A program made the translations under genes and the position numbers. This document shows, one piece after another, positions 1 through 49,884 of a stretch of 49,884 nt of DNA. Positions within the stretch are counted from its first letter, which is position 1; each line of letters opens with the position of its first letter. The notes beneath the pieces are model-generated. The model was not told where the DNA came from and searched no databases. It saw nothing but the letters and a program-made list of their open reading frames with translations. This stretch comes from Ignavibacterium sp. (GTDB taxonomy: Bacteria > Zixibacteria > MSB-5A5 > GN15 > PGXB01): contig DYGG01000023.1 of the NCBI GenBank assembly GCA_020724775.1, positions 1-49,884 of the forward strand, given 5' to 3'.

Positions 1-800
1 ACCGGCTCGATTAGCCGCTCCTGGATTACTCGGAGAAGTTTCGCCTGCAGTGCGGTGGAAAGTTCGCTGATTTCATCGAGAAGAAGTGTCCCGCCGTCAG
101 CCAGTTCGAACTTGCCTCTCTTATCTTTGATGGCGCCGGTGAAGGCTCCTTTGACATGTCCGAACAATTCCGATTCTATCAGTTCTTTCGGGATAGCGGC
201 GCAGTTGACCGCGACAAACGGCTTATTGTACCGCAGGCTTTTGTAATGGATGGCGCGGGCGATAACTTCCTTGCCGGTGCCTGATTCTCCGGTCAGAAGA
301 ATAGTGGCATCGGATGGCGCCACTTTTTCCACCAGCGCCATCAGATCCTTGTACGGTTTGGAGATGCCGACGATATTCTTGAAGTATTCTTTTCCGCTCA
401 GTTGCTCCCGAAGCAGTTTGTTCTCGTCTTCCAGTTTCCGGAATTTGAGGGCTTTATCGATAGCGACAAAGAGTTGCTCGTCATCGAACGGTTTGGTGAG
501 GTAATCAAATGCCCCCGCTTTCACCGCCGCTACCGCCATAGCAACCGTACCGTGAGCCGTCATCAGAATTATCTCCAGGTCGTTCTGAATCTGTTTGGTT
601 TTTTCGAGAAGTTCCATCCCGTCGATACCGGGCATCCTGATATCGGAGAGAAAGAGGTCGTATCTGTTTTGCGCCAGTTCCGCGAGGGCGGCAGTGCCAT
701 CGGCAGCGACCGACACTTCATACCCCTTTTGCTTCAGTTTATATTGAATCACCCGCCGCAGACTGGCATCATCGTCGGCCACTAATATCTTGACACTCAT
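1..800 (-). CDS. sigma-54-dependent response regulator, NtrC/AtoC type (3' end beyond window)
   Basis: The reverse-strand reading frame starts at ATG 800-798 and runs off the window at base 1, giving about 266 codons. An N-terminal receiver domain (starting MSVKILVADDDAS, with the acidic pocket DDD and the phospho-acceptor Asp in LFLSDIRMPG) is followed by an AAA+ domain. The Walker A motif GESGTGKE lies near residue 169, and a canonical GAFTGA loop for sigma-54 contact lies at about residues 218-223 (bases 131-148). The DNA-binding domain would lie off the window. The ATG overlaps the stop of the upstream histidine kinase (797-800), so the two are translationally coupled and form a cognate pair. 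The likely role is phosphorylation-dependent activation of sigma-54 promoters; the target genes are unknown. Confidence 0.95.
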   Translation of the reverse strand, partial: MSVKILVADDDASLRRVIQYKLKQKGYEVSVAADGTAALAELAQNRYDLFLSDIRMPGIDGMELLEKTKQIQNDLEIILMTAHGTVAMAVAAVKAGAFDYLTKPFDDEQLFVAIDKALKFRKLEDENKLLREQLSGKEYFKNIVGISKPYKDLMALVEKVAPSDATILLTGESGTGKEVIARAIHYKSLRYNKPFVAVNCAAIPKELIESELFGHVKGAFTGAIKDKRGKFELADGGTLLLDEISELSTALQAKLLRVIQERLIEP

Positions 801-1861
801 CGGTTCTTCCCCTCCAGCGGGAATTTCACAGTGAACCTGCTTCCCTCGCCCGGTTTACTCTCGACCGCAATTGTACCGGCGTGTCGCTCCACAATCGATT
901 TGACAATTGCCAGTCCCAATCCGGTCCCTTTGCTTTTGGTGGTATAAAAGGGGTCGAAAATTCTCTGGAGCGTGGACGGCTCAATGCCGCTTCCATAATC
1001 CTTTACGGTAAGAAGGGCGGATTTTCCGTCGGCGCGAAGGGCAACTTGAATTTCGCCCCCCGGAGAAGAGGCGTCAACCGCATTCAGCGCCAGATTGATT
1101 ATTATCTGATGAATCTTCTCCGGGTCAGCCACGATGACCATATTATTACTCAACTGACTGGACAATTTGATGCCGGCATTTTCAATCTGAGGCTGAAGTT
1201 GGCGCAGGGAGGATGTTACCACTTCCGCCAGGTCGAGCCTCTCAAAATGTATCTCCCGCGAGCGGGCAAAGTCGAGGAATTCATGAACGGTGCTATCAAG
1301 GCGTTTTATCTCTTTGAGAGCGATATCCTGGAATTCCTTTTTCTCATCGGGAGAGGTCCCCTCACTGCCGAGAATTTCCACCGCCCCTTTTATCGATGCC
1401 AGAGGGTTTTTGATTTCATGCGCTACCCCGGCCGCCATCTGGCCCAGCAGCGAGAACTTCTGCGACCGCTCCAGTTGCAGTTGGGTTTCCTCGTGACGTC
1501 GCCGTACCGATGATTCCCGGTCGATAAGAGCGCCGGTAAGGGTAGCCAGGGCAAAATAAAAAATAATCTCTATCAATTCGCTGGTGACATCGACGTGGGG
1601 GCTATCCAGAAGAAAGATATAAGGCTGAACCAAAAGAGAGATGACAAAGGCGACCGTCAGCCCGCCGCGCAATCCGAACCAGGAGGAACCCATCACGATA
1701 GGGATATAGCAAAGACGGCTATGAATGGCGTGCGCCAGATGAGAATGCCCGAAAAGCGGCTCAATGACCCACCCGTAATGAATCGCCAGCGTCAGGGCGG
1801 TTGTCCCGCCCAGAATGAACGCCTTTTTTAACGCGTCGGTTTTAGGGCCGCTCATCAGCAT
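797..1861 (-). CDS. membrane sensor histidine kinase
   Basis: A 354-residue kinase. About four hydrophobic segments fill residues 15-115, with no obvious large periplasmic sensor domain. A dimerisation/phospho-acceptor helix follows with VAHEIKNPL (His148 as phosphorylation site), then an HATPase domain with an N box near 250-264 (HQIIINLALNAVDAS), G1 DYGSGI (288-293), F box FDPFYTTK (302-309) and G2 GTGLGLAIV (312-320). All catalytic motifs are intact. The stop overlaps the start of the sigma-54 response regulator, so kinase and regulator are one operon. It most resembles NtrB/ZraS-type kinases. The signal is unknown. An alternative start at Met3 is possible. Confidence 0.95.
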   Translation of the reverse strand: MLMSGPKTDALKKAFILGGTTALTLAIHYGWVIEPLFGHSHLAHAIHSRLCYIPIVMGSSWFGLRGGLTVAFVISLLVQPYIFLLDSPHVDVTSELIEIIFYFALATLTGALIDRESSVRRRHEETQLQLERSQKFSLLGQMAAGVAHEIKNPLASIKGAVEILGSEGTSPDEKKEFQDIALKEIKRLDSTVHEFLDFARSREIHFERLDLAEVVTSSLRQLQPQIENAGIKLSSQLSNNMVIVADPEKIHQIIINLALNAVDASSPGGEIQVALRADGKSALLTVKDYGSGIEPSTLQRIFDPFYTTKSKGTGLGLAIVKSIVERHAGTIAVESKPGEGSRFTVKFPLEGKNR

Positions 1862-1900
1862 ATCGTCGTTACCGGAAAATAGGCTCTCATATTATAGAAA

Positions 1901-1929
1901 ATTATACAGATATTTTGTCGGCAGGTGAA
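1901..1929 (-). promoter_or_regulatory. candidate sigma-70-type promoter for the kinase/regulator operon
   Basis: On the minus strand a TATAAT hexamer (1906-1901) lies 17 bases downstream of TTCACC (1929-1924), four of six matches to the -35 consensus. The distance to the kinase start is about 40 bases. Seen in sequence only. Confidence 0.4.
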
Positions 1930-2098
1930 GAATATTATTCAATTCTCAAAGATTTCTACAGTTTCTTCAAAAATCAATTTCCCGTGCTGTCGCGTAATGT
2001 CTTGATTACTAATCGGTTACAAATTGAAAGTTTCCGGCACGAAATTTGACATGATAGGTGGTGTTTACACATCTTTTGAGAAGAAAGGAAAAAGGAAA

Positions 2099-2593
2099 AT
2101 GAGATTTCTATCAACTGCAGTGGCGGCAGGTATGCTGCTTCTCGGGGTAACCGGGTATGGACAGGATAAGAGCCCGGAAAAACCGAAGGAATTGAAAAGT
2201 CAGACCCATTGCCCGGTGATGGGCGGAAAGATAGATTCCACTGTTTTCACCGACATTCAAGGGCAGAGAGTTTATCACTGTTGTCCTTCCTGTATCCCAA
2301 AAATCAAGGCCGACCCGGATAAATATTTCAAGAAGACAGCCGCTCAGGGGATTCTCTTTGAGAATATTCAGACTACCTGCCCGGTATCGGGGGAGGCGAT
2401 AGACAAAAGCAAGTTTGTCGATTTTGAGGGTCGCCGGATTTATTTCTGCTGCAATCAATGCATAAAGGACTTCAATAAAGACCCACAGAAATTCTTGTCC
2501 AAGATGGATCAATCGTCGGAGAAGCCGTCCTCGGACATGGAGAAGGAGCACGATACGCACGAAGGGCACGGCGACCATCTTCACGGGCACTGA
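2099..2593 (+). CDS. exported protein with two YHS metal-binding domains and a His-rich tail
   Basis: The start at 2099 is chosen because AAGAAAGGAAAAAGG precedes it and a signal peptide begins there (MRFLSTAVAAGMLLLG...). A longer reading frame opens at 2024 but adds 25 residues with no purpose. The mature protein has two YHS-like units: CPV...VYHCCPSC and CPV...IYFCCNQC, each ending in a conserved (D)P-x-K-(Y/F) segment. The last 20 residues are rich in His (HEGHGDHLHGH), suggesting binding of transition metal ions. YHS domains are usual in copper and other heavy-metal handling proteins. The next gene has one YHS domain, so the pair probably works on the same metal outside the cytoplasm. 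The metal is not known. Confidence 0.85.
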   Translation: MRFLSTAVAAGMLLLGVTGYGQDKSPEKPKELKSQTHCPVMGGKIDSTVFTDIQGQRVYHCCPSCIPKIKADPDKYFKKTAAQGILFENIQTTCPVSGEAIDKSKFVDFEGRRIYFCCNQCIKDFNKDPQKFLSKMDQSSEKPSSDMEKEHDTHEGHGDHLHGH

Positions 2594-2630
2594 TATGAAG
2601 GGATTCTGCAGATGACTGAACAAGATGCGA

Positions 2631-2660
2631 GCACCGGACTCACGAGAGTGGGTCCGGTGC
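2631..2660 (+). other. intergenic 13-bp hairpin with GAGA (GNRA) tetraloop
   Basis: GCACCGGACTCAC pairs with GTGGGTCCGGTGC (one G-U) around the loop GAGA, between the two YHS genes. No U tract follows, so it is not a typical intrinsic terminator. It may stabilise or process a shared mRNA, or attenuate the second gene. Confidence 0.6.
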
Positions 2661-2680
2661 GAAATTCCAGAGTCTGAGTT

Positions 2681-3433
2681 ATGCAAATACCGGCAGCATA
2701 TAGAAGGTTGTTTCTCCTTTTGTTCACTATGACCGCGTTGACCGGTTATGGCCGCGCGGAGGACGTTTCCGTTTTAACCAATAGTATTTGCCCTGTTTTG
2801 ACAGACGAAAAAGTCGATTCAACGATTTTCACTGTCTATGAGGGAAAGCGAGTTTACTTCTGCTGTAACAAGTGCCGTCGAGAGTTTCTTGCTGAGCCGG
2901 AGAAGTATAAGGCGAGTCTTCCTCAGTTCGCAAGCACCTCGACAGAGGGATCGGAGCATGACCACGAGCAAGACCACGGGAACGGCGAGCACAAATTTAA
3001 CCTGGTTGTTTACCTGGGGAAATTTCATCCTCTAGCGACTCACTTTCCGATAGCCTTGATTTTCACCGCCTTCCTATTTTCAGCTGTGGCCGCGGTCACG
3101 AAGAAAGAGATTTATGATAGCCTGAGCATAAAATTGACTTTTCTGGCGGCTCTCAGCGCGCTGGTGACACTTCTGCTCGGCCTGGCGGCCGGTTCGACGG
3201 CGTCGTTCCCGTCGGAGTTAAAAGGGTACTTCAACTGGCATCGGCTGATGGGAATAGGCACCACCTTTGCGATTCTGTTAACGGCAGTATTCGCCTGGCT
3301 CTGCGGGGGAAAGTCAACTAAGGTAAGAATACGGATATTTAGAGTGATGTTGATGATTTCGGCGATAGCGGTCGGGATTACCGGACATCTGGGTGCAAGT
3401 CTGGTTTTCGGACCGGAGCACTTTGCCTTTTGA
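2681..3433 (+). CDS. YHS domain plus DUF2231 membrane protein
   Basis: A 250-residue protein with a signal peptide (residues 1-26) and one YHS domain (CPVLTDEKVD...YFCCNKCRREFLAEPEKY) that closely resembles those of the gene before. A His/Glu-rich linker (EHDHEQDHGNGEHK) follows, and then four hydrophobic segments beginning FHPLATHFPIAL. That start, with its conserved His residues, is typical of DUF2231 membrane domains, which are often found with haem or metal proteins. It lies 87 bases after the double-YHS gene, separated by a hairpin, and the two were probably transcribed together. It may be a membrane-anchored metal receiver. No strong ribosome-binding site is visible. Confidence 0.8.
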   Translation: MQIPAAYRRLFLLLFTMTALTGYGRAEDVSVLTNSICPVLTDEKVDSTIFTVYEGKRVYFCCNKCRREFLAEPEKYKASLPQFASTSTEGSEHDHEQDHGNGEHKFNLVVYLGKFHPLATHFPIALIFTAFLFSAVAAVTKKEIYDSLSIKLTFLAALSALVTLLLGLAAGSTASFPSELKGYFNWHRLMGIGTTFAILLTAVFAWLCGGKSTKVRIRIFRVMLMISAIAVGITGHLGASLVFGPEHFAF

Positions 3434-3539
3434 AAAGTGTGCTGGGTGATTCCGAAGAAAGTGACAATATCGAAACCACAGAGGTTTCGGTTTACGGTTC
3501 TGACCGTTTGAACGGCTCGATATTGATGCCAATGTTTGG

Positions 3540-3980
3540 ATGACGTCGCCGTATCAATACCGTGTCGGACAGGATATGGTAACGATGATATTTGATGACA
3601 TTAGAGCCCTGGAGCTGAATCATCCCGGGGCGGTCGTGGTTGATTTTGTCAAGTTTTCCGATTGCGCCCAATGCCGCAAAACACTGGAGCATCTCAAACA
3701 GGCGCTTAAGGAATTGAACCTGAAGGCGCAAATCTATCTTTACGACGCCGACAGGGAGCCGCTTGAGACCGGCATTTCATCGCAGTCTCTTCCCTATATC
3801 AGGATAAATGGACTGGAAGTTGACCTGGGAAAATTCGGACAGGCTTCCGATGGTCCGCATTGCCGACGCTTCAAGACCGGGCTGGAGATTTCCGGATATC
3901 CGACCAAAGAGATGATAGTTAAGGCGATAAACCACTGGCTGGATAATGATGAAGCCCGCCGGTGGTTGCTGCTGCTGTAG
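3540..3980 (+). CDS. small thioredoxin-fold protein with CxxC (DUF2703-like)
   Basis: A 146-residue protein with no signal peptide. A beta-alpha-beta start (AVVVDFVKFSDCAQCRKTLEHLKQAL) has a CAQC redox motif, and a later SLPYIRINGLEVDLG strand has the Pro expected just before the active-site-facing strand of thioredoxin folds. A further Cys follows in DGPHCRRF. The pattern resembles the DUF2703 group. It sits 106 bases after the YHS/DUF2231 gene and could deliver reducing equivalents or metal to it; this is inferred from position only. Neither Met1 nor Met13 (3576) has a convincing ribosome-binding site, so the start is uncertain. Confidence 0.65.
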   Translation: MTSPYQYRVGQDMVTMIFDDIRALELNHPGAVVVDFVKFSDCAQCRKTLEHLKQALKELNLKAQIYLYDADREPLETGISSQSLPYIRINGLEVDLGKFGQASDGPHCRRFKTGLEISGYPTKEMIVKAINHWLDNDEARRWLLLL

Positions 3981-4017
3981 ATGTGGCTCGGTGGAGAATG
4001 TCACATAGGAGGCAATT

Positions 4018-4039
4018 TCAAAACCCAAAGGGATTTTGA
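4018..4039. repeat. TCAAAACCC...GGGATTTTGA hairpin (dispersed family, copy 1)
   Basis: TCAAAACCC and GGGATTTTGA face each other across three bases. Related copies occur at 12233-12256 and 49725-49779. This copy lies in the gap between the thioredoxin-like gene and the convergent polyketide synthase, where it could act as a terminator. Confidence 0.6.
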
Positions 4040-4152
4040 GCTACTCGGCTTGATCTGGGCATCAAGAAGGTTGGATTCCGGGTCGAGCCCGGAATGATAT
4101 TGACCATCGGGTGAGATACCTGACGACGAAAGAAGACCATAGAGGAAGGCAC

Positions 4153-5205
4153 TTAGAACTTCACCAATAGATTCTCGGCGCAGAAGCCGGGACCGAGGGC
4201 TGACACTAAACCATATTCTCCATCGGAATTTGAGAATTGCCGAATATGCTCCTCCAGCACTATCAAGACCGAAACGGCGGAGAGGTTGCCATAATCGCGA
4301 AGCGCCCGGCGGCAGATATCCAGTTTTCCGTTGGATAGATTGAGGGCTTTGTTATAAGCGTCAAGGACTTTCGCCCCGCCCGGATGCAAAATGAAATAAG
4401 AGATTTCATTTAGAGTCAGTCCAAAATCTTCAAGAAATGATTCGAAATTGTCCCGGGCGTGGGCATGCACAATATCGGGAATCCGCCGGCTGAAGACCAC
4501 CTGCAGACCGGATGTGTAGATATTCCATCCCATCACGTCGAGTGAGTCAGGCCAGAAGGTGCTCTTTGTTCCGAGGATTTTAAGACCTTCCGGGGCGACT
4601 TCATCTCCGGTCAGAACCACCGCCGAGGCGCCATCACCGAATAGGGCAGTTGCCACAAAATTGCTTTTGGAAAAATCGTTCTGCTGAAATGTTAAGCCGC
4701 AAAGTTCAACTGCCACCAGTAAGACTTTCTCATCGGGATGACCGAGCAGATAATGATACGCCTGCGACAACCCGGCCGCACCGCCGGCGCATCCCAATCC
4801 CCAAACCGGCGTGCGTCGGATGTTAGAGCGCATATTTAATACGTTAATAAGGCGGGCGTCGATAGAGGGAGTGGCCAGCCCGGTGGTGGAGACAAAGATA
4901 AGATAATCGATATCGGTGGCATCAAAGCGCGCCGATTGCAGCGCTTTTTCCGCAGCGGCGGCGCCCAGGGCGGTAGCGGTTTCAATGTACTTGGCATTTT
5001 TCTCGGAAAAACTTCGCTCGATATCGTACCACTCCGGCGGCACCGAAAAATAACGGGTTTCAATACCGGCGTTGGCGAAGACCGGCATTAAATCGTCGAT
5101 ACTCAAAGACGACCCGGCGAATATTTTTCGGACATATTGACGAATTTCTGATTGCGTCACCCGATGAGGCGGCAGGGCATGAGCAATCGATTTAATATAC
5201 GGCAT
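4153..5205 (-). CDS. type III polyketide synthase (chalcone synthase family)
   Basis: Start at 5205, preceded by GAGAG at a good distance; a further 22 upstream codons lack support. The 350-residue length is normal for the family. The Cys-His-Asn triad is present: Cys139 in GLGCAGG, His274 in ILHPGG, Asn307 in DYGNLSA. The C-terminal LGPGFCAE segment is also typical. These enzymes build tri/tetraketides, pyrones or resorcinols from an acyl-CoA starter and malonyl-CoA. No methyltransferase, prenyltransferase or oxidase that often accompanies bacterial type III synthases lies next to it, so the product cannot be predicted. A divergent SLC13 transporter shares its upstream region. Confidence 0.92.
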   Translation of the reverse strand: MPYIKSIAHALPPHRVTQSEIRQYVRKIFAGSSLSIDDLMPVFANAGIETRYFSVPPEWYDIERSFSEKNAKYIETATALGAAAAEKALQSARFDATDIDYLIFVSTTGLATPSIDARLINVLNMRSNIRRTPVWGLGCAGGAAGLSQAYHYLLGHPDEKVLLVAVELCGLTFQQNDFSKSNFVATALFGDGASAVVLTGDEVAPEGLKILGTKSTFWPDSLDVMGWNIYTSGLQVVFSRRIPDIVHAHARDNFESFLEDFGLTLNEISYFILHPGGAKVLDAYNKALNLSNGKLDICRRALRDYGNLSAVSVLIVLEEHIRQFSNSDGEYGLVSALGPGFCAENLLVKF

Positions 5206-5294
5206 AAAATCTCTCAAGATTATAATTGTACACCTGCAACAAATCTGCCGCTCGATAAGTGCCCGCCGCAATCATATTGCCAAAGACATTTTGC

Positions 5295-5323
5295 TTGACT
5301 TTAGGGAGTATCGTCGATATGCT
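5295..5323 (+). promoter_or_regulatory. candidate promoter of the SLC13 transporter
   Basis: TTGACT (5295-5300), a 17-base spacer and TATGCT (5318-5323), 45 bases before the chosen start codon at 5369. Confidence 0.4.
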
Positions 5324-5368
5324 TCGCGCGATTGTGAAATAAATAATTTGTCCTCTGTCGAAGGTTAT

Positions 5369-6808
5369 ATGCCGGAACCTATCAATATTGACCCGCAAGG
5401 GTATCTGATAGTCAAAGTCAACTGGAAACTGGCTCTGAAGGTATTCATCGTTCTGGCTCTGGCGTTCGGCGCCGGCTTGCTTCCGATACCGGGACTTACC
5501 GGAACGGCGCGAATCTGCCTGATGATTTTTGTCGGAGCTGCCGGTTTCTGGATTACCGAGGCGATTCCCCCTTTCGCCACCGCAATCATGGTCATTGTGC
5601 TGAGCGTCTATTTTCTGGCGGCGACTTATCATCCCGCCGGAGTCGAGAGCGGCCTGCTCAGTTATCAGGTATTCCTGAACCCGATTGCCAGTCCGGTGCT
5701 GGTTCTGTTTTTCGGCGGATTTATTCTGGAAGCGGCGGCCGTTAAGCATGGGTTCGACCTCCGTCTTACCAAAGCGTTGATTAAGCCATTCGGCACCAAT
5801 CCCCGGATGGTGCTTTTGGGGGTGATAGTCACCACCGCGGTATTCTCGATGTTCATGTCCAACACCGCCGCCACGGCGATGATGTTTGCCGCCTTCATGC
5901 CTTTGTTCCGCAGTTTTGAAGGCCGCGGGCAGTTCCGCAAGGCGCTGATACTGGCGGTGCCGTTTGCCGCCAACATCGGCGGCATGGGGACAATAATCGG
6001 GACTCCCCCCAACGCTGTCGCCGCCTCGGTGCTGGGTGAATTGGGATACTCGATATCGTTTTTGAAGTGGATGGTGGTCGGTGTACCGATGATGATGGTA
6101 CTTATCTTCCTTCTTTGGTTTATACTCCTTAAGGCTTTTAATCCGCGGACCGAGAAATTTGAAATCCTCTTTCCGGAGCCGCTGGCGCCGACCTGGGACT
6201 TCCTGCTGGTGGTGATTACTTTTTTCGTTACCGTCTTCCTCTGGGTGACCGAAGCGCTGCATCATATCCCGGCCGGAGTGGTGGCGCTTCTGCCGGTAAT
6301 GATTTTCACCATGTTCGGCATTATCAACCGCGAAGATTTGAAGAAACTGGAGTGGGATGTTTTGATTCTTGTGGCGGGAGGAATGGCGCTCGGTGTGGCG
6401 ATGAAAAGTTCCGGGCTGTCGGACGTACTGGTCGGGATGATTTCATTCCAGAACCTCTCCCCCCTAATATTTCTTCTGATGATTGCCCTGGTCACGATAA
6501 TTATCTCCAACTTCATGAGTAATACGTCGGCCTCCAACCTGCTCATACCGATTGTAACTTCCTTGACGGTAATGGCGCCGCCGTCGGGGAGCAGCCCGAT
6601 TACGCAGTTGGGAACTTTGGGGGTCGCTTTCGCGGCATCGCTGGCGATGAGCCTTCCGATTAGCACCCCGCCCAATGCCATCGCCTTCGCCACCCGTGAG
6701 ATTACCACCAGGGAAATGGCCAAGTATGGAACGATAATTTCTCTTTTCGGAGTGCTCGTCATCCTGCTGGTGCTTCTGGGATTATGGTACCTGAAATTGA
6801 TTACATGA
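5369..6808 (+). CDS. SLC13/DASS family sodium-coupled anion transporter
   Basis: Start at 5369 (GAAGG just upstream, MPEPINIDP...); the frame is open for 26 further codons upstream. A 479-residue membrane protein with about 11-12 hydrophobic segments. Both signature SNT motifs of the divalent anion:Na+ symporters are present: SNTAAT near residue 163 and SNTSAS near residue 384. The companion segments GTPPNA and STPPNAIAFA mark the two inverted halves. Family members import di/tricarboxylates or sulfate with sodium. The substrate cannot be assigned from the sequence alone. It lies divergently from the polyketide synthase and 77 bases before cydA. Confidence 0.9.
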   Translation: MPEPINIDPQGYLIVKVNWKLALKVFIVLALAFGAGLLPIPGLTGTARICLMIFVGAAGFWITEAIPPFATAIMVIVLSVYFLAATYHPAGVESGLLSYQVFLNPIASPVLVLFFGGFILEAAAVKHGFDLRLTKALIKPFGTNPRMVLLGVIVTTAVFSMFMSNTAATAMMFAAFMPLFRSFEGRGQFRKALILAVPFAANIGGMGTIIGTPPNAVAASVLGELGYSISFLKWMVVGVPMMMVLIFLLWFILLKAFNPRTEKFEILFPEPLAPTWDFLLVVITFFVTVFLWVTEALHHIPAGVVALLPVMIFTMFGIINREDLKKLEWDVLILVAGGMALGVAMKSSGLSDVLVGMISFQNLSPLIFLLMIALVTIIISNFMSNTSASNLLIPIVTSLTVMAPPSGSSPITQLGTLGVAFAASLAMSLPISTPPNAIAFATREITTREMAKYGTIISLFGVLVILLVLLGLWYLKLIT

Positions 6809-6850
6809 ATGATTGTTTTATATAGGGTTAGATTTTACAGGAGGTATGAT

Positions 6851-6886
6851 ATGAGGAGCGTTCGCCGAGGGAGGAATAAATTTTAA
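6851..6886 (+). CDS. possible 11-codon leader peptide upstream of cydA
   Basis: An ideal ribosome-binding site (CAGGAGG) lies six bases before an ATG that opens MRSVRRGRNKF, stopping at a TAA that shares its last base with the cydA ATG (TAATG). The GGGAGGAA that serves cydA lies inside this reading frame. The overlap would couple translation of cydA to passage of ribosomes through an Arg-rich leader. It may instead be chance; conservation is needed to decide. Confidence 0.35.
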   Translation: MRSVRRGRNKF

Positions 6887-8235
6887 TGGACCCACTTTTA
6901 TTATCACGTATCCAGTTTGCCGCCACTATTGCCTTCCATTATATCTTTCCTCCGATGAGTATCGGGCTGGGATTGATTCTGGTGACGATGGAGGGGCTTT
7001 ATCTCAAAACGAAAAATCCGCTCTATCAACAGATGACTAAATTCTGGGTGCGGGTTTTCGGCTTGATATTCGCTATCGGCGTCGCCACCGGCATTGTAAT
7101 GGAATTCCAGTTCGGCACCAACTGGTCAACCTATTCACGTTTTGTGGGGGATGTTTTCGGTTCGGCGCTCGCTGCCGAGGGAGTCTTTGCCTTCTTTCTG
7201 GAATCCGGGTTTCTGGCGCTGCTTCTATTCGGATGGAACAAAGTCAGCCCGGGATGGCACTTTTTCTCGACCATCATGGTTGCTTTCGGAGCCCACTTCA
7301 GCGCTATCTGGATTGTGGTCGCCAATTCCTGGCAGCAGACTCCGGCCGGGTATCATATTGTCGGTGAAGGCTTAAGGGCGCGCGCCGAGATAACCGATTT
7401 CTGGCAGATGGTCTTTAACCCCTCAACGCTCGATAGAATCAGTCATGTCTATATGGGCGCCTGGCAGGCTGGGGCATTTTTCGTATTAAGTGTCAGCGCC
7501 TTCTATCTGCTCAAGAAGAAACATCAGGATTTCGCCAAAGCCTCCATCAAAATTGCCCTGGTACTGGCGGCGGTCGCCTCTATACTGCAACTGGTATCGG
7601 GCCACTCCAGCGCCAAAGGAATCAGCGAAACGCAGCCGGCAAAACTTGCCGCCTTTGAAGCCCATTACCCGGATTCGGCGCCGGCCGATTTGTATCTTTT
7701 CGGATGGGTCGATGAAGAAGAAGAGAAAGTGAAAATGGGCATCAAGTTGCCCGGGATGTTGAGTTATCTGGTTCACTGGGACAGCGACGCGCCGGTGACC
7801 GGATTACGGGCGTTCCCCCCGGATAAGAGACCGCCGGTCAATTTTGTCTTCCAGACCTATCATGCCATGGTGGCAATCGGAATGGCGCTGATTCTGATTT
7901 CCTGGCTGGGAGTTTATTTCTGGTGGCGAAGAATACTATTCGATATCCGCTGGTTTCTCTGGGTGCTGGTTTTCTCGGTTCTGGGACCCCAACTGGCGAA
8001 TCAATTGGGATGGTTTTCCGCCGAGGTGGGACGGCAGCCGTATATCGTATATAATCTGCTGCTGACCGCCGACGGCATATCCAAGACTGTTACCCGCGGG
8101 GAGATTTTAACCTCGCTGGTTCTCTTCGGGATTATCTATATATTTCTATTTGTCCTTTTCATCTATCTCTTGAACGAAAAAATCCAGCATGGTCCGCTGG
8201 CTGACGATCTGATTGTGGAGGGACATAGAGCATGA
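6886..8235 (+). CDS. cydA: cytochrome bd oxidase subunit I, short Q-loop type
   Basis: A 449-residue membrane subunit that carries haems b558, b595 and d and oxidises quinol, passing electrons to oxygen. Expected ligands are visible: His18 (IAFHYIFPP), His187 ([10 protein letters not shown]) and Met328 ([11 protein letters not shown]), with Glu98 and Glu106 of the proton/haem d path and the GRQP segment (GRQPY here; GRQPW is commoner). Q-loop residues in KLAAFEA match the Lys/Glu pair needed for quinol binding. The total length indicates the short Q-loop class. The ribosome-binding site is GAGGGAGGAA. cydB overlaps by four bases. No cydX or cydCD is seen in the window. Confidence 0.97.
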
Positions 8236-9260
8236 ATTTCAGTTTTGATTTGAATTCTATCTGGTTTATGCTGGTCGGCGTCCTGTTCACCGGCTATGCG
8301 GTACTGGACGGTTTCGACCTCGGCGTGGGGGCATTGCATCTGCTTACACGGACTGATGAACATCGACGGATAATGATGAATTCTATCGGTCCGGTCTGGG
8401 ACGGCAACGAAGTCTGGCTGGTGACCGGCGGCGGGGCGCTCTTTGCGGCGTTTCCGATGGTCTATGCCACCGCCTTTTCCGGTTTCTATATGGCACTGAT
8501 GCTGCTTCTTTTCGCGCTGATTTTCCGCGCGGTGGCGATTGAATTTCGAAGCAAGCAGCCGATGAAATGGTGGCGCAATCTCTGGGATGTCAGTTTCAGC
8601 GTCAGTTCGATTGTCTCGGGGCTTCTGCTGGGAGTGGCGATGGGGAATATCGCGCTGGGGATTCCGCTCGATGGCGAGCATGAATTCGCCGGGACATTTT
8701 TGGGTCTTCTTAATCCGTACGCCCTGATAGTCGGGATTACCACCGTGGCTCTATTCATGATGCATGGGGCGATTTATGTGGTACTGAAAACGGAAGGGGA
8801 ACTTCACGAAAAAGTCCGCGGCTGGGTCAATAACACCATCATATTTTTTGTGATATGTTATGTCACCACGACCATGATTACCCTGATTTATGTCCCGCAC
8901 ATGACGGAGTATATAAAGGCGCATCCGGTGCTCTTTATCGTGCCGTTTCTGAATATGCTGGCGGTGGCGAATATTCCGCGCGAAATTTATCATCGGCGCG
9001 ATTTCCGGGCGTTTTTGTCGTCCTGTTGCGCCGTGATTGCGCTGATGGCGCTATTCGGAATCGGGATGTTTCCGTACCTGATATATTCCCAGCCGAATCC
9101 GGAGTTTAGTCTGGATATTTATAATGCGGCCTCATCGCAGAAGACGCTGGGGATAATGCTGATTATCGCCGGTATCGGGATGCCGCTGGTGCTCGCGTAC
9201 ACGACGGCGGTGTACCGGGTATTCCGCGGGAAGGTGAAGTTAGAGCCGACGAGTTATTGA
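8232..9260 (+). CDS. cydB: cytochrome bd oxidase subunit II
   Basis: The ATG overlaps the cydA stop (ATGA), so the two subunits are made in equal amounts. The 342-residue protein has the family start (LNSIWFMLVGVLFTGYAVLDGFDLGVGALH), including the conserved GFDLG, followed by the GPVWDGNEVW motif. About eight or nine membrane helices follow. It lacks haem ligands of its own and supports CydA structurally. The oxidase gives high-affinity oxygen respiration and tolerance of microaerobic or stress conditions. The accessory repeat block begins four bases after the stop codon. Confidence 0.97.
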   Translation: MNFSFDLNSIWFMLVGVLFTGYAVLDGFDLGVGALHLLTRTDEHRRIMMNSIGPVWDGNEVWLVTGGGALFAAFPMVYATAFSGFYMALMLLLFALIFRAVAIEFRSKQPMKWWRNLWDVSFSVSSIVSGLLLGVAMGNIALGIPLDGEHEFAGTFLGLLNPYALIVGITTVALFMMHGAIYVVLKTEGELHEKVRGWVNNTIIFFVICYVTTTMITLIYVPHMTEYIKAHPVLFIVPFLNMLAVANIPREIYHRRDFRAFLSSCCAVIALMALFGIGMFPYLIYSQPNPEFSLDIYNAASSQKTLGIMLIIAGIGMPLVLAYTTAVYRVFRGKVKLEPTSY

Positions 9261-9263
9261 GCT

Positions 9264-9356
9264 GTAGGGCACGAGCCCCGTGCTCGTGCCATTTTCGTTC
9301 CGCAAAGCGGAACGAATACCTTTGACCTCAATGAATCCACTATGACTGGTGGATTC
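9264..9356 (+). repeat. hairpin-rich direct repeat, copy A (left border of the cyclase cassette)
   Basis: GTAGGGCACGAGC...GCTCGTGCC forms a 9-bp hairpin (9268-9290). TTCGTTCCGC-AAA-GCGGAACGAA forms a 10-bp hairpin (9294-9316). The last 35 bases (9322-9356, TTGACCTCAATG...GGTGGATTC, itself containing an 8-bp hairpin) recur with one mismatch at 11076-11110. Confidence 0.8.
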
Positions 9357-9369
9357 CGGAGAAGAGCAA

Positions 9370-10026
9370 ATGAGTATTGAATTGCAGGAACTAGAACAGA
9401 AGCTGCTTGCGGAGATAGAGGAAAAACTTAATCTCATTAAAGCGCCCTACGCACGGGATATACCAGATAAGAAGGACGTGAGTAGACTCGTTCAGGAAAT
9501 GGGTGAGAAGGCTCATGAATTACACATGTCATTGAAGAATCGCGGACTCGAGCCGAAACACCATGCCTACATGATTAAGAATCGTGAACTTGAGCCCGAC
9601 GACGAAGAATTCTATATGCATGTCCACCCAGTAGAGGATTTGCTGGCTTACATAGATGACCCTCATGCCAACGATGATCCAATCGATCAGACGATAGATC
9701 ATGAGTTCCGCTTCACTGTATTCTCTCCGCGCTGGGGGCATGATGACACATACATGCTAACGCGCAGGGAGACAGGTTGGGATGTTCGATTCACTCACCG
9801 TGGGCCCTGTGACAAGGGAGGACGACCGTTTCTGTACTCAAATTTCGAAAATGACCGGGTGGCCTATCCTGCGGGACTCGACGCGTATCTCGAAATCCTT
9901 TGGGACCGTGCTTCTGATCAAGGGCTAACGCACGAGGCAGTACAGACAGCTTTGGACGAGTTAGCTAATTGGGTAAAGAATACAACCAGACACGCTCCAA
10001 GCGGTGCCATCTGGGAGGGCTATTGA
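9370..10026 (+). CDS. uncharacterised protein, first gene of the cyclase cassette
   Basis: Start at 9370 (GGAGAAGAG upstream); 218 residues, soluble, no signal peptide or membrane segment. The N-terminal 60 residues are helical and charged. The C-terminal part reads RFTVFSPRWGHDDTYML...GWDVRFTHRGPCDKGGRPFLY...NDRVAYPAGLDAYLEILWDRA and ends APSGAIWEGY. From memory this resembles a small domain also known from integron gene cassettes (Hfx_Cass5-like); I cannot confirm it here. No catalytic motif is recognised. The stop codon overlaps the start of the cyclase-like gene (TGATG), so the two are coupled and probably act together. Base composition is lower in GC than in cydAB. Confidence 0.8.
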   Translation: MSIELQELEQKLLAEIEEKLNLIKAPYARDIPDKKDVSRLVQEMGEKAHELHMSLKNRGLEPKHHAYMIKNRELEPDDEEFYMHVHPVEDLLAYIDDPHANDDPIDQTIDHEFRFTVFSPRWGHDDTYMLTRRETGWDVRFTHRGPCDKGGRPFLYSNFENDRVAYPAGLDAYLEILWDRASDQGLTHEAVQTALDELANWVKNTTRHAPSGAIWEGY

Positions 10027-10724
10027 TGCAAAGTTCAGCATTTATAGCACCTACTCTGTCAGATGGCGTGGTCACGTTCCTTGACGTACTGGGATGGAGA
10101 GGGGTTTACGACCGTATTTCTAATGCCACAGGAAAATTGAGCACGCTCGTGGACGGCCTCGGCAAGCAGGTGACAAGGCATCGCGGCAAAGTGCAAGGGA
10201 ACACCTTAGTTAAGAGTATTTCAGATACAATTGCCATCTTCACACAGTGTGATGTTGGGGAAGCCACCAAGGCTATCAACATCCACGGGGAGCTAGCAGC
10301 CTGGGCAATCCTCTATTCGATTGAGGCGGAGATTCCAGTGCGTGGGGCAATAACGTATGGGAGTTTCGCAATCCAAGATAACATCTTCATTGGCAAAGCA
10401 GTAGATGAAGCAGCCGCGTGGCATGAGTATGCAGACTGGATAGGCGTTCACCTCACTCCTTCCGCCGAGTTCGTGTTTGCTGACACCGATGGCAATAATC
10501 TGTGGGTAATCTATACACCTCCCAACAAGTCTACAATGCCTTGGCGACCCCATTGCGTAAACTGGATTCATGCTTGGGACGACCGGGAAGAGGAAATTAT
10601 CAAGATCAAAGCCAAGTTTCGCAGTCTAGGACCTCTTGTTCCTGAAATAGCTTCTAAGCTGCTGAACACGCTCAATTTCATTGAAAGCACTGGAAGCGAG
10701 GTCGGTGGCTCACCCGACGGGTGA
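10026..10724 (+). CDS. class III nucleotide cyclase-like protein
   Basis: Start at 10026 with GGGAGGG seven bases upstream, overlapping the previous stop. A 232-residue soluble protein. Features of the cyclase homology domain are visible: first metal Asp20 in VTFLDVLGW, second Asp67 in SISDTIAIF, Arg106 in PVRGAITYGSF, and a G-x-A-V-D-E-A segment (123-129) leading to EYADWIGVHLTPSAE. The layout resembles the small bacterial cyclases used in Pycsar anti-phage systems (pyrimidine cyclases) more than classical adenylate cyclases with sensor domains. No effector with a cyclic-nucleotide-binding or membrane domain is adjacent. The partner is the unknown gene at 9370. The substrate is unknown; activity is inferred from motifs only. 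Confidence 0.7.
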   Translation: MQSSAFIAPTLSDGVVTFLDVLGWRGVYDRISNATGKLSTLVDGLGKQVTRHRGKVQGNTLVKSISDTIAIFTQCDVGEATKAINIHGELAAWAILYSIEAEIPVRGAITYGSFAIQDNIFIGKAVDEAAAWHEYADWIGVHLTPSAEFVFADTDGNNLWVIYTPPNKSTMPWRPHCVNWIHAWDDREEEIIKIKAKFRSLGPLVPEIASKLLNTLNFIESTGSEVGGSPDG

Positions 10725-11109
10725 GATCTTAATTCATTAATCGACCCGCCGCGGCGGGTCGATTCTGGCAGGAGCGCCCGCCATCGGCGGGCTCCTGCCC
10801 TACTCATCCGGGTTCGGTCAGGCCGCCACGGCGGGCTTAATAGCCATCCCCGAAAGGAATAACACTAATTCGTTGATATCTCTAATATTTTTATCCATAT
10901 TGCTTTATTGATCTTTCGAATTGCCGGTCGTGTGCCTCAACGGATATCGGCAGGAGCGCAGGGCTCCTGCCCTACCAGACTTTCCGTCAGCGGCGGATTT
11001 GTAGGGCACGAGCCTTCTTGGCCATTCCGTTGGCGGCTCGTGCCATTCTCAATTCGTGAGGCGGAAAGAACACCCTTGACCTCAATGAATCCACCATGAC
11101 TGGTGGATT
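10725..11109. repeat. palindrome-rich intergenic stretch after the cyclase gene
   Basis: No gene is seen. A perfect 26-base palindrome spans 10739-10764 (AATCGACCCGCCG and its complement). A near-perfect GGCAGGAG...CTCCTGCC hairpin follows (10767-10799), and a second GGCAGGAGC...GCTCCTGCC hairpin lies at 10949-10971. Repeat copy B occupies 11001-11110. The first two could terminate cyclase transcription, but no U tract follows. Confidence 0.7.
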
Positions 11110-11110
11110 C
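11001..11110 (+). repeat. hairpin-rich direct repeat, copy B (right border of the cyclase cassette)
   Basis: GTAGGGCACGAGCC...GGCTCGTGCC (hairpin 11005-11044) is followed by a GCGGAA-containing segment and the same 35-base end as copy A (11076-11110, one difference). The orientation is the same as copy A. The stop codon of the zinc-ribbon gene on the other strand overlaps its last base. Confidence 0.8.
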
Positions 11111-11460
11111 TACTTCGAAGTTGTATTGCGTCTTATAATACAACGACCACACGATAAAGGACGGTCATCTTTAGAGACATACATGGTAATCAGCTTTCTA
11201 TCACCGTCCCAACATACAGGACAATACGGGCCTGATTTTGAACCGTCGTGATACCTGTAATATGCATTTCCTTCACGTTTCAGTTCGCGGGCAATATCTT
11301 TGGATTCCTCACACTCTTTCAGCCTCTCCTTCAGTTCTAGATTTTCCTCCCGCAATTCAAAGATATCATCACGCAAATCAATGATTTTTTGGTATAAGTC
11401 CTGATTGTTGTACTGCTGAACCAGTTCAGCTATTTCTTTAGCCTTCTGCACAATGTTCAT
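11110..11460 (-). CDS. coiled-coil protein with C-terminal zinc ribbon
   Basis: Start at 11460 (GAGGTGCGCAA before ATG); the frame continues upstream without support. A 116-residue protein. Residues 1-70 form a charged coiled coil (DLRDDIFELREENLELKERLKECEE). The C-terminal part contains YCPVCWDGDRKLITM...LSCGRC, four Cys placed as in a rubredoxin-like zinc ribbon. Small proteins of this plan are frequent in accessory regions of many bacteria and have no assigned function. It follows the lipoprotein gene by 26 bases on the same strand and is likely transcribed with it. Confidence 0.75.
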   Translation of the reverse strand: MNIVQKAKEIAELVQQYNNQDLYQKIIDLRDDIFELREENLELKERLKECEESKDIARELKREGNAYYRYHDGSKSGPYCPVCWDGDRKLITMYVSKDDRPLSCGRCIIRRNTTSK

Positions 11461-11486
11461 TTGCGCACCTCGAGAATCGAATAGTG

Positions 11487-12134
11487 TCACTTTCCAATAA
11501 TATTGTCTTCTGCTAGCTTTGCAACGGTCTGGCCAGCCATGGAACGAACCACAGTCTTCCAGTTGGCTAGGGCATTGCCTTTTGTCTTGGCAGTAGCATA
11601 CCAAATTTTTTCGAAAGTCTTGGTATCAAACATACTCGCCTCAAAATTAGCCCAAGGCTTATCGACATAATAGCCGCCATATTCCTGCGTCGTCGTTTTC
11701 GCGGAATATGTCAAATTGCCAAACTGGTCAATCCTACCAGACCCTTTTTCTTTCGTCACTGACTGTTTTGGGATATATGTTTCACTTGTGCCAGATAAAG
11801 TGGGTCCAATGATCAGTATGGCGTCGATACCCTTAGCGTCGATAATCTCAATGACCTTTTCGATGGGCAAAGATGATATATCAAATGCCACATCTGATTC
11901 AGAAAGGCATTGTACAGAATATGCATCAAATGACTGCTTGAGTTTAATGTCCAACGCCTCCTGCAATTCCAAATCCTGAAAGGTAGTTAACACCATTACT
12001 TTGCTTATCCGTTTACCCGTGAATTCTGGATTTGTACGGGATGACATTGATGTAGACGCATAGCAGCCAGCAAGCAGAGCCAGCACGCATGTTATCAGAG
12101 TGGACCATGCGGCTCTCATTGAGAACTCACCCAT
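11487..12134 (-). CDS. lipoprotein of unknown function
   Basis: Start at 12134, chosen because GGAGGAG sits just upstream; Met1 at 12146 would overlap that site. A 215-residue protein with a lipoprotein signal (LITCVLALLAGC, lipobox Cys at residue 24). The mature part alternates short strands and helices, with FTGKRISKVMVLTTFQDLELQEALD near the start and YYVDKPWANFEASMFDTKTFEKIWYATAKTKG near the end. This layout resembles DUF4136-like and other small secreted lipoproteins that sense or support the envelope, but no firm family match can be claimed. It is first in a two-gene minus-strand unit with the zinc-ribbon gene. Confidence 0.7.
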   Translation of the reverse strand: MGEFSMRAAWSTLITCVLALLAGCYASTSMSSRTNPEFTGKRISKVMVLTTFQDLELQEALDIKLKQSFDAYSVQCLSESDVAFDISSLPIEKVIEIIDAKGIDAILIIGPTLSGTSETYIPKQSVTKEKGSGRIDQFGNLTYSAKTTTQEYGGYYVDKPWANFEASMFDTKTFEKIWYATAKTKGNALANWKTVVRSMAGQTVAKLAEDNIIGK

Positions 12135-12164
12135 ATTCTCCTCCATTTCTCTGACGCAATTTAG

Positions 12165-12215
12165 GGCACGAGCCCGGCGCTCGTGCCATATTCGTTCCGT
12201 TAAACGGAACGAATA
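12165..12215 (+). repeat. hairpin repeat copy C
   Basis: GGCACGAGC...GCTCGTGCC (12165-12187) followed by ATTCGTTCCGT-TAA-ACGGAACGAAT (12190-12214), the same two hairpins as copy A and in the same orientation. It lacks the TTGACCTCAATG... end. It lies upstream of the lipoprotein gene. Confidence 0.75.
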
Positions 12216-12232
12216 TCATTCAGCAATTAATT

Positions 12233-12256
12233 GTCAAAACCCAAGGGGATTTTGAC
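12233..12256 (-). terminator. TCAAAACCC...GGGGATTTTGA hairpin after pepF (dispersed family, copy 2)
   Basis: Read on the minus strand, GTCAAAATCCCC-TTG-GGTTTTGAC begins directly after the pepF stop codon and is followed by AATTAATT. It is plausible as the pepF terminator, though the U run is weak. Confidence 0.5.
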
Positions 12257-14086
12257 CTACCCCTCCGCCAGCCGCACAAACGGCTCGATGTCGGCCAGGA
12301 CACGGTTCACCGCCTCTTTCCAGAAATCTTCCTTCGTGATATCAACACCGAGATGTTTCTTCGCCACCTTCTCGCTGGTCATCATGCCGGTATCAGCCAG
12401 AAGAGCGCGATATTTCCTGGCGAACGATGCTCCCTCCTCTTTCGCCCGGTTATAGACCCCGCCGGCAAAGAGATATCCGAAAGTGTACGGGAAATTATAA
12501 AACGGGGCATCGGTCATGAAAAAATGGAGTTTGGAGGCCCAGAATAACGGATGATGCCCCTCTTCGGGGTCGAGCGTTCCAACAAACGCCTTTTTCTGCG
12601 CCGCTACCATCAGTTCATCCAGACGACTCCGGCTGACCAGCCCTTTCTTGCGCTCTTCATAAAAAGAACGGTCGAAAAGAAATCGGGCGTAGATATTGCA
12701 AAGCAGAGCATGGGCGTTTTGCAGTTTCTGGTCGAGAAGCATCAACTTCTCCTGCGGGTCATTCGACTTAGCGAGAGCGGCATCGGTGACCAGAAATTCA
12801 TCGAATATCGAGGCCGTCTCGGCGAGAGTCATCGGATAGACCGCGGCAAACATCGGGTAATCTTTCAGCACAAAATGATGATAGGCATGCCCCAGTTCAT
12901 GCGCCAGGGTGCCGACATCACCGAACCCGCCCCCCCAGGTCATAAATATCCGGCTCTCCTTGCTGACCTCGAGCGTGGTGCAGTATCCGCCGCCGGCTTT
13001 TCCGGGACGGTCCTGCGCTTCGACCCATCGCTTGTCAATCGCCATCCGGGAGAAACCGGCCAGTTCCACACTGAAATCGCGGAAATTCTCGATTATGAAA
13101 TCGGCCGCCTCATCAAAAGGATAGACCGTGCTCGATTTCCCCACCGGAGCGCTCTGGTCGTACCAACAGAATTTATCGATGCCGAGGAGTTTCTTTTTGG
13201 CAGTGATATATTTCTGCAATTTTGGCGCCCCTTTCTCGACCTCCGACCACATCGCCTCGAGGGTTTTCTCTTTGATGCGGCTGTTGAGAAGCGGCTCCAG
13301 AAGCGGCGATTTCCATTTCCGTTTGTCGTATAGAGTCAGACGATACCCCGCCTGAGAATTGAGCGCCATCGAGGCGAGACTTGCCCGCGATTCCCAGGCT
13401 TCCTCTATTTTACGAAACGCCTGCCGGCGAATTTCGCGGTCGGCGGAATTCATTTTGTTTGCCAGTTGACCCAGGGATAGCGCCTTGACGGTACCATTCT
13501 CGGAAAAATCGCCCCGGAGGTCGCCGTACATTTTATCGTACAAACGGTTCCAGGCATGGTATCCGTTTACCGCCAGTTCCGTGGCGAACGCCTCGAACTG
13601 GGGAGGCATCTTCATTTTGGCGATATCGCGCAATTCGTTTAAGAAAAAACCGGATTTGTCGAGTTTCGTTTCTTCTGTCAACTTTTTCCACTCTTTGTCA
13701 TTCTGCGCTTTGGCAAACGCCTCCAGTTTAACCAGCAGTTTTTGAAACTGCGAGCGATAGAGGTCAATATCGCCGTAAAGTTGATGCGCTTTCTCGTCAT
13801 TGACATCCTGACTTATAAGGCAATGCACGAAAGAGCCGGCCTGGCCGATACGAGCCATCATCTCCTGAATTTTGACAATAAAATCAGCCCATTTAGAGCG
13901 GCTGGCGCTGTTCAGTTTCGCCGGCAGACGGTCAATCCTGGCTTCCATTACCTTCAGGTCTCTGGCAATGGCGCTGCTGAAAACATGATATTCTTTGGAA
14001 CCGCTTCCGCCCGGAAAAATAGACTCCAGATCCCAGCGGGGGGCTTTGGCGGCGACATCGGACACCGAGATATTCTGAGTATTCAT
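12257..14086 (-). CDS. pepF: oligoendopeptidase F, M3 family zinc metallopeptidase
   Basis: A 609-residue cytoplasmic peptidase with GGGAG upstream of its ATG. The zinc site HELGH lies at 396-400 (TLAHELGHAYHH), and the third ligand Glu423 follows in LAETASIFDE, as in the M3B oligoendopeptidases. The length fits the PepF/M3 group. N-terminal residues 100-190 match the PepF N-terminal helical domain in position. It degrades peptides of roughly 7-17 residues and recycles amino acids. It is a stand-alone gene, and the accessory repeat block begins right after its 3' end. Confidence 0.95.
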   Translation of the reverse strand: MNTQNISVSDVAAKAPRWDLESIFPGGSGSKEYHVFSSAIARDLKVMEARIDRLPAKLNSASRSKWADFIVKIQEMMARIGQAGSFVHCLISQDVNDEKAHQLYGDIDLYRSQFQKLLVKLEAFAKAQNDKEWKKLTEETKLDKSGFFLNELRDIAKMKMPPQFEAFATELAVNGYHAWNRLYDKMYGDLRGDFSENGTVKALSLGQLANKMNSADREIRRQAFRKIEEAWESRASLASMALNSQAGYRLTLYDKRKWKSPLLEPLLNSRIKEKTLEAMWSEVEKGAPKLQKYITAKKKLLGIDKFCWYDQSAPVGKSSTVYPFDEAADFIIENFRDFSVELAGFSRMAIDKRWVEAQDRPGKAGGGYCTTLEVSKESRIFMTWGGGFGDVGTLAHELGHAYHHFVLKDYPMFAAVYPMTLAETASIFDEFLVTDAALAKSNDPQEKLMLLDQKLQNAHALLCNIYARFLFDRSFYEERKKGLVSRSRLDELMVAAQKKAFVGTLDPEEGHHPLFWASKLHFFMTDAPFYNFPYTFGYLFAGGVYNRAKEEGASFARKYRALLADTGMMTSEKVAKKHLGVDITKEDFWKEAVNRVLADIEPFVRLAEG

Positions 14087-14106
14087 TGATTTATCTCCCT
14101 TTATGA

Positions 14107-14640
14107 GCGAATATGGTTTTCATCTCTTTTCCCCTCCTGAGTGTCATAATGATAGTGTATCAGTATAATAAGAATTGCCTCTAATCTCAACCAGAATATT
14201 GGGATGGTATCTGGTGCCGGAAGGACTGGCTGACTCTGTTTGAGGAGAGGGGTTGCTTATGATCATTCTCCTGCGGGTCAGTATGACTGGGTGGCAGGAA
14301 AGGGTTATTGCCACGGCAGAATTCGCTTGATAATGTAACGGTCGACCTGTGCGTTCACCCAAAAAGAGAGGGAATAAGGGTAGGGGTCGACCCGTGCGTG
14401 GACCCAACCAAGAAGGCGAACTCATTGGTTCGCCCCTACAGCATAATGAGCATCGGTCATAAAACAAAAGAACCATCATTTGCCTTCAAATCCCGCCGCA
14501 GGTCGCCGCGGTCGAAGACTCGCCGAGGAGGGCGACCAGGACGGTTGGGCACCTCAAGAGAATCGCACAAGCCTATTGCGGAATTGGCGGAAATGTGTAA
14601 ATTAGGCGAGATTAATTAACTTTTGATGCGGTGTCGAGGT
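14107..14640. other. long intergenic stretch with short hairpins, no gene
   Basis: Nothing coding is supported; open frames here are Arg/Pro-rich and lack ribosome-binding sites. It contains a degenerate double unit of the form GTCGACC-TGTGCGT-xACCC (14341-14405), a GGCGAAC...GTTCGCC hairpin (14416-14434) and a GGTCGCC...GGCGACC stem (14503-14540). These look like remains of the same kind of short interspersed repeats found elsewhere in the window. Confidence 0.5.
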
Positions 14641-14663
14641 GACATTTGTCACAGGAGACTATG

Positions 14664-15161
14664 ATGGATATATTTGAATTTGCGATGAAAATGGAGCAGG
14701 ATGGGCAGGCATTTTATGAGAAGATGGCGGCGCAGGCGGCGAACGCAGCCCTGAAAAATATTTTGCAGGACCTGGCGCAGGACGAGGTCAAGCATTACAA
14801 TATTTTCAAGCGGTTTCGTGACGGCGACTTCTCGGCCGCGGCGGATATGCAGAGTTCCTCCAAAGTGTTCCAGCGGGCTAAGAATGTCTTTGAGTCAATA
14901 GCGGCAAAAAAAGATTTCAAGGAGTTCCCCGCCGATGTGGTCTCGGCCTGGAAAAAGGCACAGGAGATTGAGAAGAAATCGGAAGATTTCTACCGGGAGA
15001 AAGCGGCATCGGCAGAGAACGAAAAAGCCCGAAAGACTATCATGCTGATAGCCGACGAAGAGCATAAGCACTGGGCTCTGATAGAAAATGTTCTGCAGTT
15101 TCTGGAGCGACCAAAGCAGTGGCTGGAAGACGCCGAATGGAATAATCTCGACCGATATTGA
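14664..15161 (+). CDS. ferritin-like diiron protein of the rubrerythrin superfamily
   Basis: ATG at 14664 has AGGAG at six bases; ATG 14661 is the alternative. A 165-residue four-helix protein. Diiron-type residues fall in EQDGQAFYEKMA, DEVKHYNIF, EIEKKSEDFY and DEEHKHWALI, the repeated E...DExxH pattern of rubrerythrin ferritin-like domains. The rubredoxin module of classical rubrerythrins is absent. Such proteins are linked to peroxide reduction or iron handling. It is followed after 33 bases by the P5C dehydrogenase gene and may be transcribed with it. The physiological role is not known. Confidence 0.85.
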   Translation: MDIFEFAMKMEQDGQAFYEKMAAQAANAALKNILQDLAQDEVKHYNIFKRFRDGDFSAAADMQSSSKVFQRAKNVFESIAAKKDFKEFPADVVSAWKKAQEIEKKSEDFYREKAASAENEKARKTIMLIADEEHKHWALIENVLQFLERPKQWLEDAEWNNLDRY

Positions 15162-15194
15162 TTTTCTGCCAATGATATATTTACGGAGGATGTA

Positions 15195-16814
15195 ATGGGA
15201 AATTATAGAGTGCCGGTTCCATCCAATGAACCGGTTTATACATATGCCCCCGGCAGCACCGAGCGGGAACAACTGATAAAAGCGCTGGGCGAATTGAAGA
15301 AGGCCAAGTTTGATATTCCAATGGTTATCGGCGGAAAAGATATCCGGGTGGGAACGCCGGTGAAAATAACCGCGCCGCATAATCATGCACTGGAACTGGG
15401 ACAGTACTACCAGGGGGGTAAGAATGAAGTCCAGGGGGCAATCGATGCCGCCTTGAAAGCGCGCCCGATGTGGGCGGCGCTTCCCTGGGAGGAGCGCGCC
15501 GCTATCTTCCTGAAAGCGGCGGACCTTCTGGCAGGACCATATCGCTATATCATGAATGCCGCCACCATGCTGGGACACAGCAAGAATGTTTTTCAGGCGG
15601 AAATCGATGCCGTCTGCGAGTTGGTTGATTTCTTCAGGTTTAATGTCTATTACACACAGGTCATATATGACGTCCAGCCGGAAAATTCCAAAGGAATCTG
15701 GGACCGCCTTGATTACCGTCCGCTGGAAGGATTTGTCTTCGCCGTGACTCCGTTCAATTTTGTTTCAATCGCCGGGAATCTTCCGACCGCTCCGGCGATA
15801 ATGGGAAATACGGTGGTCTGGAAACCGGCTTCATCGGTCGTTTACACGGCCCATTTTATTATGAGGATTCTTCGCGAAGCCGGTCTTCCCGAAGGAGTCA
15901 TCAATCTGGTTACGGCCCGCGGCGCCGATGTCGGCGAAATCATTCTCAAAAGCGAGCACCTGGCGGGGATTCATTTCACCGGAAGCACCGGCGTATTTCA
16001 TGGTATGTGGCGGACCGTGGGCGAGAATATCGCCCGATACAAGACCTATCCCCGGATTGTCGGCGAGACCGGCGGCAAAGATTTTATCTTCATGCATAAC
16101 ACTGCCGATATCGATGAGACCGTCACCGCCATGACCCGGGGCGCCTTTGAGTATCAGGGGCAGAAATGCTCGGCGGCGTCGCGGGCATATATCCCGAAAT
16201 CGCTCTGGCCCCGCGTGAAAGAGAGATTCTTGACCGATATGAAACAGGTCAAGATGGGGGATGTCGAAGATTTCAGCAACTTCATGAACGCCATCATTGA
16301 CAAAGGCGCCTTCGATACTATAGTCGAATATATCGAGTACGCCAAGAAATCAAACGAGGCGGAAATTATCTGGGGCGGCAATTACGACAGCAGCAAAGGA
16401 TACTTTATCGAGCCGACCATAGTGCTCACCACCAATCCGCACTTTCGGCTGATGGAAGAAGAGATTTTTGGACCAGTTTTTACCATCTTCGTGTACGATG
16501 ACGACAAGTTTGAGGAGACTCTGGTGCTCTGCGATAAAACGTCGCCCTATGCCCTGACCGGCTCCATCTTTGCCAAAGACCGAAGAGTTATCAATCTGGC
16601 GATGAAAGCCCTTCGAAACGCCGCAGGCAATTTTTATATCAATGACAAGCCAACCGGGGCGGTGGTGGGACAGCAGCCTTTTGGCGGAAGCCGCGCCTCC
16701 GGAACCAACGATAAAGCCGGGTCGCTTCTTAACATGATTCGCTGGACCTCACCGCGCGCTATAAAAGAGAATCTGGTGCCGCCGAAAGATTTCCGGTATC
16801 CTTTCATGTTCTGA
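15195..16814 (+). CDS. pruA: L-glutamate gamma-semialdehyde (1-pyrroline-5-carboxylate) dehydrogenase
   Basis: A 539-residue aldehyde dehydrogenase with GGAGG before the ATG. The N-terminal segment NEPVYTYAPGSTERE and the overall length match the ALDH4A1-type P5C dehydrogenases rather than short ALDHs. The catalytic residues are Glu291 (GETGGKDF) and Cys325 (GQKCSAASR); the cofactor-contact stretches TPFNF and FTGS are also present. It oxidises glutamate semialdehyde to glutamate with NAD+, the second step of proline breakdown. No proline dehydrogenase gene lies in the window. A strong terminator follows. Confidence 0.9.
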   Translation: MGNYRVPVPSNEPVYTYAPGSTEREQLIKALGELKKAKFDIPMVIGGKDIRVGTPVKITAPHNHALELGQYYQGGKNEVQGAIDAALKARPMWAALPWEERAAIFLKAADLLAGPYRYIMNAATMLGHSKNVFQAEIDAVCELVDFFRFNVYYTQVIYDVQPENSKGIWDRLDYRPLEGFVFAVTPFNFVSIAGNLPTAPAIMGNTVVWKPASSVVYTAHFIMRILREAGLPEGVINLVTARGADVGEIILKSEHLAGIHFTGSTGVFHGMWRTVGENIARYKTYPRIVGETGGKDFIFMHNTADIDETVTAMTRGAFEYQGQKCSAASRAYIPKSLWPRVKERFLTDMKQVKMGDVEDFSNFMNAIIDKGAFDTIVEYIEYAKKSNEAEIIWGGNYDSSKGYFIEPTIVLTTNPHFRLMEEEIFGPVFTIFVYDDDKFEETLVLCDKTSPYALTGSIFAKDRRVINLAMKALRNAAGNFYINDKPTGAVVGQQPFGGSRASGTNDKAGSLLNMIRWTSPRAIKENLVPPKDFRYPFMF

Positions 16815-16837
16815 TTTTGCGAGACTTGGAATGATGA

Positions 16838-16867
16838 ACGGGTCGGCGTCGGCCGACCCGTTTTTTT
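16838..16867 (+). terminator. intrinsic terminator after pruA
   Basis: ACGGGTCGG pairs with CCGACCCGT (9 bp, 6-base loop), followed directly by a run of T. Confidence 0.95.
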
Positions 16868-16918
16868 ACTGACGGCCGATGTCAGCGGTGCAAACTACCC
16901 TTGGGGCGGAGGCTATTA

Positions 16919-17386
16919 GTGAGCGCGGAGATAAATTCGATAATTAGGGTCGAGCAGATTAGAGAATTAATCATTTTCGTCAGGGGCCAAAAAGTAATTC
17001 TGGATAGTCTGCTTGCCCATATGTACGGAGTGGAAACCAAATCACTCTTAAGAGCTGTCCGACGAAATGTGGAGAGATTTCCTGACGACTTCATGTTCCA
17101 GCTGACTGAAGTTGAGATGGAGGATTTGAGGTGCCATTATGGTACCTCAAAGACCCGTGGGGGACGTCGGTATCTCCCCTATGCCTTTACAGAACAAGGG
17201 GTTGCAATGCTCTCCAGCGTTCTTCGGAGTTCGCGGGCAATCAAAGTAAATATTGAAATTATGCGGGCTTTCGTGAAACTGCGGCAAATTCTTCTGTCGC
17301 AGGCCGATTTGGGGAGAAGAATTGACCGGCTGGAGAAAAAATACGATGCCCAATTCCGGGTAGTGGGTCAGTTTGAAATTTCTTGA
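16919..17386 (+). pseudogene. ORF6N-domain protein gene, 5' part, interrupted by an IS1-family transposon
   Basis: GTG start at 16919 with GGAGG six bases upstream. The product has the ORF6N domain ([40 protein letters not shown]...[10 protein letters not shown]...[22 protein letters not shown]), common in phage and mobile-element regulators and thought to bind DNA. After residue 147 (AQFR) the frame enters transposon sequence and ends seven codons later. The missing C-terminus lies at 20485-20568 in the same frame. Removing the element and one copy of the target duplication gives ...DAQFRGIFDAIRELM..., 171 residues in total, which is a normal length and ending for this family. The truncated protein keeps the whole ORF6N domain and might still fold. 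Confidence 0.92.
17359..17379 (+). repeat. left terminal inverted repeat of the transposon
   Basis: 21 bases beginning GGTAGTGGGTCAG, exact reverse complement of 20464-20484. Confidence 0.95.
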
Positions 17387-17474
17387 GTTTGAAGGTGATA
17401 TATATTGGCAAGAAAAATGCTATTGACTTTTTGGCTTGTTGACGATAGTCTTGATTATAGATAAAAAATTGTGA

Positions 17475-17503
17475 TTGACACCTGAACTATTGTGCAGTAT
17501 TTT
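17475..17503 (+). promoter_or_regulatory. promoter of the toxin-antitoxin operon
   Basis: TTGACA (17475-17480), a 17-base spacer and TATTTT (17498-17503). An ideal ribosome-binding site, AAGGAGGTGA, follows at 17533-17542. Confidence 0.6.
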
Positions 17504-17548
17504 CGTTTAAGAGATATGGACCACGAGTCACTAAGGAGGTGAATTATA

Positions 17549-18127
17549 ATGGCATCAATTCTCATGAATGAAGAAGCAGAAAAAGATCAGAAACTAAAAG
17601 AATTGGCAGTGCTAATTTGCGCGCTATGTCGAGATGACAAACCTTTTGGCAAGGTCAAACTCAATAAGCTATTGTTTTATGTCGATTTTGTGGCTTATAG
17701 AGATTTGGGACATCCAATTACAGGTCAGGAATATCAGAAATTGGAAAATGGGCCAGCCCCAAGAAGACTTTTACCAGTGATTCCATCCTTGTCTATCCCT
17801 CCGGGTTCAGATCCAGATATTGTTGTCCAGAATATTAGTTATTATGGATTGACTCAACAACGTCCAATTGCGCTGCGAAATCCAGATACCTCAAAATTCA
17901 CATTTGAAGAAATCAAATTGGTTGAATTTGTGATCAATCACTTTTGGGGAAAGAACGCAACAGAAATTAGTAATGAATCTCATAAATTTATAGGCTGGCA
18001 ACTTGCTGGATTAAGAGAAATTATACCCTATTCAATTGCGCTTGTTTCTAATAGAGGGCCAACTCAATCTGAACGGGAGTATGGACGGCGACTTGAAGGT
18101 TTGGCTTCTGAGTGCATTTCGAGATAG
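17549..18127 (+). CDS. Panacea-domain (DUF4065) antitoxin
   Basis: A 192-residue protein with a perfect ribosome-binding site. Residues 30-75 carry the Panacea hallmark: FGKVKLNKLLFYVDFVAYRDLGHPITGQEYQKLENGPAPRRL. The middle reads LVEFVINHFWGKNATEISNESHKFIGWQLAG, also typical (the S-H motif preceding a Trp). Panacea is a promiscuous antitoxin domain that neutralises many unrelated toxins and is related to SocA. The small gene six bases downstream is the likely toxin. As the first gene inside the transposon it probably stabilises the element or protects it from loss. The gene lacks any signal peptide and acts in the cytoplasm. Confidence 0.85.
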   Translation: MASILMNEEAEKDQKLKELAVLICALCRDDKPFGKVKLNKLLFYVDFVAYRDLGHPITGQEYQKLENGPAPRRLLPVIPSLSIPPGSDPDIVVQNISYYGLTQQRPIALRNPDTSKFTFEEIKLVEFVINHFWGKNATEISNESHKFIGWQLAGLREIIPYSIALVSNRGPTQSEREYGRRLEGLASECISR

Positions 18128-18133
18128 AGACAC

Positions 18134-18391
18134 ATGAGAACAATCATTGAAGAGTCTCGTTTTACGCAAGAACTGTCATTAATCGAATCTGATGCAAAAA
18201 GAGCGGACGAATTCATTGATGGTGCGAAATATATATTATCACGTAATCCAGAATTTGGAAATTGTATTGGGGATAACTCAAATGTCTGGACCCTTGCTTT
18301 AGTCGAAATTCACGATCACCCCCCTTTAGTTTTATATTATACTTTTGATGACTCTCGCGTGTGGTTTTTATCAATTATTATTAGCCAATAG
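18134..18391 (+). CDS. putative toxin partner of the Panacea antitoxin (RelE/ParE-like size)
   Basis: An 85-residue protein starting six bases after the antitoxin stop. The reading frame MRTIIEESRFTQELSLIES...RADEFIDGAKYILSRNPEFG...VWTLALVEIHDHPPLVLYYTFDDSRVWFLSI has the helix-helix-beta order and length of RelE/ParE superfamily toxins, with the usual late strands containing LYYTFD and VWFLSI. That family call is tentative because key residues differ among members. Its 3' end overlaps the 3' end of the transposase gene on the other strand by 11 bases. Toxin status rests on the position after a Panacea gene. Confidence 0.7.
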   Translation: MRTIIEESRFTQELSLIESDAKRADEFIDGAKYILSRNPEFGNCIGDNSNVWTLALVEIHDHPPLVLYYTFDDSRVWFLSIIISQ

Positions 18392-19241
18392 CCTTAGAGT
18401 TGTCTTTAATCTCTTCAGATTCCAATAGAGTCACGATATCTCCAACATTCCATAGTTTGTGTGTTATCCCCGCAGCCATAGCCGGAGTTATCCTTAAAGT
18501 CTGGTGTATCCGGCAGAAATTGTAATACATAAAATGTAGAGCAACCGCATACTCAAGATTCTGAATTTTCTTGGAAAAGGCATTAGTCAACCGGGTGAAT
18601 CGGCGCATGTTCATGCGCATGGTAAGATTCTGACGCTCAATGAGACTTGTAGATACATTTTCCTTTTTGGGTTTACCAATCAGAGATTTTCTTCGAGCCC
18701 CAATACAATTGGGGGGGCTATACCTTCCTTCCTGTCCTTTTTCTCGTCCATATAGTTTAACCAGCATCGCATAATCAATTTTGCAACCAAAGGCCTCGTC
18801 AACGGCCTCAAGATAGGCGCTATGGCCGTCTGTGGTCAATTGAATTTTATTGGATAAGCGCTCGGCCAGATCATTCATAAATATCTTCGCATGTTCAGCG
18901 TTGCGCAGTCCAACATACCAAGAGACAATCAATTTAGATTCGGGGTCAAGAGCTGTCCAAGTCCAAACATCACCATAGCCAAATTGCCCGTACTTATCTT
19001 TAGGAACATTTTTCTGTTTGGCATAACAGTAAGACCAGATTTCATCGCATTGAATCTGTTTACAATTCAGATTGCGTAAGGTCTTGTCTTGATATTCAGC
19101 ACAAATTGACCCAACTTCGGCCAGCAATTTGACAACCGTATTCTTGGCAATACCGGTCATACGAACGGTCGACCGAATGGAGTTTCCTTCTATTAAGGCA
19201 CCTATAATGCGAATCCGCTGTTCTTTGCTTAATTTATTCAT
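18381..19241 (-). CDS. IS1-family transposase, single reading frame
   Basis: A 286-residue DDE transposase. An N-terminal helix-turn-helix (SIRSTVRMTGIAKNTVVKLLAEVG) is followed by the catalytic core: Asp66 in QCDEIWSYCYAKQ, Asp137 in TTDGHSAYLEAV and Glu201 in LIERQNLTMRMNMRRFTRL, ending with HFMYYNFCRIHQTL. This order is characteristic of the frameshift-free IS1 subgroup. No zinc finger is present at the N-terminus. The core is complete, so the element may be active. The gene is convergent with the toxin gene, 3' ends overlapping. The promoter lies so close to the start codon that the transcript may be leaderless. Confidence 0.92.
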   Translation of the reverse strand: MNKLSKEQRIRIIGALIEGNSIRSTVRMTGIAKNTVVKLLAEVGSICAEYQDKTLRNLNCKQIQCDEIWSYCYAKQKNVPKDKYGQFGYGDVWTWTALDPESKLIVSWYVGLRNAEHAKIFMNDLAERLSNKIQLTTDGHSAYLEAVDEAFGCKIDYAMLVKLYGREKGQEGRYSPPNCIGARRKSLIGKPKKENVSTSLIERQNLTMRMNMRRFTRLTNAFSKKIQNLEYAVALHFMYYNFCRIHQTLRITPAMAAGITHKLWNVGDIVTLLESEEIKDNSKAIG

Positions 19242-19249
19242 CCTGACCT

Positions 19250-19278
19250 AATATACAAGACCGCTTTCGCATTGTCAA
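19250..19278 (-). promoter_or_regulatory. transposase promoter, very close to the start codon
   Basis: On the minus strand TTGACA (19278-19273), 17-base spacer, TATATT (19255-19250). Only eight bases separate the -10 from the ATG at 19241, so transcription would start at or next to the start codon. Confidence 0.7.
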
Positions 19279-19420
19279 GTGAAATGTTATATTACTTTAA
19301 ATTTTTTTAAAACGTTTCCGCTTTTCTAATAGTTACACATAACTTATTGTATAACAATGTATTGTGTCTGCGCTAAAACAGTCAAGGAATCACTTTGATT
19401 GTTTCTAATATCGAAAACCC

Positions 19421-19449
19421 TTGACACGAATTTAAATAAAATATTAATT
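19421..19449 (+). promoter_or_regulatory. candidate promoter for the structured RNA and the downstream cargo gene
   Basis: TTGACA at 19421-19426 followed after 16-17 bases by ATTAAT/TTAATT (about 19443-19449). The structured stretch begins within 20 bases downstream. Confidence 0.45.
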
Positions 19450-19454
19450 GGGGT

Positions 19455-19625
19455 TATGAACGGAGGAGGAGCCAAGAGCCAGTTAAACTTATCGGCTCCT
19501 CCTCAGAAAGGATACTCTTCATGGATAGAAGAGTCTTTGGCCAGACACCTATAGTGGGCCGACGGGCTGCGTGATCTGGCAAATGGCTAACGGGCCGAGG
19601 GACGCTTCGGCCTGCATGGCCATTA
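19455..19625 (+). ncRNA. highly structured noncoding segment inside the transposon
   Basis: Three strong hairpins follow one another. P1: GAGGAGGAGCC (19463-19473) with GGCTCCTCCTC (19494-19504), 11 bp perfect. P2: AAAG-(GAT)-ACTCTTC (19507-19520) with GAAGAGTCTTT (19528-19538). P4: GGCCGAGG (19593-19600) with CTTCGGCC (19605-19612). Between P2 and P4 the sequence is rich in GGCC/GGGC blocks that can form further pairings. It is far more G+C-rich than the rest of the element and has no open frame. It could be a free RNA or the long 5' leader of the gene at 19669. No known RNA family is recognised. Confidence 0.55.
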
Positions 19626-19668
19626 TTTTAATAATAAAATCTATCTTTTGGAGAAAGGCAAGTTAAAA

Positions 19669-20169
19669 ATGGCAGGAAAAGAAGATTATAGTAAAGCTAT
19701 TGAAGCTTTGAAACTTAGGCGAAACGCTTTAGATATTGCAATAGCGGAACTTGAAGCATTGAATACCGACAATGTCAATCAAGACCATGTTCCAGCACTT
19801 TTAGAGGCCAACAACCTTAAAGAACCAACGGCTTTGTACACCACGGAGATAAAACCTGATGAATTTTGGGGACTTAGTATTACAGAGGCAGCCAAAAAAT
19901 ATCTAAACATGGTGAAGCGTCCGCGAAACGCCAAGGATATTGCGCGCGCACTTAAAGCAGGTGGGAATTTATCTACTTCCCCTCATTTTCTGACAATTGT
20001 TCGTTCTGCACTTAAGCGAGATTCTGACTTTGAGAAAGTTAAGCGTGAATGGGGATTAGCTGAATGGTATCCATCTCGACCAAAACGACTGGAACCAATT
20101 GAAAAGTCAAAAGGGAAAAAGAAATCGAAACCACAACAAAAACCTAAAGAACCACAATCAGAAAATTAG
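19669..20169 (+). CDS. small protein with N-terminal coiled coil and winged-helix-like (HARE-HTH-like) domain
   Basis: ATG at 19669 preceded by GGAGAAAGG; the frame opens earlier at a TTG that is unlikely to be used. 166 residues. Residues 1-35 form a short coiled coil (EDYSKAIEALKLRRNALDIAIAELEAL). Residues 70-140 read FWGLSITEAAKKYLNMVKRPRNAKDIARALKAGG...FLTIVRSALKRDSDFEKVKREWGLAEWYP, which has the spacing of HARE-HTH/winged-helix DNA-binding domains. The tail is Lys/Pro-rich. Proteins of this plan occur widely as uncharacterised genes. As transposon cargo it may bind the element's DNA or RNA or regulate the cargo, which is speculative. It converges with the next gene, overlapping by four bases. 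Confidence 0.7.
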   Translation: MAGKEDYSKAIEALKLRRNALDIAIAELEALNTDNVNQDHVPALLEANNLKEPTALYTTEIKPDEFWGLSITEAAKKYLNMVKRPRNAKDIARALKAGGNLSTSPHFLTIVRSALKRDSDFEKVKREWGLAEWYPSRPKRLEPIEKSKGKKKSKPQQKPKEPQSEN

Positions 20170-20420
20170 TTTTTCTTCTTCCAGCGGGCTCTTGCAGCTT
20201 TTTTAGCCAATTCCGATCTTCTTTTTTTACCAACACCTTCCCACCTGGCTTTGCCGCCTTTTAAACCCCCAAGGCGGCCCAATTCGACCGCGGCGGGATT
20301 CTTGTTCGGATCGGCAGGTTTTGGTTCTTCTGGCGGCTCCGACGTAGTTGCCTCATTAACTACAGTTGAGGCCAATTCGTTCAGGTCCAGTCTTTTCTTT
20401 TTGCGTGACCGCTTTTGCAT
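20166..20420 (-). CDS. small basic protein with GGLKGGKARW motif
   Basis: An 84-residue protein. Both termini are Lys/Arg-rich, and the centre has NPAAVELGRLGGLKGGKARWEGVGKKRRSELAKKAARARW. The GGLKGGKAR motif with a following (S)ELAKKAARARW is common in small proteins of many bacteria and their mobile elements and resembles the repeated basic motifs of histone-H1-like or stress proteins. It is likely nucleic-acid binding. It lies between the winged-helix-like gene (opposite strand) and the right end of the transposon. The ribosome-binding site is weak. Confidence 0.65.
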   Translation of the reverse strand: MQKRSRKKKRLDLNELASTVVNEATTSEPPEEPKPADPNKNPAAVELGRLGGLKGGKARWEGVGKKRRSELAKKAARARWKKKN

Positions 20421-20463
20421 GTCTCAAGATAGCATTCCTTATATTATCTGTCAAGCCCCTAAT

Positions 20464-20484
20464 ATTTCAAACTGACCCACTACC
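20464..20484 (-). repeat. right terminal inverted repeat of the transposon
   Basis: Exact reverse complement of 17359-17379; followed by the second CAATTCCG copy. Confidence 0.95.
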
Positions 20485-20568
20485 CAATTCCGGGGCATAT
20501 TTGACGCTATCAGAGAATTGATGACACCCCCCAAGACAGAGAAGCGGTCGATAGGATTTCGCGATTAA
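20485..20568 (+). pseudogene. ORF6N-domain protein gene, 3' fragment
   Basis: In the frame of the 5' part, this encodes QFRGIFDAIRELMTPPKTEK... and stops at TAA 20566-20568. The FDAIRELM segment is the usual end of ORF6N-domain proteins. It has no start codon of its own and is cut off by the transposon. The first eight bases are the target-site duplication. Confidence 0.92.
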
Positions 20569-20634
20569 GGAAGTGAGAGGACACGGCAGTTTGCTTTGTC
20601 AATCTGCCACCGCTGATATATATTTTCACTTCAG

Positions 20635-21195
20635 ATGAATTTTGTTACGATTCTGGGAATCGCCTTCGGGCTGGCTATGGATGCTTTTGCGGTGGCAATC
20701 GCGATAGGGTCTCGTCTGGAACGTCCGTCTTTCCGCCCATTCTTTCGTCTCTCCTTTCATTTTGGTCTTTTTCAGTTCCTGATGCCGGTACTGGGATGGC
20801 TTGCCGGGAGCCAGATTGCCCCGCTGATTGAAGACTGGGACCACTGGATAGCGTTCGGGCTGCTTCTCATTATCGGCGGGAAAATGATAAAGGAATCGCT
20901 GCAGAATCAAAAGGAGCGAATACGGTTTGCCGACCCGACCCGCCGATGGTCGCTGGTTATTTTGTCGATAGCGACCAGCATTGATGCCCTGGCGGTGGGG
21001 CTGAGCCTGGCGCTCCTTAATGTCCGTATCTGGAACGCTTCAGTGATAATCGGTCTGGTGGCGGCGGCAATGACACTCATCGGAATGTATTGCGGAAAAT
21101 ACCTGAGCGAGAAGTTTGAGAGAGCAAGCAGTTTTCTGGGCGGAATTATTTTGCTGGCGATCGGGTTCAGAATTCTGATAAGCCATCTGACATAA
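20635..21195 (+). CDS. mntP: manganese efflux pump MntP
   Basis: A 186-residue inner-membrane protein with six hydrophobic segments, the size of MntP. The two repeated acidic membrane motifs are present: AMDAFAVAIAIG (Asp16) in the first half and SIDALAVGLSLAL in the second, with HFGLFQ between. It exports Mn2+ when it is in excess. The yybP-ykoY manganese riboswitch often found before such genes is not visible in the 66 bases between the ORF6N remnant and this gene. No ribosome-binding site is evident. The interrupted ORF6N gene and the transposon lie directly upstream, so transcription into this gene may have been altered. Confidence 0.93.
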   Translation: MNFVTILGIAFGLAMDAFAVAIAIGSRLERPSFRPFFRLSFHFGLFQFLMPVLGWLAGSQIAPLIEDWDHWIAFGLLLIIGGKMIKESLQNQKERIRFADPTRRWSLVILSIATSIDALAVGLSLALLNVRIWNASVIIGLVAAAMTLIGMYCGKYLSEKFERASSFLGGIILLAIGFRILISHLT

Positions 21196-21224
21196 ACAGA
21201 AACGGGCGCACCGGAGCGCGCCCG
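21194..21224 (-). terminator. terminator of mscL
   Basis: On the minus strand CGGGCGC...GCGCCCG (7 bp) is followed by TTTCTGTTT. The stem lies between the convergent mntP and mscL and may serve both. Confidence 0.6.
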
Positions 21225-21234
21225 CGATAAAGAC

Positions 21235-21675
21235 TTAAGATTTTAGTTCCGACGTGCAACTGGGGCAGCGGGTCGCCTTAATGGCAACAGTCGAAAAGCA
21301 GAAGGGGCACTCCTTGGTAGTGGCTACCGCCGGCGCCGGGGCTTCCTGTCGTTTCAGACGATTCATCTGCTTGACCAAAAGGAAAATAACAAAAGCGACA
21401 ATGATGAAATCAATGACTGTGTTGAGAAAAGCGCCATAATTGATAGTCGCCGCCCCGGCCGCCTTCGCTGCCGCCAGCGACGGATAGGCCGCGCCGGAAA
21501 GATTGATAAAGAGGCTGGAAAAGTCCATCTTCCCCATCAAAAGCCCTATCGGCGGCATTAAGATATCATTGACCACCGACGTCACAATCTTGCCGAAAGC
21601 GGCGCCGATGATAATACCGATAGCCATGTCGACCACATTGCCGCGCATAGCGAATTCTTTGAATTCCTTGAACAT
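21235..21675 (-). CDS. mscL: large-conductance mechanosensitive channel with C-terminal zinc ribbon
   Basis: A 146-residue protein; AGGAGAGG precedes the ATG. It starts with the MscL signature [44 protein letters not shown] (N-terminal helix and first membrane helix), with a second membrane helix near 85-105. The usual C-terminal helical bundle is replaced or extended by CPFC...CPSC (two CxxC pairs, about residues 122-140), a short zinc ribbon. The channel opens under membrane tension to release solutes during osmotic downshock. The zinc-ribbon tail is a known but less common variant. Confidence 0.95.
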
Positions 21676-21741
21676 GTTAGATCCTCTCCTGTTTAAGGGA
21701 CGAAAATCCTGATTGCCAACCGTTTCCCTACCGACAAATCT

Positions 21742-22059
21742 CTATTCAAAAAGAACCGCGGTTCCGCTGACACTGACCATAAGCATGCTGCCGTTCCCCA
21801 GAGTTTCATAGTCAAGGTCAACCCCTATAACAGCATTAGCCCCCAGATTCTGCGCATCGCGAATCATCTCCTGCACCGCGATATCTTTGGCTTTGCGCAG
21901 TTCCTTCTCATACGCTTGCGACCGGCCGCCGACAATATCCCTGATGCCGGCAAAAAGGTCTTTGAATATATTCGCCCCTAAAATCGCTTCACCGCTTACC
22001 AATCCAAAATATCTGGATATCTTTTTCCCCTCAATACTGGGGGTAGTTAAAACTAACAT
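21742..22059 (-). CDS. UPF0145/YbjQ family protein
   Basis: Start at 22059 (AAGG at eight bases); the frame extends 26 codons upstream without support. A 105-residue protein: [47 protein letters not shown]...[39 protein letters not shown]. The GG-R-S and A..LGANAV-G-D-DY motifs are typical of the UPF0145 (YbjQ) family, which forms small pentameric assemblies of unknown function and is sometimes labelled heavy-metal-binding. It is cytoplasmic and lies 66 bases upstream of mscL on the same strand. Confidence 0.9.
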
Positions 22060-22300
22060 AATCTTTACCTTCGGTCTAAATGTTATCTCTCTAAACGCTG
22101 TCCCGGTCAATATATAGACCTCTTCGGTCAATTTCAACCAATGTCTTGGGCGACAAATAATAAACTGCGGGCAAAAACCTTTCCCGGGGGCACTGCAGCA
22201 ATTTCTGGAACATTCCCGCTACGGCGGTTGTTGCACTACTTAGAATGGATAGATAATGACTAATTTAGTGCCCGAGAAAATTGTTTACTGGAGATAAGAA

Positions 22301-22495
22301 GTGAAAAAAAATATCGGCAATAACGACCGCACCATACGACTGATTCTTGGCTCGATTATAGTGATCGTGGGAATGTTGTACGGTAGCTGGCTCGGTTTGA
22401 TAGGTCTGGTTCCGATTTTGACGGCCCTCATTGGGTGGTGTCCGCTTTATATGCCGTTTGGGATTTCGACCTGTCGGGCAAAAGCCGTTAATTAA
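22301..22495 (+). CDS. DUF2892 (YgaP-type) small membrane protein
   Basis: GTG start at 22301, GGAGATAAGAA upstream. 64 residues: an N-terminal MKKNIGNNDRTIRLILGSIIVIVG and a second hydrophobic segment LIGLVPILTALIGWCPLYMPFGIST, ending with a Cys. The MKxNxGxxDRxIR start, two membrane helices and the GWCPLY segment are typical of DUF2892 proteins, some of which are fused to rhodanese domains in YgaP. The function of the stand-alone form is unknown. A terminator follows. Confidence 0.9.
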   Translation: MKKNIGNNDRTIRLILGSIIVIVGMLYGSWLGLIGLVPILTALIGWCPLYMPFGISTCRAKAVN

Positions 22496-22523
22496 GAACA
22501 ATTGACGATTTAACATAATACCC

Positions 22524-22586
22524 CGCTTTTCTTTCCGGGTCTACCACTCTATCGCCGTTCCACCGGAAGCGGGGTTTCTTATTTTC
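22524..22586 (+). terminator. terminator-like hairpin after the DUF2892 gene
   Basis: CCCCGCTT pairs with AAGCGGGG across a long, partly pairing loop, followed by TTTCTTATTTT. Confidence 0.7.
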
Positions 22587-22735
22587 GGCGTTCTTACTGA
22601 TTCAATTTTTTGTTGCCAGACCGGTTCTGATTGGTTATCTATATGAGATTAAATCTGTCCATAATTGGGATTTTGTGGATTATTCCGTATTGGGGTAAGG
22701 TAGAAATTGTGGGAATTGAATAGAGAGGAATTTCT

Positions 22736-23494
22736 ATGTATCCGGAGTTGAGGGGAAAACATGCCCTGGTGACCGGCGCGGCTCGGGGATTTGGGCGCGC
22801 CATTGCCTGGCGCCTGGCGCGCGAAGGGGTCAAAGTGGTGGTGAATTACCGCCGCAGCATGACTGAGGCCGGCAAGGTCGTAGAAGAGATAAAATCAGAA
22901 GGGGGCTGGGCGATTCCGATACGGGCCGATATCGGCAAGGAAGAGTCGCTCGACAGAATGTTTGAAGAAATCAAAAAAGAACTGGGGTTCTTGGATATAC
23001 TGGTTGCCAATGCCGCATTCGGCGTTCCCGGCAGGATGCTGGAGGCAACACCGCATTACTGGGAAGTGACTATGGCGTCATCGGCCCGTTCGCTTCTTTC
23101 GATGACGCAGAGAATGATTCCGCTGATGCGGGATAACTGGGGGCGGATAATCAGCATCAGCAGCGACGGGGGCCAGAAAGTGATACCGGGATACGGCGTA
23201 GTCGGTCCGGCAAAAGCGGCTCTGGAATCGATAACCCGGGGACTGGCCTATGAGTTAGCCGGCAAAGGGGTGCTGGTCAACGGCGTCCTCGCCGGACTTG
23301 CCGACACGAAATCATCACGTTCCATTCCCGGCGCCGACAAAATCCTGGAGCATGCCAAATTTCATACTCCCGCAGGGAGGATAGTCGATGGGGAAGATAT
23401 CGCCCGGGTGGTGGCGTTTCTCGCCTCTAATGAAGCCCAGATGATCTGCGGGCAGTTTATCGTGGTCGATGGAGGTCGCTCCATTGTCGGCTGA
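22736..23494 (+). CDS. fabL: enoyl-[acyl-carrier-protein] reductase of the FabL type (SDR family)
   Basis: A 252-residue short-chain dehydrogenase with GAGAGGAA upstream. The nucleotide-binding TGAARGFG is at 13-20. The catalytic Tyr153 and Lys160 are separated by six residues (YGVVGPAK), the enoyl-reductase spacing (YX6K), rather than the YX3K of FabG. The HTPAGRIVDGEDI and ICGQFIVVDGGRS segments resemble Bacillus FabL, as recalled. It would carry out the last reduction of each fatty-acid elongation round. Some FabL-like SDRs have other substrates, so specificity should be treated as likely, not proven. It stands alone. Confidence 0.82.
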   Translation: MYPELRGKHALVTGAARGFGRAIAWRLAREGVKVVVNYRRSMTEAGKVVEEIKSEGGWAIPIRADIGKEESLDRMFEEIKKELGFLDILVANAAFGVPGRMLEATPHYWEVTMASSARSLLSMTQRMIPLMRDNWGRIISISSDGGQKVIPGYGVVGPAKAALESITRGLAYELAGKGVLVNGVLAGLADTKSSRSIPGADKILEHAKFHTPAGRIVDGEDIARVVAFLASNEAQMICGQFIVVDGGRSIVG

Positions 23495-23619
23495 GGTGAG
23501 GCAGAGCAGAATTTTCACCGGCAAATCTTCGTACCGCGCGGCTATCTGCCCTTGTCCCATGGCGGATAAAATCCTTATAATTATGGACGACATTGTCCGC
23601 AAATTAGAAAGGAATGCCG

Positions 23620-24489
23620 ATGACGCTCGAAAGTAAAGTTCGCGCCGGGGTGCTGCGGGCACAGAAAGACGAGATCACCGAGTATCATCTTTACCTGAAA
23701 CTTGCCCGAAGGGTCAACAAGGAAGGCGACCGGAAACTTCTGGAGAAAATCGCCGGCGAAGAACTGGCGCATTACAATTTTTTCAGGAAATTCTCCAATG
23801 AAGATGTTCCGCCGAGCCGCTGGCGGATTTTCTTCTATTATTTTGTAGCCCGTCTTTTCGGACTCAATTTCGGCGTCCGTCTGATGGAGCGCAGCGAAAA
23901 CCTGATACAATCATTCTATGGCGACCTGCGCCCGCTGAGTCCCGAAGTGGAGCGTATCATCCAGGAAGAGCAGCAGCATGAAGAGCGGATGCTCGACTTA
24001 ATCGACCAGGAGGAACTGGCATATACCGGCTCGGTGGTGCTGGGATTAAATGACGCCCTGGTGGAGTTGACCGGGGTGCTCGCCGGGCTGACGCTGGCGC
24101 TTCAGGATACCCGGATTGTCGCGGTCGCCGGATTTATCACCGGCATTGCGGCATCGCTGTCTATGGCCGGTTCGGAATATCTCTCCACTAAAGAAGATGG
24201 GGGCAAGAGCCCACTTCGCGCCAGCATATATACCGGCATCGCCTATATTGTGGCGGTATTATTCCTGATAACTCCCTACTTCATTTTTTCCAATCCCTTT
24301 GTCTGCCTGGCTTTAGCCGTTTCCTTTGCGCTTATTATTGTTTTCATATTCACTTTTTATATTTCAGTCGCCAAAAATCTTTCGTTTAAAAAGAGATTTA
24401 TGGAGATGGCCGCTATTAGTCTGGGTGTGGCAATTTTGAACTTTTTTATCGGTCTTCTGGTTAGAAAATATCTGCATATTGACGTTTAA
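23620..24489 (+). CDS. ferritin-like/VIT1 fusion, membrane iron or manganese transporter
   Basis: Met3 (23620) has AGAAAGGA at seven bases and is preferred over 23614. 289 residues. The N-terminal 135 residues form a ferritin-like domain with diiron-type motifs (EITEYHLYLKLA, EELAHYNFF, EEQQHEERMLDLI). The C-terminal part is a VIT1/CCC1 membrane domain, starting with SVVLGLNDALVELTGVLAGLTLAL and continuing with AASLSMAGSEYLSTK (metal-binding Met/Glu helix) and three further membrane helices. Such fusions (membrane-bound ferritins, MbfA-type) export iron and resist peroxide stress. A role in metal export is likely. Confidence 0.88.
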   Translation: MTLESKVRAGVLRAQKDEITEYHLYLKLARRVNKEGDRKLLEKIAGEELAHYNFFRKFSNEDVPPSRWRIFFYYFVARLFGLNFGVRLMERSENLIQSFYGDLRPLSPEVERIIQEEQQHEERMLDLIDQEELAYTGSVVLGLNDALVELTGVLAGLTLALQDTRIVAVAGFITGIAASLSMAGSEYLSTKEDGGKSPLRASIYTGIAYIVAVLFLITPYFIFSNPFVCLALAVSFALIIVFIFTFYISVAKNLSFKKRFMEMAAISLGVAILNFFIGLLVRKYLHIDV

Positions 24490-24542
24490 GATTTTGGCTG
24501 CGTAAATAGTTATTCGGCGGGAATGACGCCTTAGAAGGAGAT

Positions 24543-25349
24543 ATGGAACTAAACGCGGTAATAAATCAGAGAATAGATATCGCCGAGGGGGCGATGGTGA
24601 TAAGAGTAGTGCCGGATGAAACGGAAGTCCCCGATTTCCGGCCGGGCCAGTTTGCCCTGCTTGGTCTTCCACCCGCGGCGCCGAAATGCGTGGAGGCGAC
24701 CGAAGAAAAAGAGCGGCCCGACCCGGAGCGGATGATTCTTCGGTCTTATTCGATTTCATCCCCTTCCATTACCAAAGACTATGTGGAATTTTATGTCACC
24801 CTGGTGCCGTTTGGCTCCCTGACTCCGCGGCTATTCGCTCTCGGCACCGGCGACCGTCTCTGGATGTCCCCCCGGCCGTCGGGATTTTTCACTCTGAAAA
24901 ATGTGCCGGAGCAAGCGAATATCGCGATGTTCGCCACCAGCACCGGCATTGCCCCATTTATGAGCATGCTCCGAACCGAAAAACTGCATCGCAGCCAGCG
25001 CCGTTTCGCCCTGATTCATGGCGCCCGTCACAGTTGGGAACTCCCCTTCCGCTCGGAACTGCAGGCGCTTCAGAACCAGTGCGAAAATTTTGTCTATATT
25101 CCGCTGGTGAGCCGTCCCGATGACGAGCCGGTCCGCTGGAAAGGTGCGACCGGGCATATTCAGGAACTCTGGCAGGACAAGACGCTGGAAAGAATCTGGG
25201 GCGAGAACTTAACACCGACCAATACTCATTTATTCTTATGCGGGAATCCGAAGATGGTCGATGAGATGCTGGCGCTTGCCCAATCGGAAGGGTATCGACA
25301 GAGCACCAATCGTGTCCCGGGCGAAGTTCATATCGAGCGGTATTGGTGA
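24543..25349 (+). CDS. ferredoxin/flavodoxin-NADP+ reductase family protein
   Basis: A 268-residue protein with AGAAGGAGAT before the ATG. The FAD-binding motif RSYS is at 67-70 (MILRSYSISS), the NAD(P)-binding TSTGIAPFMSML at 133-144, the CGNPKMVDEM segment near 243-252, and the C-terminal VHIERYW, whose aromatic end stacks on the flavin. All are standard for bacterial-type ferredoxin-NADP+ reductases (Fpr). An extra PKCVEATEEKERPDPER loop sits before the FAD motif. It moves electrons between NADPH and ferredoxin. It lies 53 bases after the iron-transport fusion gene, on the same strand. Confidence 0.9.
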   Translation: MELNAVINQRIDIAEGAMVIRVVPDETEVPDFRPGQFALLGLPPAAPKCVEATEEKERPDPERMILRSYSISSPSITKDYVEFYVTLVPFGSLTPRLFALGTGDRLWMSPRPSGFFTLKNVPEQANIAMFATSTGIAPFMSMLRTEKLHRSQRRFALIHGARHSWELPFRSELQALQNQCENFVYIPLVSRPDDEPVRWKGATGHIQELWQDKTLERIWGENLTPTNTHLFLCGNPKMVDEMLALAQSEGYRQSTNRVPGEVHIERYW

Positions 25350-25525
25350 AGTGTTTCATTACTTCCTTCCTTGCTTCAAGAACATCAATCGCAGCCACGG
25401 TAGTCTAACCAGTCGCATTCGGCGACCGAGGGCTGAACGCGCATCCGAGCACGGCCGTGCGAATCTGCTGAGCAATCATTCTCCTACTCGGGGTGAATTG
25501 AACACGGGCCGCACGGAAAGATTCA

Positions 25526-25554
25526 TTGACGTGCTCTGATACGCTTACTATATT
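25526..25554 (+). promoter_or_regulatory. promoter of the membrane C25-like gene
   Basis: TTGACG (25526-25531), 17 bases, TATATT (25549-25554), 44 bases before the ATG; GGAGGGG precedes the ATG. Confidence 0.6.
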
Positions 25555-25598
25555 GGCATTGCTAACAAAATCCACTGACGATTACTCTGGAGGGGAAT

Positions 25599-27812
25599 AT
25601 GCTGTTCAGTTGGAATTTTCGGGGATCTCTCTGGTGCCTGATTATCGTTTTGATAATTGGGCCTTGCGCCAACTCAAAAGACTCAACGATGCTGGTAGCC
25701 ACCAGCTGGCAGAATTATCTGCGGCTGGTGCCGGTGAGCCTGCATGACGGCTATACGCCGTTGCTTTTTTCGGATGATATCGGCCCAGACCGCGCTATCA
25801 CTCAATTCAGTCGTTTTTACCCCGCCTCTTATAAGAGTCTCTTATCAAAAGACGTAGACAGCGCAATCGAGGCAACCTGGCCGAAGTTGTCACGGGCAGT
25901 CATTTGCACGGAATCGATAGGTTTGGGAATATTTGGAGCCGTTATTGCGGCAAGACTTGACGCTCCCCTATTTTTCACCGAGGACTCATTGTTTCCTGAA
26001 TTTGGGGTTCCTGATGACTCTCTGGTGATTATAGGGGCCGACATTCGCGAGGCAACAAAGGGCATCGTCTTAAAGGATAGTATATCTGCGGCAGCATTCC
26101 ACAACAGTCTGGCAGAAAACCGCACAATTGCTGTGTTGTGCGAAAGCGCTAACTGGGCATTCTTGGCAGCGGAGATAGCCGCTTACCATAAATGCCCCTT
26201 AATACTTGATAGGAATGAGATAAGGGTCTTGAAGCCGAAATTGCTGGCGTGGGTGGTTGACCACGGCAGCGTAAGCATTTCAAATGTGAAAGACCTTTAC
26301 AACTACTGCACCTTCACCCCAGGCTCTTTGGTTCCTGACGTAGCAATAGGAATTGTTACCGGTTTGGATGCCACCGATGTTTCACTCATGCTGGCCAGGA
26401 CATATACATATCACTTGATGACGGGTGAATGGAAATCAAAGGGAATCATTGCATCGATCGATATTTCTTCCGAAGTGGAGCCCACATCTTCGGTCCCGAT
26501 GGAGATATACCGCGCCGATGGCAACGATTTGACTTTGAACTTCCTGGACAACTATCTGCCGCAAGTATGTTACACCTATATCTGCGCGCATGGTTCTCAA
26601 TCGCGTTTGGTCCTGAGAAACGGTGAGTTGGAAAGTCAGCACTTCAAATTGCGGTTGGCGCCACAAGTTTTTGTGGCAGAGGCGTGTATGACGGGCGATA
26701 TCGCGGGCGGCTCATACCAGAGCAGCATAGCCCTCGGCATGATAAGTTCCGGCGCCAGTGCCTTTATCGGTTCAATGGTGATAGGGGGTCCGAGCCCTTT
26801 ATTCAGTTATCCCTTCTTACACTCGACGCCTTCGGTTCCACTTGCAGAGCACGTACGGCTCGCCAACGCAATGAGGCTTGATTTTGATGCGACCTGGTCG
26901 CGCGGCATTCTGATTGGGGAACCATCCTTTCATCAGTTCGAGGACGAGTTCTACGACGTAAAGACTTATCTGGAGGATGGCCAACTGTCGGCGGAAATCA
27001 CACCCCGCTCGGACACCGGTATGGCATCATTGGTGATTGAACTACCATCCGGTACTGACGTCAAGTATATAGTGGCAGATACAGGTGGTGGCATTATCAG
27101 GAAATATATCCGCGGTCCTGCTCCCTGGCATTCGCCCTTCAGTTATGCCTCCTCCGGCGAGGCGGTCAAAATCATGCTGGAATGGCCCGGCGGGAAAGGC
27201 CGTCTGAGATTTTACGAAAGCAGACCATTCTACGCGCCACTTCTGTATCTTATCTCGTACGTTGCCACGGGTCTTGGTATAGTCTTCTTTGACATAGTCG
27301 CGAATCCCGATTTCTCCCCCTGGTTTGTCGTCTCAATTATGTTGCTCTTTGTGCTGCTCTATTATCTTAAGCGCTGGTTGAAGGAAAAATGGCTGCTGGT
27401 TGTGCTTGCGGCGGCTTCAATCGGGTCCGCGCTGCTTTCAATGCTTATTTCCTTCTATTATTTGAGCCAGCCTGATTTCTACTTGGCTTTCTTGTTCATT
27501 GCCGGGACGATTATTACTTTGTCGCCGTTTTTGTCAAAAATCCGACGGTTGAGGAATCGAATATTTGCTGCGGTATCCTTTGCGGGAGTCCCCGTTTTTG
27601 CAAGTCTATTCCTTTTGATTATGACAGGGTCAATGAAAGTATTCCTGATGGCATTGAGCGCAAGCATATCGGTTGGCTTGTGCTATTTCCTCTTGCTCAC
27701 TCTGCTGGTTAGACTGATGTACAAGTCGGAGAAAAGCAGGCAGGTGTTTCCTCCCGTTGAAAACAGCAGGGAGGGTGTCAGCGAAGATATCAAAACTCAG
27801 GAAGGTTCTTGA
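25599..27812 (+). CDS. membrane protein with gingipain-like (C25, clan CD) His/Cys dyad
   Basis: A 737-residue protein. An N-terminal hydrophobic signal or anchor (10-23) is followed by a 520-residue outside domain. Residues 98-150 alternate strands and helices (AVICTESIGLGIFGAVIAARLDAPLFF...LVIIGADIRE), somewhat like cell-wall-binding-2 domains. A caspase-fold-like segment follows: His331 in YICAHGSQSRL and Cys363 in VFVAEACMTGD, then SSIALGMISSGASAFIGSM. The 32-residue His-Cys spacing and the order match gingipain C25 peptidases. The C-terminal 170 residues contain about six membrane helices (547-706) and a hydrophilic tail. Protease activity is inferred from motifs. Partners and function are unknown. 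Confidence 0.65.
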   Translation: MLFSWNFRGSLWCLIIVLIIGPCANSKDSTMLVATSWQNYLRLVPVSLHDGYTPLLFSDDIGPDRAITQFSRFYPASYKSLLSKDVDSAIEATWPKLSRAVICTESIGLGIFGAVIAARLDAPLFFTEDSLFPEFGVPDDSLVIIGADIREATKGIVLKDSISAAAFHNSLAENRTIAVLCESANWAFLAAEIAAYHKCPLILDRNEIRVLKPKLLAWVVDHGSVSISNVKDLYNYCTFTPGSLVPDVAIGIVTGLDATDVSLMLARTYTYHLMTGEWKSKGIIASIDISSEVEPTSSVPMEIYRADGNDLTLNFLDNYLPQVCYTYICAHGSQSRLVLRNGELESQHFKLRLAPQVFVAEACMTGDIAGGSYQSSIALGMISSGASAFIGSMVIGGPSPLFSYPFLHSTPSVPLAEHVRLANAMRLDFDATWSRGILIGEPSFHQFEDEFYDVKTYLEDGQLSAEITPRSDTGMASLVIELPSGTDVKYIVADTGGGIIRKYIRGPAPWHSPFSYASSGEAVKIMLEWPGGKGRLRFYESRPFYAPLLYLISYVATGLGIVFFDIVANPDFSPWFVVSIMLLFVLLYYLKRWLKEKWLLVVLAAASIGSALLSMLISFYYLSQPDFYLAFLFIAGTIITLSPFLSKIRRLRNRIFAAVSFAGVPVFASLFLLIMTGSMKVFLMALSASISVGLCYFLLLTLLVRLMYKSEKSRQVFPPVENSREGVSEDIKTQEGS

Positions 27813-27919
27813 CTGATGATTAGAAAATATTCTTTCACTCGGTATTCAAAAACTTATATTGATGGCGCAACGGATTTCACAATTCAACATATTTTGAAAG
27901 TACTTCAGAGGAGGTGTGC

Positions 27920-28315
27920 GTGGAACAAAGCACGGCTACTTGCGGCCGAATTCGTCATCCCCTGGCACCGTTTGGGCTGGGGCTGATAACTCTCGGCGTT
28001 TATAGTCTGGTATGGATGTACAAAATCCTGGAAGAGATGCGCCGTCATGCGAATAATTACTCCATAACATCAGGAGGGGCGGCAGTCGGATTTCTCTTCC
28101 TGCCGATATTTAATATCTTCTGGGCAATCTACTTGTGGTTTAGAATACCGACCTGCGTGAACAGGATGAAAGGTGACTGCAACACCGAGAACGGCCGCTT
28201 GAATGCCGCCATAGGGTTGGTAAACCTGATTCCTATAATCGGCTATATAATCTGGTCGGCTCTCATCCAATCATCGCTGAATGACCACTGGAGAGCGCAC
28301 GGTCAACGAGTATAA
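27920..28315 (+). CDS. DUF4234 membrane protein
   Basis: GTG at 27920 has GAGGAGG at five bases and is preferred over the GTG at 27914 that overlaps that site. A 131-residue protein: RHPLAPFGLGLITLGVYSLVWMYKILEEMRRHAN is the DUF4234 signature (T-G-Y-x2-W-x-Y). Three or four hydrophobic segments follow, with the final N-x-HWRAHG. Members are small inner-membrane proteins of unknown function. It sits 107 bases after the C25-like gene and may share its transcript. Confidence 0.85.
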   Translation: MEQSTATCGRIRHPLAPFGLGLITLGVYSLVWMYKILEEMRRHANNYSITSGGAAVGFLFLPIFNIFWAIYLWFRIPTCVNRMKGDCNTENGRLNAAIGLVNLIPIIGYIIWSALIQSSLNDHWRAHGQRV

Positions 28316-28380
28316 GGCTTCATGTGCAGGTTAGAGATGCTGCTTTTATGTCATCTCTTCTCATTTAATGGTCCGGGGGT

Positions 28381-28416
28381 AAAATAAAACGGGGCGGAAC
28401 AACAGTTCCGACCCGT
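28381..28416 (-). terminator. terminator of the secreted dockerin protein gene
   Basis: On the minus strand, ACGGGTCGGAAC pairs with GTTCCGCCCCGT (12 bp, one mismatch), followed by TTTATTTT. Confidence 0.85.
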
Positions 28417-28441
28417 TACCGCTTGGTTATATTTCATCGAA

Positions 28442-30586
28442 TCAATAGCAGGGTTCCGGTCCCTGGCTGTAGAAATAGCGAATGGCGTAAATAATGTCGC
28501 TGATGCCGATTTCACTGTCGCAGTTGGCATCGACGCGATAGGCGCCGCCGACCGGGGCGGTTCCTTTCTTATAGATAAAGTTTATGAGATAGAGAACATC
28601 TCCGATATTCCCCACCCCGTTGCCGTCGTAATCCCCTTTAAGATAAGACTGACAGACAAAACGAGTCAGACTGGTCGCCATACCGATTCGCCCGGTGGCG
28701 TCGGTCGCCGTGGCGGTAATGAAATACAGCGAATCGGAAACCATATTGGAGGCGCTCCAATCATAACTCCAGCCTCCGACAGAACTGGCGTCAAGCCCGA
28801 CCAGGTCGCGCGTCACGGTATGATTATACCCGGCAACGGTGAAAATCATATCGACCGGATGCCAGGAATTTCCGTAGTAGACTTCGGCTCCATTGAGGCC
28901 GTCACGCATATAGAGGCTGGCATTGATGCCGGTCAGCGGGTCGGACATGGTTGTCATATAGCGCCCCTGACCGTCGGCAAGTCCCAGCACCCCTGATGCC
29001 ACCAGATAGAGTCCCGGTGTTCCGGAAAGGGCCAGTATCACGACCAACTCCCGCTCCTGAAACAGAGTGCGGAAGGTATGATATGAGGGCTGACGATAGA
29101 CATTGAAAAGAAGTTCGTTGCCGTGGGTCAGAATATACTGCTGCATGCCGTTGAGGAACAGGTCATCATAAGTTCCCTTATTGGCGCGCGTCTGCATAGT
29201 CGCCGCAAGCCGCTCCACCAGGGTATCCACCGAGATATAATTGACACCTTCCCGCATGCAGTAGATATACCCTTTATCAAACCAGTATTTTATGGCGATT
29301 GCTCCGGCGACCGGGCCGCAGTAATAATCGCCGAATTCCCCCGAGGCGCGATGATTGCCGTCATTGGGGTCGCCGTCAATATCGCCGTACCGCGACTGGT
29401 TAAGAAGCGGCATAGTGACGCCGTAGTTGGTGGCGGCCGCTTTCTTGTCGAAACGAACCTGGGTGACATTTTCATCGGCGGTGGTGATTTCCAGTTTAAG
29501 CGGATGACAGATGCTGTCGTACGGTGTCGGATTTATCAGATTAACGTCGGGTGGAGTCGGGTCTATTGTCACCTGATGCGAATCGACGTCACTGCGCCCC
29601 AGAGTGTCTTCGACATAAGCCCGCATCCAGTACAACCCCTCGGTAAGAGAACTATAATTAAACAGTAGAGAGTAGCCGTTGCCTGAGCCCGAAGTATCTA
29701 CCCCGTTGCGCCAGGGACGATTGCCGCTGTTGTCCTGACCGATAGTCGTCCAGGCGCCTCCGGAGCTGCGCCGGTCAAAGCGGACAAAGTCGATAATCCG
29801 GCTGCCGGCCGTTTCTGACGCCCAGAGAGTCAGAGGTCCGATGACTATTTCATTGTTTTTCGGCTGAAGCAGAGTGATTGACGGCGCCGGCTGAACTCCC
29901 CCGCTGCCGCCGGTGGTGCCGACCGAAAATAAAATGAGACGTCCCGGAAAGTCAAAATAGTCATTATTAGCCAGGTCAATATACCCTATGGTGGTATCCC
30001 AGATATTATATCCGGTGCAAAGAGCCGTCAGGCTATCGGTCACCACGCAGGCGCCTTTGGATGAATCGATGGCGTTGGAGATATAGAATCCGGCGAAATA
30101 AGGTCCATTGACCGCCACGGCGGAATCAAGCGGGACTGCCAGCAAATAGAGTCCCTGTCCCGGAATGACATACATCCACTCCGAAGAGATAGAAAGAAGA
30201 TTGCCGGGGACGGGGCATGACGGCACCGTCAAGTCGGCCGTTTCCACATCGACCGAGACAATGAGGGTGCAGAGCCGGTTGAAAAACATAACGATATCGA
30301 CTTCTTCGACCATAAAGGGATAAGGGGCGGTGCAGGACTGAGAGGGGTCCTGGTAAGATTTATAGAGTTCCATACCGGTAACCCAGTGTTGAATCAGCCA
30401 GTACGGTCCGAGGTCGTGGCGCACCGAGCAGATTTCAGCGGAAGCAAAACGGGGCGCCAGCGAAAGATTTTCGATACTGAAATCGGTAAGCGGCGTCACC
30501 GAGGCGCTTCTCTTAGAATCGAATCCGGCCGCTGCGGAAACAATCAGAAGGCATACTGATATCATCAGGATAGGTTTTCGGAACAT
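28442..30586 (-). CDS. secreted protein with Ig-like, C39-like and dockerin-type domains
   Basis: Start at 30586 with AAGGAG at seven bases; the frame runs 52 codons further without support. 714 residues with a signal peptide (MFRKPILMISVCLLIVSAAAG). Residues 230-350 contain an Ig-like region (SITLLQPKNNEIVIGPLTLWAS...WMRAYVEDTLGRSDVDSHQVTIDPTPP). A segment resembling peptidase C39/papain-like folds follows (QSRYGD...YYCGPVAGAIAIKYW, with the Cys as possible nucleophile). The C-terminus (about 645-714) has two dockerin-like Ca-binding repeats (GDYDGNGVGNIGDVLYLINFIY, VDANCDSEIGISDIIYAIRYFY). Dockerin-like ends are common in this lineage without known cohesins. It is probably surface-exposed or released; function unknown. 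Confidence 0.8.
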   Translation of the reverse strand: MFRKPILMISVCLLIVSAAAGFDSKRSASVTPLTDFSIENLSLAPRFASAEICSVRHDLGPYWLIQHWVTGMELYKSYQDPSQSCTAPYPFMVEEVDIVMFFNRLCTLIVSVDVETADLTVPSCPVPGNLLSISSEWMYVIPGQGLYLLAVPLDSAVAVNGPYFAGFYISNAIDSSKGACVVTDSLTALCTGYNIWDTTIGYIDLANNDYFDFPGRLILFSVGTTGGSGGVQPAPSITLLQPKNNEIVIGPLTLWASETAGSRIIDFVRFDRRSSGGAWTTIGQDNSGNRPWRNGVDTSGSGNGYSLLFNYSSLTEGLYWMRAYVEDTLGRSDVDSHQVTIDPTPPDVNLINPTPYDSICHPLKLEITTADENVTQVRFDKKAAATNYGVTMPLLNQSRYGDIDGDPNDGNHRASGEFGDYYCGPVAGAIAIKYWFDKGYIYCMREGVNYISVDTLVERLAATMQTRANKGTYDDLFLNGMQQYILTHGNELLFNVYRQPSYHTFRTLFQERELVVILALSGTPGLYLVASGVLGLADGQGRYMTTMSDPLTGINASLYMRDGLNGAEVYYGNSWHPVDMIFTVAGYNHTVTRDLVGLDASSVGGWSYDWSASNMVSDSLYFITATATDATGRIGMATSLTRFVCQSYLKGDYDGNGVGNIGDVLYLINFIYKKGTAPVGGAYRVDANCDSEIGISDIIYAIRYFYSQGPEPCY

Positions 30587-30660
30587 CGAAAACTCCTTTT
30601 TTCGATAAAAAATGTTTCTTCTACTTGATATCGATTGATTTTGCCGTAACTTAACCGGAT

Positions 30661-31596
30661 ATGAGCGGAGAGGATTTCGAAAGAAAGACGGGCGACAGGC
30701 GCTGTTCAAAATCTGCGCAACCGGCAGAAAGCCCCTTGCCATTAAGCCCGCGCCGCAAACCGGACTGGCTTAAAGTGCGCGCCGGAGGGGGGAAGCGCTT
30801 CCACGAGGTCGAGGCGCTTCTAAAGGAATATCATCTCGACACCGTCTGCCGTGAAGCCAACTGCCCCAATCGCGGCGAGTGCTATTCACAGGGAACGGCG
30901 ACTTTTCTCATTATGGGTCCCCACTGCGCCCGCAACTGCCGTTTCTGCAATGTCACGCACGGACCGCCGCAGCCGCTCGACCTGGAAGAGCCGTCAAATA
31001 TCGCTCGCGCCGTATCGATTCTGGGACTTCGTCACGCCGTAATAACCTCCGTTACCCGCGATGACCTTGCCGATGGCGGCGCCGCTCACTTCGCCGAAGT
31101 GATCAAATCAATTCGCGCTCTTAAGAGAGATGTCACCGTGGAAGTCCTGACGCCCGATTTCAAAGGCGACCTTGAGGCTCTCGAAATTGTGCTGGCGCAA
31201 CGTCCCGATGTCTTCAACCATAATGTCGAGACTGTTCCCCGGCTCTATCGGCAGGTTCGTCCACTGGCTGATTACAGCCGCTCCCTGACGATATTGAAAG
31301 CGGCCTCCGGGCGGGAGGGAATTCTGGTCAAATCCGGAATCATGCTCGGCTTAGGCGAAGATGAAAAAGAACTGCAGGAACTCTTTATTGACTTGCGCCA
31401 ACAGGGGGTGCAATTATTGACCATCGGGCAATATCTGGCGCCTTCCCGCAATCATATTCCCGTGGCAAGATATTACTCTCCGGCGGAGTTCGGAAATATT
31501 GCCGCTCTTGCCCGTCACAGCGGTATAAAAGAAGTTTTTGCCGGACCGCTGGTTCGCTCCTCCTATCATGCGGCGGAGCAGTTTTACGCCCAATAG
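30661..31596 (+). CDS. lipA: lipoyl synthase
   Basis: A 311-residue radical-SAM enzyme. The auxiliary cluster CX4CX5C (Cys63, Cys68, Cys74 in CREANCPNRGEC) and the radical-SAM CX3CX2C (Cys89, Cys93, Cys96 in CARNCRFC) are both present, as are the C-terminal RSSY Ser ligand and TSVTRDDL. It inserts two sulfurs into octanoyl chains on lipoyl carrier domains of 2-oxoacid dehydrogenases and the glycine cleavage system. The N-terminal 30 residues are extra and weakly conserved, so the start may lie a little downstream. It is divergent from the dockerin gene with 74 bases between starts. No lipB is next to it. Confidence 0.97.
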   Translation: MSGEDFERKTGDRRCSKSAQPAESPLPLSPRRKPDWLKVRAGGGKRFHEVEALLKEYHLDTVCREANCPNRGECYSQGTATFLIMGPHCARNCRFCNVTHGPPQPLDLEEPSNIARAVSILGLRHAVITSVTRDDLADGGAAHFAEVIKSIRALKRDVTVEVLTPDFKGDLEALEIVLAQRPDVFNHNVETVPRLYRQVRPLADYSRSLTILKAASGREGILVKSGIMLGLGEDEKELQELFIDLRQQGVQLLTIGQYLAPSRNHIPVARYYSPAEFGNIAALARHSGIKEVFAGPLVRSSYHAAEQFYAQ

Positions 31597-31745
31597 GGAA
31601 TCTCCCATTATCAGGGTAAATTTGATACAATCCCTCCAGTAGCCCTTTTGTCGCTTTATTCCTTTTCCGATACAGTGAGTATGATTCAGAGCAATACTAC
31701 CATTATTTCTTCAAAAACTTACCCTCTCAGGAAGGTGGTCACTCT

Positions 31746-33230
31746 ATGAGAGAGATAATAATCATAGATGACGAGCAGTATATCGGCAATATAATCCGGG
31801 AAGCCTTAAGCGAGTTTCGCGATTTCCGGATTCATAATTTCACCGACCCGGCGCAGGCGGAAGATTTTATTGCAAAGAACGGCGTTGACCTGGTTTTAAC
31901 CGACCTGGTAATGGGGAATTATTCCGGAGTTCATATTCTCGAAACCACTCTGGCAAATCACCCCGACGCCATCGTCATTCTTATGACCGGCTACCCGACC
32001 GTTAAGACCGCCATTGCGGTTCTCAAAAAGGGCGGCTACGATTATCTGATCAAACCGTTCAAACTGGAGGACCTCAAGTCGGCAATCAAAAGAGGGCTGG
32101 AGCATCAGAGTGTGCGGCGGGAGAATGTCGCCCTGCGCAGTCAGATTGAACTGATGAAGGTCGCCGATGCCCATGGTCACGGGATGAAACTGCATCCATT
32201 CTTGAAACTTATCATCGATTCCACGGTCAAAGTGATACCGGCTGAATTTTCGGCTATTCTGCTGCGGGACCGCCTTACGCAAAAATACAATCTCCAGTGC
32301 TCCCAGATGCGTGAGGGGGAATGGTCCTGGTCTTTCTCGCCAAACGCCGCATTGAAGCTCCCCGAAGGGGATAAAATAGGGCTGGAGCCGACATATATAA
32401 ATGATGAATTCAGGTTTGAAGAGCAGCAGTATAAGCGCTCTATCATATATTATCCGCTGATGTCGCGTGGAGAGACGCTGGGAATTCTGGTGGTTACATA
32501 TGTTGACCGCTTCAATCATATCAGCCCGGGGCAGTTGCGACTGATTTCGCTTCTGGCGGCATCTGCCGCGAACGCTGTTGACAGCGGACGTCAGGAGCGG
32601 AATCTCCGCAAATCGTACCTGATGACTATCCGCGCCCTAGCCAATGCGGTGGAAGCGCGGGATATCTGCACGGCGGGACATACCGACCGAGTCTTTCGTC
32701 TGGTGCGGGTCATTGCCCGTAAACTCGGCTGGGATAAAGAGCGGCTGGGATACCTCAAGACCGGCTGTATTCTGCACGATATCGGAAAAATCGGAGTTCC
32801 CGATGCCATCCTGAACAAGCCGGGAGAGTTAACCGCCGAGGAAAGAAAGACGATGGAAAAGCACCCGGAACTCGGCATGAGGATATTAGCCGGCATTCCC
32901 AGCCTGGAGCCGGTTCTGCCTTATATAATCTCGCATCACGAGCGATACGACGGAAAAGGGTATCCGTACGGCCTCAAAGGGGAAGATATTCCAATCGAAG
33001 GACGTCTTCTGGCGGTGGTCGATACCTTTGACGCTATCCTCTCCAATCGCCCTTATCGCCAGGGGACCGATGCCGAAGCGGCGGTGGCGGAGATTTTGAA
33101 AAATCGCGGGACACAGTTTGACCCGATGTTAGTTGACCTGTTTATGGAGGCGTATCGGGAGGGGAAGATTGCCGCGGTTACGTCTAACGGACGGGAGAAG
33201 AGAAGCGCTGTCTCGCTCAATCCAGTATAA
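31746..33230 (+). CDS. response regulator with GAF-like and HD-GYP output (cyclic-di-GMP phosphodiesterase)
   Basis: A 494-residue protein. A receiver domain (1-120; DDE pocket, Asp53 phospho-acceptor, KPF) is followed by a GAF-like middle region (about 145-280) and a complete HD-GYP domain (about 290-470). The metal-binding HD is in ILHDIGKIGVP near 343, and HHERYDGKGYPYGLKGEDIP contains the GYP motif. The domain hydrolyses the second messenger cyclic-di-GMP to GMP in proven members. Its kinase partner is not in the window. It overlaps the 3' end of the convergent M50 protease gene by 14 bases. Confidence 0.94.
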   Translation: MREIIIIDDEQYIGNIIREALSEFRDFRIHNFTDPAQAEDFIAKNGVDLVLTDLVMGNYSGVHILETTLANHPDAIVILMTGYPTVKTAIAVLKKGGYDYLIKPFKLEDLKSAIKRGLEHQSVRRENVALRSQIELMKVADAHGHGMKLHPFLKLIIDSTVKVIPAEFSAILLRDRLTQKYNLQCSQMREGEWSWSFSPNAALKLPEGDKIGLEPTYINDEFRFEEQQYKRSIIYYPLMSRGETLGILVVTYVDRFNHISPGQLRLISLLAASAANAVDSGRQERNLRKSYLMTIRALANAVEARDICTAGHTDRVFRLVRVIARKLGWDKERLGYLKTGCILHDIGKIGVPDAILNKPGELTAEERKTMEKHPELGMRILAGIPSLEPVLPYIISHHERYDGKGYPYGLKGEDIPIEGRLLAVVDTFDAILSNRPYRQGTDAEAAVAEILKNRGTQFDPMLVDLFMEAYREGKIAAVTSNGREKRSAVSLNPV

Positions 33231-34275
33231 ATGGCGCCGGGACAAAACTGACAACAAAAATAAATATGGCGATAAAAGCCATTGCCCGCGCCGTACCGGT
33301 CAGTTTCTGGCTGTCATTATAGGTGGGGGGATGATTAATCCCGAACAGAAAAACCAGCGCCCCAAAAAACCACCAGCCGGGCCACCAGAAACCGAGCACC
33401 ATCATAACGATCAGAAAGAACCGTCCGATCTGGTGCTGACGGCTCCCCAGCAGACCATATAGAATATGCCCGCCGTCAAGTTGCCCGAGCAGGAGAAGAT
33501 TTATCATCGTCACCAGAAGCCCGACCCATCCGGCGAAAGCGGCCGGCGACAGCATGAAATCGTATCCTTCCGGTATCGGACCGATTATCAGCCAGGAGAG
33601 AAGTTTTATCAGCAGCGAATCGCCCAACCGCATCCCTCCTTCAAAATCGGGAGGAATGATTTCTGACCGACTCAACCCGACAGCGATGGCAATCACGGAA
33701 ATCACAAATCCGGCAATCGGACCGGCGGCGCCGACCTCAATCAGGTCGCGACGGTTGGTGAAGGGGGATTTCGATTTGATGACCGCGCCAAAAGTCCCGA
33801 CAATGTTCGGCGCCGGAATAAAATAAGGCAGAGACATAAAGACTCCCCGTCGGCGGCCCGCCAGGTAGTGTCCAAACTCGTGAAAAAGAAGTATCGCCAT
33901 CAAAGCGATGGTGAATTCGGCCCGTTCCTGAACTACCCCGGGGCGGTCGAAATAATGGAAATCAAGCGAGAGAAGCGCCGGCGCCAGAAACATAGTAACA
34001 AGGGTCGCCAGAAAGAGAATGATATTTAGAACCGGAAGGCGGACTTTTTTGGCCTGGCGAACGGCAATCAGAATGCCGTTGGCATCCTCGCGGACATTTG
34101 CCGTGAAGCCGACATTATTGAGCCGCCGATGCAGAAGCGAGAAAGCCTCTTCCCTGCCGATAAGAGGCTTGGCGCGCAGTATCAGCCGCCCGTCATGAAA
34201 ATAGATTGCCGATATCTCATAAATGTCGGAGAGTTGGTAATATATGGCGCGCGAAGTCTGTTCCGGGTTATGCAT
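33217..34275 (-). CDS. site-2 protease family (M50) membrane metallopeptidase
   Basis: A 352-residue protein. A soluble N-terminal domain of 80 residues is followed by about seven membrane segments. Zinc motif HEFGH at 132-136 (LLFHEFGHYLAG) and the third ligand Asp267 in LLLGQLDGGH, the LDG motif of the family. No PDZ domain is present. The plan with a long N-terminal domain and FIPAPNIVGTFGAVI is that of EGY1/RseP-distant S2P proteins, which cut membrane-bound regulators within the lipid bilayer. Substrate unknown. Ribosome-binding site not evident. Confidence 0.9.
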   Translation of the reverse strand: MHNPEQTSRAIYYQLSDIYEISAIYFHDGRLILRAKPLIGREEAFSLLHRRLNNVGFTANVREDANGILIAVRQAKKVRLPVLNIILFLATLVTMFLAPALLSLDFHYFDRPGVVQERAEFTIALMAILLFHEFGHYLAGRRRGVFMSLPYFIPAPNIVGTFGAVIKSKSPFTNRRDLIEVGAAGPIAGFVISVIAIAVGLSRSEIIPPDFEGGMRLGDSLLIKLLSWLIIGPIPEGYDFMLSPAAFAGWVGLLVTMINLLLLGQLDGGHILYGLLGSRQHQIGRFFLIVMMVLGFWWPGWWFFGALVFLFGINHPPTYNDSQKLTGTARAMAFIAIFIFVVSFVPAPFILD

Positions 34276-34361
34276 ATCTATATATTCGTCATCTCGTTTT
34301 CATATTGAACAAGATTAAACCGTTTTGGTTCGGGTTTGTCAAGATGTTGTAACGAATATCG

Positions 34362-34412
34362 GTTGCGTCAGTTCTTAGGTCCGATTCCTGTCGGGGCGTG
34401 GACCGACGCCTT
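34362..34412 (+). repeat. TTAGGTCCGAC hairpin family, copy 1
   Basis: GTTGCGTCAGTTC-TTAGGTCCGATTCCTGTCGGGGCG-TGGACCGACGC: conserved core with an outer stem that pairs imperfectly. See copies at 41065-41247 and 49606-49654. Confidence 0.75.
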
Positions 34413-34430
34413 TGCTCGCCGGCGGACTTT

Positions 34431-34989
34431 GCGGGCAGGGGTGAACCCTGCCCCTACCGTCATTCCAGCATACGCCAGTGTCGACAAAGTAAGAAACGTC
34501 ATTGCGAGGAGCCGCTCGGCTTCCCCGTTTCAACGGGGAATACTTGGGGCGACGAAGCAATCTCTTCGCACTCCGTGCCCGCAGACGCCCTCGTCTGCGG
34601 ACCCAGGACTTCATTGCTTAAACCTTCGCTTCTAATCGATAGGAACTGCATCAAGCCCGAATTCGTACTCCTTCTTCTGTGCCTGAAATAGCCTTTGCGG
34701 GCAGGGGTGAACCCTGCCCCTACCGTCATTCCAGCATACGCCAGTGTCGACAAAGTAAGAAACGTCATTGCGAGGAGCCGCTCGGCTTCCCCGTTTCAAC
34801 GGGGAATACTTGGGGCGACGAAGCAATCTCTTCGCACTCCGTGCCCGCAGACGCCCTCGTCTGCGGACCCAGGACTTCATTGCTTAAACCTTCGCTTCTA
34901 ATCGATAGGAACTGCATCAAGCCCGAATTCGTACTCCTTCTTCTGTGCCTGAAATAGCCTTTGCGGGCAGGGGTGAACCCTGCCCCTAC
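34431..34989 (+). repeat. 266-bp tandem duplication built of short interspersed repeats
   Basis: Two apparently identical 266-base units (34431-34696 and 34697-34962) and the first 27 bases of a third (34963-34989). Each unit starts with GCGGGCAGGG-GTGAA-CCCTGCCCC (hairpin), and contains GTCATTGCGAGGAGC...GACGAAGCAATCTC, a core familiar from short interspersed repeats in many bacterial genomes, and a GCAGACG...CGTCTGC hairpin. Short open frames cross these units but are artefacts of the duplication. The full gap 34276-35058 holds no gene. Confidence 0.9.
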
Positions 34990-34997
34990 AAGAACCA

Positions 34998-35030
34998 TAA
35001 AAAAAGCCCCCCGGTTCACGGGGGGCTTTA
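34998..35030 (-). terminator. terminator of the large PQQ/dockerin gene
   Basis: On the minus strand AAAGCCCCCC-GTGAACC-GGGGGGCTTT runs into a T tract; 10-bp perfect stem, about 30 bases after the stop codon. Confidence 0.95.
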
Positions 35031-35058
35031 TGAATCTATGATGATTCACACAGGAGCG

Positions 35059-38000
35059 TTAAATCTCCCATTCGCCGAGCGGGCAAGGACCACCGTTGAA
35101 GTAGAACGCCTTCAAGTACAGGACGTCATTAATATCGATAGTCTCATCGAGATTAACATCACCCAGATACATGAACGGGAACGGTCCATTGCCGCCGAAG
35201 TTCACATACGCGGCGAGATAAACAATGTCAACAATGTTGATCTTGCCGTCGTTGTTGACATCACCGCGTCCGAAACCACAGAACTTGTTAGCCAGGTCGG
35301 CTATACCATAGTACTTGGTGGCATCATCAGCGTTGGTGATATTCGGCATACCGAAGTTGGCGAAGCAATAAATGCCGGAGTCATTGCCGGAGAAGGTATT
35401 CTTGGCAATGGTGAACCAGGCATCGCGGTCGTCAGGGTCGGTAGCGCACGGGTCGGTGCCGGGCTGGTGGCTGAGACCGACATTGTTCGACATCCAGTAG
35501 TACACGGAGTCGAGCCAGATATCGGAATCATTCCAGGGTCCCATCCGAGCCGTAATGGTCTTGGAGTTGATCATAGGCTCAAAACCGCAACCAAACGGAA
35601 TCTTCACAAATCCCCAGCCCATGGTCGGAGCGCCGCAATCATACACATAAGCAAGTGAATGAGAGGCGTCGTATCCGTTCATCTGCCGGGTATTAGAGGG
35701 CTCAACGTCATAGTCCAGCATGGCGCCGAGGTACAGGTTGGTGACCTGCTGCCCGTAGCGGGCGTAAACGGCATGGCGCTCAATATAGAAGTTATTGAAC
35801 GCAGGCACGCCGGTAACGCCGATGGCTTTCACGCAGGCTTTGAAGCCGACCGTAAGAGTATCATCATACGGCGGGTCTTCATTGTAATCCCACGGATAAG
35901 CCCACCACCAGTGCAGCACGGCGCTGGTGTCGTCATCCATATTCTGCATCGAGTCCACATAGGAGTAGGTCATGACGTTTCCAAAGATACTGGAGTAGGA
36001 AGCGCCGTTGTCGGTGGACATGGAGCCGAGCAGCACATCGGAAGACAGGTGCGGCGGGCAAACCTCGAGGACGCATTCAGGGTCGGCAAGGAGTGATTTC
36101 CACTCGTTGTCGAGACCATGCCAGTTGAGCGAATGCAGAGCCACGCGGTATCTGCTTATGGCGTAAACCAGAGCGCCCTGCCACAGCTGAGCATCTTCGC
36201 CATTGACATCAAAACTGGCGGAGTCGCCGTGGGCGACAAAACCGGAGTTCCAGATAATCTTGTAATTATCGGAAGCGGTTCCGAAATAGAGACGGTCCGT
36301 AGCATAGAGGCAACCGCCGATCAAGCCGAGCTGAATCTGCGGTACCGCATAGTTCGGATCGTCAATCAGAGCGCTATCCAGGAAGTAATCCGGGTCGTTG
36401 GTTCTGACATAAGCAAAGAAAGCGTGACGCCCTCTGGTAATCATCGGGCCATTCACCTCCAACTTAATGTCAATGGTATCTCCGGGGGCAACAAAGGAGC
36501 CGTTGAGCGGAGATATAATCGAATTGATATAAGGCGGAGGAGCGAAGGCCGCGTTGTTCATCGAGATGCCCTTGTCATAAGCCATTTCGTCGATAGCCAG
36601 GTCGGCCTCATCGGCGAAAGCGAGGCTCCAGTTGTCGGTCTTCGGGTTGAAGTTATCGACAAAAGTTGACAGACGGGTCAATCTCGCCTGGTTGGCGCTG
36701 CTGACCACGGCCGAGCGCGGCGTGGTGTTGTTGCTGATTTCATCAAGAGTGATGTCGACTATCTGCAGCGAAGCGCAACCACTGTTAGCAATAGCATTCG
36801 GGAATGTGGCGACATAGTTGCTCGGTGAGCCAAATTCAACCGGAATGTCAATCACATAGTTAGGAATGTCGAGGCGCGGACGATTGGTCTGATTGGTCAA
36901 ACCAATAATCTTATTGCGCCAGGTCAACAACAGGTGACTGTCATTCATGACCGGAGCGACTCTGTGACCGGCATTGCTGAAGGAGCCGGCCAGGTAACCG
37001 GTGAAGCGACGATGGAACAGGGGAGCGCCATTGTCGGCATTAAAGAACTTGGCATAGTTCGAGCGATACACGCCAATATAAATATCCGATACACTCGGCT
37101 CACAGGTGAGAACACCTTCCATTAGCGGGAAGTCGCCCGCAAAAGGTTGAGTCGGATAGGTGTTGGTCCACTCGATCGAACCGGTGTTACGGTTAACACC
37201 GATAGGACCGCGGTGGTCGCCGGCGGTTGTCCAGTACGGCCAGGACTGATGGATAACGCGGGAGGCATCGATGTTAGGCATCGAATATCCGCCGCTTCCG
37301 TTGTGGGCGCGAACGGCCCAGTTCAGAGAACCATCAGCCGCATTAATGGAGTACAGAACACCGCCCTGCTGGACCGGTGAACTATTGTCGGCTATCGGAT
37401 AGTACGAACAGGTGTACAGCACATTGTCGGCGCCAGGCTCGCAGGCTCCCGTTCCGGCTACCGAAATAGCGTTCGGGAATCCTTCGAATCCACCATAGTC
37501 CTTGGCAGGAACAACGGTGGCCGCCTGTAAGCCGCCCGAAGTGGACAACTGCCAGACAATGGCGCCGGTCGCCGGATCGAGAGCATAGATATCACCACTG
37601 GTGGCGGCAATAGTAGTACCGACAAAGATGTAAGTGCCGTCGGTGGTGAGGCCTCTAATTATCGCATTCGGCAGTTTGACCGGGTTGACTGCCCATCCCG
37701 GGAAGAGCGCGCCGGTAAGGGCATCAACGGCATAGACCCATCCAAAGTCGTCAGAGTAGATAATTACATCCGTTCCGCCCACGTTGACAATCACCGAAGG
37801 ACCGAAGGTCATAAAGTGGTTGGTATGGGCTGCGAAGTTGCGGGTCCAGACCGTAGCGCCGGTGGTGATGCTAAGAGCGCTGAAAGCCTTAGCCGCGCCG
37901 CCGGCAGTATAAACCAATCCGTTGTAAGCGGTCGGGGTCGAGTAGGCCGCCGAACCGATAATTAACGCATCGGGGGGCCTTAACCAGATTTGAGTGCCGG

Positions 38001-39999
38001 TATTGATATCAATGGCGGCAAACCGGTCAAGGAAATAACACATTACGGTGTCTTTGTAAATAATCGGGCTATTGAAAACCGCCACCTGACCGGCAACATA
38101 CTCCCAGGCTTTGGTCAGTTTGCACTGAGCATCGCCAATGGAATTGCCGGACTTGCCGGTGCGGGCAAAGTTGCCGCCCATGGCAGGCCAATCCCCACCC
38201 GGAGCGCAGGCGCACTCGGTCACGGGGACACAGCAGGTATAGGCTTCAGCCACAAGATTCAGCGGAATACCGTAAGTAGCAAGCAGATTCTGCCAGGTAA
38301 GGACAGAGCTGATGACCCGATGAGCGTAGGCAGTTGAATAGCCAAGGCTTGCATCATCGGCGTCAACATAGAATGAATCAGCATGGAATATTCCATGTAT
38401 CCCTATAAAGAAGTTCCCTTCAACATAGGCTTCCGGAATATCGGGCAGAGTAATCTCAGTCCAGTCAGGCCACCAATCAACTATGGGGTCAATGGTGTCA
38501 CGGTAGAGTTCTACGCCCGGGAGACCACTGCTGTCACCATAGAGTGAAATATAGCAGCCAGGATTGCCGGCCCACGGGTCGAGCTGGAAGCGAATCTTCT
38601 CGACACGGCATTCCAGTCCGAGGGTGGACAGTTTCTGAACGAAGCCCTTAATGGAAGAGCCGGGACGATGCCCAAGCATATAATACGGCGGGCCGTAATC
38701 ATATTTCCAGGTGCAATCGGCAAATTCATCTCTGCACATATTGGCAATGATGTCGAAATCCCACCAGGCTCCGAATTTGGAGAAGGTAGTAAACCAGCCG
38801 TTGGAAGTCGGGTTGCAACCATAGAGGTTACTGGGTGGGAAGCGGACACTGCTGCGGCCCGGGAAATGACCGGGGTTGTAACCCCAGAGGAAGGTCCGAG
38901 CGCCAATATTGGCACCAGCGATTTCAACGGCAATGTGGAAATCATCCCGCATTACCAAGTTGAAAGGCGAGAAGTCGCAGTAGGCATATCCGGAAACCGG
39001 ATATTTTTCCGCCGTCGTGGTCAGGGTAACGGTCGCCAGAGGGGCGCCGCCCGGAACACCGCCGACATCATTGTACACGCTGACATTCACGATCACCGAA
39101 CCATCATCAACTCCGGTATAGTCGACCAATCCGACTAACGCGTACTTGAGAGTGTCCGGACCTTCGTCAATAGAGAAACGTGTCGCCAACCCGTCGCGGC
39201 AGTTAGACGCATGCGGCAGGCTGAATACGGAATTGTAAGCATCGATGTAAAGAGTGTCGCGGCATTCGGAGAAAGGAATATCGGCGCAGCAAGTCTCAAA
39301 AGTGAACCCAGGACCATAGCCGAAGCCGAGGTAGTACACCCCGCCGGAGACATAGGAAGGACGGCCGCCGGAAAGGTCACCGCAGTCGGTGAGAAGAGCA
39401 AGGTCTTCACCGGCAGAGGTCGCCACGTTAATGGCAACTTCCAGATGATAATCCTGAGTTACAATAATATTGAGGCCGCTTACGTCGACATAGTTCCAGC
39501 CGTTGAAGAAATCAGTCCCGTATGTCCCCATCATGGTGTACAACTGGGTGCCCGGCTCATCATGGTTATCCTCATAAATTGATACCTTGATATCGGGCGT
39601 TCCCACTGTCCCAGCTCCGTAAACATAGAACCAGGCAACTTTGAGAGTACATGCCTGGCCCTCCTCGACCGGGAAACGATAGAGGAATCCTTCCGCTCCG
39701 GCGGTTGGCAGTGGCCAGTACCAGCAGAAGCCGCCGGCCGTATCAAATGCGGGGTGATCCTCGCAGAAGTAATTGGTCGGTGGTGCCGGAATACCTACTA
39801 CATTACCCTGAGGTATCAGAGGACGGGCATAGTTATGCACCTCCGATTTTGGCACCTCGGGGGTGTTGTAATAAGGGGCATCAGGATTCGTAGCGGGACG
39901 CACGAAAACCGGTTCGTTGACATCGGAACTAATAGCCGCACTACTAAAGGTAAGCAATAACCCTAAAGTAAGTACCGCGATTATCAGTTTTTTAAACAT
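35059..39999 (-). CDS. giant secreted protein with PQQ-like beta-propeller and dockerin-type C-terminus
   Basis: A 1646-residue protein with AAGGAGGAAATAA before the ATG and a signal peptide (MFKKLIIAVLTLGLLLTFSSA). Residues 50-590 contain several Cys-containing beta-sandwich-like segments (repeated patterns such as DDFHIAVEIAG and QDYHLEVAINV). From about 600 (GGDWPAMGGNFARTG) to 960 there is a PQQ-type propeller: YAVDALTGALFPGWAV, IYALDPATGAIVWQL, LYSINAADGSLNWAV. Ig-like segments follow. The end (about 1578-1640) has two dockerin-like Ca-binding repeats (GDVNNDGKINIVDIVYLAAYV, GDVNLDETIDINDVLYLKAFYF). It is probably a structural or adhesive surface protein. No enzyme motif is seen. Confidence 0.85.
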   Translation of the reverse strand: MFKKLIIAVLTLGLLLTFSSAAISSDVNEPVFVRPATNPDAPYYNTPEVPKSEVHNYARPLIPQGNVVGIPAPPTNYFCEDHPAFDTAGGFCWYWPLPTAGAEGFLYRFPVEEGQACTLKVAWFYVYGAGTVGTPDIKVSIYEDNHDEPGTQLYTMMGTYGTDFFNGWNYVDVSGLNIIVTQDYHLEVAINVATSAGEDLALLTDCGDLSGGRPSYVSGGVYYLGFGYGPGFTFETCCADIPFSECRDTLYIDAYNSVFSLPHASNCRDGLATRFSIDEGPDTLKYALVGLVDYTGVDDGSVIVNVSVYNDVGGVPGGAPLATVTLTTTAEKYPVSGYAYCDFSPFNLVMRDDFHIAVEIAGANIGARTFLWGYNPGHFPGRSSVRFPPSNLYGCNPTSNGWFTTFSKFGAWWDFDIIANMCRDEFADCTWKYDYGPPYYMLGHRPGSSIKGFVQKLSTLGLECRVEKIRFQLDPWAGNPGCYISLYGDSSGLPGVELYRDTIDPIVDWWPDWTEITLPDIPEAYVEGNFFIGIHGIFHADSFYVDADDASLGYSTAYAHRVISSVLTWQNLLATYGIPLNLVAEAYTCCVPVTECACAPGGDWPAMGGNFARTGKSGNSIGDAQCKLTKAWEYVAGQVAVFNSPIIYKDTVMCYFLDRFAAIDINTGTQIWLRPPDALIIGSAAYSTPTAYNGLVYTAGGAAKAFSALSITTGATVWTRNFAAHTNHFMTFGPSVIVNVGGTDVIIYSDDFGWVYAVDALTGALFPGWAVNPVKLPNAIIRGLTTDGTYIFVGTTIAATSGDIYALDPATGAIVWQLSTSGGLQAATVVPAKDYGGFEGFPNAISVAGTGACEPGADNVLYTCSYYPIADNSSPVQQGGVLYSINAADGSLNWAVRAHNGSGGYSMPNIDASRVIHQSWPYWTTAGDHRGPIGVNRNTGSIEWTNTYPTQPFAGDFPLMEGVLTCEPSVSDIYIGVYRSNYAKFFNADNGAPLFHRRFTGYLAGSFSNAGHRVAPVMNDSHLLLTWRNKIIGLTNQTNRPRLDIPNYVIDIPVEFGSPSNYVATFPNAIANSGCASLQIVDITLDEISNNTTPRSAVVSSANQARLTRLSTFVDNFNPKTDNWSLAFADEADLAIDEMAYDKGISMNNAAFAPPPYINSIISPLNGSFVAPGDTIDIKLEVNGPMITRGRHAFFAYVRTNDPDYFLDSALIDDPNYAVPQIQLGLIGGCLYATDRLYFGTASDNYKIIWNSGFVAHGDSASFDVNGEDAQLWQGALVYAISRYRVALHSLNWHGLDNEWKSLLADPECVLEVCPPHLSSDVLLGSMSTDNGASYSSIFGNVMTYSYVDSMQNMDDDTSAVLHWWWAYPWDYNEDPPYDDTLTVGFKACVKAIGVTGVPAFNNFYIERHAVYARYGQQVTNLYLGAMLDYDVEPSNTRQMNGYDASHSLAYVYDCGAPTMGWGFVKIPFGCGFEPMINSKTITARMGPWNDSDIWLDSVYYWMSNNVGLSHQPGTDPCATDPDDRDAWFTIAKNTFSGNDSGIYCFANFGMPNITNADDATKYYGIADLANKFCGFGRGDVNNDGKINIVDIVYLAAYVNFGGNGPFPFMYLGDVNLDETIDINDVLYLKAFYFNGGPCPLGEWEI

Positions 40000-40650
40000 T
40001 TATTTCCTCCTTAAAATTAGGAAATATGTGAGTCTTGTTAACCAAAACGTGAAGATTGGCCAAACCTGTCTGATACAGACTGTTTCGGCAGATTTTGGAA
40101 AATCTTTGCCGAAGGTCGGCACCGACGGTCATGCGGCGAACCCTCATTAACTCACTTCTGTCCAGGGATATGTGAGATTTTGTTCCAGTTAACAATTTCA
40201 TATAACATTCCTATTGGAGTAAGGAGCTAAACTTTTTAAAAGTTGACGATTTAACTCCGAAATGTTGTGTTGAAGAATTAAAAAAATCATAGTCGTGCTT
40301 CTGACTCTTATTGATCAACCTTTTGTTGATTAAATCGCCACCTCCTGTAATCAATATGTGATATGTTGTAATTGACATAGGAGAAATTTGGTGAACACCG
40401 AAATCGGATGCCGAAGGCCGTCCTGCCGCGCCATCAATCGCTGATTATTGTAACGACCAGTCGCAAAATCGAGATTAATGGGAAAAACAAAACGATCCCT
40501 TGCGGGACCTAAAAGCCCTTTAGCATTGAATTCAGTCTAAGAGGTAAACAATCGGTTGCGTCGTTAAATATTGTGGCTCTCTTAACGGCCGCAACTACGT
40601 AAACACACGCTCGATGCTAAGATAATACCTTCCACAATATTGTCAAGCAA
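40000..40650 (-). promoter_or_regulatory. long 5' leader of the giant secreted protein gene with candidate promoter
   Basis: On the minus strand TTGACA with a 16-base spacer and TATCTT lies near 40645-40618, about 610 bases before the start codon. The leader between contains GGCAAAGATTTT-CC-AAAATCTGCC (40095-40118), an orphan AGGAGGTGG at about 40345, and a 69-codon frame (40201-39992) that overlaps the main start codon and is not supported by similarity. No known riboswitch is recognised. Confidence 0.4.
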
Positions 40651-40961
40651 AAAATGGAAAATCTTTCCGATTTGTGGAAATCCTGAAAATCGCCCGAAAC
40701 CGCCAGAAATGCCGTTTTCCGCCCTACCCCTCCCCTAATCCAGACAATGCCTATCAACATTCCTCCAAGTGGTCGCCACGGGTCAGGATTCCTGAAATCA
40801 ACATTTCAGGTCCGCCCGCCAATGTCCGGGCAAAGCCAGCGGTTTAGTCCCCCAATCGACCCCAGAAGACAGGAAAATTCTCCGACAGTCAGATTCTATG
40901 TGGAAAAGATGTGGGTAAGTTGCGGGAATCTGGTGGATTCTTCTCCGTTGTGTCAGATTTG

Positions 40962-41286
40962 CGGGCAGGGATGAACCCTGCCCCTGCAATGGACTGCCAT
41001 CGTTCCAGTATAAAGGAGTGTCGACAAAGTAAGCAACGTCATTGCGAGGAGCCGCTCGGCTTTACCCGGTTGCGTCAGTTCCTAGGTCCGACTCCTGTCG
41101 GAGCGTGAACTAACGCCTTTGTTTGCCCGGTTGCGTCAGTTCTTAGGTCCGACTCCTGTCGGAGCGTGAACTGACGCCTTTGTTTACCCGGTTGCGTCAG
41201 TTCTTAGGTCCGACTCCCGTCGGAGCGTGAACTGACGCCTTTGTTTGCAGGCGAGTTTTGCGGGCAGGGATGAACCCTGCCCCTAC
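40962..41286 (+). repeat. composite repeat block bracketed by GCGGGCAGGGATGAACCCTGCC
   Basis: It starts and ends with the same GGGCAGGG...CCCTGCCC hairpin found in the 266-bp repeats. It then carries the GTGTCGACAAAGTAAG...GTCATTGCGAGGAGC segment (shared with 34480-34520) and three hairpin units. The surrounding gap 40650-41352 holds no gene. Confidence 0.8.
41065..41247 (+). repeat. TTAGGTCCGAC hairpin family, three tandem 61-bp units
   Basis: Units begin at 41065, 41126 and 41187. Each contains GCGTCAGTTC...GAACTGACGC (outer stem; GAACTAACGC in the first unit) around the core CTTAGGTCCGAC-TCCT-GTCGGAGCG. Only scattered point differences separate them. Confidence 0.9.
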
Positions 41287-41352
41287 GGTCTTCCCGTGAC
41301 GCAGTTTTTTTTGGCTTAAGCGCCATCAAAAACATAAATTCGGTATCAGACT

Positions 41353-41991
41353 ATGCGGATACCCAAAAAGCGATATCTGGTTTTTCTATTCGTTCTGCTG
41401 CTCCTTCTGGTCCGCTTTGTTGTCGAGATAGGTCCCGACCGAACCCCCGGCGACCGCTTCCGGGCGGTCAAGATAATTGACGGCGACACGATGGAACTTC
41501 AGGGGGGCGACCTGCTGCGTCTTCTGGCAATCGATACCCCGGAGAAGGGGGAGCCGTTTTATGATTCGGCGACCGCCTATCTATCTTCGCTGGCGCTGGG
41601 GAAAAGCGGCGAAATCCATTACTCGAAGCGCAAGCGGGACGGGTATGGACGTTTGTTGGGGCACTTTATAACCGATTCGGTCTGGGTCAACCGGGAGATG
41701 CTTCGTCAGGGGATGGCGACAATCTTCCTGTTTAAAGACAACCTCTCCGACCGTCAGGCGATAGACCGGCTGCTGGCGGCGCAGGAAGAGGCGATGACGG
41801 CGGGCCGGGGGGTCTGGTCGCTTAAGCGACGGCCTGAGGAATTCTACCTGGCGATTAAGGGGAGTTTGCGGTTTCACAGGCCGCATTGCCGGTCGCTTCG
41901 GAAAAGCGACCCGAAGGAGATTTTGCGGTTTGACACTCGTGAAGAAGCATTTCGGGAGGGGTATTCCCCCTGCCGCAACTGCCGGCCGTGA
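41353..41991 (+). CDS. secreted or membrane-anchored thermonuclease-like nuclease with Ada-type C-terminal zinc motif
   Basis: A 212-residue protein. An N-terminal hydrophobic segment (8-24) serves as anchor or signal. The staphylococcal-nuclease fold follows: AVKIIDGDTMELQGGDLLRLLAIDTPEKGEPF, then YGRLLGHFITDSVWVNREMLRQGMATIF. The active-site Asp and Arg/Glu residues of the family are present in DGDT, LRLLAIDTPE and YGR. The last 40 residues (FHRPHCRSLRKSD...FDTREEAFREGYSPCRNCRP) form a small Cys/His metal-binding motif common after such nucleases. It probably digests external nucleic acids. No ribosome-binding site is clear. Confidence 0.9.
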   Translation: MRIPKKRYLVFLFVLLLLLVRFVVEIGPDRTPGDRFRAVKIIDGDTMELQGGDLLRLLAIDTPEKGEPFYDSATAYLSSLALGKSGEIHYSKRKRDGYGRLLGHFITDSVWVNREMLRQGMATIFLFKDNLSDRQAIDRLLAAQEEAMTAGRGVWSLKRRPEEFYLAIKGSLRFHRPHCRSLRKSDPKEILRFDTREEAFREGYSPCRNCRP

Positions 41992-42054
41992 GGGGGGAGC
42001 TGAAGATTCTTGGAGGCCTATTACGAACTCTAGGCTTTCCTCACTAAAAACTCT

Positions 42055-42084
42055 TGACAATCTGCCGGGCGAAACGGTAGATTT
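42055..42084 (+). promoter_or_regulatory. promoter of the subtilisin gene
   Basis: TTGACA (42055-42060), an 18-base spacer and TAGATT (42079-42084), about 190 bases before the ATG. The leader contains an orphan AAAGGAGGTGA near 42187-42197. Confidence 0.5.
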
Positions 42085-42274
42085 CTGTCGGTAATAGGGT
42101 TTTCTGTGAAAACCAAAGAGAGCATTTTTTTTCATTAATTGAATCAGAAAAAAAACGGGTCTAAAATTACGCCCAATTCCGCATCTAAAGGAGGTGAGAG
42201 CCGCAAGATAGACTTTAATTATGCCATCGTGAGTCAACAAAACCCTTCAGTCTCAAATGTCAACCGGAGGAAAA

Positions 42275-45106
42275 ATGAAAAAGTGCCTCATTCTCACAGG
42301 TATTCTTTTTCTATTCTGTTTTGCGTTGTCGAACTCTGATGACGCCAAAATCTTCACCGGCGACAGAGCCGCCGTACTGGGAGATATCCCTATCTCCTAT
42401 GTTCCCGATGAAATCGTAATTCAGTTAAAATCAGACCGCAAGACCGCAGTCAGCAAGCGCAGCGCCGATGCCGTTGCGTTTACCGCTCAGACCTTAAGTA
42501 AGATTGCCGCCGATTACCGGGTGGAAGCGGTCGTGGAGCATTTCCCCGGCTCCAAACCGGAGTTCATAAACGGTCATTACAGCGACCTCTCGGTCTTCTA
42601 CAAAGTCAAAATCAGGTCGGGCAATGTTGATGATGTGGTTGCCGCTTTCAAAGCCGACCCCAATATCGAAACCGCCGAAAAGATTCCGATAATGCCGGTT
42701 TATGCCACCCCCAATGACGGTTTCTTCGCCCAGCAGTGGCATCTCAACCGCGCCAACGACCATGATGTCGATGCCCCGGAGGCGTGGGATGTCGAGACCG
42801 GCGATGCCACCGTTGTGGTAGCGGTAATGGATACCGGAGTGCGGTATTTCCATAAAGACCTGGGCGGCTCCAATGCCAGTTACACCATCCCTACCGGCGC
42901 CGATGGAAATATGTGGATTAACTGGACTGAAAAGAACGGCACGGCCGGGGTCGATGATGACGGTAACGGGTATGTCGATGACTGGGTCGGCTATGACTGG
43001 GTCACCGGCACCTCCAGTTGCTGGTCGGGTGAAGACTGCTCTACGCCTGACAATGACCCGCGCGATTTTAACGGCCATGGCACCCATTGCGCCGGCAATG
43101 TTGCCGCCATCAATAATAACGGCTATGCCACTGCCGCTTCGGCCGGTGGATGGGGCAATGGCACCCTTCAGCCGACCGGAAACGGCGTCAAAGTGATGGC
43201 GCTTCGTATCGGCTGGTCCGCCCCCTACCTGGGCATATATGAAGTCGGTTATGTCCGGATGGATTTCGCCGCCTCGGCTTTCGATTATGCCCGTATTAAA
43301 GGAGCGAAAATGGCCTCCTGCAGTTGGGGCTCATCTTCGCTGACCGCCTTCAATACCGCCGTAACGAATTTCATCAATGCCGGAGGGATTATCTTTGTCG
43401 CCGCCGGAAACAGCAATAATCAGACCGCGGATTATCTCAACGCCCGCACCGACCATAATATTGTCTCGGTTGCCGCGTTAGACTCCAACGGCTGCAAAGC
43501 CGATTTTTCATCCTACGGCACCTGGGTCGATATCTCCGCTCCCGGGACCGGCATCATGTCATCTTATCACGACCATGCCAATCCGGCAAGTGACTATGTC
43601 GCGGCGATGGATGGCACCTCGATGGCGACCCCGGTTACAGCCAGTATCGGCGCCTTGCTCTGGTCCAAAAACCCCTCCTGGACCGCTACGCAGGTGGTCG
43701 ATACTCTCAAGGCTTACGTGGATAATATTTACGGACTGACCTGCAATTCCAGTTTTGCCAGCAAACTGGGGACAGGAAGGGCCAATGCTTACAAAGTGGT
43801 AACCGCCGGCGGCACCCCCTGTGATGTCGTCGCCAACTTCAGCGGTTCGCCGACCTCGGGATGCACCCCCCTGACAGTCAATTTCACCGACCAGTCCACC
43901 GGACCGGTGACGTCATGGTCATGGAATTTCGGCGACGGCGGCACCTCGACCGCGCAGAACCCATCGCATCAGTACACCGCCGCCGGAACTTACACGGTGA
44001 CGCTGACCGTTGCCTCGGCGGTCTGCAATGATGTCGAGACCAAGACTAACTACATCACGGTCAGCGGAGTCCCAACAGCGCAGTTTGTCGGTTCCCCAAC
44101 CTCCGGCTCAGCGCCGCTTACGGTGAACTTCACCAACCAGTCCACCGGCAATCCGACTTCCTGGTCCTGGAATTTCGGCGATGGCGGCACCTCGACGGCG
44201 CAAAACCCGTCACATCAGTACACCGCCGCCGGTACCTATACGGTAACTCTGACAGCCACTAACGCCTGTGGCTCCGACGAGGAGATAAAGACCGGTTACA
44301 TTACGGTGAGCACTGCTCCCACCTGGACCGTTATCACATTTGATAACTTTGAAACCGGAATGGGGAGTTATACCGATGGCGGCGCCGATATGAGCCGCTA
44401 TACCGGTGGAACTTATGCCCATCAGGGAGTCGCCGCCGCGGACATTCAGGACAACAGCGGCGTGGCATCTTCATTCTACCATACGGCCAGTTACAACGTG
44501 ACCGGTTACAACACGCTGGAAGTAGCTTTCTGGTTCCGGGCGCAGAGTATGGAATCAGGTGAAGATTTCTGGGTACAGTATTTTGACGGCTCGGTCTGGA
44601 GAACGGTCGCGACTTATCGCTCGGGCACTGATTTTGTCAACGCCGTCTTTTATAACAAAGTGGTGACTATATCGCGCGCCAGTTACAATTTCCCGACCAA
44701 TGCCAAGATACGGTTCATGTGCGATGCCAGCAATGACCAGGATGATGTTTATATCGATGAAATCGAATTCCGCGGCTCGAGCAGCACGGTGGCGGTGAAT
44801 TACAATGATGACCCGCCGGTTGTTGCCAAAGATGGTCCGCTGCCGATGCAGTTTGAGTTGTATCAGAATTATCCGAATCCGTTCAACCCACTAACGACCA
44901 TTGAGATGAATCTGCCGGTGGCTTCCCAGTGGAATATTACGATTTTCAATATTACCGGCCAGCGGGTGGCGGAGTTCAGCGGCTATGACAACGCCGGAAG
45001 AGTCTCGGTTATATGGGATGCTTCCCGACATGCCTCGGGTATCTATCTTTATAAGGCGAGCGCCGCCGGCCTGAGCGCTACCAGAAAGATGGTGCTGCTG
45101 AAATAA
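42275..45106 (+). CDS. secreted subtilisin-family serine protease with two PKD domains and T9SS sorting domain
   Basis: Start at 42275 (CCGGAGGAAAA before ATG), 943 residues. Signal peptide MKKCLILTGILFLFCFALS. A fervidolysin-like propeptide (to about 150) with VPDEIVIQL is followed by the S8 catalytic domain: Asp186 (VVAVMDTG), His268 (NGHGTHCAG), the AAGNSNN oxyanion Asn, and Ser449 (DGTSMATPV). Two nearly identical PKD domains follow (about 516-600 and 600-685, each with WSWNFGDGGTSTAQNPSHQY). A jelly-roll-like segment comes next, and finally a Por secretion C-terminal domain (YQNYPNPFNPLTTIEMNL...SGIYLYKASAAGLSATRKMVLLK). The sorting domain implies export by type IX secretion and cell-surface attachment. 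Confidence 0.95.
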   Translation: MKKCLILTGILFLFCFALSNSDDAKIFTGDRAAVLGDIPISYVPDEIVIQLKSDRKTAVSKRSADAVAFTAQTLSKIAADYRVEAVVEHFPGSKPEFINGHYSDLSVFYKVKIRSGNVDDVVAAFKADPNIETAEKIPIMPVYATPNDGFFAQQWHLNRANDHDVDAPEAWDVETGDATVVVAVMDTGVRYFHKDLGGSNASYTIPTGADGNMWINWTEKNGTAGVDDDGNGYVDDWVGYDWVTGTSSCWSGEDCSTPDNDPRDFNGHGTHCAGNVAAINNNGYATAASAGGWGNGTLQPTGNGVKVMALRIGWSAPYLGIYEVGYVRMDFAASAFDYARIKGAKMASCSWGSSSLTAFNTAVTNFINAGGIIFVAAGNSNNQTADYLNARTDHNIVSVAALDSNGCKADFSSYGTWVDISAPGTGIMSSYHDHANPASDYVAAMDGTSMATPVTASIGALLWSKNPSWTATQVVDTLKAYVDNIYGLTCNSSFASKLGTGRANAYKVVTAGGTPCDVVANFSGSPTSGCTPLTVNFTDQSTGPVTSWSWNFGDGGTSTAQNPSHQYTAAGTYTVTLTVASAVCNDVETKTNYITVSGVPTAQFVGSPTSGSAPLTVNFTNQSTGNPTSWSWNFGDGGTSTAQNPSHQYTAAGTYTVTLTATNACGSDEEIKTGYITVSTAPTWTVITFDNFETGMGSYTDGGADMSRYTGGTYAHQGVAAADIQDNSGVASSFYHTASYNVTGYNTLEVAFWFRAQSMESGEDFWVQYFDGSVWRTVATYRSGTDFVNAVFYNKVVTISRASYNFPTNAKIRFMCDASNDQDDVYIDEIEFRGSSSTVAVNYNDDPPVVAKDGPLPMQFELYQNYPNPFNPLTTIEMNLPVASQWNITIFNITGQRVAEFSGYDNAGRVSVIWDASRHASGIYLYKASAAGLSATRKMVLLK

Positions 45107-45143
45107 GGAATGGTTCCTATCTTTGCCTGAGAATCCGGGAATT

Positions 45144-45195
45144 AGTTCCGTAAGTTCTCAGTTCGATAGCCTTCGAGCACAGGAACTAACGGAAC
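45144..45195. other. inverted repeat after the subtilisin gene
   Basis: GTTCCGTAAGTTC and GAACTAACGGAAC form a 13-bp stem with one mismatch around a 26-base loop. Confidence 0.5.
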
Positions 45196-45219
45196 ATTAA
45201 GATTCCAATTTATACACCT

Positions 45220-45252
45220 AAAAGGGCGCGCGAAAGCGCGTCCTTTTCTTGG
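45220..45252 (+). terminator. terminator of the subtilisin gene
   Basis: AAAAGGGCGCGC-GAAA-GCGCGTCCTTTT, 12 bp with one G-U and a GNRA tetraloop, followed by CTT. Confidence 0.9.
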
Positions 45253-45357
45253 TAAAGATTCACAAAACTGGCTGAAAGTTACCCCTCCAAAAAAACTTTT
45301 GCACATGAACAATCATTCGCCGTCCCTCAGATTGGAGCCTGTAGAAAAGGAACGAGC

Positions 45358-47292
45358 ATGAATCAGACTTATCGGTGGACAGAAACGGCGAAAGTTCATT
45401 GCCTGGGCGTCATCATCATCATTACAACGGCGCTGCTCTCCGGATGCATGTCTTGGTTTGGACCGCTCCGGGAGAACCCCCAGACCGTTATTCAGGGCAA
45501 AAGAGAACTAAATAAGGACGACCTCCATCTGGGGCTTTTCACCCCCCAGGCCTCCCCTTATCTTGCCAGTATCAAACGGGTGTACGGAAACAAACTCAAT
45601 CATCTTGACCGGGCGCATCATCTGGCTATGCTGCGGTTGTTTTACGAGGATTTGAAATATGCGGAACTACCATCGCCCCGCAACCTTAATCTATTTCAAA
45701 GATTGCTTAATCTTGATGTTGAAAAAGACAGCGCCGAGATCAACAGAATTTATGATGAGGCCTTCCTGAAATTCTCAACCGCGGTCGGTGTCAGCAATTT
45801 TCGTGAGGAAATCAAAGGACGGGTAGCAAACGCCATAAATATTCGGCATGACTTTCACGAGATATCTCCAATGGTGCCGTTCGGTGTCGGTGAACTGGCG
45901 TATCATTGTATCATGATGGGCGGCTCAATTGATGTTGAATCATTTCATCCAGGGCTTAATGAATCTACTGCAATCGACAGCGCCAAAGGGTTGCATGACA
46001 AGTTTGACAACCGACTAGGCCCGCGAGGTATGCTCGATGGCAATAATCTGCGGAATTCCAATCCCGTGCTCTCTAATATGTCACCCACTGGAGATATAGA
46101 CCCGGAGTTTATCGATGGCTCGTCGATAGTCCTGTATTTCAAAAGGACAGATTTGCGTATTCGTTATTTTAAAGACCGCTTCACAGGTCAATATCGAGCC
46201 GGCAGTGTATTAAACGGTCCATACGACCTGGAATGGCTGGCTCACAGAGCCGGAATGGCATGCTTAACTGGCGTTAGACCTATGGACTTGGTGTTCGCCA
46301 GCAGTGATACGCATAAGGCGCTAATGGAGAACGCGAACGGCATTGTCAATATCGTGGAGCCGGAACCGCTTCTTGAGGATGTTCATCTTAGGCAATTCAT
46401 TTTCCCGTCACCCTGCGAACTGGATTCGACAAAAGATTTCTCGCAGATCCCTTGGGATTGTTTTGATTGTGGAGTCGATATCTACGGGAAACTCCAGAAA
46501 ATACTCTCCAACGATTCATTAAAATACACCGTGAACCTGGTGGTTACCGACTTGAAGGATACCATTTACAGCCGCTCGCTGAATAGAAGGTTCCATCTTG
46601 CCGGTCAGGAGGAAGGACCCGGCTTCCACACCCGATATTTCGGGGGGAATTTCCATCGCATATCCTCTGCCAAAAAGCGGGAATCGGTTTACTCCATCGG
46701 CTGGTCATTCCAGGAAGAAGAATCGGGCAAAGTCGCCAGATTAAATCAGGCGTTCACGTTACCCAATGTTCATGACTCGGTGCCTCACTTTGCCGCTTAT
46801 CCGGTCAACGGGCAGGTGACGCCGGCGCCGATCGGTCGCTCGAGAATGTATGACCGGATACCGATATTCTCTCTTCCCCGAAAATGGGATGACTCTTTGT
46901 GCCTCTGGTTTCCGGCAATGGGATTGACCCGCAACGATACCGATGGCGGCTACAAAGCGTTGGCGAATCTCTTTCTTGTAAAGAAAGGCTCGCTGAAAGA
47001 GGGGCGGGCGCGCATTATTATGGAAAGCCTCCGCTTCAGTTATGATGCCGACAGCCTTATAGCGATGCTCTCGCCCGATGAACTGGCGGTCGCCTCCCTC
47101 AAGCAGGGATATATGGGGTCAATGGAACTGAACAGCAAGGGACCCAACGGCTATTTCACCATGACCTGTTCCGTGGACAATCTCAAACGGGGAGGATATG
47201 ACGCTTTCATCTTTGTGGTTGATTATGACCCAAATCGTGAATCCTTTCGCCTGATTTCAACGGCCCTGGCTGAAAATCTAATGGTGAAATAA
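45358..47292 (+). CDS. large lipoprotein of unknown function
   Basis: AAGGAACGAGC precedes the ATG. A 644-residue protein with a lipoprotein signal (LGVIIIITTALLSGC, Cys30). The first 250 residues are helix-rich; the rest is beta-rich. Segments such as DLKYAELPSPRNLNLFQRLLNLDVEKDSAEI and PCELDSTKDFSQIPWDCFDCGVDIYGKLQK show no recognised domain or catalytic motif. Three Cys lie near CELDSTKDFSQIPWDCFDC. The C-terminal 180 residues (IPIFSLPRKWDDSLCLWFPAMGLTRNDTDGGYKALANLFLVKKG) look like a beta-sandwich and may be an envelope-facing module. It lies between two terminated genes. Likely anchored in the outer or inner membrane. Confidence 0.7.
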   Translation: MNQTYRWTETAKVHCLGVIIIITTALLSGCMSWFGPLRENPQTVIQGKRELNKDDLHLGLFTPQASPYLASIKRVYGNKLNHLDRAHHLAMLRLFYEDLKYAELPSPRNLNLFQRLLNLDVEKDSAEINRIYDEAFLKFSTAVGVSNFREEIKGRVANAINIRHDFHEISPMVPFGVGELAYHCIMMGGSIDVESFHPGLNESTAIDSAKGLHDKFDNRLGPRGMLDGNNLRNSNPVLSNMSPTGDIDPEFIDGSSIVLYFKRTDLRIRYFKDRFTGQYRAGSVLNGPYDLEWLAHRAGMACLTGVRPMDLVFASSDTHKALMENANGIVNIVEPEPLLEDVHLRQFIFPSPCELDSTKDFSQIPWDCFDCGVDIYGKLQKILSNDSLKYTVNLVVTDLKDTIYSRSLNRRFHLAGQEEGPGFHTRYFGGNFHRISSAKKRESVYSIGWSFQEEESGKVARLNQAFTLPNVHDSVPHFAAYPVNGQVTPAPIGRSRMYDRIPIFSLPRKWDDSLCLWFPAMGLTRNDTDGGYKALANLFLVKKGSLKEGRARIIMESLRFSYDADSLIAMLSPDELAVASLKQGYMGSMELNSKGPNGYFTMTCSVDNLKRGGYDAFIFVVDYDPNRESFRLISTALAENLMVK

Positions 47293-47407
47293 AGTCACCG
47301 AATAACCTTCAGTATTCAGAATACTTCACCGCAGTTGAAAAAGTTCTTGGGACACTCGACCTCAGTTTTTTGCGCCATGCTAAGCAGATATCCTTTATAT
47401 TGGAAAT

Positions 47408-47833
47408 ATGAAATCAAAATTCCTCGCCGCTTATCTGACTCTGACAATGGCGGCGCTCTTTTCCGCCTCCTGCCATAATCCCAACCAGGTAACCTATACC
47501 GCTCCGCCGCCGCGCACCGTGCCGCTGGACAGCGCGGCCGCTCTTGCCGGGGCAGGAAGAGCCGTCTGGCAGGAGCCGCCTGATTCCGCCACTCTTTCCT
47601 TTACGGTCCCCGCCGATTCCGCCTGCCCGGTCAAGGTCGGACTGTACAGCAGCGGTCGCTCTCTGGTCCGTATCCTGGTCGATTCCTTATATTCTCCGGG
47701 GAATCATAAAATCCGATGGCTGGTCCGGGACAGTGAGGGTAAAGCGTTGCCCTTAGGCATTTATTATTATCAGTTTGAAATCTGTGGAAAAATATCGACC
47801 CTGAAATTTCCCTACCGCCGCGAGAACCGGTGA
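47408..47833 (+). CDS. small lipoprotein with FlgD-like Ig domain
   Basis: A 141-residue protein with lipoprotein signal MKSKFLAAYLTLTMAALFSASC (Cys22). The mature end is a single beta-sandwich (CPVKVGLYSSGRSLVRILVDSLYSPGNHKIRWLVRDSEGKALPLGIYYYQFE) that matches the FlgD Ig-like/T9SS-type fold in its V-x-L-Y...G-x-H-x-x-x-W...G-x-Y-Y-Y pattern. The region between lipobox and domain is Pro/Ala-rich. It is not next to flagellar genes, so a general surface role is likelier than hook assembly. Confidence 0.8.
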   Translation: MKSKFLAAYLTLTMAALFSASCHNPNQVTYTAPPPRTVPLDSAAALAGAGRAVWQEPPDSATLSFTVPADSACPVKVGLYSSGRSLVRILVDSLYSPGNHKIRWLVRDSEGKALPLGIYYYQFEICGKISTLKFPYRRENR

Positions 47834-48032
47834 CCCGTTTCGGAACAACCGGTCAGATTTAGTATGACGTCTGTTGCAGTCTGAAAAGGTTCCCCTTTGC
47901 ACCGTCGAATTAGACGGCATTCTTGCATCCTCTTGCAATATCTCTTTTTCACTCTCAAAATGTGCAAAAATTGATATGCATTTATGTCGGCGAAAGCCGA
48001 TAGAATAAGGGAATTCCGCCCTACCGGGATTT

Positions 48033-48052
48033 CTCGGGGGGTTCTCCCCGAG
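48033..48052 (+). other. short hairpin upstream of the second sigma-54-type regulator
   Basis: CTCGGGG and CCCCGAG separated by six bases, about 45 bases before the ATG. Confidence 0.5.
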
Positions 48053-48094
48053 AGGAAGGCGCGAGTTAAACAGTAATTCGACTAAGGAGCGACA

Positions 48095-49465
48095 ATGCCC
48101 AGTATCCTTGTAGTTGATGATAAAGATTCGATGCGGACGATGCTTTCGCAGGCGCTCAGTGATGAGGGGTATCAGGTGGATGCCGTCGAAGGCGGCAAGA
48201 AAGCGCTTGACCTGGCGCGTCTGAAAAGTTACGACCTGGCTATCACCGATTTGAAGATGCCGGAGATGGATGGACTCTCGGTCTTAAGCGGTCTCAAAGA
48301 GATAGACAGCGATATGACGGTCATCATCATGACCGCTTACGGCACGGTGGAATCGGCGGTGGAAGCAATGAAACAGGGCGCCTTTGATTTTATCACCAAG
48401 CCGTTTGACCCCGACCATCTTCGCGTAATTATCGAGCGGGCGCTGGAGAACCGACGACTCATAGCCGAGAACTCCCTCCTTCGGGAAGAACTGGCGCAGA
48501 ATCTTGGTTTCAGCGAAATCATCGGACAAAACGAAAAAATGAAAGAGGTTTCCCGCCTGATTCAGAAAGTCGCCGGCTCGGATACGTCGGTGCTTCTGCA
48601 GGGGGAATCGGGAACCGGGAAAGAACTGTTCGCCCGGGCGATTCATAATCTCTCCCCGCGACGGGATAAATCTTACGTCGCTATCAACTGCGCCGCCATC
48701 CCGCATGAACTTCTGGAAAACGAACTCTTTGGTTCCGAGAAAGGAGCCTACACCAGTTCGGTGGCGCGCAAAATGGGGAAATTCGAGATTGCCGAAGGGG
48801 GAACTATCTTTCTGGATGAGATCGGCGACATGGACATTGCTCTTCAGGCGAAACTTCTGAGAGTGCTGCAGCAGAAAACTTTCGAACGTCTCGGCGGAAC
48901 CAAAGTCATCACCGTCAATGTCCGGGTCATAGCCGCCACCAATATGGACCTGAATGAACTGATAAAGAAAAAGCAGTTCCGGGAAGACCTGTTTTATCGT
49001 CTTTCGGTTTTTCCCATAACCATTCCGCCGCTTCGGGAGCGGCCCGATGATATTCATCCTCTGGCGGAATATTTCATAAGCAAATATTGTCGCGATATGA
49101 AGAAACCGGTCAAATCGCTTTCGAAGGAGGCGCAGACGCTTCTGGAAAAATACCACTGGCCCGGCAACGTGCGGGAGTTGGAGAACACTATCGAGCGGGC
49201 GATAATCTTGGCCGAAGGGAAAAAGATAACGCCCGACCATCTGGCGATTCGTCTCCCCTCCACCGGCGAGATTCGTCTGCGTGAAGGAGCCGGGTTGAAA
49301 GAAATCGGCGCTCACGCCCAGATGCAGGCGGAGAAGGCGGCGATTGTCCGGATACTGTCGCAGGTCCGTGGCAACAAACGGAAATGCGCCGAAATTCTCA
49401 AGATTGATTACACGACGCTGTTCGATAAGATAAAGAAGTACGGCATAGAATCAGGGCAGAACTAA
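48095..49465 (+). CDS. NtrC-family response regulator with altered GAFTGA loop
   Basis: A 456-residue protein with AAGGAG upstream. Receiver domain with Asp52 (AITDLKMPEM), AAA+ domain with Walker A GESGTGKE (170-177) and Walker B FLDEIGD (239-245), and a Fis-type C-terminal helix-turn-helix (NKRKCAEILKIDYTTLFDKIKK). The loop that normally reads GAFTGA and touches sigma-54 reads GAYTSS (217-222). The central Thr is kept, but the last Gly-Ala pair is Ser-Ser. ATPase residues are intact. The first regulator in this window (base 1-800) has the canonical loop. The kinase partner is not in the window. A clear terminator follows. Confidence 0.93.
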   Translation: MPSILVVDDKDSMRTMLSQALSDEGYQVDAVEGGKKALDLARLKSYDLAITDLKMPEMDGLSVLSGLKEIDSDMTVIIMTAYGTVESAVEAMKQGAFDFITKPFDPDHLRVIIERALENRRLIAENSLLREELAQNLGFSEIIGQNEKMKEVSRLIQKVAGSDTSVLLQGESGTGKELFARAIHNLSPRRDKSYVAINCAAIPHELLENELFGSEKGAYTSSVARKMGKFEIAEGGTIFLDEIGDMDIALQAKLLRVLQQKTFERLGGTKVITVNVRVIAATNMDLNELIKKKQFREDLFYRLSVFPITIPPLRERPDDIHPLAEYFISKYCRDMKKPVKSLSKEAQTLLEKYHWPGNVRELENTIERAIILAEGKKITPDHLAIRLPSTGEIRLREGAGLKEIGAHAQMQAEKAAIVRILSQVRGNKRKCAEILKIDYTTLFDKIKKYGIESGQN

Positions 49466-49498
49466 AAGACCCTTCCGCCCACTTGCTTTATTATAGAT

Positions 49499-49535
49499 AA
49501 AAGCCGTCTACCTTCATAATAGGCGGCTTTTCGTT
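49499..49535 (+). terminator. terminator of the NtrC-family gene
   Basis: AAAAGCCGTCTA pairs with TAGGCGGCTTTT across a 9-base loop and is followed by CGTTT. Confidence 0.9.
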
Positions 49536-49605
49536 TCCCGGCAGATATCAAGAGAGCAATTTCCCAAAACTTTCGAATCTAAGAATTGACGCAACCAGCG
49601 TACGG

Positions 49606-49654
49606 TTGCGGCGGGTCTTAGGTCCGACAACTGTCGGAGCGAGACCCGCCGCAA
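49606..49654 (+). repeat. TTAGGTCCGAC hairpin family, copy with a different outer stem
   Basis: Outer stem TTGCGGCGGGTCT / AGACCCGCCGCAA is a 13-bp perfect pair. It encloses the same core TAGGTCCGACAACTGTCGGAGCG. The outer stem sequence differs from the copies near 41065, yet pairing is kept. Confidence 0.85.
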
Positions 49655-49724
49655 TTTTCCCCGTTTCGCAAGGCGGATGAATTCAACAATGGGCGAACGC
49701 GCGGATTCACACCTGCGGAAGATT

Positions 49725-49779
49725 GTCAAAACCCCCACTCTTCCCCCGCATTACACACGAGACTCGGGGGGATTTTGAC
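49725..49779. repeat. TCAAAACCC...GGGATTTTGA family, copy 3
   Basis: GTCAAAACCCCC (49725-49736) and GGGGGGATTTTGAC (49766-49779) form the same arms as copies 1 and 2, here with a 29-base loop. The gap from 49466 to the window end contains no gene. Confidence 0.6.
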
Positions 49780-49846
49780 CTACTCCACTGATTGACCATC
49801 AGCAATTTTACCGTTGTAAAGAGAACCCGGTTCTCTTCAGACTGAT

Positions 49847-49884
49847 GACAAAGGGCAGTTTTTCGGGACTGTCCTTTGTTTTTG
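49847..49884 (+). terminator. terminator-like hairpin at the window end
   Basis: ACAAAGGGCAGT pairs with ACTGTCCTTTGT (one mismatch) followed by TTTTG at the window edge. No gene is recognised directly upstream on this strand, so it could also be part of a leader for a gene beyond the window. Confidence 0.55.

What the first reader, a model, noticed from the sequence alone, without database searches (positions are those of the whole stretch)
19421..19640. Structured RNA between transposase and cargo genes
Seen: a G+C-rich island in an A+T-rich element, with an 11-bp perfect stem, an 11-bp bulged stem and an 8-bp stem in order, just after a TTGACA-type promoter and before a gene with a winged-helix-like domain. 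No open frame crosses it. Inference: either a long regulatory 5' leader of the gene at 19669 or a free RNA working with the transposon or its cargo protein. I recognise no known RNA family.
Basis: partly seen in the sequence, partly recalled or inferred. Interest (0 to 1): 0.6.

Follow-up and report, generated by a model that had tools for sequence, protein, structure and literature searches.

The report
Structured leader RNA in a transposon
Between the transposase and a DNA/RNA-binding cargo gene of a small IS1-like transposon lies a folded RNA stretch with its own tiny reading frame; relatives of it sit in front of the same kind of cargo gene in nine other elements from distant bacteria and viral contigs, so it is most likely an undescribed switch controlling that gene.

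Summary
The 19463-19624 segment folds far better than shuffled copies (z = -5.3) and matches no Rfam family. It lies in an intact 3.1-kb IS1-like transposon (17359-20484; 20-bp inverted repeats, 8-bp target duplication CAATTCCG).

Collecting about 160 related elements gave ten with a 172-223-nt leader in the same place: between the transposase (opposite strand) and a coiled-coil/winged-helix ('HARE-like') gene, on that gene's strand. Primary sequence is barely conserved, but the layout recurs: a hairpin (combined p = 5e-8 against shuffles), a purine-rich Shine-Dalgarno-like box, a short reading frame with Lys/Arg at codon 2 or 3 (MRRY*, MRV*, MKA*, MVRKIP...; in the window MDRRVFGQTPIVGRRAA*), then further hairpins. 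One alignable pair shows eight two-sided compensatory changes and no broken pair. Elements without the winged-helix gene were not seen to carry the leader.

Best reading: the RNA is the 5' leader of the winged-helix gene and works as a translation-sensing attenuator. Leader position and uORF are shown; attenuation is inferred. A free RNA partner of the protein is the main rival. A side finding may be more surprising: many of these transposons carry tRNA genes with unusual anticodons next to the transposase.

The parts
17351..17358 (.). left copy of the 8-bp target-site duplication CAATTCCG
   Evidence: the right copy is 20485-20492; the insertion interrupts an ORF6N-domain gene frame
17359..20484 (.). 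intact IS1-like transposon, 3126 bp, inverted repeats GGTAGTGGGTCAGTTTGAAA ... TTTCAAACTGACCCACTACC
   Evidence: repeats of this kind bound 74 of 101 related loci under the tolerance used
17549..18127 (+). Panacea-domain protein (SocA-like antitoxin domain)
   Evidence: Pfam PF13274, E = 1.6e-14
18134..18391 (+). 85-aa partner frame, possible toxin of the Panacea pair
   Evidence: position only; no Pfam or NCBIfam match
18381..19241 (-). IS1-like transposase
   Evidence: NCBIfam NF033558 E = 4.5e-15, below its curated cut-off; Pfam DDE_Tnp_IS1/IS240 below cut-off
19421..19426 (+). TTGACA hexamer, possible -35 of the leader promoter (no good -10)
   Evidence: sequence; not accepted by the promoter scan
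19463..19504 (+). hairpin 1: 11-bp perfect stem, 20-nt loop
   Evidence: counterpart hairpins in most of the nine homologous leaders
19505..19511 (+). AGAAAGG purine box, Shine-Dalgarno-like
   Evidence: follows hairpin 1 within 0-7 nt in nine of ten leaders, 14 nt in L103, where the box is weak
19514..19534 (+). hairpin 2: 7-bp stem with the uORF start codon at its loop
   Evidence: read by eye also in L044 and L069
19521..19574 (+). leader ORF MDRRVFGQTPIVGRRAA*
   Evidence: a uORF with Lys/Arg at codon 2 or 3 in all ten leaders
19540..19580 (+). hairpin 3; the uORF stop codon lies just before its 3' arm
19582..19624 (+). hairpin 4, two-tier 8 + 10 bp
   Evidence: similar terminal hairpins in L044 and L069
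19669..20169 (+). cargo gene: N-terminal long helix (coiled coil) plus winged-helix (HARE-like) domain
   Evidence: Pfam HARE-HTH E = 0.012, below cut-off; AlphaFold2 winged helix with pLDDT above 90; Foldseek best match is chain E of a S. aureus RNA polymerase complex (E = 0.018), with several RNA polymerase delta-subunit entries just below
20166..20420 (-). basic GGLKGGKARW protein, recurrent near the right end of these elements

Best explanation
The segment is the structured 5' leader of the mRNA for the transposon's coiled-coil/winged-helix cargo protein. Transcription starts just upstream of hairpin 1. Ribosomes load at the purine box and translate a very short leader peptide (Met plus an early Lys/Arg codon); its start codon lies at hairpin 2 and its stop codon in or near the next hairpin. 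Whether a ribosome is moving or stalled on this frame decides which downstream hairpins form, and so whether the winged-helix gene is transcribed or translated. In short, a translation-sensing attenuator of a nucleic-acid-binding cargo protein. Shown: recurrence, position, strand, hairpins and uORF. Inferred: the transcription start, that the uORF is translated, the switching, the signal, and the role of the protein.
For: Ten homologous leaders of 172-223 nt, each between the transposase and the winged-helix gene and on that gene's strand; z-scores from -3.1 to -5.7 in seven of ten. Hairpin before the purine box: combined p = 5e-8 against dinucleotide shuffles. uORF in 10/10, with shuffle product p about 7e-6 for the ATG placement; K/R at codon 2 or 3 in 10/10. 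L435/L436 (68% identical): 39 consensus pairs, 8 changed on both sides, 3 on one side, 0 broken, while the frame keeps its length although the stop codon changes from TAA to TGA. L391/L103 keep MVRKIP. In the window the only + strand promoter-like match between the leader and the gene is a 9/12 match overlapping the gene start. L396 has a clear intrinsic terminator between leader and gene. L044 repeats GCCATGAGGA at the uORF start and in the last hairpin, so either copy could pair with CCTCATG (by eye).
Against: Only L396 has a clear terminator; L435 has a weak one and none was called on the leader strand in L385, L436 or L437, nor in the window's leader on the + strand. uORF length varies from 3 to 32 codons, and the box and ATG statistics were drawn up after seeing the sequences. 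z is weak in L396, L391 and L437, and the hairpin test is not significant alone in L385, L103 and L437. One co-oriented winged-helix gene (L389) has no leader. No expression data.
Confidence: 0.5

Rival explanations
1. A free small RNA that works together with the winged-helix protein, arranged as in type III toxin-antitoxin loci (promoter, RNA, leaky terminator, protein gene). The protein binds the RNA, and the pair acts as an addiction or regulatory ribonucleoprotein.
For: Tight co-occurrence of RNA and protein; terminator between them in L396; winged helices can bind hairpin RNA (SelB-SECIS entries appear among the weak Foldseek matches); the sister subset with this protein carries other non-coding RNA genes instead.
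Against: No tandem repeats in the RNA; no ToxN-type domain in the protein; the conserved uORF is unexplained; most leaders lack a clear terminator.
Confidence: 0.25
2. A toxic or translation-sequestering minigene: the tiny Met-Arg/Lys frames (MKA*, MKG*, MRV*, MRRY*) are themselves the active part, depleting tRNA through peptidyl-tRNA drop-off in the manner of the lambda bar minigenes (recalled from general knowledge, not tested).
For: Extremely short frames with an early Arg/Lys codon and a Shine-Dalgarno-like box; tRNA genes carried by some of the same elements.
Against: Frames reach 12-32 codons in L385, L437, the window and L396; always directly before the same gene; no tRNA gene in the window's element.
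Confidence: 0.1
3. The RNA serves the transposon rather than the cargo: an insulating set of hairpins, or an RNA regulating the divergently transcribed transposase.
For: It lies 87-224 nt from the transposase start in all ten.
Against: Most elements with the transposase were not seen to have it; it follows the winged-helix gene.
Confidence: 0.08
4. A decayed tRNA-like gene, as in the sister elements, or chance hairpins.
For: Sister elements hold tRNA-like genes in this gap.
Against: No tRNA match in the window's leader and no Rfam match in the leaders of the nine homologues; L044 and L385 have both leader and tRNA gene; shuffle tests.
Confidence: 0.04

Closest known systems
Ribosome-mediated attenuation leaders (MsrDL/msrD; erm and amino-acid operon leaders)
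   Same: Structured leader with a short uORF before the regulated gene; in msrD a stalled ribosome blocks a Rho-independent terminator (PMC10314930); MRL-type peptides also occur in some resistance leaders (recalled).
   Different: The regulated gene is a winged-helix protein on an IS1-like transposon; a terminator is clear in one homologue only; ligand and stalling unknown; no Rfam match.
Type III toxin-antitoxin loci (ToxIN, CptIN, TenpIN)
   Same: RNA directly before a small protein gene, in mobile DNA.
   Different: No repeats; protein is coiled coil plus winged helix; conserved uORF.
Allo-tRNAs and irregular tRNA arrays (Mukai 2017, reviewed in PMC7609411)
   Same: [quoted passage not shown] sister elements here carry irregular tRNA genes.
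   Different: The window's RNA is not tRNA-like by ARAGORN or Rfam.
RNA polymerase delta subunit / HARE-HTH proteins
   Same: Among the best fold matches of the cargo protein and a weak profile match.
   Different: Pfam score below cut-off; N-terminal coiled coil; basic tail instead of the acidic tail of delta (recalled).

Membership tests
Ribosome-mediated attenuation leader | short uORF with a ribosome-binding site in the leader | tested here: met
   10/10 leaders, sequence level only; box weak in L103
Ribosome-mediated attenuation leader | terminator or sequestered ribosome-binding site with a mutually exclusive alternative fold | tested here: inconclusive
   clear terminator in L396 only; duplicated pairing partner in L044 seen by eye
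Ribosome-mediated attenuation leader | ribosome stalling or uncoupling on the uORF changes expression | not testable with these tools
   needs toeprinting and reporters
Type III toxin-antitoxin | tandem-repeat antitoxin RNA | tested here: not met
Type III toxin-antitoxin | ToxN/AbiF-type toxin | tested here: not met
tRNA / allo-tRNA | cloverleaf with T-arm | tested here: not met
   Rfam
Any Rfam 15 family | covariance-model match at gathering score | tested here: not met
   window and leaders of the nine homologues
IS1-family transposon (host element) | IS1 transposase, inverted repeats, 8-9-bp target duplication | tested here: inconclusive
   repeats and 8-bp duplication met; NF033558 hit 56 bits against a cut-off of 100
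HARE-HTH protein (cargo) | Pfam PF05066 above gathering score | tested here: not met
   16.4 bits against 25.9; L044 19.3 bits; winged-helix fold supported by AlphaFold2

The most novel reading that the evidence does not exclude
The leader RNA, the coiled-coil/winged-helix protein and, in sister elements, tRNA genes with non-standard anticodons are parts of one mobile RNA-protein system acting on translation, as an addiction, defence or translation-sensing module carried by IS1-like transposons across several bacterial phyla.
Probability: 0.15. Interest if true: 0.85.

Novelty: new variant of a known kind. Interest (0 to 1): 0.52.

Why it matters
It would be an undescribed cis-acting RNA family spread by transposons across unrelated phyla and viral contigs, tied to a cargo protein of unknown function. 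It gives an experimental handle on what these small cargo transposons do. The accompanying tRNA genes (ochre anticodon, four-base anticodon, A34 anticodons, class-I 'Ser' GCT) may connect to the irregular tRNAs previously reported and suspected of a link to transposable elements.

Tried and rejected
DNA-level search for the leader in 194 genomes and in plasmids found nothing: the primary sequence is not conserved. Protein-pattern scans with the winged-helix protein in genome contigs and viral contigs found essentially nothing, so homologues were reached through the transposase and the genome searches. Plasmids and phages hold no relative of the cargo protein. Several other phyla proved too small to help. 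MAFFT cannot align most leaders (W/L044), so no covariance model was built. A pattern scan for hairpin plus purine box gave many chance hits. A pairing between the purine box and the terminator's T-run, seen by eye in some leaders, did not hold across the set. Considered and rejected: known Rfam RNA, tmRNA, tRNA, chance fold.

Full report
What is there. The segment lies in an A+T-rich island that is an intact transposon, 17359-20484, with inverted repeats GGTAGTGGGTCAGTTTGAAA and an 8-bp target duplication CAATTCCG, inserted in an ORF6N gene. Contents: Panacea protein and a small partner frame, IS1-like transposase (minus strand), the RNA segment, a coiled-coil/winged-helix gene, and a basic GGLKGGKARW protein.

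The fold. 19450-19640 folds at -80 kcal/mol, z = -5.34. The full leader 19462-19668 has z = -5.67. No Rfam family, tRNA, tmRNA or tandem repeat. The 11-bp stem is exact. The TTGACA has no good -10 partner.

Homologues. DNA searches found none. A protein search gave G080, whose element has the same gene order. Searching with the transposase gave about 160 non-redundant elements from the window's phylum, other phyla and viral contigs. Searching with the winged-helix alignment gave more. Ten elements have the leader: the window, L044, L069, L385, L396, L391, L103, L435, L436 and L437. Leader length is 172-223 nt, always on the strand of the winged-helix gene and directly before it.

Common layout. 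Hairpin 1 has arms that share almost no sequence (GAGGAGGAGCC/GGCTCCTCCTC; GCTACGGCCCCGT/ATGGGGCCGTAGC; AACGACGGCCTCGG/CCGAGACCGTCGTT and so on). Seven of ten are individually better than nearly all shuffles (0-2 of 200 as good), combined p = 5e-8. A purine box follows, then an ATG, in all ten (weak box in L103). The frames are MDRRVFGQTPIVGRRAA*, MRRY*, MRV*, MSRLAPGKRADG*, MGKDRESLIAPKKGVGVGKPAPFYALPRRTVC*, MVRKIPLQAHC*, MVRKIPDHAA*, MKA*, MKG*, MRLARPLKGRRGKETP*. Lys or Arg is at codon 2 or 3 in every one. By eye, the stop codon lies in or beside a hairpin loop in most. L435/L436 align at 68% identity with 8 two-sided, 3 one-sided and 0 broken pairs out of 39; that consensus was fitted to the same two sequences, so this is supportive rather than an independent test. 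The uORF statistics are also post hoc.

Specificity. The leader accompanies the co-oriented winged-helix gene in ten of eleven cases where the gap could be read; L389, whose protein is of another subtype, lacks it. In elements where the winged-helix gene is on the transposase strand (L041, L042, L043, L051, L060, L280) the gap holds one or two tRNA-like genes downstream of it instead. L044 and L385 have both leader and a downstream tRNA gene. tRNA-like genes occur in 9/18 elements with the winged-helix gene and 19/138 without it (Fisher p = 9e-4). At least two of the 138 (L112, L344) turned out on inspection to hold further coiled-coil/winged-helix-like genes that the search had missed. The 138 were checked for overall fold strength and with one pattern scan, not with a covariance model, so absence of the leader there is not proven.

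The protein. AlphaFold2 gives a long N-terminal helix and a confident winged helix. The best fold matches are RNA polymerase complexes and delta-subunit entries, Rok, FOX proteins and SelB winged helices, none below E = 0.001. Pfam HARE-HTH is below threshold. A nucleic-acid-binding role is inferred from fold only.

Mechanism. The position and the conserved translated-looking frame fit a leader whose fold is read by a ribosome. Transcription attenuation has direct support only from the terminator in L396; translational control is equally open in the others. The msrD leader shows the principle (PMC10314930). A free RNA partner of the protein remains the main rival.

Novelty. No annotated RNA family matches, and the paper searches made here turned up no description. 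The kind of device is known; this family, its transposon setting and its protein partner appear new.

Noticed in passing
L041:4407-4481 (-), L042:4628-4714 (-), L043:4454-4528 (-), L044:5544-5617 (+), L051:4510-4583 (-), L280:1130-1204 (-); also L060, L065-L068 and L133 near the transposase start: tRNA genes inside related IS1-like elements, mostly 80-200 nt upstream of the transposase start on its strand, with odd anticodons: four-base TCCC, ochre TTA, ACT with A34, GCT or ACT on class-I bodies, TGC on a body with a long variable arm. Most also pass Rfam's tRNA model. This may be the home of some reported irregular tRNAs.
   Followed up: partly
window 20166-20420 (-) and right ends of many related elements: A basic protein with a GGLKGGKAR...ARW motif recurs near the right end of the transposons whatever the other cargo.
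   Followed up: no
L038-L057, L058-L137, L286-L349, L380-L419: The IS1-like family carries very varied small cargo (toxin-antitoxin-like HigB/HigA and Panacea pairs, DUF5343-like, NYN-like and others; mostly named by eye) between conserved ends.
   Followed up: partly
L040, L065, L380: DUF5343-like genes (profile match just below cut-off for L065; L040 and L380 by resemblance) take the place of the winged-helix gene beside tRNA-like genes.
   Followed up: no
L005 (G080:C8): A Panacea-like gene, a small partner gene and a winged-helix gene of the same family lie together without a transposase or leader.
   Followed up: no
L042, gap between transposase and winged-helix gene (minus strand): A hairpin loop (GTTTGCA) repeats the anticodon loop of the neighbouring tRNA-like sequence.
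   Followed up: no

Follow-up and report, generated by a model that had tools for sequence, protein, structure and literature searches.

The window, by which we mean the whole stretch of 49,884 nucleotides analyzed here, encodes a divergent homologue of the C25 cysteine peptidases (clan CD) in which the C25 domain is followed by a polytopic membrane domain. We consider it fairly probable that this protein is an accessory C25 cysteine peptidase, exported and tethered on the periplasmic side by its C-terminal polytopic domain, which would cut substrates near the inner membrane and is not a housekeeping part of the type IX secretion system (T9SS). Sequence comparison is what brings out the C25 homology, the conserved His/Cys dyad, the membrane domain and the patchy distribution of the gene.

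C25 peptidases are familiar as secreted and surface proteins, and fusion of such a domain to a conserved polytopic one would place C25 chemistry at the inner membrane, outside T9SS. The catalytic domain itself is a divergent member of an already known family. An accessory gene that joins a C25 domain to a conserved polytopic membrane anchor, and does so outside T9SS, might represent a new fusion: the accessible portions of the open-access literature on C25, gingipains, PorU and RgpB yielded no polytopic C25 protein, a weak negative, and type IX secretion combined with Zixibacteria gave no match in the open-access literature.

Gene and domain layout

The features of the gene and its surroundings are collected in Table 1. 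A GGAGGGG sequence lies immediately 5' of the ATG, and the promoter candidate further upstream is a weak one, as the region holds six such sites against a mean of 3.6 in shuffled sequences. Rfam gave no match. The second part of the C25 domain terminates in IGEPSF, at the position of the family's GDP motif, which reads GEP in both the window protein and its orthologue. The six hydrophobic segments (residues 549-567, 572-590, 599-617, 627-645, 655-673 and 686-704) are followed by a tail of 33 residues that ends the protein.

Table 1. Positions in the window of the C25-like gene, its parts and its neighbors
Feature	Coordinates	Strand	Basis
Accessory block, 3089 bp, between flanks common to genome G001	25351..28439	.	
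Sigma-70-like promoter candidate TTGACG-17-TATATT, weak	25526..25554	+	
ORF, membrane-anchored C25-like protein, 737 aa	25599..27812	+	open reading frame and Pfam
N-terminal hydrophobic signal-like segment, residues 1-24 (orthologue has one too)	25599..25670	+	
N-terminal alpha/beta region, residues about 26-168	25674..26102	+	
C25 domain, N-terminal (first) part, residues 170-240	26106..26318	+	
C25 domain, second (caspase-like) part carrying the dyad, residues 245-445	26331..26933	+	
His331 codon, aligned with RgpB chain position 211	26589..26591	+	
Cys363 codon, aligned with RgpB chain position 244	26685..26687	+	
Predicted beta domain, residues 450-540, block pLDDT about 41-67	26946..27218	+	model
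Six hydrophobic segments, residues 545-709	27231..27725	+	hydropathy
DUF4234 membrane protein, same accessory block	27914..28315	+	

Internal repetition was found ahead of the dyad-bearing part. Residues 95-168 resemble residues 170-240 (score 20.4 against a shuffle maximum of 14.5, reached by 0 of 100 shuffles), and residues 26-94 resemble residues 95-168 (score 19.5, above 100 of 100 shuffles, maximum 15.1); no excess likeness was found between residues 26-94 and 170-240, for which 58 of 100 shuffles equalled the score. The impression by eye that the N-terminal repeats are cell-wall-binding repeat 2 was rejected, there being no Pfam match, and PF04122 supplied zero sequences in 46 genomes for comparison with them.

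Homology to C25 peptidases

Against the whole protein, Pfam PF01364 scored 20.5 bits (E 3.1e-4, residues 236-400), under its curated cut-off of 23 bits; against the fragment 26301-27101 it scored 23.0 bits (E 5.4e-5). The orthologue, found in genome G011, had no Pfam C25 match, and because of this and of the whole-protein score below the cut-off, Pfam alone is insufficient for a C25 assignment. The PF01364 genome search likewise did not list the window gene in its own genome, so equally divergent proteins can escape that route.

Profile comparison gave a clearer result. An ectodomain profile built from the window protein and its orthologue matched 24 C25 domains of the phylum with an hhalign score of 55.0 (E 9.7e-7), against 20.6 for the best of 100 column shuffles and 13.1 for the reversed profile. 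The earlier note had singled out His331 and Cys363, 32 residues apart, as a gingipain-like dyad in C25-like surroundings, and this description stands, since both residues fall on the family His and Cys in the hhalign profile alignment and align with RgpB (Table 1). In a MAFFT alignment of 42 sequences, the window protein included, the Cys363 column is Cys in 42 of 42 rows and the His331 column His in 41 of 42. The profile of the C25 alignment, dominated by the 40 other C25 rows, matches RgpB (5.2e-76) as well as Kgp and PorU, and the dyad lines up in these matches. Conservation of the dyad, proposed in the earlier note as a check, was confirmed in the sole orthologue found (31% identity), which keeps the pair, its 32-residue spacing and the membrane domain; the His-Gly pair is also kept in both proteins. 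After the vG motif, 40 of the 42 C25 rows have an Arg, a position at which the window protein and its orthologue both have Ile.

Structure prediction, the other check proposed for the fold, returned the clan-CD architecture. The model of residues 165-545 (pLDDT 74, pTM 0.71) would contain the two-part, caspase-like C25 fold, although 40 of its 42 input rows were other C25 domains, by which the fold was partly guided. Its best Foldseek matches were Kgp (E 3.3e-10) and RgpB (about 2e-8), and VIA superposed it on RgpB with a Z of 22.6 over 263 residues at 2.9 Å, identity to RgpB and Kgp over the structural alignment being about 13%. Other folds scored lower by VIA (separases 14.5, DdvA 12.8, CHAT proteases about 12, PorU 9.8). 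A two-row model of the full protein was unusable (pLDDT 35.5). We conclude that the protein, as judged from its sequence and the model, is a divergent C25 homologue, for which the dyad is not the sole support.

Whether such a domain would still cut peptide bonds is a separate matter, and the conserved Cys and His suggest that it may well be catalytically active. The alternative is that the C25 fold is dead as an enzyme, or serves as a sensor, and passes signals across the membrane, as might the clan-CD-like region of the transmembrane anti-sigma factor DdvA. DdvA (8rot) does appear among the structural matches (VIA Z 12.8, as above; Foldseek E 6.7e-4), and the conserved Arg has been lost specifically in this family. 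Both Foldseek and VIA, however, rank the gingipains far above DdvA, and the dyad, its exact spacing, the His-Gly pair and the Cys are retained across proteins of only 31% identity, so that we regard a dead or sensor fold as distinctly unlikely.

Membrane domain and topology

The C-terminal multi-helix membrane domain described in the earlier note was recovered, with two refinements to its count of six helices. Six hydrophobic segments are present in the window protein and the same six in the orthologue, where the first scores only 1.38 by hydropathy and five score at least 1.8. Lys and Arg are concentrated in loop 2-3 (4), loop 4-5 (5) and the first 15 residues of the tail (4), against 0, 0 and 1 in the remaining loops. 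If the catalytic domain is exported, these charges fit an odd number of spans and favor five over six, with the first segment interfacial or re-entrant. The hydrophobic segments in themselves suggest an inner-membrane anchor, and the catalytic domain would then lie in the periplasm.

The opposite topology, in which the catalytic domain is cytoplasmic, all six segments truly span the membrane and the first helix is N-out, has to be weighed here. If all six segments span the membrane and the positive-inside rule applies, the Lys/Arg-rich loops 2-3 and 4-5 and the tail come to lie on the same side as the catalytic domain, which would be cytoplasmic. This arrangement is at odds with the signal-like N-terminus, where a positive charge precedes the hydrophobic stretch in both the window protein and its orthologue, and with the low score of the first C-terminal segment in the orthologue, with which five spans fit. 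Characterized C25 peptidases are, moreover, exported. We therefore regard a cytoplasmic catalytic domain as unlikely and retain the exported, periplasmically tethered enzyme as the preferred reading.

The earlier note had also considered a polytopic anchor unusual for C25 proteins, and the loci examined agree. The phylum supplied 51 other C25 loci for comparison (9 of whose ORFs were cut at the 3' end of the fetched DNA); one raw case had at least two hydrophobic segments behind the C25 domain, and this was rejected as an artefact spanning masked bases; the sample is uneven, as 31 of the 51 come from the window's own genome and the strongest PF01364 matches, mostly of one PorU-length type. At locus L138 (G055:C1), a single ORF joins a C25 protein that has a sorting-tail-like end to a transporter-like end across masked bases, and looks like a product of the masking.

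Distribution and relation to type IX secretion

The family is rare. A two-row profile found it in 2 of 132 genomes of the phylum, namely the window's own and G011, which belongs to the same taxonomic family but another genus. A wider search of 386 genomes, those two included, found no third member: besides the two genuine ones it returned 22 weak rows, spread over 21 genomes, and among the 14 of these that were inspected, L071 and L072 were C25 proteins without a membrane anchor and the remainder included no C25 protein with the anchored architecture. Over 290 genomes, a three-row core profile retrieved nothing but other C25 proteins. Eight genomes of one further phylum held no member, an uninformative sample, and scans of genome, viral and plasmid contigs found no relative, although these used short peptide patterns or a single-sequence search, from which absence is not implied.

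These counts bear on the suggestion, made in the earlier note, that the protein acts in secretion or surface sorting as a processing protease comparable to PorU, for which comparison with the distribution of T9SS genes had been proposed. SprA_N, a domain of the T9SS translocon, occurs in 77 of 80 genomes of the phylum and PF01364 in 129 of 129; set against 2 of 132, this indicates that the gene is decoupled from T9SS. Being rare and variably present among close relatives, it is also an unlikely core component of the secretion machinery.

A PorU-like enzyme of T9SS or surface sorting does have points in its favor, namely the C25 kinship with PorU and the presence in the window's own genome of SprA_N (G000:C75:19975-21213) and of two strong C25 proteins, one of them PorU-like in length. 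A strong C25 protein of about 1300 residues, however, already fits PorU in most of the same genomes (the PorU name being one that we infer), and the structural Z to PorU lies far under that to RgpB. PorU has an extra conserved Arg according to PMC4560394; at the corresponding position, about 32 residues after the Cys, the window protein has Val and the orthologue Glu, and Arg is present in 19 of the 42 rows, among them the PorU-length L001, L008 and L022. Pfam found no Por_Secre_tail match in the window protein. The compartment would differ as well, since an inner-membrane location is proposed here and PorU is described in PMC5445135 as lying at the cell surface, presumably held there by PorV. 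Taken together, these results make a PorU-like role very improbable, and finding a gingipain-like dyad where the genome bears a T9SS does not by itself imply T9SS membership. By eye, the C-terminus of the phylum C25 protein L001 resembles a sorting tail.

Accessory location, gain and loss

The second genome of the window's genus, G001, has a 58-bp spacer in place of the accessory block, between flanks 89-90% identical to those of the window. The DUF4234 gene of the block was not found in the orthologue-bearing G011 and is thus no obligate partner. In G011, the orthologue sits between ompA and a Big_5 gene; in G014, which is congeneric with it, the same neighbors are separated by a 188-bp spacer and the gene is absent. 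In the window's own genome (G000:C15), ompA and the Big_5 gene lie about 74 bp apart with no such gene between them, and in G001 matching pieces of the locus lie on one contig with a spacing as short as in G000. Since the locus is empty in G014 and G000, the simplest account is that the orthologue was gained in G011, where its site bears no relation to that of the window gene.

For the window copy, the flanking genes are adjacent, among the genomes examined, only in both genomes of its genus, so that this copy cannot be polarized as a gain or a loss. It was probably acquired horizontally. The GC content of the gene (0.496; GC3 0.566) is at the low end, yet within the range, of 15 other ORFs, by which a foreign origin is not proven, and no flanking repeats or mobile-element ends marking an insertion were found at the block. 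Each genus thus offers a pair of genomes, with and without the gene, for asking its role.

Several neighboring ORFs in the window may be recorded. About 6 kb from the block, 18381-19241 (-) shows weak IS1/IS240-type transposase matches (E about 1.5e-4, below the cut-off). The 766-residue protein at 28442-30742 (-) has a weak dockerin match, and its stretch GEFGDYYCGPVAGAIAIKYW looks cysteine-peptidase-like by eye. An M50 (site-2-type) membrane protease is encoded at 33217-34275 (-), about 5 kb downstream and outside the accessory block.

The patchy occurrence at unrelated sites in two genera is what might be expected of a conflict or defense gene, that is, an accessory envelope protease directed against foreign proteins or triggering cell damage. 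No PADLOC model, however, matches the protein or its neighbor (4 proteins), and the flanks are metabolic or envelope genes with no conserved partner; we give this idea little credence. A bolder proposal, also unlikely in our judgment, is a mobile, self-contained membrane enzyme in which the gingipain-type domain and the helical membrane domain function as a unit, the latter presenting membrane-protein substrates to a periplasmic Cys/His center or gating their access to it. Such an enzyme would be the clan-CD equivalent of the site-1 type membrane proteases and would have spread from lineage to lineage for inter-bacterial conflict or envelope signaling.

For the tethered accessory peptidase that we prefer, the following sequence of events can be envisaged, in which we infer the substrate and the role of the N-terminal region. 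The N-terminal signal sequence would export the C25 catalytic domain through the inner membrane, on whose periplasmic face the C-terminal polytopic domain would hold it. The N-terminal 140 residues may serve as a pro-region or in substrate binding, and the tethered Cys/His endopeptidase would most likely cleave, near the inner membrane, substrates that are periplasmic or membrane proteins. The gene would be gained and lost between close relatives, outside the T9SS housekeeping set.

Comparison with known systems

A resemblance in the context of the Cys is offered by three short C25-like proteins of other genomes, L071, L095 and L096 (G232, G307 and G160), whose Cys stands in a SEACYGA or TEACYGA context; they share with the window protein the EAC surroundings and, in part, an S-x-A...GA..FVGS stretch after the Cys. 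They differ in being about 340-380 residues long, with no membrane domain seen in the ORFs inspected. No obvious signal sequence was seen in these ORFs either, and they are possibly leaderless, single-domain C25 proteins.

DdvA, a transmembrane anti-sigma factor (PDB 8rot), is, going by its title and the fold scores, likewise a membrane protein with a clan-CD-like fold region. Its structural match to the window protein is far weaker than that of the gingipains, and no anti-sigma part was recognized in the window protein.

PorU shares the C25-type domain and the same dyad. PorU has the extra Arg (PMC4560394) and belongs to a widespread system, whereas the window protein has neither this Arg nor a sorting tail and occurs in just the two genomes.

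The gingipains RgpB and Kgp carry a T9SS sorting tail where the window protein has membrane helices. In RgpB, the S1 residues that bind the P1 Arg are Asp163, Gln282 and Trp284, according to PMC4357240, and inspection of the C25 alignments by eye showed no evident counterpart of them; neither the S1 residues nor the conserved Arg are kept in the window protein. Nevertheless, the gingipains remain its best fold matches, with a two-part C25 domain, the His and Cys in register, and a beta domain behind it.
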